From positions 1 to 62,083 of IMG/VR virus record IMGVR_UViG_3300034198_027699: a stretch of 62,083 bases of DNA. One strand, 5' to 3'. Position 1 is the stretch's first letter, and the number at the start of each line of letters is the position of its first letter. This document shows positions 1 to 62,083 of this stretch, one piece after another. The stretch is from a virus. The notes under the pieces were generated by a model. The model saw only the letters and a list, made by a program, of their open reading frames with translations. It was not told the origin of the DNA and searched no databases. The position numbers and the translations under genes were made by a program.

Positions 1-674
1 ATAATTTCAGATATTCCATTTAAACACTCTTTTGTCCCATAAAAATATACTCTTTTATATTTATCGTTAAATAATACTCCTCCGTCCTCATCCATGTATC
101 CTCTAATAAAATGATTAATAAATTTATGATTGTATAAGCATTTGGTTATGCTATATATTTTAGATTTTGCAGGAATTATATTAAATTTTTCCAAAGAATT
201 TACAAGATATTTAGAGGCAAAAGATATTGAGCATCCAGTTGTATCTTTAAATATTTTATTAAATCTTACGCCACCTTTATTATTATAAATTCTTAATTTA
301 GATGTAGATTTTAAACTATTTTTTAACTTTTCTAAATGATTAATATCTTTTATTGACAAATTAACTGTCATATTATAAGATCTAGATGATGACTTATTCA
401 TTACGTTTCCATCAGCTGCAATGAAACCAGCCCAATACATTACATCACGCCCTATTATATCATCGTTATATTTTTTAAAATATTCTTCATCAAGTATATT
501 TTTTCTTATTTTAGAATGCTCAATATTATTATCATTTAGTATGCTAGTTACTTGCCTGGTAGTTATATTAAAAATATTTGAAACTTTTCTAATTGACTTA
601 TTTAATAAGTAACTTTCTATAATTTTTATTTGAAAATCTTTATCAAAAATTTTTTTAACATGTTTTAATCTCAT
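1..674 (-). CDS. LAGLIDADG homing endonuclease, partial (C-terminus beyond window)
   Basis: Reading the minus strand from the ATG at 674 gives 224 uninterrupted codons that run off the left edge. Residues about 20-50 look like a helix-turn-helix (IRKVSNIFNITTRQVTSIL), a common DNA-binding add-on in free-standing homing enzymes. Two LAGLIDADG-type motifs are visible: YWAGFIAADG at residues 80-89 (bases 437-408) and FIRGYMDEDG at 189-198 (bases 110-81), each ending in the acidic residue that binds the catalytic metal. Such enzymes cut a long DNA site and spread their own gene. It is divergent from, and 58 bases away from, the plus-strand peptidase-like gene, and is the only minus-strand gene here, which fits a later insertion. 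The alternative start at 661 is only a few codons further in. The family call is secure; activity is inferred. Confidence 0.88.
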   Translation of the reverse strand, partial: MRLKHVKKIFDKDFQIKIIESYLLNKSIRKVSNIFNITTRQVTSILNDNNIEHSKIRKNILDEEYFKKYNDDIIGRDVMYWAGFIAADGNVMNKSSSRSYNMTVNLSIKDINHLEKLKNSLKSTSKLRIYNNKGGVRFNKIFKDTTGCSISFASKYLVNSLEKFNIIPAKSKIYSITKCLYNHKFINHFIRGYMDEDGGVLFNDKYKRVYFYGTKECLNGISEI

Positions 675-732
675 TGTATGCCTTTTGATTTTATATCTTG
701 CATTTAATGTATCAATTAACTAGTATAATTTT

Positions 733-1236
733 ATGAAAAAAAAGTTGTCTATTAAAGATATGTCGCCAATGTTTTTGATGCGAATTATTAATAAAGCAAA
801 AAAAAATCTTAAAAAAGATAAGATAATGAAAAGTGTTTTTAAAGAGCACGGTCAAGACATTGATATGATAGATTATATTCCTACGTACTTTAAAACCCTA
901 GACGTTTCAGCTAAGACTGACCATGGGGTAGTTTGGTTAAACTATAAACTTATTTCTGATGGTTTTGACAAATTTGACTACTCTTATTTAGTTCATGAAT
1001 ATACCCACTGGTTACAACAATGTTTTGGTAAAAAGCCTACTAAAGGTGCAGATGATGGAGAGTATTTAGATAATAAATTTGAACAAGAAGGATTTCAAAA
1101 CCAAGTAGAATATATTGCAGATCATTTTGGAGAAGATGAAGCAGAAAAATATGTAGATAACTTACTAGATTATCATGATGTGAAAGATAATGGTAAAAAA
1201 GATAAATTAGAAGCAGTACTACTAAAAAATATATAA
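733..1236 (+). CDS. HExxH zinc metallopeptidase-like protein (167 aa)
   Basis: The protein carries LVHEYTHWLQQ, an HExxH zinc-binding and catalytic motif with H88, E89 and H92. A likely third ligand is E126 in the downstream helix (NQVEYIADHF), giving a gluzincin-type arrangement. The N-terminal 35 residues are very lysine-rich. There is no signal peptide or membrane segment, so it would act in the cytoplasm or in the virion. Lying just ahead of virion genes, it could process a structural protein or help entry, but neither role is shown by the sequence. No clear ribosome binding site precedes the ATG at 733; an internal ATG at 760 is the alternative start. I am confident of the motif and unsure of the substrate. 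Confidence 0.75.
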   Translation: MKKKLSIKDMSPMFLMRIINKAKKNLKKDKIMKSVFKEHGQDIDMIDYIPTYFKTLDVSAKTDHGVVWLNYKLISDGFDKFDYSYLVHEYTHWLQQCFGKKPTKGADDGEYLDNKFEQEGFQNQVEYIADHFGEDEAEKYVDNLLDYHDVKDNGKKDKLEAVLLKNI

Positions 1237-1321
1237 CCTACTCTCCCTATATAATATCCCATTATTTTGTCGAGATTTTTATTATTCTAAAATAAAAAAG
1301 CTAATAAATAAGAATAATAAT

Positions 1322-2902
1322 ATGGTTTATTATTTAAATCCACCTTATGTTGGTATAGATGCTGTGTCCTCTTTAGGAGATGGTTATACAATTAATATAA
1401 AATGGTTTCAAGCCTATGCCACAAATATTAATAATAAAATAGCTTATCATATTTACTATTCGACAGAAAAAGAAGATGTTTTTTATGAAGGCGTAAAATA
1501 TGTATCTATTGATTCTTCTTTAGAAGCAAATATTATAAATTTGAACCCAGGACAAAATTATTATTTTTCTGTTAGACCTGTAGAGTATGATTCTACAATA
1601 TTTAATCTTGAAAATATTTTAGCTGTTGCATATGATAATTTAAGAGTTTATCCTAATAGTTTATTAAGGTCAAATATAACTAGTTCTGATTTAATTATAC
1701 CTTTAATTGATATAGATGGTTTTCCATCTAATGGACTTATAAAAGTAGGAGTTGAATTAATACAATATTTGTCTGTAGATTCTTTTAATAAAAATTTAGT
1801 ATTAACCAATATTTCTCAAAGAGGGGTTAATGGTACTTTAGCATTAGATCATAATATAGATGGATATGATGGATATAAATTATGGAATCCTGCGGTTACA
1901 TTATTTGTGGTGGGAGAAGACAATAGATTTGATAGAATTTATAGATGTCAATCTAGATTTGAATATCCTAATTTTCCATACACACAAAATGATGGATATC
2001 ATCAAGTTACTAAAGACATATTAACTACTGATTTATCAGCAAGCGATGAATCTAATATTGGGTTTCCATCTTATGATTATGCCGGATATCATAGAACAGA
2101 TCCAGTATTATTATTGACAGGTGCCTGTGTAGGAAGCTACATTGGTGGAGAAATGGGATGTATTGATGGATATGGAAATGTTAATGTTTTAAGAGGTTTA
2201 TCAGTACAAGATCACAATAATCAAAGACAAGAATTTTTATTAAATGTTACAGGTAAGCCTGCAGTTTTAATAAAAAGAGTTAGAACAGGTGTTACATGCG
2301 CTTGTTATAGAGCATCTAGCGAATATGCAGATGATAGGTGTCCATACTGTTATGGAACCAAATTTGTATTTGGATATGAACAATATTTTAATCCAAGAAG
2401 GTCAGATGGAAGGATATTAGTTAGACCATCAGCAGCAGAAGAAAATTTAAAGATGCAAGAAGCTGGCTTGGAATCTGAATTTTCTACAGAATTTTGGACA
2501 TTAACAGTGCCAACTATAAAAAATAGAGATGTTATTGTTTTATTTGACATTGATGGAAATGAAGAATTTAGATATGAAGTTATGACCGTATCTAGAAATA
2601 ATACATTAGTTGGATTGCAAGGCGGTCAAAAGTTAAGAGTTCAAAGAATCAGAAAGACAGACCCAGCCTATCAAATACGTATTTTTAGAGATACGTCTAA
2701 ACTTCCATCACAATTAAATACATCTATTGGAATGACAGCAAGTATTCCACCACATACACATAAAATAGTTGTAAATGAAAATATTACATCAGTAAATCAA
2801 GTTAATCAAACTACTTCAGTAATGCAAGGTCATAATCATCCTATTGTAAATGGAGAAGTTTTAGAGGTATTAGGTCATACTCATGCAATTTTGCTGCCCT
2901 AA
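1322..2902 (+). CDS. Virion protein with Fn3-like, Cys4 and HxH elements (526 aa)
   Basis: The N-terminal 100 residues resemble a fibronectin type III domain (AYHIYYSTEKED, then LNPGQNYYFSVRPV), a fold common in phage tail proteins. In the middle, C326-x-C328 and C340-x2-C343 form a compact Cys4 set likely to bind zinc. The last 50 residues hold three His-x-His pairs (H478/H480, H504/H506, H519/H521), each in a PHTH, GHNH or GHTH setting. HxH motifs bind iron in T4 long-tail-fibre tips, so this tail may hold metal in a trimer. Repeated DGY turns occur. No Shine-Dalgarno sequence is obvious before 1322. It is followed by another fibre-like gene, so a neck, tail-completion or fibre-attachment role is possible. 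Exact function is not recognised. Confidence 0.7.
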   Translation: MVYYLNPPYVGIDAVSSLGDGYTINIKWFQAYATNINNKIAYHIYYSTEKEDVFYEGVKYVSIDSSLEANIINLNPGQNYYFSVRPVEYDSTIFNLENILAVAYDNLRVYPNSLLRSNITSSDLIIPLIDIDGFPSNGLIKVGVELIQYLSVDSFNKNLVLTNISQRGVNGTLALDHNIDGYDGYKLWNPAVTLFVVGEDNRFDRIYRCQSRFEYPNFPYTQNDGYHQVTKDILTTDLSASDESNIGFPSYDYAGYHRTDPVLLLTGACVGSYIGGEMGCIDGYGNVNVLRGLSVQDHNNQRQEFLLNVTGKPAVLIKRVRTGVTCACYRASSEYADDRCPYCYGTKFVFGYEQYFNPRRSDGRILVRPSAAEENLKMQEAGLESEFSTEFWTLTVPTIKNRDVIVLFDIDGNEEFRYEVMTVSRNNTLVGLQGGQKLRVQRIRKTDPAYQIRIFRDTSKLPSQLNTSIGMTASIPPHTHKIVVNENITSVNQVNQTTSVMQGHNHPIVNGEVLEVLGHTHAILLP

Positions 2903-2946
2903 TAATAAACTAGCATACATATAATAATTTTAAATGAGAGTATACA

Positions 2947-4257
2947 ATGAGTGACCCTTTAGTTCCTAATTATAAAAAAAATGTTGGAAGATTAGTTACT
3001 GATCGTTTTGATTTTGAAAGCCACAAAGAAGGTACTGATTTTCGTCATCAAGCAGGTCAAATAGATTTATTTCCTAAAATAGTTATAGATGGAAATACTA
3101 AAGAAAATGTACAAGATGCTATTTCTTCATTAGCTAATGTTATTTACTCTCCTTCTTTACCTGACGCAACAATATCTTCTAAAGGTGTTATTAAAATTAA
3201 TGGAGATATTTCTGGAACAGCAGATACTATTACTGTTTCTAGTATACAAGGAAAGCCTATTAGCACATTAGTTCCATCTGCAGGTCAATCATTAATTTGG
3301 GATGGAGTATCATGGACTCCAACTACTTTATCTGGAATTTTTACAGCATCACAAGATTTAGCTGGAAATAATCTAAATCAACAAGTAATTCAAATTTCTG
3401 GAGACATTTCAGGAAATGTTTTAATACCTGCAAATAATTTAATTTTTAGTGAAACATCTATTCCTTCAATATCTCAATCTTATGCAAGTAGTACAGATGG
3501 TGTAGATTTAACTCTTACGGCACAATCGGCGCTAGGTAATGGAGGAAATGTAGTAATATCTGGCGGTTATGCTGGCCTTGATAATGCACCAGGAGGAGTT
3601 AAACTATCAGTAGATAATCATAATTCAACTATGATACAAGCTACTAAATTTTCTGATGGTAGAAGAGTATTAAGCTTATTAGGAGAATCAGATGATGGAG
3701 AAGTGCCTGATGGCGATTTAGTACTTTACATTAAAGAGGCTGCAGATGAGCCTAGTTCAGGCAGTCCTACTGGTGGAGTTTTATTATACTGTAATAATGG
3801 ACAATTAAATATTTTAGAATCAACAGGAAATCAATTTGTAGTTGGTTCTATGCAGAATCCTAATATTTGGGGTTATTTAGATTCCGGCAATCAAGTATAT
3901 TCTACAAGAACTAGCTCGCAAACTACAACAAATACTGCAAATAATATATTTTCTTACTTAATGCCAAATAATTCTTCTGTTTATGTTGATGTTACTATGA
4001 TAGGAAAACAAGTTGGAAGTAGCAATTCTTCTCAAATTAGTATGTTTTTAGGCTATTCTATTGATTCATCAGGAGGAGCTACTCCTATGGGAAGTTTAAG
4101 TGCCTATGATTATAGAGATACTGGCGCTCCAGCATCTGGCTGGGATGCTGGAGATATTGTTAATTCAGGCGCAACATTACTTATTAAAACTGGTTTTAAT
4201 GCAGCCACAACTATAAATTGGTTTGCAGTTGTAAAATTGAGCATAATTGCAGATTAA
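2947..4257 (+). CDS. Tail fibre/needle-like structural protein (436 aa)
   Basis: The sequence is rich in Ser, Thr, Gly and Asn with beta-type repeats typical of trimeric fibres. A GDISGTADTITVSSIQGKPI segment (about residues 79-98) followed by GQSLIWDGVSWTP is the kind of shaft-and-adaptor text found in many phage fibre proteins, and a second GDISGN unit follows at about 150. The C-terminal 130 residues look globular (beta-sandwich-like) and may be a receptor-binding or folding tip. A GAGAG ribosome binding site sits 9 bases before the ATG. It lies between a virion protein and a small membrane protein, ahead of the giant fibre gene. Assignment to fibres is from composition and context; the receptor is unknown. 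Confidence 0.62.
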   Translation: MSDPLVPNYKKNVGRLVTDRFDFESHKEGTDFRHQAGQIDLFPKIVIDGNTKENVQDAISSLANVIYSPSLPDATISSKGVIKINGDISGTADTITVSSIQGKPISTLVPSAGQSLIWDGVSWTPTTLSGIFTASQDLAGNNLNQQVIQISGDISGNVLIPANNLIFSETSIPSISQSYASSTDGVDLTLTAQSALGNGGNVVISGGYAGLDNAPGGVKLSVDNHNSTMIQATKFSDGRRVLSLLGESDDGEVPDGDLVLYIKEAADEPSSGSPTGGVLLYCNNGQLNILESTGNQFVVGSMQNPNIWGYLDSGNQVYSTRTSSQTTTNTANNIFSYLMPNNSSVYVDVTMIGKQVGSSNSSQISMFLGYSIDSSGGATPMGSLSAYDYRDTGAPASGWDAGDIVNSGATLLIKTGFNAATTINWFAVVKLSIIAD

Positions 4258-4318
4258 TCAAATTAATATATTATTAATAATATATTAATTATTTTGTATA
4301 ATTGCAAGGAGAATAATT

Positions 4319-4696
4319 ATGGATCCAATTCTTACAATGCTTATAACTTGGCAATTTGTTGTCTTTGGTTTAGCTATTGCCGCATTAATATTTGTAATTA
4401 GAAAATTAGCAGAATTTTTATTATTAGATTGGTTTAAAGTATCACAAAAATCTAAAATTTTAAAATTATGGAATGATTTGATGTTACCTATTTTACCAGT
4501 TTTAGTTGGCGGGTTATGTGGATTTTTATTTAAAACTTATCCATATCCTAATCAATTATCCTCTAATGGAGGAAGAATAATATTTGGTTTAGTAGCAGGA
4601 TTAATGTCAGGTCTTTTATATAGAGTTATAAAATCTTTATTATTTTCAAAAATTACTATAGAGCCAGAAGAAAAAGAAAAGCAAGAAGATAAGTAA
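4319..4696 (+). CDS. Small membrane protein, candidate holin (125 aa)
   Basis: Three hydrophobic stretches are visible: about residues 10-27 (WQFVVFGLAIAALIFVI), 54-70 (LMLPILPVLVGGLCGFLF) and 86-105 (IIFGLVAGLMSGLLYRVI). They are followed by a short, highly charged tail (EPEEKEKQEDK). Size, number of membrane segments and charged C-terminus fit a holin, the inner-membrane pore former that times lysis. It has one of the best ribosome binding sites in the window (AAGGAG, 8 bases upstream). No endolysin gene lies beside it, which weakens the holin reading; it could equally be a virion or superinfection membrane protein. Confidence 0.5.
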   Translation: MDPILTMLITWQFVVFGLAIAALIFVIRKLAEFLLLDWFKVSQKSKILKLWNDLMLPILPVLVGGLCGFLFKTYPYPNQLSSNGGRIIFGLVAGLMSGLLYRVIKSLLFSKITIEPEEKEKQEDK

Positions 4697-4741
4697 TTTT
4701 AAGTCATAATATTGTAGTAAACCTAAATTAGCGGTGAAATA

Positions 4742-7700
4742 ATGAGTAAATTTCCTTCAAATTTTGATGATGATGTTACATTGCCCTTTGTAAATGACAA
4801 TTTAACAGAAATTGGAGCAGAGGCTATTAATGCAGTCAGAGATGCTGTATTTAATATTGAACAATATTTAGGTTTAGGAGCAGATGGAACTACAGGGTCA
4901 GTTGCAAATAGAATTGGAATATCTCTAAATTTAGATGGTACAATTAAGCCTTCCGCTATAACTGGATTAGGGTTAGTAACTTTACCAATTACAAACGCAC
5001 AAATATCAAGCAGTGCAGAGATTCAAGAATCTAAATTAAAATTAGATTACAGAACATCTGATTTATTTAATTATATAAAAGATTTATCAGCAGATGTTAA
5101 TACTAGTTTAGGATGGATATCTTCTACTGGCTCTAAATTAGATCCTCATTTATTAGGATTTGCTTTCGTACATACATTATCGCAAATTGCTGTAACAGAT
5201 AATCCAGCTTTAGGATTTAAAGATAAGTTTAAAAATTTTAGAGATAATTCAAATGCATTTACTGCTCTTACAGAATTAAACAATGAATTACTTTATCATC
5301 AATTTGCTGATGGATATGCTACTGAAACAGTAAGCTCTATTACAACTAATAATGGAACTTCATCATATCCATCTTCATATGCTCACTTATCTAGTGGTAT
5401 ATTTATAGATACTGATAGATTTTCTACAATACCTCAGACTGCAAATGATTTACAAAAATTTGCAAATTATATAGATAGTGCAAGTATATTTTTGTTAGGC
5501 ACAAGAATACAAAATTTATTTTCTAATGGAATATCTAGAGAATCAAGATCTGCAAATTTAGTAGTTGATGGATATGGTCAAGAAATAGTTCCTTCAACTC
5601 AAGTAACTACATATTTATTAAATATTGGAAATAATTCATCTCCTTTTGATGATATTAATACTGGTGATGATATTGTTGAATTCAAACCATCTAGTTCAGA
5701 TATGTCATCAAATTCATTTGATGCTAAATTTGCATTAGTTAAAGTTGGCGATATCATTAGAATTAATTATGATGGCGTTGAAATTTCTCATATTATAAAA
5801 GAAAAAAAATATGTTCAAACTTCTGGTAATAAAAAATATTCAGTTAGAATTGAAGGAAAAAATTTAAAGTATTCTACTACTGCAAGTGCAAGAATTGATA
5901 AACCATTATTAAATAATAATAAATATGCAGCTTTAGCAGTTGCAGCTGCAAATAATAATTTTTCTGAAATACCAAGCCTTATTGCAGTTAATGCAAGATC
6001 AGCTTCAGCTTTAGGTATTGGATTTAATCCTGATCTAATAGATTCAGAGCATTATGTTTTATATTTAGCATTATATCCTACAGGAAATCCTGCTGATGGA
6101 TATACTATATTACCAGGTATAGATATAACTGGTAATGCAGGCGCAACTCCTGGAAAATATACATTAGAATCAATAATTGAATCAACAAATAATGCATTTA
6201 GAGCTTCAGGATTTAATTATAGATTTGTAGCATTTCAATATCAAGGAGAATTTGGTATTGCATTAGCAGATTCATATAATAATACATCTTTTTCAATATT
6301 AAGTGGAATTATTGGATCTAATGGTTCTTATAATACTTCAGCAACTGCAATAGCATTTCCTAAAAATATAGTTGGTTTAACTTCAGCTACATCGCTTTTA
6401 CCTTTAGATCCTCTTGGATTTGGTCCAACCAAAGCAAATTTAGCAAGCCCTCCATATTCTGCAAGTTATGATACAGCAGACGCATCTCAAACTCCTACAA
6501 AAATATTTATTCCACTTAAGAGAAATAATTTTTATGTAAATGGATTTGAAATAGAAAAATTTGGTTTAGATAAAAACCAAATTCAAGATAAATATGGAGA
6601 TGGATATTGGCTTGGCACAATTTATAATAAAAATATTTATCCAGGACCACCAGTAGGTAGAGTTGAAGTTACATATAGAATTCCATTAGATTTATCTACT
6701 TCTGGTTTAGCAGTAGGAAAAACTATTGTTATACAAAAAGTAAATTCAGGCGGTCTTGTAAATTTTGGAAGATTTATTATCCAATCAATAAATTCTTCAT
6801 GTGGTTCAGTTGATTTTACTGATATTACTGTATATGATGCTGTACATGCAAATGCAGTATCTCCTACAACTACTTTAGATATCGGATCAGAAGTAGCAAT
6901 TTATTTAGACTATAGTTCTATTTCTTTTAATAAAGAAAGTGCAACAGATTTATCTATAGTATCACCATTTAAGAGACATTTTGAGGTATTAATAAATCAA
7001 AATGGAGAAACATTTACTCATGAAAGAGCAAGAATAAATGCAAGCTCTTCTACTATAAATATTAATGGCTCTGTTCCATTATATACATATTCTGAATTAA
7101 ACAAATTAAATATAGTTAGAGTGTCTCCAAAATTAAGAGGATATCAATTTGGAAATGTAAATAAAATTTCTCTTTATATTACTCAATTCACCTCATATGG
7201 AACATATGTAGGATACTTATGCTATTATGATGGAGTTGGAACTAATAATTTAGGACCAATCACACAAGGTAGAGTGGGCGAAATTACTAGATTTTATGAT
7301 GAGTCAAATATTGATTATATTGATATTTTATTTGATGCAAATGTTACAGTATCCGCATTTAATAATCAAGCTCTAGACTTCCAATTATTTCCAACATTAT
7401 CATTAGATAATGAAATAATGTTAATTGCAACTTGTCAACTTGATGATATAACTAAAAAAGTTACTAATATTAAAGATGAAAGAGCATTTGGAAATATAGG
7501 AGAAAAAGATTTAGGAACCTCAGCTTTAAATTATATTTCTACTGGTGAAAAATTATTACATGCAAATGGTGTAATTAGAGGATTTGATTTACAAACTACA
7601 GGAGTAAATCCAAATAGCAATCAAATTTATATAAATGGTGGTGTAGCATTAGTTAATGGAAAATTCATTCAAGTAAATAAACAAACAGTTGTTATTCCAA

Positions 7701-10700
7701 TTATAAAAGAATTATATTCATCTGTTTACTATAATATTAATTGGGCTCTCTGTATAAATGATCGTGGAGAATACCAACCAATACCAATGTTAGATGTTGA
7801 GGCTGGTACGCCAGGAACTTCAAATAGATTATTTAGAGCATATAATCCTGCAAATGGATTATCTTATAATTTAGAAGCTACAACTTTTTCAAATATTATA
7901 AATAATAAAAAGAATTTAACATTATTATATGTTGTATCTTCAACCGTTGTACAATCTCCTTTATCAATATCTTTAAGCATTACTGATGCTAGAAGATTTG
8001 TAAATGATTTAGATAACAATTTTGATCTTAAACTAGCAAATTTTGGTTCTCAAGGAAATTTTCAAAATATTGAATCAATATTTAATTGGATTAAATATAA
8101 TAATTTATATAATGGCACTGCAATTGTTAAAGGATCTTCAGAAGGTTATGGAATAATTGCAAAGCCAATTACTTTAGATTTTATTTCCAATGTAGTTATT
8201 GATGGTCAAAATGATGCAATCATTACTTTTAATAAACCTGTAACATTTGGATCAAATATTACATTTAGAAATATTAATCTTCTTTTTAAGAATAAAATTT
8301 TTGTAAAAGAAAATTCTTCAAATATAATATTTGAAAACTGTCATATTGTTATTACAAATGAATTGGCAGATTCAATATCAGATAACAATGTTATTTTTAA
8401 TGTAAAGAAATCGAATAACATTAAATTTGATGACTGTATATTAGATGTTGGATTTAAATTTAATGCAACCAGCGGAGCTTTATTCTTATTAGATAGTGCG
8501 AATAAATTTATAGTTAATGATACAAAAATAACATTAGATTTTAACGTAGATCCAAATGACGGATATGTTCCGGGAACTATGTTCATAATAAAAAATAGTC
8601 CTAGTGTTAAATTAACTAGCTGCATATTTGAAGGCAACTTTGCACAATGTATTAGAAATACATTATCAGATGGATTAGTTTTAAAAGATTCATATATTAA
8701 AACTAGTTATAATCCATTAGTTGCTAGTCCAGATACATTTGATAATGTTACAGACTATTTAAATACTTCAGATGGACTTTCAGCTGTAACTTATGATGTT
8801 AATAATTTAGTTAATAATGGTCGAGCAGTTATTTATTCAAAAATTAATACTTCATTAGACAATATTATAATTGATAATGTTGAATTTATACACGATCCAA
8901 TTGATACTGTTTTTGTTATATCTAACAGATTTAGTTTTATTAATTTTGAATTATCAAGTAATACATCTATATTGAGTAATGTTAATATTACTAATTGTAA
9001 GTTTAAAAATATCAGAAAGACTGATAGAGATATTCGATCTGCTATTTCAATTATAAATACATCTGCTCAAAGCTCAAGCAATCAACAACAGCCTTTATTA
9101 AAAAACATTAATATAAAAAATAATTATTTCGGTAAAAATCAAGGAATTGTATTAACATCAGTATTAAGGGGAGATTCTATGTCTTACCCTGGTTTGGTTA
9201 CTGAAAAATGCATAATTGAAAATAATACTTGCGGATCTATTGGTTATTGGGTAGGATCGTCTTCTAAAGTAATTGATTTATTCCCAAATGATACTTCTTT
9301 ATCTGATAAAGATTCTAGTTTAATAATTAGCGGAAATAATTGCCACAACATTATGAGCACTGATCATAATGGAAAATATTATTTACCAATAAAATTGGTA
9401 GCTGGTCAAACTGTAAATACATGCGCTTATCCATCTGGAAATGTTGTTATTGAAAATAATATATGTAATTGGATTCACACTGCAATTACTTTTGAAGAAA
9501 ATAGTTCATTAAAAATATTAAATAACTCTTTAACTGCATATTATACAGGTTATTTGGAACCATATGATAACACTTTAGTAAAATCTCTTTCGCCAGCATA
9601 TGCTATAACTGTATTTTCTAACAGAAAAGCAATACCAAATACTCAGGCTCCAGGAGAAGGAAATGACGCTTCTTGCATTATTTCAGGAAATACTACTTCT
9701 ACTGGATATTGGCTACAAACAAATTCAACACCTTATACATATAAATATATACAAGGCTATATTTGCACTACTGCATCTTCTATTATTACAAATAATATTT
9801 TTAAAGGACTATATAATTTTGGTGATTCTGGACTATTATATAGTGATTTAATTATTGTTGGAGGTAAAACCAATATAGTTAAAAATAATAAAGTTTATAG
9901 AGAAGGTAATTCTATATCATCTTATGTAAGATTTAATAGCTTCAATCTTCCATTTTGGGACGGTTTAGGATCTTATGGTGAAATTACAGATAATTTCTTT
10001 GATAGTGCATATTTAAGTGGAAATTCTGAAATAGAATCAGGACTTTTTGAATGGTCAATGCCTAGTTATACTGTACCTGGAACATGGATAGTTGAAAGAA
10101 ATATAAATCAAACAGGATATATATTAGTTCCATTAACTACAGGTAGTTATTCAGATAATTCTTTAATATATTCTACAACGCCTTTATGGAAAGTAACTTC
10201 TGTATACAATCTTACTGGAAATTTTAAATCAATTGTTCTTAGAGTAACTGACTCGGTAGATCCTCCAGAATTAAGACAAGTAGGTTTTCAGCAAAGTTTA
10301 AATGCATATTTACCAAATAATGTAAAAATTTTGAAAGCTGAAATGGGCGTTCGTTCATTTGGTAATGATACAGATGCTTCAGCGTCTAATAGAGGAGTTA
10401 AATTAAATATTAATAAATACTTTATAGATACTATGCAAACATCGGACAGATCAGGATTAACTTATACTAATTTAGACTATTTAGCAGACCTTGATTTAGA
10501 TCAAAAAGTTCCAGATGATCTTGTTAATTCTACACCATATTTATTTATTTCTTCTGCAGAATTAAATTCTACATCTTCAACTATTATAAAAAATATAGAT
10601 TTTACTGCAATTAATCCTGCAACAGGGGGTCCAGGATCTGGAAATTTAGTTCCATTTTATACAGTTAATTATAGATATCCATTCACATTATCTGTAGAAA

Positions 10701-18452: not shown

Positions 18453-19406
18453 ATGGCAAACTTTACAAAAACTGATTTAAAAAATTCACAGCAAGATGCC
18501 AAAGTTGTAGTTAAGTCTTCTAAAGGAGACGAAACAACAGAACAGCAGTTTGATAAGCTTGTAACAAGTATAGATCCACTACATCAAGATGCTACGCAGT
18601 CATTTAAATCAGATGGATTTTTATTGCCTCCAGCATACACGGCTGATGGTACTGGATTACCATTTTCAAAAGTACAATCAGATCGAGATGCTTATCAATT
18701 AAAGAGAAATATAATTACTTGGTTTGTTCCTGAATTTGGAATAGTAAAAATGTTTATAAATCCAAATAATATAGAATATAGTCATAGAAAATTAATAGAA
18801 TCTAAAAGAACTAAAGGCGGATATAGTCTTCAATATTGGGGCGAAGAATTAAGTACAATGTCCATTAGAGGCACTACAGGAAGTTCAGGAATTGAAGGTA
18901 TAAATGTTTTATATGAAATATACAGAGCAGAACAATACGCTTTTGATACTAATGCTTTAGTTTTAGCTGCAAATAATGACTATGCACAAAGCTTAACTAG
19001 TCAGGCTACTAATTTATTGCAAGATAAATTAGTAAATCAAGCTAATTCTAGTTCTGGAACAGCAGGAGATCTTATAGGTCTTGGATTGACTAATACACTT
19101 GCAAATCTTGGAGGAATAAATAGTGCAGCTCCAACTCAGCCAATATCATTAGCAAAATTAGCATTTTCAGTAGAAATGTATTATAATGGATGGGTATATA
19201 GAGGATATTTTACAAGTATGAACATTACAGAAAGTGCTGATAATTTTTTAATAAATTATGTATTACAATTCACAATTACTCAGAAGAGAGGTTATAGAAC
19301 TAATTACTTCCCATGGTCACGTAGTCCAAAAGATGGTCCTAGCAGAGATGATACGCCTCATTCATTTTCAGGAAGAGTTGGAAATAAATTTCTTAATAAT
19401 ACTTAA
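18453..19406 (+). CDS. Baseplate hub / tube-initiator-like protein (317 aa)
   Basis: Located between the tape measure and the large hub protein. The centre reads FGIVKMFINPNNIEYSHRKL, then KGGYSLQYWGEELSTMSIRG and TTGSSGIEGI, a pattern shared by phage baseplate or tube-initiator proteins on which the tail tube nucleates (roles of T4 gp48/gp54). A beta-rich C-terminal part (FSVEMYYNGWVYRGYFTSMN, then LQFTITQKRG) resembles the tube fold itself, as expected for an initiator. The N-terminal 55 residues are polar and probably disordered. It is spaced 6 bases from the tape measure. The family is recognised by pattern; the exact T4 counterpart is not certain. Confidence 0.65.
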   Translation: MANFTKTDLKNSQQDAKVVVKSSKGDETTEQQFDKLVTSIDPLHQDATQSFKSDGFLLPPAYTADGTGLPFSKVQSDRDAYQLKRNIITWFVPEFGIVKMFINPNNIEYSHRKLIESKRTKGGYSLQYWGEELSTMSIRGTTGSSGIEGINVLYEIYRAEQYAFDTNALVLAANNDYAQSLTSQATNLLQDKLVNQANSSSGTAGDLIGLGLTNTLANLGGINSAAPTQPISLAKLAFSVEMYYNGWVYRGYFTSMNITESADNFLINYVLQFTITQKRGYRTNYFPWSRSPKDGPSRDDTPHSFSGRVGNKFLNNT

Positions 19407-19420
19407 AAAGGAAGATAGTA

Positions 19421-22400
19421 ATGGCATTTTTAGGTCAATTAGCAGATCAATTAGGCAGTCAATTTTCAATTTCTGAAAATAATAATAAAACATTAGATGG
19501 TGCAGACGGTGAGAGATATGGTGCTTTAGGAGATTTTGCATCTAAATTTGATCAATCTGCTGAAAGACGTTATTTAGAAGAGGGTTATCTTAGAAAAGAC
19601 GCATTTAATATAGATTCAAAACAATTTGAAATATTAATGTCTCAGCCTCAGGCAACAGTTTTAGTAAAGAAAAGAATGCTTTCTTCTGTGTCTGATAATT
19701 ATGATTTAACTTATATGGATAAAGATGAAAAGCTTTATTTTAGAGCAATGAAAATTTTGTTTCAAAATAAATGTCAACAAATTTCATCATTAGAGCAATT
19801 ATCTAAAATACAAAAAATAGCATCAACATTAGGTGAAGTAGACCATCAGTTAATGTCAATTTTATTTACTGTTAATGATACACTTGTTTATGATAAAGAT
19901 GCTACAGAGATTTCTAATTATCAATCTGTAATGAATAGAATTAGAAGAATTTATGCATTTAATAACTCATCTGATACAACAAGATGGATTACTGATAATA
20001 CAAATTTATTTAAAACTCAATATGGAGAAGGCACTGGAGTTATAGAGATAACTAATTTTACAAACATTAATACAACTGTAGCTACAAATTTAGGTGGAGG
20101 TAGAGCAAGTTTAACAATCAATGATCCTTATGAAGCTATGGTAATTACTGAGTATGATATTGAAAAAGCTCTAAGTGATGCAAGTAATTTATTTTATAGC
20201 AAATCTATATTTCAAATATCAAAACAAGATGCAGCTAAATTAATTGATGATTTGACTAGTAGATTAAATACGTATAGAAAATCTAGAGGAGCAAGTGAAA
20301 TTGCTTTCTATATAAATCCAGAAACACTATTAGGAAGAAGAGTAACCGCAGTAATTACTGGAATAGGCACAGAAATACCTTTTGAATATAAATTCGATGA
20401 TATTGGAAAAAATTATTCCGAATTAAATAGTGGAGTAGAAATACCTAAAGAATATTTAATTAATGGAGAAATAGCTGGATATCAAGGATTAAATGATCAA
20501 AAATTTAAATTTAATAATTTAAATTTAGATTTAAATGATACATCTATAAAAAAATATCATAAGGGCAGTTTTAATAGTGAATCAGAGCTATCTTTATTTA
20601 GCTCATTAATAGAAGCTATTTATAATAAATTATCTTTAGAGCAAAATTCAAAAAATACATTATTTCAATTTAATGATGATGCGAAATATGCAAGAAGAAA
20701 ATTAAGATTTCAATTTTTAGGTAAATTAGTAATTCAGCCTATGGACTCCATTCATATTTATATGAGTAGCAAAAGTCAATTTGATGATAAATTACTATCT
20801 GGTTTAAAAGGAATGTTTACTGGATTAGATTTTATTAATGCTTCTGCTAATATATTTTCTAATTTATCTAATAGTATAAATTTACTTACTGGTGGAAATA
20901 ATATAGAAGTGTATGCTGAAAAGGCAGCATTTGTAGGTCCAGAGTTCCCTTCATTTTTATGGGGAATGATTAGACCACAATTTGTTACAGAAAAAGAAGG
21001 CACTCATGTTTTTGGTGGTATTGTAAATTCAGCAGAAGGAACAAATAATGCCGGATTTTTTACTGTAGATATTAATGCTTCAGATAATTCAGGATATCTA
21101 GATAAAACAAAAATTAGTTTTAAGCCAGGAATTAATGCATGGTCTGGAGCTATATTTGATCCTTTAACTCCATTTAAAACAAGATTTGATAGTGTATCTA
21201 CTAATTTTCAAGATGATCATCTTGAATTATTAAATGAAAATCAAGTAATATTGGGCAATAAATTAGATTATAAAAATCCTTTATTAAAATTTAAAAGTGG
21301 ACCAAATGCAGGAAAACCAGTAAATGATTTAAACTATATTCATGATCAATTTATTGACACTAAAACTAATAAAATTACAAAAGTATTTCATGCTCCTGAT
21401 GGTTTAATCTATAAATGGAAAGAAGGAATTGGAGCATTTGTTCAATTTGGAAGTTCTCTTGAACTTAATGATGCAAATAAAGTTGGAACTCCAACTACGA
21501 ATGCAGATCCATTTGCTGGACAAGATGTAATGAATGCAATTTCTTTATTAATTACAGGATATCCATATAATTATGCTACTTATTATAGAGCAACTAATGG
21601 AGCAGATGCGATTACTAATGATAAAGATTCTAATCAAAATGCTTCATTATCTTTTTATGCTCTTTTAAGAGATGATTTAAAAAAATCTAATGCTCTTTGG
21701 GGTAATTTTATACCTTTTAAAAATTTAATTATGAATGAATCTTCTTATGCTGGAGCACAAATAGCATTAAATTCTATAATAAATAATAGTAAAAATTTAG
21801 AAAGTAAATTACAAGAGCTTACTCAATTACAACTAGATGCAGCTATATCTGGATTAACTTTTGCTGATGACACTCTTCAAGCTCTTAATAAACAAGTAAA
21901 CCAAGAAAATCAAGTAAAAGTTGCGAATAAACTAACAAGTTTAAATAGTGAAATTGAAGGACTATTAAAAAATTTAAGAGATGAAAATAAATCTTTTTTT
22001 GTACAAAATGGAGATGATATTTCATTTGATTTTGATGAGTTTCTTGATCCAAAAACAGAACAAGGAAAGCTGGCATCTCCATTAACTCGTAGAAGTTTAA
22101 GAAGACAGCTTAATTATATAACTAGAAGAATGTCATATAATGTTAGAGCTAATGAAGATAAAAATTTGTTTATTGTAGATGACTCTTATGATAAAGATTA
22201 TGATATCAGAGCTTTTACCTCTGAGCTTGAGTCTATTAGATTATATAATAATCAATATATGGATGTTAAAAGTAAAGTTTTATCAGCAGCACAAGTATTA
22301 AACTTAGAAGTTTTCTGTGATACTCAAGGTCATATTAGAGCTAGAATGCCACAATATAATAGAATGCCAAGTTCTATTTTTTACAAAATGATGTACCAAA

Positions 22401-24436
22401 AGAAAACTCTTGGAATACAAGTATTTCCTGACTTTTTAAATAATTTGTTTGAAAATAAATTATCTGCATTAAGAGACAGATTAGAAATAATAGAAGATCA
22501 AATAAGATTAGATTGCGCTTTTATTGATAAAATTGATGATACAGATGCTCAAAATTTCCTTTCTGGTTTTGATAATCAAGGAACAGCATTTAAATTTATT
22601 TCTGATAGTACAGGTGTAATTGCAAATTTAGACACATTAAAAGCACAAGCTATGCCTAATGCAAAATCTTCACCATTATTTTCTGTAATAGATGAACAAT
22701 CTAATAATACTAGAGATATATTTAGTAATTATCAAAGATATAATTTTATTAAATCTACTATTGATTCTATATCAAAAAATTTACAAACTAAACAATCTAC
22801 AGTAAATGGTCAACTTATAAATATTTCAAATTTTTCAACAAGAGATGAAAAGTCTGATGCATATATACAGCAATTAGTTCGTAGAATTGAAGATAAGTCT
22901 GGACAAAAAATAGGAAAAGATAGTTATATTTTTATAAATAAAGAAAATGCAGAAAATTTTCCTAATATTAAAGTTAATACAAAATATATAGATTTATTTA
23001 AAATAACTCAAGATTTAGCATCTAAATTATCAGAAAGACATAAAGTAATTAAATTATTTTATTCTACTTTAAAAAATTCAGCAGAATTTTCATCATTAGA
23101 CAATGATCAATCAGTTGCAAATGATATTTTAACTTCTGGAACATATGGAAATAATGAAGTTCCAGAAGTGTTTGAGCATATGATTGAGGATGAGAGTTAT
23201 GATGATTACGGTCCAGGATCAGGAAAAAGATATATTATTAAAAATAGTCAAATTTTAAGATATACAATACAAGAAAATCCACCATCACATACCTATGTAG
23301 AAGTACAAGGAGTACTCAATCAATATAGTCCTGGTGGACTACCTCAAGGATTGGCAAGCTTTCCACAAGGTGGTAACGGTATGGTATCAGCAATTGCAAT
23401 AGATTATGATCTATGGAGAAATTATGGATGGCATGAGCCAGCTACTGTTAAAGCTCCATTTTTATCAAATCCTGAAGTGCAATGTGCTCCATATGCAGTA
23501 TCTTTGCTTAATATGGCTAGAAAGGATATATTAAGAGGAAACGTAACAATTATTGGCAATGAATATATGCAACCTGGAGAAGTAGTCTATTTAGAAAACA
23601 GAGGGTTATTATTTTATGTAACTTCAGTTAGTCATAATTATGGTGAAGGAAGCAACTTTACTACAACTTTAAATTTATCATATGGTCGTGCTCCAGGAGA
23701 GTACGTTCCTACTACATCAGATATTATAGGTAAATTATTATATAATAATAGTCAGGCTTCTGAGTTTAGAGTTGAAAGGCATACTAGCTCATTTAATGAG
23801 ACCAATATAGGTTGTATAATTTTTGATCCAAATTCTAATCAACCATCAGACAATTTTAATAATGAATCATCAATAAATGGACAATCTTATGGACCATCAA
23901 ATTCTAAAACAATATTAGAGTTATCTCAAAGAGCAGCTTACATTGTAAATAAAAATAGCAGTATAGGAAATAATATAGAAGCTTCTGTTGCAATAAGAAT
24001 TTATTATGATGGCAAATTAGGTAAAGTAAATGATAAATTAGATTCTTTTGCAAATTATATAAAAACAATTTTATCACAATTTCCAGTAGATTCTGCTGTA
24101 CAATTTAAGCAAATAGGTCAAACTAAATTCACTCCTTTACCAGCAAAATCTATTTCAGTTTTAGCTGTAGATATTTCATCAGAAAAAGATAATAGATCTC
24201 CATCTCAAAAAGCTTGGGATTTTACTAGAAATATTAATCAAAAATATAGTTCTGAAATAAGCTCATCTACTGCCCCCAATGATTCTGAGCAGCAAAACTC
24301 TTCTGATACTAACAGTCCTAAAAAAATTAAAAAAGAAAGAGATAAGTTGCGCAATGCATTATTCTCATATATAGTAGATTGTTGGATTGAAGTAAAACCT
24401 CTTCCACCTGATCAAAAAATTAAAAATAACGGTTAA
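19421..24436 (+). CDS. Large baseplate hub protein (1671 aa)
   Basis: Near the C-terminus (residues about 1350-1440) it has IIGNEYMQPGEVVYLENRGL, then LFYVTSVSHNYGEGSNFTTT and LNLSYGRAPGEYVP. This is the classic end of the gpD/gp27-type hub domain that joins the tube to the spike. The upstream 1200 residues contain mixed helical and beta regions, including an interaction-like coiled helix (about 795-850, ESKLQELTQLQLDAAISGL). It is several times longer than T4 gp27 (391 aa), so it may combine hub and wedge-adaptor functions. AAGGAAG precedes the start. The next gene, the spike, begins 2 bases after its stop, consistent with hub-spike assembly. Confidence 0.78.
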   Translation: MAFLGQLADQLGSQFSISENNNKTLDGADGERYGALGDFASKFDQSAERRYLEEGYLRKDAFNIDSKQFEILMSQPQATVLVKKRMLSSVSDNYDLTYMDKDEKLYFRAMKILFQNKCQQISSLEQLSKIQKIASTLGEVDHQLMSILFTVNDTLVYDKDATEISNYQSVMNRIRRIYAFNNSSDTTRWITDNTNLFKTQYGEGTGVIEITNFTNINTTVATNLGGGRASLTINDPYEAMVITEYDIEKALSDASNLFYSKSIFQISKQDAAKLIDDLTSRLNTYRKSRGASEIAFYINPETLLGRRVTAVITGIGTEIPFEYKFDDIGKNYSELNSGVEIPKEYLINGEIAGYQGLNDQKFKFNNLNLDLNDTSIKKYHKGSFNSESELSLFSSLIEAIYNKLSLEQNSKNTLFQFNDDAKYARRKLRFQFLGKLVIQPMDSIHIYMSSKSQFDDKLLSGLKGMFTGLDFINASANIFSNLSNSINLLTGGNNIEVYAEKAAFVGPEFPSFLWGMIRPQFVTEKEGTHVFGGIVNSAEGTNNAGFFTVDINASDNSGYLDKTKISFKPGINAWSGAIFDPLTPFKTRFDSVSTNFQDDHLELLNENQVILGNKLDYKNPLLKFKSGPNAGKPVNDLNYIHDQFIDTKTNKITKVFHAPDGLIYKWKEGIGAFVQFGSSLELNDANKVGTPTTNADPFAGQDVMNAISLLITGYPYNYATYYRATNGADAITNDKDSNQNASLSFYALLRDDLKKSNALWGNFIPFKNLIMNESSYAGAQIALNSIINNSKNLESKLQELTQLQLDAAISGLTFADDTLQALNKQVNQENQVKVANKLTSLNSEIEGLLKNLRDENKSFFVQNGDDISFDFDEFLDPKTEQGKLASPLTRRSLRRQLNYITRRMSYNVRANEDKNLFIVDDSYDKDYDIRAFTSELESIRLYNNQYMDVKSKVLSAAQVLNLEVFCDTQGHIRARMPQYNRMPSSIFYKMMYQKKTLGIQVFPDFLNNLFENKLSALRDRLEIIEDQIRLDCAFIDKIDDTDAQNFLSGFDNQGTAFKFISDSTGVIANLDTLKAQAMPNAKSSPLFSVIDEQSNNTRDIFSNYQRYNFIKSTIDSISKNLQTKQSTVNGQLINISNFSTRDEKSDAYIQQLVRRIEDKSGQKIGKDSYIFINKENAENFPNIKVNTKYIDLFKITQDLASKLSERHKVIKLFYSTLKNSAEFSSLDNDQSVANDILTSGTYGNNEVPEVFEHMIEDESYDDYGPGSGKRYIIKNSQILRYTIQENPPSHTYVEVQGVLNQYSPGGLPQGLASFPQGGNGMVSAIAIDYDLWRNYGWHEPATVKAPFLSNPEVQCAPYAVSLLNMARKDILRGNVTIIGNEYMQPGEVVYLENRGLLFYVTSVSHNYGEGSNFTTTLNLSYGRAPGEYVPTTSDIIGKLLYNNSQASEFRVERHTSSFNETNIGCIIFDPNSNQPSDNFNNESSINGQSYGPSNSKTILELSQRAAYIVNKNSSIGNNIEASVAIRIYYDGKLGKVNDKLDSFANYIKTILSQFPVDSAVQFKQIGQTKFTPLPAKSISVLAVDISSEKDNRSPSQKAWDFTRNINQKYSSEISSSTAPNDSEQQNSSDTNSPKKIKKERDKLRNALFSYIVDCWIEVKPLPPDQKIKNNG

Positions 24437-24438
24437 TT

Positions 24439-26556
24439 ATGCCATATAATACAGATCCTCAAATTTTTGACCCTCCGTTCGGAAGTTTAAGAACTGGAGC
24501 AATTACTAAATACGATTTTAATACAAATCGTATGAAAGTAAAATTAACAGGATCACCATATTACTCAGGAGATAAAACAACCTCTGTTCTTGACCAAGAA
24601 ATAGAAGTTAGCTATCCATTAACATTTAGCAATCAGTTTAGTCCAGATAGTGCTGGATTATTTATTGGAGCGCCTCCTGTAGAAGGAACTCCGGTTGTAG
24701 TAGGAGTAGAGGCTCCACATACTTATCGATTTGTTTCATTTTTGCCAGAAAATAGAACCCAAATTCCATCATTAAAGCCTAATGAGTTATTACTATATGC
24801 AAATGACAATGCTAGAATTACACTTAATCAAGAAAATAGTGATATTTATTTAGGTTCTAAATTTAATAATGTTTATATTAATTCTCAAAATGAATTTTTA
24901 TCTACAAGATTTAAAGATGTAAATTATTTTACACAAGCTTCTAGAAATTTTATAGGTCTTATAAAAAGAGAACGTAGAGATAGTGCTATAGACAGTGATT
25001 GGACGTTAAATAATAGAATTAATGATGATGATTATGATAGTAATTATAGAATTATTTCATTAGATCCTACATTGTCGCCAAATTCTTTGATATCAGGAAA
25101 AGAAAAAAATCCACCACTAGTAGAAAATAGAGAAATTATTTATGAATTTCAAGATAATTCATCTATAACAAATGATTTAGATGAATCTTCAATTTATTCT
25201 TCTTCTGGTCTAGTTGATTCTTCTATAATTGAAATTAATAGAAGAAAAAGCAAAGCAGATACGCTTGGTTTAACTTTAACATATCCTAATTATTTAATAG
25301 AGACAGTTAAAGGAACTGTGGTAGATATCTTTGGAAATATTTTAGATATAAATAGATATCCTTTACCAATTGGTGAAAATGAAAATACATTAAATACAAA
25401 AATTAGTAAAAATTTATCAGAGTCATATTTAAAAATTAGAGAGCTTCAAAGAAAAAGTATTGCTTATCATTTTGAGATAAATGCAAGAAAAGATTTAAAA
25501 ATAAAAAATAATAAGTTAGGTGATTTTTCAGATCTATTTGGATATGATGAAACATTCCCAAATTCTGATTACGGAAGGAATCGTAGTAGATTTTTTATAG
25601 ATATAGACAAAGAAGGTCAATTTAAATTGAATGTACCAGCTTCTAGTGAAACAGGAAATATACCTTTATTAACTAGATATGAAAATTATTCAACTATTGA
25701 TGCGGCTGAAACAGATGAACAAAGTCCTAATGAATTAATTTATAGAAAAGATTTATTAGATATTGTACATGACTCTTTTGCTAGACCTAAATTAAATTTA
25801 GGTAAAAGTTTTACTAATTCTCCTGGCTCTATTACTGTAAAAGATGGTGATACCGTTATTGCATTACAAGATAGAAGATTTGAAGGCGTGCATATAAAAC
25901 ATGGAACAGCTTACCATGATATTTTAAGTACTTGTTATGCACACTCTTCTACAAATGCTAAACCGTCCAATCCTTTTTCTAGCTCATCTAATTTTTTTAA
26001 ATATATTATAGATGAAGAATTTATTAATTACATGATTAGCAATGTTCCGTTAATTGATTCTGTTTGTAGTGATACAATTCAAATATCAGGTGAAAATGCA
26101 AATGCTGGCGGTAGAAGCGGTTCTATAAATTTTGATGGTTCTATTGAAATGAACATTGGAGCTAATACAGTAGACCGTCAATCATTATGGTTAGATACTG
26201 CTGGCGGTATTATTGCAAATATTGGAAGAGATAACAATAATGCAAGTGCAGCAATATCTATGAATGGAAACGTATATTTTCAAATAGGCGGATTTGGAGT
26301 AGAAGGCGATAGTAGATTTGTAACTAAAAATAATGATCAAATTGGCGCAGTTTTAGATTTAAGAGTTTTTGATAGCGGTAAAAATATAACTATGTTACGG
26401 ATAGACGATAATGGAGTAACTTTAACTACACCTGGTAATTTAAATATATATGCTCGTGGTGATATAAAATTTAAAGGCGCATCATTAGATATTGATGTTG
26501 AAAATTGTACTATTCAAGGCAGAGGCGTTCAAAAAATATTTGGTGGTCACATATAA
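24439..26556 (+). CDS. Tail spike / puncturing protein, gp5-gpV-like (705 aa)
   Basis: The N-terminus has the OB-fold layout of spike proteins (GSLRTGAITKYDFNTNRMKV, then GTPVVVGVEAPHTYRFVSFL, residues about 13-105). The C-terminal 150 residues are short beta repeats (NIGANTVDRQSLWLDTAGGI, VYFQIGGFG, LNIYARGDIKFKGASLDIDV) typical of the triple-stranded beta-helix needle that pierces the outer membrane. The centre is longer than in gpV and lacks a lysozyme-like motif, so unlike T4 gp5 it does not obviously carry a cell-wall hydrolase. It sits directly after the hub gene, as expected. Confidence 0.8.
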   Translation: MPYNTDPQIFDPPFGSLRTGAITKYDFNTNRMKVKLTGSPYYSGDKTTSVLDQEIEVSYPLTFSNQFSPDSAGLFIGAPPVEGTPVVVGVEAPHTYRFVSFLPENRTQIPSLKPNELLLYANDNARITLNQENSDIYLGSKFNNVYINSQNEFLSTRFKDVNYFTQASRNFIGLIKRERRDSAIDSDWTLNNRINDDDYDSNYRIISLDPTLSPNSLISGKEKNPPLVENREIIYEFQDNSSITNDLDESSIYSSSGLVDSSIIEINRRKSKADTLGLTLTYPNYLIETVKGTVVDIFGNILDINRYPLPIGENENTLNTKISKNLSESYLKIRELQRKSIAYHFEINARKDLKIKNNKLGDFSDLFGYDETFPNSDYGRNRSRFFIDIDKEGQFKLNVPASSETGNIPLLTRYENYSTIDAAETDEQSPNELIYRKDLLDIVHDSFARPKLNLGKSFTNSPGSITVKDGDTVIALQDRRFEGVHIKHGTAYHDILSTCYAHSSTNAKPSNPFSSSSNFFKYIIDEEFINYMISNVPLIDSVCSDTIQISGENANAGGRSGSINFDGSIEMNIGANTVDRQSLWLDTAGGIIANIGRDNNNASAAISMNGNVYFQIGGFGVEGDSRFVTKNNDQIGAVLDLRVFDSGKNITMLRIDDNGVTLTTPGNLNIYARGDIKFKGASLDIDVENCTIQGRGVQKIFGGHI

Positions 26557-26564
26557 GGTATATT

Positions 26565-26921
26565 ATGAAAAAATTTAATAAAATTGCTTATAACAAATTA
26601 TTATTGCAAGCTCAAGAGGCTAAAGATCAAGGATTAAATAAATTATCTACTGCAATTTTTTATACAATTGGGTCTATGCCAGAAGATAGTTTAGAAAAAT
26701 ACAATTATGATCAATTAAAAGATGATGTTTATAATGGCTTATGGAATTTAGCTGGAAATGTGATTAAATATCATAATTTAGAAAGTGTAGATTCTGAAAA
26801 AATTAATTCAATAATAGAAAGTTTAACAGATAGTTTTATTGAAGAAATTGAAGAAAATTTACAATTAGATGATGGCGCAGTAGGACCATTAGAATCTGAA
26901 ATTCCTGGAGAAATAAAATAA
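26565..26921 (+). CDS. Small helical acidic protein of the baseplate region (118 aa)
   Basis: I place the start at 26565 (MKKFNKIAYNKLLLQAQEAK) because AAGG lies 9 bases upstream; an upstream in-frame ATG at 26505 would overlap the spike gene and adds a poor basic segment. The protein is mostly helical with a very acidic C-terminal half (DSFIEEIEENLQLDD). There is no known motif. It could be a chaperone for the spike or hub, or a minor baseplate part. Function not recognised. Confidence 0.6.
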   Translation: MKKFNKIAYNKLLLQAQEAKDQGLNKLSTAIFYTIGSMPEDSLEKYNYDQLKDDVYNGLWNLAGNVIKYHNLESVDSEKINSIIESLTDSFIEEIEENLQLDDGAVGPLESEIPGEIK

Positions 26922-26941
26922 CCTGATATATAAATAATACT

Positions 26942-29038
26942 ATGTGCCCTTGTGACCCAATATCCCTGGAAATTCCAGATGCGCCAACAATTCCTCCGAT
27001 GCCTGGATTTGGAGTGCCTTTTCCACTAAAGACTCCAAATTTAAATGAAGCAGCTGAAGGTTTTCCTGAAGATTTAATTGAAATTTTTCAAAATGTTCAA
27101 CTTATAATGCCTCCAGGAACTTTAAAGCCTCATCCTAGTTATAATTACACTAAAGATTTGTTGGACGGAGTTATGAGCATAATGGAGAAAATTTCTCCAT
27201 ATTTAATGCTCTATAAATTAATTTTACCATTACTTAATTTAGTTATTTGTATTATTGAAGTATTATGTGCAATTCCAAACCCAATTAAATTAGTTAAAGC
27301 ATTGACTAAATTATTTAGAGATTGTATTCCTCAATTTTTAAATTTATTTCCAGTTTTAGCATTAATATTAGTTTTAATATCACTACTTGGTTTATTATTG
27401 TCAATAATAAAATATGTTAAAGACCAAATTAAAAAATTAATAAAATTATTGATAAAAAACTTTAAAATGCTTGGAAATGCTGCAGCTTTCGGAGATGAAA
27501 AGGCAACACTAGCTATTATAAAAAAAATTGGAGACACTTTATGTGTTTTTCAAAATATATTTGTAATATTTTCTATATTTACCGCTATCTTTGATATAAT
27601 TAAAGAAATGCTTAGTTTAGCATTTGCTTTACCTCCATGTGATGATGGTAACGACTGCTGTACACCAGATGTATGTCCTGCAATAGTTAAAAATCCATAT
27701 ACTAGAAATACTGGTACATTTCAATACTTAAATAAAGTAATTGAAACAACTAATATTGGAATTAAAACATTAGAAACAGTTGTTAGAAATGAAAGTTGGC
27801 AACTATATGATTCACAACAATTAATAGAGCAGAAATTTATTAATATTGTCGATGCTTTTGATGTTACTCTTACAGAAGAAATGACAAAAAAACCAGTATT
27901 TTTCCCAACTGATACAGTATATTCTGAAAATACAGATCCTCAACAGGCTGCATATACAGTAAATTTAAGATTGTTTTATAATCCAAATGCTTGGGGTCGA
28001 ACGGGGGCATCCAGGTATATAAGGATTAAAGATTGTATTGTATTGTATCCAACACGATCTTATTATAAAGACTATAATAATGTACTTCATTTTTTTACAA
28101 GTGGTGTTCTAAATTTATCAGGAGGAACAGCATATGAAGACGACGGAAAAACTTTAATACCTGATTTTAAATATGGTTTGAACTCATTTTTACATCAACA
28201 AGATCATGTATCAAATAATCCAGTATTAGCTCCTACTGATGGTTATTTATTTGAAAATATTGAATATACTTTCAAGCCCAACATAACAGCTTTATTAAAT
28301 AAAAATTTAATTACTGCAAGTTGTAGTCCAGAATTATCTTTCGCAAAGACATTTGTTAATAATGCATTTGCCGCTGATATTTCTTTAAAATTACAAATAG
28401 AAAACTCTATTCCCTTACCAGATACAAATGGAGCCGCAGACTGCTTAATAGCATCTGTTGATACATTAAGAAATAACATATCATTAGATGGTCTTGCAGA
28501 GTTTGCATCAACATCTAATTTATGTTTATCTAAATTAGAAAATGAATGTGTAACAGCATTATGTGAGCTTATTACAGTTGGATTTGATCCTTGCAAGAGC
28601 AGTTTTACAATTAGTCCATCTGTACAATTCACTACTCAATTAATAAAAATTACAGTAAGTATCAAAGATAGGAATGGAGCAAATCTAACATCTGGGCTAT
28701 CTAGTGATGTAGCTGATTGTTTAATTAGTAAATTAAAAGCTCATACTACTTTTGGTGAAGTGAGTAAATTTACATATGATGGCGTAAATGCATTTAATGC
28801 CAATATTACTAGCAGTAATCCTGGCAAAGGCACTTTAATGATTTCATTTGATAATAACATTTTCTGTACTAATAATATTCCTGCAGATATAAATATTCAA
28901 CCAACAAGAGATTTACAAGAAATTAATTATGAATTTGTCTATAGTCCAGTAGTTGTGCCTGTTGCAGAGGTAGATACTTCTGATGGAGTCCAGCCAAGAA
29001 GAGATTATATTTCTGATGAAAATAAGGATGGCATCTAA
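26942..29038 (+). CDS. Cys-rich protein with membrane-like helices in the baseplate cluster (698 aa)
   Basis: Residues about 83-230 contain several long hydrophobic helices (ISPYLMLYKLILPLLNLVIC, FPVLALILVLISLLGLLLSI, FQNIFVIFSIFTAIFDIIKE) separated by Lys-rich stretches. They are followed by a Cys cluster (CDDGNDCCTPDVC, about 234-246) that could bind metal or form disulfides. The N-terminus is proline-rich (PDAPTIPPMPGFGVPFPL). The remaining 440 residues are beta-rich with more scattered cysteines. No Shine-Dalgarno sequence precedes the ATG. Within a baseplate cluster such hydrophobicity suggests a protein released into or across the host membrane on injection, but that is inference. The family is not recognised. 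Confidence 0.6.
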   Translation: MCPCDPISLEIPDAPTIPPMPGFGVPFPLKTPNLNEAAEGFPEDLIEIFQNVQLIMPPGTLKPHPSYNYTKDLLDGVMSIMEKISPYLMLYKLILPLLNLVICIIEVLCAIPNPIKLVKALTKLFRDCIPQFLNLFPVLALILVLISLLGLLLSIIKYVKDQIKKLIKLLIKNFKMLGNAAAFGDEKATLAIIKKIGDTLCVFQNIFVIFSIFTAIFDIIKEMLSLAFALPPCDDGNDCCTPDVCPAIVKNPYTRNTGTFQYLNKVIETTNIGIKTLETVVRNESWQLYDSQQLIEQKFINIVDAFDVTLTEEMTKKPVFFPTDTVYSENTDPQQAAYTVNLRLFYNPNAWGRTGASRYIRIKDCIVLYPTRSYYKDYNNVLHFFTSGVLNLSGGTAYEDDGKTLIPDFKYGLNSFLHQQDHVSNNPVLAPTDGYLFENIEYTFKPNITALLNKNLITASCSPELSFAKTFVNNAFAADISLKLQIENSIPLPDTNGAADCLIASVDTLRNNISLDGLAEFASTSNLCLSKLENECVTALCELITVGFDPCKSSFTISPSVQFTTQLIKITVSIKDRNGANLTSGLSSDVADCLISKLKAHTTFGEVSKFTYDGVNAFNANITSSNPGKGTLMISFDNNIFCTNNIPADINIQPTRDLQEINYEFVYSPVVVPVAEVDTSDGVQPRRDYISDENKDGI

Positions 29039-30753
29039 TGACAGAGAAAAGTGTTATTTCAAAAAATACACAAAATATAAAATTAAATATAGAAAAAATT
29101 TATAGAGATTTTTTCTATCCAGATAATGGTTTAGGAATAAATAATATAAGAAGTAATATTAATATTATTGAAAATCAAAGTAAATTAACTAAATTTACTG
29201 AAAATAATTTTAATGGTGAAAATGGTATAAATTTAAATAATGATTCTGATAAAGAAAAACAATTAAAACCTGAAACTTCTGCTCAAGAAAGTAGATGTCA
29301 TGCATTTTATAGAATCATTGGATTTCCAGTAGTTTCTAAAAGTAAAGGAATTTATAACCCAGGACATGATATTTACTATGCTAAAGATCAAGAAAAAAAA
29401 GAGATAACATCCCAAAAAAAAGCAAATATTGCTAATGATCAGTTAGATGGATTTCTTAACCTATCACTTATTAGAGAAAGTTATTATAATACTATATTAA
29501 ATTCATTTTTTAATAACAATTCAGTTGAAGCAGGAGTTCTTGCATTGTCTTCTGTAAATTTAAGAAATTTTTCTGATTGTTTAAAAAATATTGATCCTAA
29601 AGATTTTTCATTATCTGACCTTTCTTATAAAATAGATACAAAATCTATAGTTGGCAAAAATAGCAATGTAGATTTTTCAAATTATGTAGATGAGCTTAAT
29701 AATAAGCCAAAAGAAAAATTTATAAAAGAAGTACTTCGGCAAAGATTTCATATTATTAAACCATTTATTGTAGATCCTAGAATAGATATTACCTGTCCAG
29801 CAGAAAAGAAAATTGCAATTCCATTTTTGCCAGATGATTCTTTTTTAAAAGTAAATGAAAATTTTTATACTAAAAGACCTTATATAGAATTAATTATTAT
29901 AAACAGATTTAATAATGGAAATCAAGCGGCTAATTCGGGAGATTATTTACAGTCAACTCTTGATGCTATTAAAAAAATAGAATCAATTAAAGATGAAAAA
30001 ATATTAAATGATATTTCTTCTGGAAATTTATATGGATACGAGGAAAAACAAAGATTTATTTATCATATAAATATAATAAGAGCTATGGCAATAGAATTGG
30101 ATACAGCTATTAAAGGCGTTAAATCAATTCAGAGTAATTATTATTGTTTACCAATACCAAATACAAATGGTCCAGAGTTTGGATGTGGCGTTAGAGATGT
30201 ATTTAGGGGTATTTTTATAGATAAAGATTTATCATACCTTACAACAGATAAAGATAAAGAAATTATTAAATCTACATTACTTTCTGATTTAAAAAATTTT
30301 AATATAGAACTACTCAAATCAAGCTCTCCTGATGTTTCTAGCTATAGTTTTTCAAAGGTTGAAAATGTTTTTGAAACTTCTGATGGATTTGAAAACACAG
30401 CTTTAAAACAAAAAAATAAACTATCTGAAATTAGAAACAGTGATTTAAATAAAATTAGTGCTTATTTGAAAAAAATTGAAATTATTATGGGAGAATTTAG
30501 CGGATTTGGTTTATGTGACGTTTTTGCTATTTTAGGGGCACTATATATAATGCCTAAAGAAAGCCTTTTAGGATTTTTAGATGACGATGCCTTTGCAAGG
30601 GCTAAGAAATTTAGTAGATTATCTGGTCAATTACCCGATAAAAAACCAACAATTGATGTTGCTTTAAAAGATTTAACAACAAATGTTAAGGTTTTTTATG
30701 ATCTTATGGATAAAATAATTAAAGATTATATTAATCTTAATAAAAATCAATAA
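29038..30753 (+). CDS. Unknown baseplate-region protein (571 aa)
   Basis: Its ATG overlaps the preceding TAA by one base (TAATG), so the two genes are translationally coupled and probably act together. The N-terminal 100 residues are polar and Asn/Lys-rich; the rest is mixed alpha/beta with helices such as FIYHINIIRAMAIELDTAIK. There are a few conserved-looking cysteines (ITCPAEKK, FGCGVRDVF) but no enzyme motif or membrane segment. Position between the spike and the gp25-like wedge suggests a wedge or hub-periphery component. I do not recognise the family. Confidence 0.5.
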   Translation: MTEKSVISKNTQNIKLNIEKIYRDFFYPDNGLGINNIRSNINIIENQSKLTKFTENNFNGENGINLNNDSDKEKQLKPETSAQESRCHAFYRIIGFPVVSKSKGIYNPGHDIYYAKDQEKKEITSQKKANIANDQLDGFLNLSLIRESYYNTILNSFFNNNSVEAGVLALSSVNLRNFSDCLKNIDPKDFSLSDLSYKIDTKSIVGKNSNVDFSNYVDELNNKPKEKFIKEVLRQRFHIIKPFIVDPRIDITCPAEKKIAIPFLPDDSFLKVNENFYTKRPYIELIIINRFNNGNQAANSGDYLQSTLDAIKKIESIKDEKILNDISSGNLYGYEEKQRFIYHINIIRAMAIELDTAIKGVKSIQSNYYCLPIPNTNGPEFGCGVRDVFRGIFIDKDLSYLTTDKDKEIIKSTLLSDLKNFNIELLKSSSPDVSSYSFSKVENVFETSDGFENTALKQKNKLSEIRNSDLNKISAYLKKIEIIMGEFSGFGLCDVFAILGALYIMPKESLLGFLDDDAFARAKKFSRLSGQLPDKKPTIDVALKDLTTNVKVFYDLMDKIIKDYINLNKNQ

Positions 30754-30785
30754 TATCTAATAATTCGACATTATATAAGGTAAAA

Positions 30786-31217
30786 ATGTCGTTCGATATC
30801 AAAATAAATAGAGGAGATATTGCCATTGATAATGGTGATTTAAAGAAAGTTGTAGATAGCGAAAAACTTATTCAAGATATATTAAAACTTTGCTTAACTA
30901 CAGCTGGAACAAATCCATTACATCCATGGTATGGCTCTTTTTTGTCAAGAAGTATAGTCGGAAGTGCAACAGATACAAATGTTTTAATTCAAATTTCTAA
31001 ATCACAATTAAATTCTGCTTTAGAAAATTTAAAAAAATTACAAGATTTACAGATGAAAAGTCTGCAAAGAGTTAGTGCTGACGAACAACTTGGCGCAATT
31101 TTAGATATATTAGTTACAAGAAACCCAAATGATCCAAGATTATTTGAAGTAAAAATTAAAGCTGTAAGTAAAGGATTTAAGCCAATTACAACAGCTTTTA
31201 GAGTATCTACGTTATAA
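30786..31217 (+). CDS. gp25-like baseplate wedge protein (143 aa)
   Basis: Size and sequence fit the GPW/gp25 family: SEKLIQDILKLCLTTAGTNP followed by LHPWYGSFLSRSIVG carries the family's typical GTxPxxPxYGxxL core at about residues 41-55. gp25 forms the inner wedge that triggers sheath contraction in T4, phage P2 (gpW) and type VI secretion. It immediately precedes the J/gp6-like wedge gene, the same pairing as in other contractile tails. AAGG lies 7 bases upstream of the start. Although the family is sometimes named lysozyme-like, no catalytic site is implied. Confidence 0.92.
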   Translation: MSFDIKINRGDIAIDNGDLKKVVDSEKLIQDILKLCLTTAGTNPLHPWYGSFLSRSIVGSATDTNVLIQISKSQLNSALENLKKLQDLQMKSLQRVSADEQLGAILDILVTRNPNDPRLFEVKIKAVSKGFKPITTAFRVSTL

Positions 31218-31242
31218 TATATAATATATGTAGGAAATAAAT

Positions 31243-34200
31243 ATGGTCTCTATTAGAAGCGTCAATGAAATAATATTAAATTTAATAGATTTTTTTAAGC
31301 TTACACAGCCTGATTTAGATACTAAACCAGGAACTGTGTCTAGAGATTTATTTATTGATGCTCCAGCTAGTCAAATTGCATTATTGTATGATGAATTGGC
31401 AGGAGTAGCAAATAAACAGTCATTAAGACTAGTATCTGGTACTGATTTAGATAAATTAGCAAAAAATTTCGGAGTTGCACGACAACAATCTAATAAATCT
31501 ACTGGCGTAGCATTATTGACCTTTTCTTCTTTAAATTCACCTATAAATGTTAATAAAGGAGACACTATTACATCTAATAGTGGATTGACCTTTAGTGTTG
31601 TCAATGGGGTTTCTATACTTCCAGCATCAATTAATTATTATAAATCAGTTGCAGCCAAATATAGAAATGAATTATATTCAGTTGGAATTTCAGACACATT
31701 AGCATTTGAAGTTACAGTAATTTCTTCTACATCTGGGACAGTTGGTAATATTGGAAAATTTACACTGAAAAGAACAAATATTCCAGGAATATCTAATGTA
31801 ACAAATATAAACTCTTTTATTGGTGGAACTGACCAAGAATCAGATGCATCTTTTAGAAGTCGTGTATTATCAACATTTAGTGGTTCTAGTGTAGGTACAG
31901 TTTTAGGTTATCAAAATATTGCTTTAGCTACTACAGGCGTTATAGATGCAGCAGTAATAGAGCCAGGTGATCCATTAATGACTAGAGATGGAACTGAAAC
32001 AATTACTAATGCTGATGGTTCAAAGACAATTATTAATGAAGGTACTGGTGGGAAAGTAGATATTGTAGTATTAGGTAATTTTTTACAACAAAATACTGAT
32101 TCATTTATCTATCAAGATAAAAGCAATAATAATGATCCAACTGATTCAAAAAATGATTTTATATTGGGTCAAATTGCTGGAGATGAAAATAAAACAATTA
32201 ATAGAAAAAGAATAGATAATATTGCAAATAATCAATTACCACAACAGCCTGTAAATAAAATATTACAAATTACAGGGTCTATAAGTGGTTCTAATTTTGC
32301 AGAAAAAACTGTTGATTCCTACGGTAGAATATCTGGAAATTATGAACTCTTAAAAGATACAGGAGTATATAATGGGTCTCCTTGGGGATTTGATTCTATA
32401 CACTGGGTTTCAGATAGAATCTCATTATTTCAAGATGAAAGAGTAAAAGGTCAAAATAATGGACAAGATCCTACAAGTTTTACAGGCTTATTAGAAATAC
32501 CTAAGGCTCAACAAATAATACCTATAGTTAATGAAGATAGTGAAGTTACATCTGATAGATCTATAATTAAATTATTACATACTCCAGCAAGTAATGTTAC
32601 TAGAGTATTTAATGTCAACACTGGTGAAAGATATATTGTTGTTAGTCAAAATTTAGACAGCACATCAGGACTAAATACTTCTGGAAGAATTAAAATTTCA
32701 GGAAATACTTTACCTGTACAGACAGATGTTTTACAAGTAGATTATAATTGGACTGTTGAATATGATCAATATTCAGATTATGATGGTTTAAAAAATACAT
32801 CTAATATTAGAAATGTAGTAGATAGCATTGATTGGGGATTTTCTTCAAAAGTTAAAAATGAATATATTTTATTTAAACTAGATGCTACTAATAATTTTTA
32901 TGTTGGAAATGCTATTCACCCAATATCAACAGTAGTTTCTGCAAATCAATTTGAAGAGGCAGATGCTATTGTTAGTATAGTTACATCTGGTATTTTTACT
33001 GGAAGATTATCTATAAAATTAGAAAGATTACCAGCAATAATTGATACTATTGATTCTGTAAAATTAAAACATTCAGATACAGAAGTATATTTTACGGCAC
33101 AACAAGATGGAACATTTACTAACAGTTCAGAAGTAGTGGGAGTAAATTTAGTATATAGTACATCAATAGTTTTACCAATAGATACTCCTGCTAATGTTGG
33201 CGATAAGCTTACAGTAAGATTTAATTCAAAAGATGTTTATCATCAAAATAATTCAGTAGGAAATTCTTCTGGAACACAAATTAATATTCCATCTAGTCAA
33301 GTTGATAGCACTGCAAACACAGTTGGATTATTAGTATCTTATATAGCAAATACAAATCAATTATATTCATCTGCTATTTCCTCATTACCTGCTAGTAGAT
33401 CTGGAAATGGATATTTACTATCAAATAATTTAGGATTTAATAATGTTAATATTTCAAATATTTCAAAAAGAGAATTTCAAAGTGTAAAATTAAACACTAG
33501 TAATCAACTTTATATTGATTTAAATATTTCATCTCAAGATTATTCTTTAGATCAGTCACAGATTTTATCCTTAGTTAGATTATCTGATGGTTATGAATTA
33601 TGGAATTCAGATTATCCTGGAACCATTATAAATGGAGATAATGGAAATTATCAGCTTATTTTAAGTGGCTATAATTCACCCACTACTTTAGATAAAGTTT
33701 TAGCCATTTATTATGCTACAGATAAATCTAGATTTCAGCCATTTACTTATCAAAATAAATTGATTAAGTATAGAATTGATCAGGTTAACAAAAATAGTTT
33801 AAATCAAAAATTATTTATAAAATTAAATAATTTTGAAAGCCAAACTGGATTATCTTTTTCAGTACTAGAGCCTAATACAGACTCTGAATTATTTGCAGTA
33901 AATGATGGATATATTGTTGAAAATGGCAGTTCTGCTATCATTGGTAGCATGTCAGTAGATTTTTCAACTTTATTAGATATAAATAATAAAAAAATTAAAA
34001 TATATGATAGCAGTAGTATTAATAATGGTATTTATGATATTGTAAGTTATAATTTATCTAATAATACTATAGTAATAAATAACTCATTAAATTCTATTAA
34101 TAAAAATCAAATTTGTATTATTAGATTATTAGACGGAAAAGAAATATGGAATAGCAATGGTTTAATAGATATTGATAATAATCAATTAATTTTACCATCA

Positions 34201-35334
34201 GATATTTTAGCTGAAGAAAATGATTTAGCTTTTATTTTATATTATGAATATATTAATTTAAAACAATCTACACCTAGAATTAGTTCAATTTTAACAGATC
34301 AAGTAATTAATTCTGGAACTATAACAGTAAGCGGCACTTCTATTACTAAAGTAGCTAATGCTGTTTTCACAGCAACTAATACAGGTTTAAAATTAAACTT
34401 ATCTGAAGCAGTGAGAAAATCTTTAGGATTAAGCTCTAACGCATCAATTCCATCTAATATAAAACTTGTAAGAATAAGTAAATTAGAAAAAGTTACTACT
34501 ATTAATAATAGCAGTGATGAAATATTAAGCATATTAAATGAATATGATTTAAAAAATACTAAATTACAAGAAAATTCATTTTATTTAGAAGATTTTATAG
34601 CAGATTCTTCATTACAAAATTTAGAATTTGTATTACCATCTACAAATAATAATACTTCAACAACAGATTCTCAAAATTTACCAAAACTAGGTGACAGGTT
34701 AAGGGTAACATTTTATTACACTACAGAAAATGATTCTGAAAATTTATCATATACTAAAAATGGCACTCTTTATAGTAACAAAAAATTTATATTATTTAAT
34801 AAAATATTTGTTAATAGCGGATTTAAATCATCACTATCATCTCGTTTAACATTCAATACTATTAATCAACCAAATATTGGGGCAAGATATACAGTATTTT
34901 ATGACTATTTAGCTCCAAAACCAAATGAAAGAATATCTATTGAATATAACTATAATAAAATTATATCAGATGTTACATTTAATGTAGAAAACTCTAGACC
35001 AATCAATGCCGACGTATTAGTACGCCAGGCAAAACCAATATTAATTGATTTAACTATGAATATAGTTATATCAGAATCATCATTAGGAGTATCTAATACT
35101 GTTATTCAAAGCGTAAAAGATCAACTATCTACAGCTTTAAATTCAAATACTCTTGCAGCTGTTATAGATCAAATTACATTAATAAATATAGCTCAAGGTG
35201 TTAGCGGTGTAGCTAGAGCTAGAGTTGTTTATTTAAATAAAACAGGGGTTACAGGTCAAGTTTTAACTTTAACTGCACAAAAAGACGAATATTTTGTTTC
35301 TAATAACGTAATTGTAAACACAGAGACTAGATAA
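31243..35334 (+). CDS. gp6/J-like baseplate wedge protein (1363 aa)
   Basis: The N-terminal 250 residues match the baseplate-J family: GTVSRDLFIDAPASQIALLY, then LVSGTDLDKLAKNFGVARQQ, FIGGTDQESDASFRSRVLST and GTVLGYQNIALATTGVIDAA. The C-terminus has the usual ending (RPINADVLVRQAKPILIDLT and a final VSGVARARVVYLNKTG). Between them is a large insertion (about 260-1220) built of beta modules, including a SAIIGSMSVDFSTLL module (about 896-968) and two units around LVRLSDGYELWNS and IIRLLDGKEIWNS. The wedge ring joins hub to sheath and changes shape at infection. The insertion more than doubles normal length and may face outward. Its stop overlaps the next start (TAATG). Confidence 0.9.
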   Translation: MVSIRSVNEIILNLIDFFKLTQPDLDTKPGTVSRDLFIDAPASQIALLYDELAGVANKQSLRLVSGTDLDKLAKNFGVARQQSNKSTGVALLTFSSLNSPINVNKGDTITSNSGLTFSVVNGVSILPASINYYKSVAAKYRNELYSVGISDTLAFEVTVISSTSGTVGNIGKFTLKRTNIPGISNVTNINSFIGGTDQESDASFRSRVLSTFSGSSVGTVLGYQNIALATTGVIDAAVIEPGDPLMTRDGTETITNADGSKTIINEGTGGKVDIVVLGNFLQQNTDSFIYQDKSNNNDPTDSKNDFILGQIAGDENKTINRKRIDNIANNQLPQQPVNKILQITGSISGSNFAEKTVDSYGRISGNYELLKDTGVYNGSPWGFDSIHWVSDRISLFQDERVKGQNNGQDPTSFTGLLEIPKAQQIIPIVNEDSEVTSDRSIIKLLHTPASNVTRVFNVNTGERYIVVSQNLDSTSGLNTSGRIKISGNTLPVQTDVLQVDYNWTVEYDQYSDYDGLKNTSNIRNVVDSIDWGFSSKVKNEYILFKLDATNNFYVGNAIHPISTVVSANQFEEADAIVSIVTSGIFTGRLSIKLERLPAIIDTIDSVKLKHSDTEVYFTAQQDGTFTNSSEVVGVNLVYSTSIVLPIDTPANVGDKLTVRFNSKDVYHQNNSVGNSSGTQINIPSSQVDSTANTVGLLVSYIANTNQLYSSAISSLPASRSGNGYLLSNNLGFNNVNISNISKREFQSVKLNTSNQLYIDLNISSQDYSLDQSQILSLVRLSDGYELWNSDYPGTIINGDNGNYQLILSGYNSPTTLDKVLAIYYATDKSRFQPFTYQNKLIKYRIDQVNKNSLNQKLFIKLNNFESQTGLSFSVLEPNTDSELFAVNDGYIVENGSSAIIGSMSVDFSTLLDINNKKIKIYDSSSINNGIYDIVSYNLSNNTIVINNSLNSINKNQICIIRLLDGKEIWNSNGLIDIDNNQLILPSDILAEENDLAFILYYEYINLKQSTPRISSILTDQVINSGTITVSGTSITKVANAVFTATNTGLKLNLSEAVRKSLGLSSNASIPSNIKLVRISKLEKVTTINNSSDEILSILNEYDLKNTKLQENSFYLEDFIADSSLQNLEFVLPSTNNNTSTTDSQNLPKLGDRLRVTFYYTTENDSENLSYTKNGTLYSNKKFILFNKIFVNSGFKSSLSSRLTFNTINQPNIGARYTVFYDYLAPKPNERISIEYNYNKIISDVTFNVENSRPINADVLVRQAKPILIDLTMNIVISESSLGVSNTVIQSVKDQLSTALNSNTLAAVIDQITLINIAQGVSGVARARVVYLNKTGVTGQVLTLTAQKDEYFVSNNVIVNTETR

Positions 35335-38300
35335 TGGAAAATTTAAGAATAGTTAATGTAAAAATTAATAGCAGTACATCAATTACAGTATCTTTTACTG
35401 ATAATTTAACTTCTAATTTAACTGTATCAAATGTTTTAATTAAATCAAACACTATTAATGTCCCAGATTCGCAAACTATTTCTATTTCAGTAAATAAAAA
35501 AGATTTAGAGATTACATCTTTGCCGCTTTCTAGTTTTGCAAGTTATTATTTAGAGCTTAAATCAACAAATAAATATCCTTTTATTTCTATAAATGGAGAG
35601 TCTAAACTATTAGAAGATGGAATTAATAATAAATATTATTTTATCGCTCCAATTGAACCAGAAAATCCAATACAGTCAAATTTAAAAAATTATTTTAAAG
35701 ATAATATATATAATATTGATGACGATACAACTGTTGTTGGATCATATGTTAGATCTTTATCTAAAAATTTAGCTAGAGCTTTATATGATATACGCCAAGT
35801 AAAAAATGAAAACTATTTATCTACAAATATTGTTGATGAAAGAATAGTCAGAGGCGATGGACCATATGATAGGTTATCTGAAGAAGGCGCTTATGAAATA
35901 ATAAGAGTTGGATTAACACCAGCAGGCACTTCTGCTCATAAAAAATTTACTTTAAGTTATGCCCCATTCTATCCTATTTCTTTACAAAAAGAAAGCTATA
36001 CAGAAATATTAACCCCAGATAGTATTAATGAAAATGGTAAATTTAATATAAATGATTTAATATTAAATGTTAATAAATTACCTATTATTAAAGTAAATAG
36101 CATAATTTTTACAATAAACTCTGCAACACCAATATATAAATATAATATTGAAAATTTAGGATATCAAATTTTTGATTCTAAATATGATCAAGAGTATGGG
36201 TTTACTTATCCATTATTAAATAATAATCAAATTAAATTAAATGATCAAATCATATCAGATCCTTTATTTGATATTAACAACATTATTAATGTATCTATTG
36301 AATATGAATATAAAAATTTAGGATTAATTGTTAGTTCCGATTCTGTTACATCATATACATTTTACAATTCTATTAGAGAAGTTTTGCCACCAATTATTAA
36401 TGTTTTTAATTTAAAACATGCCCCTATCGTTAATAATAGTGGGACTATACCAGATCTTGCAGGCATAACTTTTACTGATCCTAATCAGCCACCAAACGGT
36501 ATTCATCCTGCATTCAAAAATGAAATACCATTTAGATTAAATGGTTTGCCAAGTATGCCAGGACAATATTCAATTGATTATAGTACTGGTACTGTTTATG
36601 TCTATGGAGAAGATTTTAAAAATGATGGTACTGGACCATATCCACCATTAGCTACTTATAAATACAAATATACATTCAAACAAGATCAGGATTATACTTT
36701 TGATAATACAACTTATGATATTGTTGCATTGCCAATTGGTAATTTAATTAATAATCCAGGCTTTATTGAATTTGATTATGAGCAAGTATTAGTACCAGGA
36801 ATTGACTATGATGCTCAAGTTCATAAAGAAGCTTTATCAGAAAGAATTGAAAATAGAATTGTAGCTTTAAATGCAATTAAAGTAAAGAATACTCCAATAA
36901 CTAATGTATTTCAAGTATATAATGAAACTACTGGTGAAATATATGTAATTGATAGATGGGATTCTGATAAAATTTATATTAAATATTTTAATGCGCCAAA
37001 TATTCAAAATAAAAAATCAGAAAAAGTATCTTTTAATAACGTAAGTAATGAATTATTATTTGTTGATAGCTTTATTACAAACTCATCATTTTTAAAAGTC
37101 TTTAAAATTTTATTAAAGAATAATAATATTATCGCTGCAACTGAAGATGCATTTGGATCATCTATAAATACTAGTGTGTCTTTTTCTAAAATTGATATTT
37201 TTGCTATAGAAAAATGGTTTGATAAAAATCAGCTAGTAGAAGCCAATATTGATAATTTAAAAGATATTGGAGAATATTGCATTGATTATATTAATGGAAT
37301 TATTTATTGCGCAGTATCAAATACACAAGATAATAATATAGGCACTATAAATTATAAAAGCGATAGAATATCGCTTATAAATCCACACATTATTAGTGTT
37401 GATGATGTTTATTATCAAATAGACCCTTTATCTATAAAAAATAAACAAATTTCTTATATATCATTTAATGATGGATATGTTATACCAGATCAATTACAAT
37501 ATTCAGATGAAGATTCTTTAAATAATGTTACAGAATCTTTTTATCAAATATTAAATGGTTCAGTAGGATCTTTTGTTGATGCTCAATTTGTTCCAGGTGT
37601 AACTAATCAAGTTAAATTTGTAAGAAGTCTTTTTGAATTTGATGATTTAATAAATAATAATTATCCAATTAATTTTGCAAATTATTCTGAACCAAATAAC
37701 TTTAATATTACTGTAAATAATTATTATAAAGAAGTATTGTATCCTATAGAATTTGATGGAACTAATTATTTTATTAAATTAAATGAAAATATTACATATT
37801 TATCACCAAATATATCTTTTAATTTTAATGTAATTAGAGTAAGCGACTCAGCTGAATTGTGGGATAATTCAGGCTATATTGTTCCTGGAGAGCCTGCTAA
37901 ATTGATTTTATCAGGAGTTAATGCGCCAGCTGCAGGACAATTAGTTAATGTAATTTATAATTTTACTATTGAAAATTTATCAAGAATTATTGTTGATTAT
38001 AATAAAGGAGATTTATTTATTGATTATTCATATCTTTCAGATGAAATATTAGTTAGTTATGAATATGGTGATAACGTAATTGATTTTAGATCTAGCACAA
38101 CAGTATCAGCAAATACAGGATACTATGCAAGTTATAAAGTAGGCGCTCTAAGAGATGCTTTATTAAAAAACTTTGGCAATCTAGTTAATATACCAGAATT
38201 AACAAATGTTGATTTGACATTTGATAGAGAAAGATATCGTGATTCATTGACAGCAGCAATGTCTTCATTTATTCAAGGTCCAACTTTAAGTGCTATAAAA

Positions 38301-41300
38301 AATATTGGAAAAACCATATCACATATTGAGCCGCAAGTTATTGAATCGGCTTTTGAAAATTGGTCATTGGGATCTAGCGTATTAAATCCATCAAGTGTTA
38401 AAACAACAGGTGAATTTAATTTGTTGCCAGCAAAATATTATAATGGTGTTTTAATTAATTCAGAAAATCAAACTATAAGTTTACCCGCATCATCTAACTT
38501 AAGATTAGAAGAAGGTACTTTTGAAACTTGGATATCGCCTGAATGGAATGGTTTAGATAATGATGCAACATTAACTTTTGAAGTTAATTATAATAACAAT
38601 TTAATTGATAGCAAAAAAGTTTTTATAGGAGCATCTGAATACCATCCTACTATAAAAAATAGAAAATTTACAATAAATAAAAAAGATATTTTATCTGGAT
38701 CTCCAAATACTAATAAGGATGGAGTATTTATTTATTATGATAAAGATATTTCTGGAAGTTTTAATAGATGGTATGTTCAAGTAATTGATGGATATGTTGA
38801 TGGATTGTCTTATAACTATAAATTTAAAATAAGTTCAAATGGATCATTTTATGATTCTAAAAGTTTAGAAGTACCTACGCCAGCTAATTTAAACATTTTT
38901 TCTGGAAATAGCTTAATTAATTTTTCTATTATAGGCAATGGATTACTAGATCAAACAATAACATTTTTATCTGATATAGATCATTATCTTTTAGATCTTG
39001 GAGAAGAAAAAAATATAAATAGATTATCTCTATTTAAAGATGTTTCCGGTTACTTTAATTTTAAAGTATTCGATAAAGACAAAAATACATATTCAATTAG
39101 TGCAGATGTATCTAATTGGAAATCTGGGGAATTACATCATATTGCGGCTTCATGGAAATTAAATAATAGAGATTGCCAAGATGAAATGCATCTATTTATT
39201 GACGGACTAGAAGTACCAAATATAATAAAATACTCTCAAAAATTACAGCCATATTTACATCAAAAATTTAGAACAATAAGTTCAGAAGAAATATTAGGAT
39301 TAAATAATAAAGATATTATAAGTTCAATAGATTTAAAAACTACTATAAATACTAATACTGTAACTTCTTCTATAAATTTTAGTGCATATAATATTTCTAT
39401 TGGTGATCAAATTTTTATTGATGAAGATGGTTTTAATGTTTCAGGATATACTATTACTGGAATAAATGGTCAAACACTAACTTTAAATAGTGTAATGCCA
39501 TTAACTATTTCTAATGGCAGATATTCTGTCAATAGGACTTCTTTTGTAGTAAATTCAGATATTGACATCTCTTCTAATATTGCTGTTAGTAGAGTTCCTG
39601 CGGCTATTTTAGGTTCAGATTTAACTACAGTTTCTGGAACAAATATTGTAACATCTCTTTCTAAAGATTTTGATATGCTAGGTGTATCTGCTGGTGATTT
39701 AATAAGAATTGAAGACCCTTCTTTAGAATTAACATATAATATTATTGGAGTTTCATCAAACTCTATAACAATTACAGATGATTTGCCAGTATCATTAACA
39801 AATGCTAATTTCACAATTTATTCTAATAATACTGCAATTGAAATACCAGGCACTAGAGCATTGTTTCCATCATATTCTATTTTTAAAGATGTAAATCGTA
39901 ATAATAACATTACAATTTCTAATAATTTATTTGCTAATGATTTAATAATTATTAATACATTAGGTTTAAATCACAGATTAGTAAAACACAAATACTATAT
40001 GTGGTCAAATAATACAAGTAACATTATTACAACAAAAATGCCAGCTCCAATTTCTTTTGACGATGTTGCAATTAAAAAAATTATTTTACCATCGACCATA
40101 ATAAATAGTTCTAATGCAACTTTATCTGGAGGAATATATGATTCTAATAATTTAGATGTATTTCCACCATCAAACTCTGAAAATGGCAGAACAATTAGTG
40201 CAACAATTAGTGGAAATAATGTTGACTTCTCTTCTCCAGTTACTGTAACAATTGAAGGTCTAGTTGGAATTAATACAGTTAGTGAAACTATAACATTTAG
40301 TGATTATGGAACTGTAGATTTTACAAATAAATATTTAAAAACTAATTATGTTAAGATTTCAGTTAAACCAATAGATATTAATAAAAATGCAGTCGTTTTA
40401 GAATGTAAAGAAAAGTATTCTATTACTCAGCCAGAATCTAGTACATTGTTCGGATTAATAAAATATGCTTATACAGCAAATTCAGGTATAGACCTATATT
40501 CTAATGATGGTTATACTGTAACTGATAATACTAAATTATTTAATGGGTCTGAAATCGGCAATTATTTAGTAATTAATTCTCCTCCAGAAGTAGCTGGATA
40601 TTATAAAATAATAGATGTATCTTTTGACAGGAAAACATTAACTTTAGATTCTGCAGTTCCAGCATTTACTCTACCATTATCTAGCTTTAGTAATGGCATT
40701 TATCAAATAATAAAGGTTACCGACTCTAGAAGTGGTTTTGAAAATGGATTCTTTATTTTTGAATCCAGCTATCTTCCAAGTCAAGGATATTTGCTATCTA
40801 AAGGCTTTTATGATATTGAATATCAAACATATTTGCAAATAAAAATTAGTTCAATTAATTCTCCTATGTTTATAGGAAGTGATTTTAATGGTTCAAGTCA
40901 AATAAATTCAATTTTAGATCAAGTTAAAATATATTCTACAAAATTAACTGATACTAGAATAGGCGAAAGTATTCCACAAAATCAAAGATCTATAACTAAA
41001 GATTTTAATTCTCTAAAGCCATTAACAAAAGATAATAATACATTAGTATTAATGAATTTTGATTCATATCCTTTTACAAATGATGCAGATTTTTATAAAA
41101 CTACAAATTATTTAAATAAACATTTTCAATCTGCTTTAGTTGTAAATGAAAATTTTGGAAATAGTTTAGTCCTTCTAGATGATCCGCTAATCATTCCTAA
41201 TGATGGCATCTTAGATACTAAAAAACAAGCTACAATAGAATTTTGGGTTAATCCAATTTTTGATACTGGATATGATTTAAATGAAAGATATTATTTTGAT

Positions 41301-42464
41301 GCTTTTGGAGCAGTAGTAGAAGAAGCTGTAAGCACTAATAATGTTTCTATAAAATTAAAAAATCCAGCAAGTAAAATTTTAAGCATAAAATTAAAAAATG
41401 GAGATCCAAATATTGATTATTTTGCTGGCGGTAGTATTGAAATAGATACTCAAGATGCTATTAGAGAGCAGTCAATAAGTATTTCTAATGGTGCAGTTAA
41501 TGTTTCTAGAAAAATATTACAAGTAATAAAAGTTCAGATTGCATCTGATATTATAGGCACTGATTATTTTGCTGATGGACAAATTAGCACAGATAGAAAA
41601 ACTATTTATTTAGGTAAAACCTTACCTCAAGGAAATTTACCTTTAATTATAACCTATAAAACTAGTGAAAATTATAATCCAAAATTAAATTCACAAGTAA
41701 TTAGATTAAATAAAAAACTTCCTTATCAAAATTCTCAAGTTGTTGTATCCTATATCCCTAAAGGATTACAGGGAGATAGAATTTCTATTTATAAAGACAA
41801 ATCTAGCTTTATGAATTTTTCTATTGTTTCATCCGGCAATACCTATTTAGTTAGAACTCCTATTATATGGTCAAAAAATACTTGGCACAGGGTAAAAGCA
41901 AGCTATAAAATTAATGGCGGTATTGGTAATGATGAAATGAGACTATTTTTAGATGGATATGAGTATTCAAATATTGAATTAATTGCAGATAGCAGCATGT
42001 CATCACAAGCAATCATTAATATGTATACTGATGGTTATAATTTAAAGCCAAATATAAAATTTAAAGATTCAATTAATACATTGTATGTTGGATCACAATA
42101 TAATGGTCAAAGCTCAGTCTATTCTTTAATAGATAATTTAAGAATTAGTAATATTTCTAGAGAAATGTACGCTCCATATGGATATCCACTTGATATTAAC
42201 TATAATAGTAATATTGATATGGTATTTCCGGTCACTTCTGACTTATATACGACTTATTTGTTAGATTTTAATCAATTAACTGGCATAAATACAGACTTTG
42301 CAGTTATAAAGAATCGAAATACAGGATCTTTTGATTTTTCTGTTAATATTTTGGATTCTTTTGGTATAGTTAATAGTAGCGCCCCAGCTCAAAGAGCTTT
42401 AGAGAAATTAATAAAAGCGCTTAAACCCGCTAATTCTAAGGTATTTATAAAGTATATTAGATGA
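35334..42464 (+). CDS. Giant tail/baseplate protein with two LamG-like domains (2376 aa)
   Basis: The largest protein here, coupled to the wedge gene by a TAATG overlap. The N-terminal 220 residues (VVGSYVRSLSKNLARALYDI, then RLSEEGAYEIIRVGLTPAG) probably bind the wedge, the place taken by P2 gpI or T4 gp7. Two LamG/concanavalin-like domains follow: about 1050-1300 (FETWISPEW, HHIAASWKLNN, DEMHLFIDGLEVPN) and about 1960-2280 (ATIEFWVNPIF, WHRVKASYKIN, DEMRLFLDGYEY). Three small beta modules like those in the sheath lie at about 1340-1400, 1431-1500 and 1720-1800. LamG domains bind sugars or proteins, so this is probably a host-recognition arm. No enzyme motif was seen. Confidence 0.75.
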   Translation: MENLRIVNVKINSSTSITVSFTDNLTSNLTVSNVLIKSNTINVPDSQTISISVNKKDLEITSLPLSSFASYYLELKSTNKYPFISINGESKLLEDGINNKYYFIAPIEPENPIQSNLKNYFKDNIYNIDDDTTVVGSYVRSLSKNLARALYDIRQVKNENYLSTNIVDERIVRGDGPYDRLSEEGAYEIIRVGLTPAGTSAHKKFTLSYAPFYPISLQKESYTEILTPDSINENGKFNINDLILNVNKLPIIKVNSIIFTINSATPIYKYNIENLGYQIFDSKYDQEYGFTYPLLNNNQIKLNDQIISDPLFDINNIINVSIEYEYKNLGLIVSSDSVTSYTFYNSIREVLPPIINVFNLKHAPIVNNSGTIPDLAGITFTDPNQPPNGIHPAFKNEIPFRLNGLPSMPGQYSIDYSTGTVYVYGEDFKNDGTGPYPPLATYKYKYTFKQDQDYTFDNTTYDIVALPIGNLINNPGFIEFDYEQVLVPGIDYDAQVHKEALSERIENRIVALNAIKVKNTPITNVFQVYNETTGEIYVIDRWDSDKIYIKYFNAPNIQNKKSEKVSFNNVSNELLFVDSFITNSSFLKVFKILLKNNNIIAATEDAFGSSINTSVSFSKIDIFAIEKWFDKNQLVEANIDNLKDIGEYCIDYINGIIYCAVSNTQDNNIGTINYKSDRISLINPHIISVDDVYYQIDPLSIKNKQISYISFNDGYVIPDQLQYSDEDSLNNVTESFYQILNGSVGSFVDAQFVPGVTNQVKFVRSLFEFDDLINNNYPINFANYSEPNNFNITVNNYYKEVLYPIEFDGTNYFIKLNENITYLSPNISFNFNVIRVSDSAELWDNSGYIVPGEPAKLILSGVNAPAAGQLVNVIYNFTIENLSRIIVDYNKGDLFIDYSYLSDEILVSYEYGDNVIDFRSSTTVSANTGYYASYKVGALRDALLKNFGNLVNIPELTNVDLTFDRERYRDSLTAAMSSFIQGPTLSAIKNIGKTISHIEPQVIESAFENWSLGSSVLNPSSVKTTGEFNLLPAKYYNGVLINSENQTISLPASSNLRLEEGTFETWISPEWNGLDNDATLTFEVNYNNNLIDSKKVFIGASEYHPTIKNRKFTINKKDILSGSPNTNKDGVFIYYDKDISGSFNRWYVQVIDGYVDGLSYNYKFKISSNGSFYDSKSLEVPTPANLNIFSGNSLINFSIIGNGLLDQTITFLSDIDHYLLDLGEEKNINRLSLFKDVSGYFNFKVFDKDKNTYSISADVSNWKSGELHHIAASWKLNNRDCQDEMHLFIDGLEVPNIIKYSQKLQPYLHQKFRTISSEEILGLNNKDIISSIDLKTTINTNTVTSSINFSAYNISIGDQIFIDEDGFNVSGYTITGINGQTLTLNSVMPLTISNGRYSVNRTSFVVNSDIDISSNIAVSRVPAAILGSDLTTVSGTNIVTSLSKDFDMLGVSAGDLIRIEDPSLELTYNIIGVSSNSITITDDLPVSLTNANFTIYSNNTAIEIPGTRALFPSYSIFKDVNRNNNITISNNLFANDLIIINTLGLNHRLVKHKYYMWSNNTSNIITTKMPAPISFDDVAIKKIILPSTIINSSNATLSGGIYDSNNLDVFPPSNSENGRTISATISGNNVDFSSPVTVTIEGLVGINTVSETITFSDYGTVDFTNKYLKTNYVKISVKPIDINKNAVVLECKEKYSITQPESSTLFGLIKYAYTANSGIDLYSNDGYTVTDNTKLFNGSEIGNYLVINSPPEVAGYYKIIDVSFDRKTLTLDSAVPAFTLPLSSFSNGIYQIIKVTDSRSGFENGFFIFESSYLPSQGYLLSKGFYDIEYQTYLQIKISSINSPMFIGSDFNGSSQINSILDQVKIYSTKLTDTRIGESIPQNQRSITKDFNSLKPLTKDNNTLVLMNFDSYPFTNDADFYKTTNYLNKHFQSALVVNENFGNSLVLLDDPLIIPNDGILDTKKQATIEFWVNPIFDTGYDLNERYYFDAFGAVVEEAVSTNNVSIKLKNPASKILSIKLKNGDPNIDYFAGGSIEIDTQDAIREQSISISNGAVNVSRKILQVIKVQIASDIIGTDYFADGQISTDRKTIYLGKTLPQGNLPLIITYKTSENYNPKLNSQVIRLNKKLPYQNSQVVVSYIPKGLQGDRISIYKDKSSFMNFSIVSSGNTYLVRTPIIWSKNTWHRVKASYKINGGIGNDEMRLFLDGYEYSNIELIADSSMSSQAIINMYTDGYNLKPNIKFKDSINTLYVGSQYNGQSSVYSLIDNLRISNISREMYAPYGYPLDINYNSNIDMVFPVTSDLYTTYLLDFNQLTGINTDFAVIKNRNTGSFDFSVNILDSFGIVNSSAPAQRALEKLIKALKPANSKVFIKYIR

Positions 42465-42471
42465 GAACGCA

Positions 42472-45400
42472 ATGACAAAAAGAAACCCTATATCAGCAGA
42501 ACAAAACATATGGTTTGACTCTCAACAAGTAGATAATACTGATTTATCATTAGAGCAGAACTATAATGATACTATTACATCAGGAATTATAAATAATCAT
42601 TTAGGAAGCGGTGTATTATCTGAATCTTTAGTTGAGAATGTATTATTTGACTCATTATTAGTATCTGGATTTTTAGATGGTTTACCAATTTATTCTCAAA
42701 GTCAGCCTACAGATAATAATTTAGGTAACCAAATAGAAATTAAATTAACTGACTCTAAAGCATCTGTAAAAAGAGCTATAAAATTTGCAATTATAGGTTT
42801 AGATTTTGAAAATAATTTACAATATGAAACTTTTTATTTTAAATCTAATGAATATCAAATAAGTAAAAGACATTATACCAAACTTTTAGTATTACTATTT
42901 AATGATTTTATAGGCAATCCTAATCTTTCAATGAATTTAGGTGGAAGAATAGTTATTTCAGAAGCAAAGCCTATGACTTTATCTAGAGATGCTATTATGG
43001 TATCTCAAGATCTTGAACCTAATTTATTTTTTAGAGATTTTTTCTTAGATGGCTTTGTTAATTTAGATGCCATGTTACAAAGTGCTTTACCACTTTATAA
43101 TATTGATACTTTAAATATTTTTACAACAGAGCGAGAAAGAAAGATATTATTAGTTAATGATGTTACTACACAAATAGGTCAGAAGTTTTTAGCAACAACA
43201 AATAATATACAAAAAATTACTTTATTATTATCTACTCAAAATACTATAGTTGGTAGTGAAACTGATTTAGATTGGCAAGGAGATTTAATAGTTAGTATTT
43301 ATTCTCTACAGTCTGGAGTACAATATCCTACAGATATAGCACCTAATTTACCTATTGAATTTATACCATCTAATATTCCAATCGCTCAAGTAAGCTATAA
43401 TCATAATAGTTTACAGCAAGAGGGTATAGTATTAGATTCAGTTCCACAACCAGTTGATTTTATTTTTAGTAATAATACTATTAGTGCTGGCGGCAGTGGA
43501 ATAGTGCCTGGCAACTATTATGCACTTACTATTAAAAGAGGCGGATCAGCCAATAAGTGTGATATTTTAATTTCATCTTCAAATAATAGACAAACCGATT
43601 CTAGAATTACTATTTATAATGGAACTTTATGGGTTGACTTGCCAGATCAAGATTTATGGTTTAGAATTTATACTGATTCAGCAAAAATTTCAGATGGTCA
43701 AGCATATGACACAGGTCATGGAATTGCTTTAGAGAAAATTGTTAAAGATAATTCATCTCAAGCTAATGTAGATTTTTGTTTAGAGAACATATCTTTTACA
43801 GGAAATGATGTATATAGAGCTACAGTTTTTGCTTCTACAGAAAAAACTACACCAGTTCCAGATTCAAGAACTGGACAGCCAATTTTATCTAGAAAGCAAT
43901 TTGTACCATCTGTTAAACTATTAAATAGTATAGATATTGCAAATTTATCTGATGCATCTGAGCCATTATTGATTGGCGCAATCTCTGATAAAAATAGAAA
44001 ATTTTTAGATTCAATTTCTGCAGAAATAATTTCTAATTTACACAGTGCCACTATTGTAAATGATGAAATTTTAATCAAAGTAATTGATGATTCTACTGAT
44101 GTAGGAAGATATGATACTTCAGTGACTAGTTTAGTTACTAATTTATTAAATGGAGATTTAGTAAATGCAAAAATTTATCCAAATTATAATGATGCAACAA
44201 AATATTATAGAATAGCCGATGCTTCACTATGTTCTATGATATTAGGAGACGTAGATGGAGATGGTATTGTATCAGATAGAGATTTATTATTGCTACAAAC
44301 TTATTTAGATTATAATTTAAATCTTGGTCTACCACAAAATACTCAAATAACTACGGACAGTGTTACCACTACTTTTACTAATGGTTATACTGCATATAAT
44401 AAACCTTTTTCTAATTTATTCGGAATTAATTTCCAATTAGTTAATCCAGCAGATAATACTGTAGTAGCTTCAGGCTCAGATGGCGTATTAGTAACTAATC
44501 CTTCTGATCCTAGATTAGCAAACTTTACAAGTTCTAGTATTTTATTTAGTACAATTATTGGCGTAGAATCCTATAAACTAGTTTTATTAGATAGTGTCGC
44601 TCCAGAAAATCATGGTGGCTTTGATATTATTTACATGGATGAAATAACAGACGTATTAACTGTTAGAAAAGTATTTTTAAATGGTGATACTATAGGTCAA
44701 ATATTAAGAGCAGATATAGATGGAGACTTTGCAGTTACTTTAAATGATGGATATTTATTAGATAGCTATATACAAAGACAACCATATGTATCTTCTGGAA
44801 CCACCACTTATCCAGCCCCTGCAACTATTCAATATACAAAAATTGGAACTAGATTTAATGTAATTAGATTAAAGCTAGAACAATACATTGATAGAAATGA
44901 TGACTATTCAACTTTACTATCAGGAAGATCGGGCTCTATACATCCATTACCAGATATTTTTATTAATGATAGCACTTTTGCCTCTCATAATTTTTATGAT
45001 TTTCCTATTCAAATGGGAATAGAGAAAAAATTAACTTGGGACGAATCATTAATTGTTAGTAACAGTAAGCCAAAATTATTGCCATCTGTATTTACAAGTA
45101 ATAATGTACTTAATAAGCCAGAATGTTATAAAGAAGGTATTATATATAATGTATATGGCGGTGAACCTGAATTCAATCCTGGAAAAATAGATTTCTTTGT
45201 TCCAGAGAATCTTATTCTTGGAGATGGCGGAGAATTACATAGACCTGACGGAAACTTTTATAAAGTAGATTTTGAAGTAGGCACTATCGTGCTAGAAATA
45301 CCTGATGGATTTTTTGGTACAGAAAAAACTATTAATATTTTAGAAGATTTTATTGCATCTACTACTGATAATGGTCTTTTAACAGGAATAACTAAATTAG

Positions 45401-46419
45401 GTTTCCCTGCAATGAAGTTTGCAGACTGCTCTTTAGTAACTGCAGATGCTTTATCTAAAGACCAATTAAGATTCTCTGTATCAGTACAATCATTCTCTCC
45501 AAATATAAATGGATTAAGTAATGAACTATACTCAGGGGCAATTGTAGATGGTAAAATTGGTGTCAGCGTAGATTATACTACAGGTCTTTTAACTCTTAAT
45601 TTTACTAATCTTTATCAAGATTTGACTCTTAAAACTTTAAGCACAAAAATACAAGTAAATGTATTCTTAAAGAAGGGCGGATTCAACAATCAACCTATTT
45701 TTGTTGATTCTACAAAAGTTCAAAATATGCTAAAATTAATTAGCGTATTTAGCGGTTCAGTTGCAGGAGGACCTTCGGCTCTAGTAGAATTAGAGTCTGA
45801 TGTTAGTGGCATATTGCCTATTATTCATGGCGGTACAGGATTAAACAGTGTAGGCGTATTCGGAACAGTTTTAACTAGTAATGGTAGCGGATTAAGTTAT
45901 CAATTTATATCAGATTTGCCTGGCGTAATATCCTCATCAAGCGGCATGGCTGATGCAAATAAAATTATAAAAACTGATTCTAATGGATTGTTAGATCAAA
46001 GTTTCTTATACAAAAATCCTATCCACATTTATGCGTCCGCTGGATTATTCCTAAATAATAATTCAACTCCAGTTGTAATAGGGGCTACTCAATTTAGATT
46101 TGATAATTATATACTACAAGGATTAGATAGTATTAAATTAGAAGCAATATTAGAAACAACCAATGCTGCTAATACTGCTATTGTACAGCTTTATTGTGTA
46201 AATACAGCCTCTTATATTGATTTAGTTAGCGCTAGCACAGAGCTTAGTACAACTAATACATCTACAACATTTTTATCATCAGATGACATAAAAGATTTAT
46301 TGCCAAATGGTTTAGATGATTATATTTATGAAATACATTTAAGCCTAGATCCATCTGATGCCGGAGAAAATGCAATTTGTAAAATGGCTAGATTAACATT
46401 AAAATTTGTTAACCCTTAA
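42472..46419 (+). CDS. Tail fibre protein with split dockerin-like Ca2+ module (1315 aa)
   Basis: An elongated beta-rich protein. Two EF-hand-like dockerin loops are visible: GDVDGDGIVSDRDLLLLQTY at about 591-610 and ADIDGDFAVTLNDGYLLDSY at about 746-765. Each has Asp at loop positions 1, 3, 5 and 12 and a following helix. In ordinary dockerins the halves are about 30 residues apart; here a beta domain of about 130 residues separates them. Near residues 1120-1160, ILPIIHGGTGLNSVGVFGTV is the GGTG collar found in many phage fibres, and the last 150 residues form a tip-like beta domain. The start is 8 bases after the LamG gene stop. A calcium-stabilised receptor-binding fibre is the best reading. 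Confidence 0.75.
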   Translation: MTKRNPISAEQNIWFDSQQVDNTDLSLEQNYNDTITSGIINNHLGSGVLSESLVENVLFDSLLVSGFLDGLPIYSQSQPTDNNLGNQIEIKLTDSKASVKRAIKFAIIGLDFENNLQYETFYFKSNEYQISKRHYTKLLVLLFNDFIGNPNLSMNLGGRIVISEAKPMTLSRDAIMVSQDLEPNLFFRDFFLDGFVNLDAMLQSALPLYNIDTLNIFTTERERKILLVNDVTTQIGQKFLATTNNIQKITLLLSTQNTIVGSETDLDWQGDLIVSIYSLQSGVQYPTDIAPNLPIEFIPSNIPIAQVSYNHNSLQQEGIVLDSVPQPVDFIFSNNTISAGGSGIVPGNYYALTIKRGGSANKCDILISSSNNRQTDSRITIYNGTLWVDLPDQDLWFRIYTDSAKISDGQAYDTGHGIALEKIVKDNSSQANVDFCLENISFTGNDVYRATVFASTEKTTPVPDSRTGQPILSRKQFVPSVKLLNSIDIANLSDASEPLLIGAISDKNRKFLDSISAEIISNLHSATIVNDEILIKVIDDSTDVGRYDTSVTSLVTNLLNGDLVNAKIYPNYNDATKYYRIADASLCSMILGDVDGDGIVSDRDLLLLQTYLDYNLNLGLPQNTQITTDSVTTTFTNGYTAYNKPFSNLFGINFQLVNPADNTVVASGSDGVLVTNPSDPRLANFTSSSILFSTIIGVESYKLVLLDSVAPENHGGFDIIYMDEITDVLTVRKVFLNGDTIGQILRADIDGDFAVTLNDGYLLDSYIQRQPYVSSGTTTYPAPATIQYTKIGTRFNVIRLKLEQYIDRNDDYSTLLSGRSGSIHPLPDIFINDSTFASHNFYDFPIQMGIEKKLTWDESLIVSNSKPKLLPSVFTSNNVLNKPECYKEGIIYNVYGGEPEFNPGKIDFFVPENLILGDGGELHRPDGNFYKVDFEVGTIVLEIPDGFFGTEKTINILEDFIASTTDNGLLTGITKLGFPAMKFADCSLVTADALSKDQLRFSVSVQSFSPNINGLSNELYSGAIVDGKIGVSVDYTTGLLTLNFTNLYQDLTLKTLSTKIQVNVFLKKGGFNNQPIFVDSTKVQNMLKLISVFSGSVAGGPSALVELESDVSGILPIIHGGTGLNSVGVFGTVLTSNGSGLSYQFISDLPGVISSSSGMADANKIIKTDSNGLLDQSFLYKNPIHIYASAGLFLNNNSTPVVIGATQFRFDNYILQGLDSIKLEAILETTNAANTAIVQLYCVNTASYIDLVSASTELSTTNTSTTFLSSDDIKDLLPNGLDDYIYEIHLSLDPSDAGENAICKMARLTLKFVNP

Positions 46420-46429
46420 TATTATTTTG

Positions 46430-47143
46430 ATGCAATCAAAAAATAATAAATTATGTAAAATTCATAATTTTATTAAAATTTTAAACGAAAGATCCGTTAA
46501 AGGAAAAATTCGTACAGAATATATTTGTACTTTTTGTATAAAAGATAAAAGAAAAAAATATAGAGAGAATAATAAAGAAAAAATATTAATTAGTGCAAAA
46601 ATTTATAGAGATAAAAATAGGGACAAGATTAATTTATCTAGAAGAGGTAAATATAAAGAAACTGCAAAAGCTTATAGAATAGCTAATAAAAAAGAAATAA
46701 TAAATCAAAAAAATATATATAAAAAAAATAAAAGAAATACCGATTTACAATTTAAAATTAGAGAAAATATTTCATCATCTATACGTTCAGCTATTAAAAA
46801 TTCAGGCTTAAAAAAACAATTTAATTCTTTTTTAAATTATGTTGATTGGGATATTATCCAACTTAAAGATCATTTAGAAAAACAATTTGAACCATGGATG
46901 AATTGGCAAAATTGGGGGACCTATAAGGCAGAAGAGTGGGATGATAATAATCAAATAACTTGGAAATGGCAAATTGATCATATTATTCCTCAATCAGATA
47001 TGATATATACCGACATGGCAGATGAAAATTTTAAAAAGTGCTGGTCATTGAGTAATCTAAGACCATACTCTGCAAAGCAAAATGCAATTGACGGTGGATC
47101 AAAAATTAGACATGAAAATACTAATAAAACAATTTCTTGGTAA
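46430..47143 (+). CDS. HNH homing endonuclease (about 237 aa)
   Basis: The C-terminal part holds WKWQIDHIIPQSDM followed by FKKCWSLSNLRPYSAKQNAI, the DH...N pattern of the HNH (beta-beta-alpha metal) nuclease fold. An N-terminal Cys/His set (LCKIH, then ICTFCIKDKRKKYR) is a likely zinc knuckle of the type found in phage HNH enzymes, and a very basic repeat region (residues 35-110) would bind DNA. I prefer the ATG at 46430 because the upstream in-frame ATG at 46406 lies inside the fibre gene. Its last 32 bases overlap the start of the glycosyltransferase gene in another frame. A free-standing mobile gene between the fibre and sugar genes is the natural reading. Confidence 0.85.
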   Translation: MQSKNNKLCKIHNFIKILNERSVKGKIRTEYICTFCIKDKRKKYRENNKEKILISAKIYRDKNRDKINLSRRGKYKETAKAYRIANKKEIINQKNIYKKNKRNTDLQFKIRENISSSIRSAIKNSGLKKQFNSFLNYVDWDIIQLKDHLEKQFEPWMNWQNWGTYKAEEWDDNNQITWKWQIDHIIPQSDMIYTDMADENFKKCWSLSNLRPYSAKQNAIDGGSKIRHENTNKTISW

Positions 47144-48236
47144 AAATCATAGCTGGTCTGTATGTGGTTGGGGAATAGCTAAATTTTTAATAAAAGATGG
47201 ACATGAGGTTCATTTATTTTCTACTGATGGTATTGAAAATTTACCTAATGATTTAAAGTCTAATTTGATCGGCTATACTGAAGAGCAAAAACCCGGAACA
47301 CTTTATGGAAAAGTGCCAGATCAAAATTATGATTGCCAAATTAGCTATACAGCTATGAAAAATTTTCCAATATATTTGCAAAATGGTAATAAAAACAGAT
47401 TTGGAATTTGGTGCTACGAGTGGGGCGGGAAAAACGTTTTACCTACAGGTTTTTCAAAAAACTATAAATACTGTGATAAAATTTTAGCACCATCTCAATT
47501 TGCCAAAAAAGTTTTTATTGATTCTGGTGTGCCTGAAAATTTTGTAGATGTAGTTTCTCATGGTATTTCCGAAGAGTATTGTGAAAATACAAAAATCGAT
47601 CTTCCTACTAAAAAAAGTTTTAAAATATTATCAAATATTGCACAAAATCACAAAAGAAAAAATATTTGGGGATTATTAGATGCTTATGGTAAAGCATTTT
47701 CAAATAAAGATGACGTGTGCTTAATACTTAAGGCAAAAGACAAGCCAATTTCTATGCAGTTTGATGTGTCTTTAAATGATTTAATAAAAAAGTTTAAAGA
47801 AAAATATTCAAATCATGCAGAAATAAAAGTGATGTCAAATTTTATACAAGATATTTCTTCTTTATATAGAAGCGTTGATGCAACTTTTACAATGTCTCAT
47901 TGTGAAGGCTTTTATTTTCCAGGTCTTGAATCAATTGTTTCTGGTAAAATGGCAATTGCCCCTAACTGGGGAGGTCAATTAGATTTTTTAAACGATTATA
48001 ATTCTTTATTAATTGATGGAAAAGAAGAAAGAGCAGATCCTAGTAGTATGTATTGGGAAAGCAAAAACAATGCAATATGGTTTAAGCCATCTGTAGATGA
48101 TGCTGTAGAAAAATTAAGACTAGCTAAAGAAAAGCATAATGAAATTAATTCTTTATTAGAGAATAAAAGACAAAATTATTATAATGAATATAGTTGGCAA
48201 TCAATAGTTAAAAAAATATTAGAGAGAACACAATGA
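47112..48236 (+). CDS. GT-B glycosyltransferase, GT1/GT4-like (374 aa)
   Basis: Start chosen at 47112 because MKILIKQFLGKNHSWSVCGW begins with the first Rossmann strand; an upstream ATG at 47082 adds ten non-family residues inside the HNH gene. The C-terminal half shows FKILSNIAQNHKRKNIWGLL (nucleotide-sugar domain start) and SHCEGFYFPGLESIVSGKMA, which contains the E-x7-E motif of retaining GT4-type enzymes, then APNWGGQLDFL. It would move a sugar from a nucleotide donor to an acceptor in the cytoplasm. The stop overlaps the next glycosyltransferase start by ATGA, so they form an operon. Donor and acceptor are unknown. Confidence 0.85.
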   Translation: MKILIKQFLGKNHSWSVCGWGIAKFLIKDGHEVHLFSTDGIENLPNDLKSNLIGYTEEQKPGTLYGKVPDQNYDCQISYTAMKNFPIYLQNGNKNRFGIWCYEWGGKNVLPTGFSKNYKYCDKILAPSQFAKKVFIDSGVPENFVDVVSHGISEEYCENTKIDLPTKKSFKILSNIAQNHKRKNIWGLLDAYGKAFSNKDDVCLILKAKDKPISMQFDVSLNDLIKKFKEKYSNHAEIKVMSNFIQDISSLYRSVDATFTMSHCEGFYFPGLESIVSGKMAIAPNWGGQLDFLNDYNSLLIDGKEERADPSSMYWESKNNAIWFKPSVDDAVEKLRLAKEKHNEINSLLENKRQNYYNEYSWQSIVKKILERTQ

Positions 48237-48934
48237 ATGAAAAAAAATTATCAATAGTTATTTTATGTTATAATAAATGGAATTTTACAAAAGCATGTTT
48301 AGAAGACTTATCTAAATTGCCATCTGATCATGAAATTATTGTAGTAGACAATGCATCTATAGATGAAACTCAAAATCAATTACAAAATAGCAAAGAAATA
48401 GTTTATCATAGAAATCAAGAAAATATGGGATTTGCTGCAGGAAGCAATATTGGATATGGATTGTCTACAGCTTCAAATGTTTTATTTTTGAATAATGATA
48501 TTAGAGTATCGTCTAATCATTCTGGATGGACAAAGCCAATAATAGAGTCATGCCCTAATGGTTTAGTAGGTCCTACTATGGGTCTTTTAGATAAAGATTT
48601 GAATTTTGTTAAAGAAGCTAATAGAGGTCTTTTGGGAAATACTTATATGAGTGGTTGGTGTTTAGGCGCATCTAAAGATATTTGGAATAAATTAGAAATT
48701 CCTAGAGAAACAAAATTTACAACTGATAGAGTATATCCACAAATATTTTCAGAAGAATATGGCACTGCATATTTTGAAGATACAGACCTATCATTTCGAG
48801 CAAGAAAATTAAATATAAAAATGCAAATTGTTAATATTCCTGTTGTACATTTTGGAAAACAAACCAGCAAACAATTAAATACTTATGCTTTGTACAATCA
48901 TGCTCGTAAAATTTTTATTAAAAATTGGTCTTGA
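48233..48934 (+). CDS. GT-A glycosyltransferase, family 2-like (233 aa)
   Basis: The N-terminus LSIVILCYNKWNFTKACLED and EIIVVDNASIDETQNQL is the canonical GT2 nucleotide-binding start. LFLNNDIR (about residues 83-90) replaces the DxD metal motif with the NND form common in rhamnosyl- and related transferases. MSGWCLGASKDIW and FEDTDLSFRARK are the acceptor-side and catalytic-base (ED) elements. At 233 residues it is a compact single domain without membrane anchor. The gene overlaps the GT-B gene by four bases (ATGA), giving coupled translation. Confidence 0.87.
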   Translation: MNEKKLSIVILCYNKWNFTKACLEDLSKLPSDHEIIVVDNASIDETQNQLQNSKEIVYHRNQENMGFAAGSNIGYGLSTASNVLFLNNDIRVSSNHSGWTKPIIESCPNGLVGPTMGLLDKDLNFVKEANRGLLGNTYMSGWCLGASKDIWNKLEIPRETKFTTDRVYPQIFSEEYGTAYFEDTDLSFRARKLNIKMQIVNIPVVHFGKQTSKQLNTYALYNHARKIFIKNWS

Positions 48935-48979
48935 CATTAAAAAAATAAAAATTATTTAAACAGAAATAAAAGAGGAAAT

Positions 48980-50002
48980 ATGACATTATCAGATTCTACT
49001 AAAGTAGTTTTACTAAGAGTTGGAATTATACTTTGTATAATTACTATATTTGGATTATTAGGATTTATTATTTTTAATCAAATTGAAACTAATAAAAGAC
49101 AAGTAGCTATTGAATCACAAATAGTAAAACAAAAAGAGCTGCTAGATGGAATTGTAAGAAGTCAAAATGAATTCACCTCTAAAAAAGATTTAGAAGAATT
49201 TATTAAAGATAATAATATAAATTTAAAAGCAATTAAAGAAGACTTGTCAAAATTAAAAGGCGACGTATATGCAATTAATATCGCTATAATTGGCAGCTTA
49301 GGTCAAAAAGGTACTAATATACCAACTTCTAATACAGGTCCTAAAAATCCGGATCCTATACCTAAACCTAAATGTCCAGATGGTACAGTTTGTCCCAACA
49401 TAGATCCTTTTGGTTATTTAGCACAACAGCAAAATTTAGATCTTGATGAAGACTTTGGCACCACTAAAGTTCCAATTGGTAGCGTTGGATTTAGTGCATG
49501 GAAAGACAAACCATGGAGTATTGATATTAAACCAAGAGAATATAATATTGCTACAGTTGTAGGCAAAGACGAAAATCAAAGAAGTTATTTTTACAATAAA
49601 GTTACAGTTAATGTAGATGGTAAGCCTCATGATTTGCCTATTAAATCTGCTACAACTAAAGAAGAGTATCCTGAAGATAAATGGAATTTTTGGAATCCTA
49701 GATTATTTGTAGGTGTAGATGGAGGTGTAGGAGTAAATCCTGTAGAAGGTAAATTTACACCATCTGTTAATTTAGGAATTATGAGTTACGGGAAATATTC
49801 AAATCAACCAGATTTTTCAGTTTTAGAAGTTGGTGCAGGATTTGATGCAATAAGTAAAAAACCGCAGTTAATTTTAACGCCTGCGGCTTATAATGTAGGC
49901 AAGCATATTCCTCTTATGAATAATATGTATGTAGGACCTTCTGTTCAAGTTGGTACAGATGCAAATGTTTCAGTTATGCTTGGAGTTAGGGTAGGTCTTT
50001 GA
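48980..50002 (+). CDS. Membrane-anchored coiled-coil protein with beta-rich C-terminus (340 aa)
   Basis: Residues 9-32 form one strong membrane helix (VVLLRVGIILCIITIFGLLG), with the short N-terminus likely in the cytoplasm. Residues 35-95 are a Lys/Glu/Gln coiled coil, 105-135 a Pro-rich linker containing CPDGTVCP, and 210-340 a Gly-rich beta domain (FVGVDGGVGVNPVEGKFTPS, ending VSVMLGVRVGL) resembling strands of an outer-membrane barrel. The layout (inner-membrane anchor, periplasmic coiled coil, outer beta part) fits something that spans a Gram-negative envelope, such as a spanin-like or surface-modification protein. It sits inside the sugar cassette and has a good GAGG site. Not recognised as a known family. 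Confidence 0.55.
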   Translation: MTLSDSTKVVLLRVGIILCIITIFGLLGFIIFNQIETNKRQVAIESQIVKQKELLDGIVRSQNEFTSKKDLEEFIKDNNINLKAIKEDLSKLKGDVYAINIAIIGSLGQKGTNIPTSNTGPKNPDPIPKPKCPDGTVCPNIDPFGYLAQQQNLDLDEDFGTTKVPIGSVGFSAWKDKPWSIDIKPREYNIATVVGKDENQRSYFYNKVTVNVDGKPHDLPIKSATTKEEYPEDKWNFWNPRLFVGVDGGVGVNPVEGKFTPSVNLGIMSYGKYSNQPDFSVLEVGAGFDAISKKPQLILTPAAYNVGKHIPLMNNMYVGPSVQVGTDANVSVMLGVRVGL

Positions 50003-50805
50003 TAAATAGTAAGCTACATATAATTACTTTAAATTGGAATGGTGAAGATAAATTAAAACACCTAGCTCCAAGCCTAGTTAATTCTCTAAATGATATTGAT
50101 TATAATTGGCTAATTAAAGATAATGCATCCACAGATAACTCTATTGATTATTTGAAATCATTAAATAATAAAAACATAGAGATTATTTCTTATAAAGATA
50201 ATTTGCAAAATTTTTCTCAGGGATGTAATTATATATTTAATATAGCTAATCCAAAACCAAATGATTTAATCCTTTTATTAAATAACGATATCATTTTTAA
50301 TGATAAAAATTCAATTAAAAAAATGATTTCCTTATTAAAAGAAGATGTAGGAATTGTAGGTGCTAAATTACTATTTAATAATACAAAAAAAATACAGCAT
50401 GCGGGTGTAGTTTTTCATAATAAACATAAACTTCCTCATCATTTTAGAATAAATGAAATGGATGATTTAAATTCTTCAAAAAACAGATATTTTCAAGCAG
50501 TAACAGGAGCTTGTTTATTAACTAAAGCAGAATATTATGCTTTATCTGATAAAATGGATGAAAAATACCATTGGGCATTTGAAGACATAGACTTATGTTT
50601 AAAAATAAACAAATTTTTAAATAAAAAAATAATATATTGTGGAGACACAAATATTTTTCATGAAGAAAGTGCTACACTTAAAAAAAATCCAGTGAAAAAT
50701 CTTTTCATGCAACATAATATTAATTATTTTTTTAATAAATGGACCGCTCGATATATAGTTGATCACGATACATATTTGAATAATAAAAATTATAATTTGA
50801 TTTAA
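49999..50805 (+). CDS. GT-A glycosyltransferase, family 2-like, TTG start (268 aa)
   Basis: LHIITLNWNGEDKLKHLAPS and WLIKDNASTDNSIDYLKSL form the GT2 donor-binding start; ILLLNNDIIF is the NND metal motif; IVGAKLLF, IQHAGVVFH and AVTGACLLTK are the family's later strands; HWAFEDIDLCLKINK holds the catalytic ED. The usual ATG is missing: the family match begins right after TTG at 49999, which overlaps the preceding TGA, with GTAGG just upstream, so a TTG start with coupling is likely. It resembles rhamnosyltransferase-type GT2 enzymes, which fits the neighbouring RmlB-like gene. Confidence 0.85.
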   Translation: MINSKLHIITLNWNGEDKLKHLAPSLVNSLNDIDYNWLIKDNASTDNSIDYLKSLNNKNIEIISYKDNLQNFSQGCNYIFNIANPKPNDLILLLNNDIIFNDKNSIKKMISLLKEDVGIVGAKLLFNNTKKIQHAGVVFHNKHKLPHHFRINEMDDLNSSKNRYFQAVTGACLLTKAEYYALSDKMDEKYHWAFEDIDLCLKINKFLNKKIIYCGDTNIFHEESATLKKNPVKNLFMQHNINYFFNKWTARYIVDHDTYLNNKNYNLI

Positions 50806-50809
50806 ATTT

Positions 50810-51769
50810 ATGGACAAGAAAAAAATTTTAGTAACAGGAAGTTGTGGTTTTATTTTCGGCAACTTTGTAAGAAAGGCTGTCTATGATAAGCAGCCATATA
50901 GACTAATTAGCTTGGATAGAGTTAGTTTGAATTCAATAAATTCAATGTATTGGAATAAAAATCATACGTTTCATATTGCTGATATAAGAGATCAGCACGT
51001 AATTGATACAATTTTCCAATTTGAAAAGCCAGATATTGTAGTTCATGGTGCTGCAGAATCATTTGTTGATAATTCTCTAAAAGATCCCAATTCATTTGTA
51101 ACATCAAACATATTAGGAACTCAAGTAATTATTAATGCTTGTATAAAAAGTAAAGTTGAAAAATTAATCTATATTTCAACTGATGAAGTTTATGGTCAGT
51201 TAACTAGTGAATCTGATCCTTCCTGGAAAGAAGATGCCCCACTTAATCCTCGTAATCCTTATTCTGCATCAAAAGCAGCTGGAGAATTATTAGTAAAATC
51301 TGCATATGAATCTTTTGGATTAAAATACAATATTACAAGAAGTTCAAATAACTATGGACCCAGACAATATGCAGAAAAGCTATTGCCAAAAACTATTAAA
51401 TGTATATTAGAAAATAAGCCAATACCAATATATGGTCAAGGTTTGCAAATTCGTGACTGGACTCATGTATATGATAATTGTTCAGCATTATTTAAAATAA
51501 TAAATTCTGGAAAAGATAATGAGATATATAATATTTCTGCAAATCAAGAATTTACTAATATAGAAGTTATTCATGAAATTTGTAATGTTATGAATAAAGG
51601 TCATGAATTAATTTCATTTATTGAAGATCCAAGAAAATCTCATGATTTTAGATATTCAGTAGATATTTCTAAAATAAAAGAACTAGGCTGGAAACCAACT
51701 ACAAAATTTAAAGATGGAATAGTTGATACAGTAAACTGGTATGATAATAATCAATGGTTTTTAAAATAA
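50810..51769 (+). CDS. rmlB: RmlB-like dTDP-glucose 4,6-dehydratase / NDP-sugar SDR (319 aa)
   Basis: An extended short-chain dehydrogenase. The NAD loop ILVTGSCGFIFG is a variant of TGGAGFIG in which the third glycine is Phe with a Gly one place later. IYISTDEVYG gives the Thr-Asp-Glu signature specific to 4,6-dehydratases, and NPYSASKAAGELLVKS has the YxxxK catalytic pair. SSNNYGPRQYAEKLLPKTI and RDWTHVYDNCSAL are further RmlB hallmarks. It would convert dTDP-glucose to the 4-keto-6-deoxy sugar, the precursor of rhamnose and related sugars; no rmlA, rmlC or rmlD is present, so later steps would use host enzymes. It starts 4 bases after the glycosyltransferase. Another NDP-sugar substrate is possible. 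Confidence 0.85.
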   Translation: MDKKKILVTGSCGFIFGNFVRKAVYDKQPYRLISLDRVSLNSINSMYWNKNHTFHIADIRDQHVIDTIFQFEKPDIVVHGAAESFVDNSLKDPNSFVTSNILGTQVIINACIKSKVEKLIYISTDEVYGQLTSESDPSWKEDAPLNPRNPYSASKAAGELLVKSAYESFGLKYNITRSSNNYGPRQYAEKLLPKTIKCILENKPIPIYGQGLQIRDWTHVYDNCSALFKIINSGKDNEIYNISANQEFTNIEVIHEICNVMNKGHELISFIEDPRKSHDFRYSVDISKIKELGWKPTTKFKDGIVDTVNWYDNNQWFLK

Positions 51770-51785
51770 TATAGGAGATAATTAA

Positions 51786-53150
51786 ATGTCAGCCACATCC
51801 GTAACAGAAGAAGATGCCGCAGAGCAAATTGTAGATAATTTATCAAATGAAAAATCAGAAGCAAATACATCTGAAGATGTAGATTTGTCTAAATTAGCAG
51901 CTTTAAAAGCAAAAAGTCAAGCAAAACAACAGGAGACAAAAATGGCAGCCAAGATAGTCGCAACAAAAGATAGAAGCCTAGCACTAGGTGTTTTAGGATC
52001 AGGACAAGCGGGCTCAAGAATAGCAGAAGCTTTTTTTAAATTAGGTTATCCTACATGTGTAGTTAATACAGCATTACAAGATTTAAAATTTATTGATGTT
52101 CCAGATTCAAATAAACTTCTTTTAGAATACGGTCTTGGAGGTGCAGCTAAAGAAATAGAAATTGGTAAAGCTGCAGCAGAGTCTCATAAAGGCGAAATTC
52201 TACAATTAGTAAATGATAAGTTGGCTTCAGCGCAAGTACACTTACTATGTTTAAGCTTAGGTGGCGGTTCAGGTGCAGGTTCATGTGAAACTTTAGTAGA
52301 CTTGCTAGCAGATACAGGAAAGCCTCTAGTAGTTATTACTGTGCTTCCAATGGATACAGAAGATGCACAGACAAAGGCTAATGCATTGGAAACACTATCT
52401 AAGTTAGCGAAGCTTACTCAAACTAGAAGAGTAAATAACTTAATTGTTGTTGATAACGCTAAGATTGAATCTATTTATCAAGATGTAAGTCAAGTTGAAT
52501 TCTACAATGTTGCTAATAAGGCAATTGTAGATCCAATCGATGTATTCAACACACTTTCATCAATGCCTTCTTCAGTAAAAGGCTTAGACCCAATGGAATT
52601 TGGAAAGCTCTTCACTGATGGTGAAGGTTTAACAGTATATGGCGAATTAACTGTAGATAATTTTGCTGAAGATACTGCAATAGCTGAAGCTGTAGTAAAT
52701 AATCTTAATGGAAATCTTTTGGCTGGCGGCTTTGATTTGAAACAATCAAAGTATGTAGGTATTATTATTGCCGCTAATAAAGAAGTTTGGGCAAAGATTC
52801 CAAGCTCTAGCATAACTTATGCAATGGCAATGGTAAATGATCAATGTGGAACTCCAAGAGGAGTATTTAAGGGAATTTATACAGTAGATATGCCAGAGCC
52901 AGTTGTAAAAGTTTATTCTATGTTTACTGGTCTCGGTTTGCCAGAGTCTCGTGTCACTCAATTGAAGAAAGATGCGCAAGAGCATATGCAAACTGTAAAA
53001 GGCAAAGATGAACAAAGAAATCTTAATCTACAATTAGATACAGGCACTAATGAAACTGTATCTGCTGCTCAAAAAATTAAAGAGAAGATTTCACAAAAGT
53101 CTTCTGCATTTGGCAAATTAGTTGGTGGAGTTGTAGATCGAAGAAAGTAA
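51786..53150 (+). CDS. FtsZ/tubulin-like GTPase (454 aa)
   Basis: The core starts near residue 66 with GVLGSGQAGSRIAEAF (68-83), the T1 nucleotide loop. LSLGGGSGAGSCETLVDLL holds the glycine-rich T4 signature (GGGSGAGS, 159-166), a variant of GGGTGTG/S. The T7 synergy loop appears as GLDPMEF (266-272), with acidic residues D268 and E271 at the places that trigger GTP hydrolysis in the next subunit. An N-terminal extension of about 60 polar, Ala/Glu-rich residues and a C-terminal charged tail (AQKIKEKISQKSS...VVDRRK) flank it. It could form filaments that position or segregate phage DNA, as PhuZ and TubZ do. AGGAG precedes the start. The family is clear; cellular role is inferred. Confidence 0.87.
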   Translation: MSATSVTEEDAAEQIVDNLSNEKSEANTSEDVDLSKLAALKAKSQAKQQETKMAAKIVATKDRSLALGVLGSGQAGSRIAEAFFKLGYPTCVVNTALQDLKFIDVPDSNKLLLEYGLGGAAKEIEIGKAAAESHKGEILQLVNDKLASAQVHLLCLSLGGGSGAGSCETLVDLLADTGKPLVVITVLPMDTEDAQTKANALETLSKLAKLTQTRRVNNLIVVDNAKIESIYQDVSQVEFYNVANKAIVDPIDVFNTLSSMPSSVKGLDPMEFGKLFTDGEGLTVYGELTVDNFAEDTAIAEAVVNNLNGNLLAGGFDLKQSKYVGIIIAANKEVWAKIPSSSITYAMAMVNDQCGTPRGVFKGIYTVDMPEPVVKVYSMFTGLGLPESRVTQLKKDAQEHMQTVKGKDEQRNLNLQLDTGTNETVSAAQKIKEKISQKSSAFGKLVGGVVDRRK

Positions 53151-53175
53151 TAAATATTAAATTATCTGTAAATAG

Positions 53176-53218
53176 TAATGCCGGATATATATACTTTAAG
53201 TATGTACTTCCGGCATTA
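53176..53218 (+). terminator. Extended hairpin after the tubulin-like gene
   Basis: Perfect 10-bp arms TAATGCCGGA (53176-53185) and TCCGGCATTA (53209-53218), with an inner self-complementary ATACTTTAAGTAT at 53191-53203. It lies 26 bases after the stop codon. There is no long T run afterwards, so it may be a weak terminator, an mRNA 3'-end stabiliser or a processing site. Confidence 0.6.
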
Positions 53219-53254
53219 TTATGAGATATGTATGAAAAATCAATATATATGTAA

Positions 53255-53279
53255 CTCCTCAATATATTTTTATGGGGAG
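53255..53279 (+). promoter_or_regulatory. Hairpin that would sequester the UvsW-like gene's ribosome binding site
   Basis: CTCCTC (53255-53260) can pair with GGGGAG (53274-53279) across a 13-base loop, with one U-G wobble. The paired GGGGAG is the Shine-Dalgarno sequence of the gene starting at 53285. Pairing would hide it. T4 uses RBS-masking hairpins on early transcripts of some late genes, so translational timing of this helicase is plausible but not shown. Confidence 0.4.
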
Positions 53280-53284
53280 GACAA

Positions 53285-54739
53285 ATGAATAAAATAGTTA
53301 TAATAAATAACAAAAAGTGTCAAATATTTTTAGAAGACCAAGCAGAATTACAAAAATTAAGAAAATTTTTATCATTTAAAGCAACAGGGGTTGAATATAC
53401 CCCAGCATATAAAAATGGATGGAATGGAATTACTTATCTTTTAACTAAGTCAAATAAATTTGATTTAGGTCTTCTAAATAAAGTAAAAGACTTTTTACAA
53501 CAAGAAAAAATAAATTTTACATTAGAAGATAATAGGCTACAAAAAACTATTAATCTTCCAATTGATATTTCAAAAAGATTAGAAGAAATAAATATGATCC
53601 CAAGAGATCATCAATTAAGAATATTAGATTGTGTAGATAAATTTGATAAAGGTATTGTAAGAGCAGCTACTGGTGCAGGCAAAACTCTTGCAACTGCATT
53701 GATAACTGCAAAATTAAATAAGCCAACAATAATATATGTTATTGGGCTAGACTTACTAGATCAGTTTCATAAATTATTTAGTAAAATTTTTGATGAAAAA
53801 ATTGGATGGATTGGAAATGGAATTTGCGATCCTCAAAGAATCACTATTGCTTCTATCTGGACCATTGGTAAAGCACTAAATGTAGAGTCTATATTAGATG
53901 ATGAGGACGATTCACAAGAAAAAGATGAACCTCAAAATCATGAAAAAATTATAAAATGTCTATCTCAAGCAAAGCTTCATATTTTTGACGAAAGTCATAT
54001 AGTAACCTGCTCAACTATATTGGAAATATATAAACACATAGATCCTGAATCTGTTTATGGGTTTTCTGGAACGCCTTTCAGAGATGACAATTCAGATTTA
54101 TTAATAAATGGAATTCTTGGAGAGCAAATTGTAAATGTTTCAGCCTCTGAGCTAATAAGTAAGCAGTTATTAGCCATGCCTATAATAAAGTTTTATTCAG
54201 TTCCTAAAAAACATGGATTAGGAATGCAATATCAATCTGTATATAAAGATTATATTGTGGAAAATGTTGAAAGAAATAACATGATTATTAATGTTATTAA
54301 AGAGATGCTTGAAAAAAAATATACTCCATTAGTGTTATTTAAGCAAATAAAACATGGAAATATTATTAGTGAACTTTTATCAGAAAATGGAGTTAAATTT
54401 GAAATGCTTTATGGAAATGACTCTTTAGAAAGAAGAGCTTCTGTAAAACAAATGTTAATTAATAAAGAAATAAATGTTATTTTAGCATCAACAATATTTG
54501 ATTTAGGTGTAGATATTCCAGAATTAAATGCGCTTGTTTTATGTGGTGGAGGCAAAAGCAGTATTAGATGCCTTCAAAGAATTGGAAGAGTTATTAGATT
54601 GCATAAAAATAAAAAATATGCAGCAGTTGCTGATTTTTATGATCAAGCCAGATTTTTAAAACAACATTCTTTAAAAAGATTTGAAGTTTATTCTTCAGAA
54701 GATGGATTTAAAGTTATTAAATGCAAAGAAATGAAATAA
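53285..54739 (+). CDS. uvsW: UvsW-like superfamily 2 DNA helicase (484 aa)
   Basis: RAATGAGKTLATALI (Walker A, K133), FDESHIV (motif II, D235-E-S-H238), FSGTPFRDD (motif III) and LQRIGRVIRLH (motif VI) identify an SF2 helicase. The N-terminal 95 residues (TPAYKNGWNGITYLL, then FDLGLLNKVKDFL) correspond to the small substrate-binding domain of T4 UvsW. UvsW unwinds branched DNA and R-loops, moving T4 replication from origin-primed to recombination-primed. The gene has the strongest Shine-Dalgarno in the region (GGGGAGG), apparently able to be masked by an upstream CTCCTC. It opens the replication block. Confidence 0.85.
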   Translation: MNKIVIINNKKCQIFLEDQAELQKLRKFLSFKATGVEYTPAYKNGWNGITYLLTKSNKFDLGLLNKVKDFLQQEKINFTLEDNRLQKTINLPIDISKRLEEINMIPRDHQLRILDCVDKFDKGIVRAATGAGKTLATALITAKLNKPTIIYVIGLDLLDQFHKLFSKIFDEKIGWIGNGICDPQRITIASIWTIGKALNVESILDDEDDSQEKDEPQNHEKIIKCLSQAKLHIFDESHIVTCSTILEIYKHIDPESVYGFSGTPFRDDNSDLLINGILGEQIVNVSASELISKQLLAMPIIKFYSVPKKHGLGMQYQSVYKDYIVENVERNNMIINVIKEMLEKKYTPLVLFKQIKHGNIISELLSENGVKFEMLYGNDSLERRASVKQMLINKEINVILASTIFDLGVDIPELNALVLCGGGKSSIRCLQRIGRVIRLHKNKKYAAVADFYDQARFLKQHSLKRFEVYSSEDGFKVIKCKEMK

Positions 54740-54741
54740 AT

Positions 54742-54769
54742 TTGACATCAATTGTTTGATAATTATGCT
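54742..54769 (+). promoter_or_regulatory. Sigma70-type promoter for the replication block
   Basis: TTGACA at 54742-54747 and TATGCT at 54764-54769 are separated by 16 bases, a near-consensus host housekeeping promoter. It lies in the 58-base gap just after the UvsW-like gene and 29 bases before the next start, so it could drive 54798-57877 early in infection, independently of the helicase gene. Confidence 0.65.
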
Positions 54770-54797
54770 GAATAGCAAATATTAACTAGGGTGAAAA

Positions 54798-55400
54798 ATG
54801 GAAAAAGACGAAGAAGTTTTTGGTGGTAATTTATATGACCCTCCAAATAATAATTATAAAAAGTTTTTTGATAAATTTAAAGAAATAGAATCTTTGCCAG
54901 TTGAAGAATGGAAAGTTGTACATATTATTTCTTATTTTTGTAAAAAATATAATCAAACATATAATGTTAATTATAAATTTAAGTATAACAGCCCTTCACC
55001 ATCAAAGTGTTTTGAAGTATTTCAAATAAAAAAATTAGGGTCAATGTTGACAGCTAATCCTAAATTATTAAAAGAATACATAGACTGGGTTTTTAAAACT
55101 AAAGTTATTGAGGCAAAAAGAAGATTGACATCTATATCATTTCTTACAGTTGAAAATTTTGTAAATTTTTATAAAATTAATATTTTACTTTCTGGAAATC
55201 ATAATCTAAATATAGATAGGTCTACCTTACTTCCTGATAATTTTAAACTATGTTTTAAAAATGCTGGAGTTGAAATATCAACATATGGTGAATTGGCATT
55301 TATATCTCAAATGTCAGATATGCCTTTTGAGATTATCGGAGCATTTCAAAAAATAGAAGAAATGGGCTTTGAAAAGGAAGTATTATCTAGAATTGTATGA
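54798..55400 (+). CDS. Unknown replication-block protein (200 aa)
   Basis: A mostly helical protein with a basic middle (FKTKVIEAKRRLTSISFLTV) that could contact DNA. The last 70 residues (FKLCFKNAGVEISTYGELAF, then FEIIGAFQKIEEMGFEKEVL) form a compact helical end. GGGTGA lies before the ATG and a sigma70-type promoter lies just upstream. Its TGA stop overlaps the next ATG (ATGA), and the chain of overlaps leads to the helicase loader and the replicative helicase, so a part in replisome assembly is likely. I do not recognise the family. Confidence 0.6.
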   Translation: MEKDEEVFGGNLYDPPNNNYKKFFDKFKEIESLPVEEWKVVHIISYFCKKYNQTYNVNYKFKYNSPSPSKCFEVFQIKKLGSMLTANPKLLKEYIDWVFKTKVIEAKRRLTSISFLTVENFVNFYKINILLSGNHNLNIDRSTLLPDNFKLCFKNAGVEISTYGELAFISQMSDMPFEIIGAFQKIEEMGFEKEVLSRIV

Positions 55401-55792
55401 ATGATTATATTAATAAACACGTTAAATTATTATTAAATAATAATATTATAATTGAAGGCACGGTAAAGTCTTGGTCTTTTTCTACTGTAGAAATTCTATC
55501 ACTAGATAATAAAAGCACTTCTATTATTACTCACCCAAATGAAGATATAAGAGTAATTAAAATTGTACATCAAGAAAAAAATATAATTGAAGAAAAAACT
55601 GCTACAGAACAAGAATTTGATAGCGTTTCTAACGAGCCAGGATATGATGATTTAAAATTAAAAAAATTATCAGAGCTTAAAATAGAAATGATAAAGCAAG
55701 ATAAAGAAATTGTTGCTAGTCAACTAAAAAACCATCAGATAGGCGAATTAAAGAAAGTTAATTATGAATACCCAGGATTTTTTAAGAAGTAA
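55397..55792 (+). CDS. LSm/SH3-like small protein in the replication operon (131 aa)
   Basis: The N-terminal 55 residues, NKHVKLLLNNNIIIEGTVKS and SFSTVEILSLDNKSTSIITH, then EDIRVIKIV, follow the five-strand pattern of an Sm/LSm-type barrel (VxxxLxxNxxxxGxV core). The rest is a charged helix (DDLKLKKLSELKIEMIKQ) and a short end. Sm-like proteins bind RNA; in phage operons similar barrels may act as adaptors. The gene overlaps both neighbours (ATGA upstream, 29 bases with the loader downstream), so it is made with them. The fold call is from the hydrophobic pattern only. Confidence 0.55.
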   Translation: MNDYINKHVKLLLNNNIIIEGTVKSWSFSTVEILSLDNKSTSIITHPNEDIRVIKIVHQEKNIIEEKTATEQEFDSVSNEPGYDDLKLKKLSELKIEMIKQDKEIVASQLKNHQIGELKKVNYEYPGFFKK

Positions 55793-56471
55793 GGCTTTAA
55801 ATAATATTCCTACAAGAAAACTACAAGATATAGTTTTGTCAATAGAGTCATCTAATGAAGAGTTAAATAAAAAGAACATTAAATTAATAGCTATTAATCG
55901 TTATGCTGAAAGTAATATTCCTATTGAATATTGGAATTTAAAGATGGAAAAAGATTTTCATGGAAATGAAAATCTATTAAATAAGTATATGGAATATACT
56001 TCTGATTTAAAATCATCATATTTAAATGGCTCATCTATATGTTTTGCAGGTGGACATGGTTTAGGTAAAACATTTACTATTACATCTATTCTTAAAAAAG
56101 CAAGTAATAAAGGATTTTCTTGCCTATATACTACTTTAAGTGATATTGTAAATGTATTAACCTCTGCTAGTGCTGAAGATAAGTTTCTATCAAGAAGAGA
56201 GTTAACTTTAGTAGACTTTTTAGCTATTGATGAGTTTGATTCTAGGTTTATGCAAAATGATAATGCGGCAGATCTTTATGCTAGAACACTAGAAAATATT
56301 TTTAGAACTAGAAGTCAAAATAAATTGCCAACATTAATGTGTACAAATTCTCCTAATGTTGTAGAAAGTTTTAATGGACCTCTAAAGGCAAGTATTGATT
56401 CTTTAATGAAAGGATACTTGAAAGTATTTCCTGTTTTTGGTGAAGATTATAGAAAGAAGAAAGCACAATGA
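55764..56471 (+). CDS. DnaC/IstB-like AAA+ helicase loader (235 aa)
   Basis: CFAGGHGLGKTFTITSIL is the Walker A loop (about residues 92-109), VDFLAIDEFDSRFM the Walker B (about 150-163), and LPTLMCTNSPNVVESF holds the sensor-1 Asn, in the order of DnaC/DnaI/IstB ATPases. The N-terminal 70 residues would bind the helicase. Such proteins open and load the hexameric helicase on single-stranded DNA. The gene overlaps the LSm-like gene by 29 bases and the helicase by four (ATGA). T4 uses an unrelated loader (gp59), so this is a bacterial-type module. IstB-like transposition ATPase is less likely in this context. Confidence 0.85.
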   Translation: MNTQDFLRSKALNNIPTRKLQDIVLSIESSNEELNKKNIKLIAINRYAESNIPIEYWNLKMEKDFHGNENLLNKYMEYTSDLKSSYLNGSSICFAGGHGLGKTFTITSILKKASNKGFSCLYTTLSDIVNVLTSASAEDKFLSRRELTLVDFLAIDEFDSRFMQNDNAADLYARTLENIFRTRSQNKLPTLMCTNSPNVVESFNGPLKASIDSLMKGYLKVFPVFGEDYRKKKAQ

Positions 56472-57877
56472 GTTATTCAAATTTAGATTTATCGGTATTA
56501 AAAGTATTAGTAACTAATAAAAGTTATGCTATAGATTTTGTTAATGATTGTGACTCTAAACTATTTTCTCCCGAAGTTTGGAGTTTTGCAAATTTAGTAA
56601 TAAACTATATAAAATCTTATAAAGAGATACCAACTCTTAGAGTATTGACAGAAAAATTATCTAAAGGCAATAATGAAAAACTAATCGAAAATACATCTAA
56701 AATTTGGGAAGCTATATCTAATTTTGAATATGATGAAAAAGAATATAAACATGATTTAGAAAAAATCAAAAAGAGATTTGCAGAAAAGCAAATTACTTCA
56801 GTAAAAGATGCGCTTATAAAATTAGAGCCAGGTTTAATAGATATTCCAAAAACTGTTGGAGAAATGCAGAAGACGATTCAAACAATAAAAAGTTTGAATC
56901 AACCAAAAGCATATGAAAGTAAAAATATTAAAGAGTTTTTGCCATTTTTCGTTGAAAAGTTTAATTTAAAAAAACAAAATCCAGATTTAGAAGTAGGCGT
57001 AAAAACAAAATATTCTTTTTTTGATTTTGCTACCAATGGAGTTAAACCTGCAGACTTCGTTTTGATTGCAGGTGAATCAGGTTTCGGTAAAAGTTTATTT
57101 TTGAATAATATTGCAATCCAAACTTGGATGCAAGATAATAAAATAACTCAAAAAGATTCATTTACAGAAGGTAAAAATATTATTTATTTTAGCTTGGAAA
57201 TGCCCTATGAAGATTGTTTTAATAGATTAATTAGTAGACTATCTGGGGTTCCAGCTAGAAATATTGAAAATGCAAAAATATCTAAAGAAGATTTTGCCAA
57301 GATTAAACAAGCTTTAGATTTTATTAATAACTATCCATATACTTTTAAAATTGTAGATATTGCCGATGCTTCAGCAAATGATCTAGAAGCTATTTTAGCA
57401 AATAGTGAAGAAAAATTTGATGTAGTATTTGTAGACTACTTGGGCATTATGAATACAAATGAAAAATCTGATGAGGCTGACTGGCTAAAGCAAGGTCTTA
57501 TAGCGTATGAAGTTAGAGCAATTGCTCGTAAGTATAAGCTACCTATTTTCTCTGCTGTACAATTAAATAGAAAATCTCAATCTAAAGACTCATCAGAAAA
57601 TATTGGACTTTCTAGATTAGCTAGATCTAGCACTATTGCAACACATGCAACGCATGTTATTCAGATTGAAAATAGACCACAAGAAGAAATGCATCCAGAT
57701 TTTGTATGGCACATAATTAAAAATCGTAAAGGTCCCAAAGGCAAAGGTGTTTTATATAAAAATCTAGCATGCGCCACTCTAATAGATAAGCCAATGGAAG
57801 TTGAAGAACAAGATTCAAGATTTACAAATTATGATATGGAAGATATCTCTGAAGAAATAGAGGACCTAGAAATTTAA
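56468..57877 (+). CDS. DnaB-like replicative DNA helicase (469 aa)
   Basis: A RecA-fold hexameric helicase. LIAGESGFGKSLFLNNIA is Walker A (residues about 199-216), IIYFSLEMPYEDCFNRLISR the DnaB motif following it, FDVVFVDYLGIMNT Walker B (about 317-330), and FSAVQLNRKS the Gln-bearing sensor motif. LARSSTIATHATHVIQIENR and IIKNRKGPKGKG give the end-of-domain arginine elements. The N-terminal 150 residues are a helical primase/loader-binding domain. It unwinds DNA 5' to 3' at the fork. The stop is close to the small-gene cluster. T4 gp41 is the same superfamily. Confidence 0.9.
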   Translation: MSYSNLDLSVLKVLVTNKSYAIDFVNDCDSKLFSPEVWSFANLVINYIKSYKEIPTLRVLTEKLSKGNNEKLIENTSKIWEAISNFEYDEKEYKHDLEKIKKRFAEKQITSVKDALIKLEPGLIDIPKTVGEMQKTIQTIKSLNQPKAYESKNIKEFLPFFVEKFNLKKQNPDLEVGVKTKYSFFDFATNGVKPADFVLIAGESGFGKSLFLNNIAIQTWMQDNKITQKDSFTEGKNIIYFSLEMPYEDCFNRLISRLSGVPARNIENAKISKEDFAKIKQALDFINNYPYTFKIVDIADASANDLEAILANSEEKFDVVFVDYLGIMNTNEKSDEADWLKQGLIAYEVRAIARKYKLPIFSAVQLNRKSQSKDSSENIGLSRLARSSTIATHATHVIQIENRPQEEMHPDFVWHIIKNRKGPKGKGVLYKNLACATLIDKPMEVEEQDSRFTNYDMEDISEEIEDLEI

Positions 57878-57915
57878 ATATATGATTAGTTATGTATTTT
57901 CTAAAGGATTAATAA

Positions 57916-58092
57916 ATGAAAAACTATGAAGAAATAGTAGCTGAAGCAGTTAGAATTGAATATGAACATCATAGTGGTCAACTTTTTATTGTTTTTAAAG
58001 TAATAGATGGCAAATATAAAGATTATATTAAAAATAATTGGACTAAAGATATAGAATATAGACTTATAGATAAATATTTAATTAATAAATAA
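57916..58092 (+). CDS. Small unknown protein (58 aa)
   Basis: The ATG at 57916 has AAAGGA 7 bases upstream and opens 58 codons to TAA at 58090-58092, just before the ribosome binding site of the next gene. The sequence (MKNYEEIVAEAVRIEYEHHS, then FIVFKVIDGKYKDYI) has a beta-strand centre and an acidic start. Spacing and ribosome binding site support a real gene. No function is recognised. Confidence 0.65.
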   Translation: MKNYEEIVAEAVRIEYEHHSGQLFIVFKVIDGKYKDYIKNNWTKDIEYRLIDKYLINK

Positions 58093-58103
58093 AGGAAAGA
58101 ATT

Positions 58104-58409
58104 ATGCCTACCTATGAACATATTTGTATTAATGAATCTTGTAAACATGAATGGGAAGATAATTATTCAATAAAACTAGATCCTCCTAAAATTTGTCCTA
58201 AATGTGGATTAGAAACAGCTAAAAGATTAATATCACTAGGTGGAAAAGGCGTTGTAGAATTATGTGGTCAAGATTTAATTGATAAACTTAAATCTGATAG
58301 TAAACAATTGAAGAAAGATATGCATAAATCTGATAAAATATATGCCAATATGTTAGGTGAAAGTAAATATCATGATTTACAAACTAGACTAGATCGTAGA
58401 AAGAGATAA
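58104..58409 (+). CDS. FmdB-type zinc ribbon protein (101 aa)
   Basis: MPTYEHICINESCKHEWEDN begins the typical FmdB-like regulator: C8, C13 and, after a short loop, ICPKCG (C31, C34) form a zinc ribbon, followed by KRLISLGG. The remaining 50 residues are a Lys-rich helical tail. FmdB-type ribbons are small nucleic-acid or protein adaptors of poorly known function and are frequent in large phages. AAAGGAA is placed well upstream. A shorter relative follows at 58498. Confidence 0.75.
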   Translation: MPTYEHICINESCKHEWEDNYSIKLDPPKICPKCGLETAKRLISLGGKGVVELCGQDLIDKLKSDSKQLKKDMHKSDKIYANMLGESKYHDLQTRLDRRKR

Positions 58410-58431
58410 AATTTAAATAATATTTTTACTG

Positions 58432-58459
58432 TTGACAAAATAATAAGATATTTTATACT
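58432..58459 (+). promoter_or_regulatory. Sigma70-type promoter before the second zinc ribbon gene
   Basis: TTGACA at 58432-58437 and TATACT at 58454-58459 with a 16-base spacer, about 39 bases before the ATG at 58498. The same 16-base spacing is seen at 54742. It would be read by host RNA polymerase and could carry through to the sigma factor gene. Confidence 0.7.
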
Positions 58460-58497
58460 ATTGTTCCGTCATTAAATAAGTAAAGGTGAAAGATTTT

Positions 58498-58689
58498 ATG
58501 CCAACATATACTTACAAGTGTAAAATTCATGGAGAATTTGATACAGTACATTCTATAAAAGAATGTCTAGAAACATGCCCAAAATGTGAACAAGAAAATT
58601 TAGAGCCACAAAAAGTAGTTCGTCTTATTTCCGGAGGAACATCTTTTATTTTATCAGGTGGTGGATGGGCTAAAGATAATTATAGTTGA
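58498..58689 (+). CDS. Small FmdB-like zinc ribbon protein (63 aa)
   Basis: MPTYTYKCKIHGEFDTVHSI then CLETCPKCEQENL gives one Cys-x2-His-like pair and a Cys-x2-Cys pair of a zinc ribbon, followed by KVVRLISGGTSFILSGGGWA, an ending also seen in small FmdB-type proteins. I start it at 58498, where TAAAGGTG lies 10 bases upstream, rather than the GTG at 58486, which overlaps that site. It shares the opening MPTY and the RLIS element with the 101-residue protein before it, suggesting a diverged duplicate. Confidence 0.75.
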   Translation: MPTYTYKCKIHGEFDTVHSIKECLETCPKCEQENLEPQKVVRLISGGTSFILSGGGWAKDNYS

Positions 58690-58694
58690 TCGTT

Positions 58695-58838
58695 ATGCCA
58701 AAAAAAAGTGACAAAAATAAAAATCTAAAAAAAGTTTTAGAATTATTAAAATTTTCATTGTCACTAAATGATGAAGAAATTATACGTTCAACAATTGAAT
58801 CAGTTATTGAAATTCTTGAAGAAGAATCAAGAAAATAA
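58695..58838 (+). CDS. Small helical protein (47 aa)
   Basis: ATG at 58695 lies 5 bases after the preceding stop and opens 47 codons. A basic start (MPKKKSDKNKNLKKVLELLK) leads into an acidic helix (IIRSTIESVIEILEEESRK). The ribosome binding site is weak, but coupling to the upstream stop could drive translation. Helical character and tight spacing favour a real gene; function unknown. Confidence 0.5.
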   Translation: MPKKSDKNKNLKKVLELLKFSLSLNDEEIIRSTIESVIEILEEESRK

Positions 58839-58875
58839 CTTAGTATTTACTTAAAATTTTTGTATCAATTATTAT

Positions 58876-58892
58876 TACTCAATAATTGAGTA
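58876..58892. promoter_or_regulatory. Palindrome upstream of the sigma factor gene
   Basis: TACTCAATAATTGAGTA is a perfect 17-base palindrome centred in the 90-base gap before the sigma factor start at 58929. It has the size of a dimeric repressor operator, or may be a small hairpin. No matching protein can be named. Confidence 0.35.
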
Positions 58893-58928
58893 TATTATTA
58901 CTTTTTAAATCTTTAAGAGGATCGAACC

Positions 58929-59558
58929 ATGTTAACAGAACAAGAAGCACAAGATCTCATGGCTAAATTAGTTGAGCTAAAATCTAAAGCAAAAGCATCA
59001 GACGATCCAAAAATTCGTCATGAATTATCAAAGCATGAACAAATTTGCATTAGTCAATTTAAATACCTAGTTACAATGAAAACTGGCAGATATAAAGCTT
59101 TTTCTAATTATGAAGATTTAAATCAAGAAGGTTTTGAAGCGCTTGTTAAAGCGATGAAAACATATAATCCTAAAAAAGGATCATTCTTTGCTTGGGCTCA
59201 TAATTATATAGGCACTAGAATATCTAGAAGTGCAAACTTACATACAACTATTCGTTATCCATTAAAGGTTGCAAAGGAAAATACGCCTCATAAAGAAGCT
59301 ATTATGCCTCTTATAATTGAAGAGAGATATTGTCCAGATAAAGAATTAGAAGATTATCAAACAGATAATGCAATAAAATTTGCAATTGAGCATTTGACAG
59401 AGCAACAAAAGCAAGTAATTAATTTAGCATACGGGCTTAATGGAGATAAACCAATTTCTATTAATAAAATATGCAAAAAATTAGGAATATCAAGATTAAA
59501 CTGTATTAAATTAATTAATACTGCACTTTCATCAATGAAAGAAAATATTAAAATATAA
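58929..59558 (+). CDS. Phage sigma factor, gp55/sigma70-like (209 aa)
   Basis: Residues about 60-100 (NYEDLNQEGFEALVKAMKTY, then GSFFAWAHNYIGTRISRSA) are sigma region 2, which binds the core polymerase clamp and melts the -10 element. Residues about 152-205 (LTEQQKQVINLAYGLNGDKP, then ISINKICKKLGISRLNCIKL) form a region 4-like helix-turn-helix. Region 1.1 and most of region 3 are absent, as in the 185-residue T4 late factor gp55. It would turn host RNA polymerase to phage late promoters. AAGAGG precedes the start. Region 4 is better preserved than in gp55, so a normal -35 contact is possible. Confidence 0.85.
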   Translation: MLTEQEAQDLMAKLVELKSKAKASDDPKIRHELSKHEQICISQFKYLVTMKTGRYKAFSNYEDLNQEGFEALVKAMKTYNPKKGSFFAWAHNYIGTRISRSANLHTTIRYPLKVAKENTPHKEAIMPLIIEERYCPDKELEDYQTDNAIKFAIEHLTEQQKQVINLAYGLNGDKPISINKICKKLGISRLNCIKLINTALSSMKENIKI

Positions 59559-59631
59559 TAATATTTAATTTTAAATTACTATAGTATTGTTAGGGTATAT
59601 ATATTTTATATATTAGTGTAGGAGATATTAA

Positions 59632-60597
59632 ATGAGTTTGCTAGAGCCAAGATTAATTTATGCACCATTTGTTTATCAACAAGCTTATGATTTTTGGGAA
59701 AAGCAACAGCAAGCTCATTGGCTTCACTCAGAAATTTCCATGGCTGGAGATATTTCTGATTGGAAATCAAACCTTTCTGAAACAGAAAAATTTGTGATAG
59801 GATCTGTATTAAAAGGTTTTACTCAAGCTGAAATTGTTATCGAAGATTATTGGTCAAATAAAATTGCAAAATGGTTTAAGCATCCAGAAGTTCAAATGAT
59901 GGCAAATACATTTGCTGCATTTGAAAGTATACATGCTGTAAGTTATGCCTATCTAAATCAATCACTAGGTTTAGAAGATTATGCGGCATTTTTATATGAA
60001 CCTTCAGCCAAAGCAAAAATAGATCGCTTAGTAAATGCTAAAGGAAAAACTAAAAAAGAAATTGCATTATCATTGGCTATATTTTCAGCCTTTAATGAAG
60101 GTGTTAATTTATTTAGTAGTTTTGCAATCCTTCTTAACTTCAGTAGATTTAATAAACTAAGAGGGGTAGGTCAAATTATACAATTCTCTATAAGAGACGA
60201 GTCATTGCATTCAAATGCTGGATGCTGGTTATTTAGAACATTCATTAAAGAAAATCCAGAAATTTTTAATGATGAATTAAAAAAAGAAATCTATGATGCT
60301 GCACGCTTGACAGTACAATTAGAAGATTCATTTATTGATATGGCTTTTTCTAAGGGCGATATCCAAGGGTTATCTAAAGAAGATTTAAAAACATATATTC
60401 GTTTTAGAACAAACACTAAATTACAAGATTTAGGTTTAAAAACAAATTGGAAAAATATAGATAAAAGTGTTATTGATAAATTTTTCTGGTTTGATGTTAT
60501 TTCACAAGGTGTTGAACATGCAGACTTCTTTAGCGGAAGAGTTACTACTTATGCAAAAGGCACACTAAATTGGGACTCTATCTTTGATCAGGCATGA
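59632..60597 (+). CDS. nrdB: Ribonucleotide reductase small subunit, class I (321 aa)
   Basis: All metal-site positions can be aligned to E. coli NrdB: E67 (QAEIVIEDYW, where E. coli has D84), E98 and H101 (FAAFESIHAVSY), E156 (SAFNEGVNLF), E190 and H193 (SIRDESLH). Tyr105 lies at the radical Tyr122 place. The Glu in place of Asp84 is a feature of the cyanobacterial/cyanophage-type and class Ic proteins. The protein generates the radical that starts reduction of ribonucleotides to dNTPs. AGGAG precedes the start; nrdA follows after 11 bases. The order nrdB-nrdA is reversed compared with E. coli. Confidence 0.93.
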   Translation: MSLLEPRLIYAPFVYQQAYDFWEKQQQAHWLHSEISMAGDISDWKSNLSETEKFVIGSVLKGFTQAEIVIEDYWSNKIAKWFKHPEVQMMANTFAAFESIHAVSYAYLNQSLGLEDYAAFLYEPSAKAKIDRLVNAKGKTKKEIALSLAIFSAFNEGVNLFSSFAILLNFSRFNKLRGVGQIIQFSIRDESLHSNAGCWLFRTFIKENPEIFNDELKKEIYDAARLTVQLEDSFIDMAFSKGDIQGLSKEDLKTYIRFRTNTKLQDLGLKTNWKNIDKSVIDKFFWFDVISQGVEHADFFSGRVTTYAKGTLNWDSIFDQA

Positions 60598-60608
60598 AAG
60601 GTTTTAAT

Positions 60609-62083
60609 ATGATGACTTTAGAAGAATTAAAAGAAAATAAGCTTGCACCAGAATGGCTTACCGATGAAGGTCTTACTACCTTGCAAAACGGATATCTTTT
60701 GGACGGTGAAACTCCAAAAGATATGTGGAAGCGAGTTTGTTCTTCAGCCGCTAAACGTCTAAATAAGCCTGAATTAGAAGATAAATTTTTTGAATTATTT
60801 TGGAAAAATTGGCTTTGTGGAGCAACGCCTGTATTAAGTAATATGGGTACAACTAGGGGGCTTCCGATCAGCTGTTTGGTTGGAGATACTTGGCTAAATA
60901 CAAAGAATTCTGGAAAGAAAATCAAAAACATTGAGATTGGCGATGAGTTACTTACTCATGAGGGTAGGTATAAAAAAGTAATTGCCAAAAAATCTAGAAT
61001 GAGCACTGACGATTTATATAAATTAGTTGTTGCTACTAGAACTACTCCGCTTAAAATCACCGGTAATCATCCTGTTCTAACTAACTTAGGATGGATTCGT
61101 GTAGACAAATTAAATCCAAGCATTCATTTTATTGCCACAAATCAAGACATTGATTTTGTAGAAAAAGATTATACAATAGACATGTCGAATTACGTAGATT
61201 ATCAATTTATTGAAGAAGATAATAAACTGATTAAAAAATCAGAAAATAAAGTTCCTAGTAAAAATACCGGTACAGTATCTTACTATGCAAAAGTAACAAG
61301 AAAAATTGAAGTAGATAATGATCTCGCATGGGCTCTTGGATTGTGGATGGCTGAAGGAAGCAGATCTACTTCTTCTAATAAAGATCCCAATGGAATTAGA
61401 ATTACTTTGAATGTAGAAGAGATTGATCTTGCTAAAAAATGGATGTCAATCATTGGTGAAAAATTTAATATCAATGGCAATTTCTATGAATCCGAATACC
61501 AGCGAGATAATTTTGCAAAAGGTAAAGTTTGCAGATGGCTATCATGTAATATGAATTCAAAAGCAGTTGGAAACTTCTTTACCAAAGAGTTTGGAGTAGA
61601 TTGTAAGACAAAATCTATCCCTCAATGGATATTGGATTTGCCAAAAGATAAGTTGCAAAGCTTTCTTGATGGATTATTAATTGGAGATGGTCATTTTATT
61701 AAAGAAAATGATAATAGAAGCCAAGTATGGAGCCTTACTCTGGCAAATCCAGAACTTTTATTAGGCGCTTATAACATTTGCTTAAAATTAGGTCTTGGAT
61801 GCAGCTTGCAGATGCAATCTAAACCAAGTAATATCGGCAAAACAAAATATGTGTATTCTTTAAGATCTTTAGCTCCAAACAGCATTAAATTATCAAAATT
61901 TAATTCACAGTCAGGAATTCAGTTTGGTAAGCTTCGCTATTGTCCTATAATTTCTTTAGAAAAATTGCAAGAAAATGAAGAGGTTTTTGATATTACTGTT
62001 GCAGACGATCATTCTTTTTCTGCCCAAGGCGTAATTGTGCATAATTGCAACTCGATTCATGTAGGCGATAGTGTCCGTAGTAT
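60609..62083 (+). CDS. nrdA: Ribonucleotide reductase large subunit, with intein, partial (runs off window)
   Basis: The start ATG at 60609 (AAAGG 8 bases upstream) opens MMTLEELKENKLAPEWLTDE, then LCGATPVLSNMGTTRGLPIS (codons 69-88), the strand before the active-site cysteine equivalent to E. coli C225. A 391-residue intein begins there and the second exon resumes CNSIHVGDSVRS at 62046, continuing beyond the window. The cysteine comes at residue 89 instead of 225, so the N-terminal ATP-cone that senses dATP is absent and the enzyme should escape overall feedback inhibition. The reductase makes dNTPs for phage DNA. No stop is seen before the edge. Confidence 0.93.
   Translation, partial: MMTLEELKENKLAPEWLTDEGLTTLQNGYLLDGETPKDMWKRVCSSAAKRLNKPELEDKFFELFWKNWLCGATPVLSNMGTTRGLPISCLVGDTWLNTKNSGKKIKNIEIGDELLTHEGRYKKVIAKKSRMSTDDLYKLVVATRTTPLKITGNHPVLTNLGWIRVDKLNPSIHFIATNQDIDFVEKDYTIDMSNYVDYQFIEEDNKLIKKSENKVPSKNTGTVSYYAKVTRKIEVDNDLAWALGLWMAEGSRSTSSNKDPNGIRITLNVEEIDLAKKWMSIIGEKFNINGNFYESEYQRDNFAKGKVCRWLSCNMNSKAVGNFFTKEFGVDCKTKSIPQWILDLPKDKLQSFLDGLLIGDGHFIKENDNRSQVWSLTLANPELLLGAYNICLKLGLGCSLQMQSKPSNIGKTKYVYSLRSLAPNSIKLSKFNSQSGIQFGKLRYCPIISLEKLQENEEVFDITVADDHSFSAQGVIVHNCNSIHVGDSVRS
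60873..62045 (+). mobile_element. Intein with LAGLIDADG homing endonuclease in nrdA (391 aa)
   Basis: The insert begins with Cys (CLVGDTWLNTKNSGKKIKNI, block A), has block B ITGNHPVLTNLGW with the TxxH motif, and ends VFDITVADDHSFSAQG and VIVHN (blocks F and G), with the penultimate His, terminal Asn and following Cys needed for splicing. Between lie LAWALGLWMAEG (61323-61358) and LQSFLDGLLIGDGH (61653-61694), the two LAGLIDADG motifs with acidic ends, so the homing endonuclease looks intact. Excision would restore GLPIS-CNSIHVGD. Insertion in an essential catalytic motif is typical of inteins because it resists clean loss. Confidence 0.95.

Follow-up and report, generated by a model that had tools for sequence, protein, structure and literature searches.

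Why should a phage keep a tubulin of its own between its sugar genes and its replication genes, and what could such a protein do in an infected cell? The question is raised by a viral stretch of 62,083 nucleotides (record IMGVR_UViG_3300034198_027699, positions 1 to 62,083; hereafter the window), in which an open reading frame (ORF) of 454 amino acids at 51786..53150 encodes, by its Pfam matches and an AF2 model, a TubZ-like GTPase of the tubulin/FtsZ superfamily. We call it TUB; the genes and protein features of the window that are written below as start..end are on the plus strand. Phage tubulins are already known, namely PhuZ, the TubZ of phage c-st and the FtsZ-like gp138 of phage G, and beyond Chimalliviridae 'a handful of large phages' have been noted to carry one (PMC11835377). 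Moreover, a homologue of TUB is already deposited under the name 'FtsZ': A0A6J5RW92 (UniProt/BFVD, 'FtsZ Cell division GTPase', uncultured Caudovirales phage) is 72% identical over its full length and thus a member of the TUB family; the database gives it no more than a name, and we found no paper on it. Is TUB simply one more of these proteins, or does it stand apart from them?

The GTPase core and its two extensions

Judged by its sequence, TUB is a tubulin/FtsZ-superfamily GTPase with intact T1, T4 and T7 elements, far beyond what chance would give. Pfam assigns to it both Tubulin (PF00091, 56.9 bits against a cut-off of 33, E 4.4e-15) and TubZ-like_C (PF22453, 30.5 bits against a cut-off of 26), and a sequence search of solved structures places TubZ/RepX (4ei7, E 3.7e-14) at the top, with archaeal and bacterial FtsZ next. 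Two PHROG families match TUB. One is the PhuZ family phrog_4733, whose match is short and partial, over 95 of its 323 profile positions (E 2.7e-7); the other is phrog_17961, to which gp138 of phage G belongs by its own match. A sequence-only reading of this locus had picked out GSGQAGS, GGGSGAGS and GLDPMEF with D268 and E271 as the T1, T4 and T7 elements, and all of them are where it saw them: the T1 loop at residues 71-77 (51996..52016), the T4 signature at residues 159-166 (52260..52283) and the T7 region GLDPMEFG, which holds D268 and E271 as predicted catalytic acids, at residues 266-273 (52581..52604). Conservation was counted on 64 distinct TUB sequences, leaving out rows shorter than 420 aa and the intein-bearing loci L104 and L111; for these counts and for the alignments, fusion ORFs were trimmed to their last 475 residues. 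None of the 64 departs from G71, G73, G76, R78, N94/T95, G159-161, G163, D193, D223, N224 or D268, and every one has an acidic residue at 271 (50 E, 14 D). From what is known of the superfamily, we take the T1 and T4 glycines to contact the nucleotide, and N94/T95, D193, D223/N224 and D268 to have the contact roles that they have there. The G box, which had been thought altered, turned out to be ordinary: GGG is followed by S in 53 of the 64 relatives and by T in the other 11, and the alignment has S at this place in PhuZ as well.

The same reading described one disordered extension of about 60 residues. There are in fact two, at residues 1-60 and at about 401-454, and both are outside the fold. 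AF2 predicts the structure with moderate confidence (mean pLDDT 73.4, pTM 0.70) and resolves neither of them, with pLDDT below 50 at residues 1-33, 44-59, 412-427 and 438-454. In the N-terminal extension, a conserved helical motif, LxxLKAK, stands at residues 34-48 (51885..51929; L37 in 95%, L40 in 98% and K43 in 88% of the 64 relatives) amid variable, acidic sequence, and the model has a helix at residues 34-53. The C-terminal extension is composed, by conservation and charge, of a linker (about 411-430) and a conserved basic tip (431-454, SxFGKL..GVVDRRK), together at 53016..53147. S440, D451 and R453 of the tip are each found in 64 of 64 relatives, and F442 in 62. The net charge of the last 24 residues is +5 in the TUB of the window and does not fall below +4 in any of the 108 locus rows, a set that counts repeated contigs; the PhuZ tail, in contrast, is acidic, and the same 24 residues give -1 in phiKZ, -4 in 201phi2-1 and -3 in RAY. 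The conserved C-terminal peptide of FtsZ is absent from TUB, and the alignment has a different basic motif in its place. In TubZ, the tip of the C-tail is the binding site of TubR/tubC and of TubY, and it also modulates disassembly (PMC5322520); in PhuZ, the acidic tail keeps adjacent subunits together (PMC3678025). By analogy, the tip of TUB may be a handle for a partner, for DNA or for a contact between subunits.

Kinship with TubZ

To which of the known tubulins is TUB most closely related? In a tree of 52 rows, whose sampling contains no CetZ sequence, the 32 TUB representatives form one clade (99/94). Phylogeny had been named beforehand as a check, and in this tree TUB is outside both the 100/100 clade formed by the seven PhuZ rows and the FtsZ side (99/98), while TUB, TubZ and gp138 of phage G come to lie on one side (90/89). 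In a tree without PhuZ and two long rows, the TUB clade is recovered at 100/98 and its sister is phage G plus Pontibacillus (95/85), a placement flagged as a long-branch join. Approximately unbiased (AU) tests reject no sister relation tried (p 0.46 for TUB with PhuZ and p 0.19 for TUB with FtsZ).

Profiles and folds point to TubZ. When the TUB profile is aligned with others by hhalign, TubZ scores 277 (E 2.7e-37), phage G plus Pontibacillus 240, FtsZ 135 and PhuZ 96. Pairwise identities are about 22-25% to five plasmid TubZ proteins, 22% to gp138 of phage G, about 20-22% over aligned core columns to three bacterial FtsZ proteins, and 16-19% to PhuZ. TubZ chains also lead the Foldseek list obtained with the TUB model, and among the VIA-align matches listed, Bacillus cereus TubZ (4ei7_B) has a Z of 39.4 over 344 residues, CetZ2 35.2 and FtsZ about 33. 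No PhuZ chain is among the 50 matches listed, from which nothing follows for PhuZ. The alignment has residues of TUB at the interdomain H6 region, where PhuZ is gapped, and the TUB model has a helix at 224-230; helix H6 is described as missing from PhuZ in an excerpt of PMC7950403. The profile comparison and the predicted fold thus both put TUB nearest to TubZ. We therefore read TUB as a distinct TubZ-type family, whose nearest relatives are plasmid TubZ and the 'FtsZ-like' protein of phage G, with the deepest sister left undecided by the AU tests. The claim that this cytoskeleton is outside the known groups survives in part: TUB has its own branch apart from PhuZ and FtsZ, but by profile score and fold it is near TubZ. 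Acquisition of a host FtsZ by the phage is ruled out by the tree and the profiles. Membership of TUB in PhuZ is ruled out by the separate PhuZ clade, although a shared phage ancestor is still compatible with the AU test.

With TubZ, as known from the structures of Bacillus thuringiensis, B. cereus and phage c-st, TUB shares the fold, the closest profile, the PF22453 domain, the D..E pair of T7 and a flexible C-terminal tail. It differs in its N-terminal extension with the conserved helix, in the strong conservation of its basic C-terminal tip, in having no detected TubR or iteron array, and in its carriers, which are jumbo phages without a detected integrase whereas TubZ is on plasmids of Bacillota. 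Gp138 of Bacillus phage G, annotated as 'putative FtsZ-like cell division protein', likewise comes from a jumbo phage and has a basic C-terminus, but it is without the N-terminal extension and has different gene neighbours. PhuZ of the Chimalliviridae is, like TUB, a phage-encoded GTPase of the tubulin superfamily in jumbo phages.

A Pontibacillus plasmid of 898 kb carries, besides its own TubZ and FtsZ, an extra tubulin-like protein (L065:2998-4077), which groups with gp138 of phage G (97/98). This plasmid may contain phage-G-like DNA.

Neighbourhood and spread in large phages

TUB had been placed between a sugar cassette and a replication block, and this arrangement holds. On the upstream side are two glycosyltransferases, GTa and GTb (47082..48934; phrog_2170 and phrog_841), a conserved 340-aa protein with an N-terminal hydrophobic stretch, p340 (48980..50002), a GT2 glycosyltransferase (49999..50805, PF00535), and a nucleotide-sugar epimerase/dehydratase, EPI (50810..51769; PF16363, phrog_540), which ends 16 bp upstream of TUB. 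The cluster of p340 is present in 30 of 41 loci, and the protein has no Pfam family at E 0.01. Of the 41 loci of the first scan, 40 have a plus-strand gene upstream of TUB, and in 27 of these the closest such gene is EPI. Past the stop codon of TUB, a repeat scan finds an imperfect palindrome with 25-nt arms and a 1-nt loop (53172..53222), at which the terminator scan makes no call; the promoter scan is at chance level (17 against a mean of 16.4). There follow a UvsW-type helicase (53285..54739; PF21241 UvsW_N, phrog_16), two small genes, a DnaC-like helicase loader (55764..56471, phrog_50), a DnaB-like replicative helicase (56468..57877; PF03796, phrog_19) and a gp55-type sigma factor (58929..59558, phrog_351), and the small subunit of ribonucleotide reductase is also encoded in this downstream block. 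The start of the 131-aa gene before DnaC (window:55397-55792) resembles an Sm/Hfq-type fold by eye, and Pfam gives no such match. Many relatives have, in clusters 13 and 14 (e.g. L014:4435-5286) and again by eye, a GH25-type-lysozyme-like gene between TUB and UvsW and a formamidopyrimidine-DNA-glycosylase-like gene upstream of p340.

What kind of phage is this? The left part of the window has a tail sheath gene (11741..14488; phrog_279, E 4.6e-20) plus baseplate genes, so the contractile tail of the sequence-only reading is borne out, but its T4-like gene set is good only for UvsW, the gp55-type sigma factor and the baseplate wedge parts. The Gp23 major capsid protein was matched in 0 of 24 tubulin-bearing records (27 were examined, the other three being phiKZ, 201phi2-1 and phage G), and a repeat on the window record and two of the tubulin records gave 0 of 3 with T4 itself positive. 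Since Gp23 finds no match here while T4 rings, a T4-like character cannot be demonstrated for this contractile-tailed phage.

Among 50,697 phage records, a tblastn search with the TUB of the window found no match, and when a 40%-identical relative was the query, phage G alone was matched among phage isolates. Uncultured viral contigs are a richer source. A single TUB protein as query found 40 loci there, and an alignment search found 94 confirmed loci, of which 80 were kept; the relatives are 39-100% identical. At least 33 distinct TUB-bearing contigs, some of them near-copies, reach 200 kb, and the longest measures 480,838 bp. A search of genome contigs gave one TUB contig, in an Actinomycetota metagenome-assembled genome (MAG; L067), too little to name a host. 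Each tubulin record scanned has one PF00091 match (15/15, 9/9 and 5/5).

Does the whole phage group have TUB? To answer this, the loci must be collected by a gene independent of TUB; UvsW yielded only 9 loci, so DnaB was chosen as the anchor. The best 80 of 378 candidates, near-copies included, gave 77 DnaB loci, with a query alignment that was built from tubulin loci and is thereby biased towards the TUB clade. Nine of the 77 were set aside, L236-L241 as a 23%-identical outgroup and L191, L192 and L195 for too little upstream DNA. In this selection TUB is present in 66 of the 68 usable loci, in the flank in 64 and just outside it in two (L212 and L215), and the remaining two, L202 and L204, are near-identical fragments without TUB. 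In L163, UvsW comes straight after EPI, and TUB is absent between them and elsewhere on the 88-kb record. Because this locus lost the gene so cleanly, TUB must be dispensable in some lineage. Thus, TUB is near-universal in its phage group, yet not strictly essential.

TUB is also well kept in sequence. Measured as identity to the protein of the window, TUB exceeds UvsW in all 30 loci compared, DnaB in 22 of 22, DnaC in 20 of 24 and EPI in 26 of 32, which suggests the type of constraint expected of a self-assembling protein. Inteins favour the active sites of important proteins. In two contigs, of 361 kb (L104:4366-7134) and 354 kb (L111:4330-7131), the TUB ORF holds an intein with a LAGLIDADG-type homing domain, which interrupts the GTP-binding T1 loop at the junction of the positions that correspond to G76 and S77; because of this preference, we count these inteins in favour of TUB having an important active site. 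Another insert, which starts with C, ends with HN and is by sequence an intein, is in the Walker A motif of UvsW in L163 (L163:5315-8050), the same locus that lost TUB.

What might the proposed filament do?

The reading that we favour, with a little better than an even chance of being right, is that TUB forms a GTP-driven, TubZ-like filament which, in a lytic infection that involves neither a phage nucleus nor TubR/tubC, puts phage DNA or particles in position. GTP would sit in the T1-T6 pocket, and the T7 loop of the next subunit, with D268 and E271, would complete the active site, so that monomers might assemble head to tail, hydrolyse GTP and make the filament dynamic. The conserved N-terminal helix and the basic C-terminal tip would protrude from the core, likely as handles for cargo or a regulator, and the tip might touch DNA, a phage protein or the neighbouring subunit directly. 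While the phage grows lytically, such a filament would most likely position or move its replicating DNA, or its particles, through the cytoplasm. GTPase activity, polymerisation, cargo and timing are all what we infer here: polymerisation from superfamily knowledge and the intact interface residues, the cytoplasmic positioning role from the failure to detect chimallin, TubR or tubC, and the guess of cargo from kinship with TubZ, the neighbouring replication block and the basic tip. A wider and more tentative proposal, which we would hold back from calling likely, is that TUB is a third phage cytoskeleton: a TubZ-type tubulin without adaptors, belonging to the core genes of a large group of contractile jumbo phages that have no nucleus, in which the basic tip and the N-terminal helix couple GTP-driven filaments directly to DNA or particles. 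If this is true, TUB works in open cytoplasm and there does the job that PhuZ has at the phage nucleus and TubR/tubC on plasmids. As TUB is spread over many very large uncultured phages with no sign of a nucleus, its filament probably transports material of the phage within infected cells by some as yet undescribed means. In the open-licence PMC literature, with preprints and most subscription papers outside it, we found no description of the TUB family, its biochemistry or its imaging, and no account of a TubZ-type family that is near-universal in jumbo phages free of chimallin, has conserved tails of its own and comes without a detected TubR. A near-universal tubulin in large phages without detected chimallin makes the role of a phage spindle without a nucleus testable with one protein. 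For functional comparison, nature supplies within the group a TubZ-like protein that lacks TubR, a locus from which the gene was lost (L163) and fusions with a glycosyltransferase.

Could TUB instead be a type III partition motor, the phage being partly plasmid-like and TUB separating genome copies through a TubR and a tubC that have escaped recognition? TubZ is its nearest relative by profile and fold, and the TubZ of phage c-st is reported, in an excerpt of PMC7950403, to be the partition motor for its genome. Nevertheless, we consider this unlikely. In all six plasmid TubZ-type loci fetched, an ORF of 102-119 aa is directly upstream of the TubZ-like gene, whereas EPI occupies this place in the window, and the TubR profile made from those ORFs finds 6 of 6 training plasmids but 0 of 17 tubulin records, and nothing in phage G. 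As for tubC, 40 of 41 loci have no 9-mer repeated three times within 500 bp of TUB, a scan from which degenerate sites could escape, and the direct repeats near TUB in the window are families of two copies only, with nothing convincing as iterons. Integrase is found in 0 of 20 tubulin records, which argues against a plasmid-like phage and fits a lytic one. All absences, here and below, weigh lightly since the large records are contigs of unstated completeness. TubR evolves fast, and the TUB phages may have a divergent or distant copy. One candidate for TubR, the commonest small downstream gene (cluster 15, 8 of 41 loci), was rejected: it has a sub-threshold match to DUF6897 only, and by eye its sequence suggests a small beta-barrel rather than a winged helix. 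Another possibility is that TUB is a divergent PhuZ working for a nucleus whose shell protein is of an unrecognised kind, as the AU p of 0.46 for TUB with PhuZ and the partial match to phrog_4733 would allow. The chimallin (ChmA) profile phrog_4795, however, finds 0 of 36 tubulin records (0/15 and 0/21) while both phiKZ and 201phi2-1 are positive, PhuZ is the least similar of the four profiles, and the C-terminus of TUB is basic, not acidic, and we give this possibility little credence. Multi-subunit RNA polymerase (PF00623) was found in 0 of 16 tubulin records, but the same search missed phiKZ too.

TUB might also block division, by co-assembling with host FtsZ or poisoning it, so that division stops and the cell becomes larger; TUB and FtsZ are in the same superfamily, and phage inhibitors of FtsZ are common. 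We think this very improbable: TUB forms a clade of its own with catalytic acids intact in all 64 relatives, and a core identity to bacterial FtsZ of only about 20-22% makes co-assembly unlikely. A scaffold role is hinted at by the company that TUB constantly keeps with glycosyltransferases and the epimerase, together with five in-frame fusions: filaments, or units acting as GTP switches, would organise the adjoining glycosyltransferases for glycosylation of DNA or virions. The link to UvsW, DnaC and DnaB is equally constant, though, and the neighbouring sugar gene is an epimerase or a glycosyltransferase depending on the subgroup, so that no single sugar partner is kept; the scaffold thus seems to us a long shot. 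In the five loci with fusions (L132, L136, L137, L138 and L139), no stop codon separates TUB from the group-1 glycosyltransferase that precedes it in the same frame, and the joint ORFs have 700-807 aa; those of L136 and L137 are identical, and Pfam was run on the fusions of L136 and L138. In L038 and L040, the glycosyltransferase and TUB genes overlap by 13 and 23 bp, respectively.
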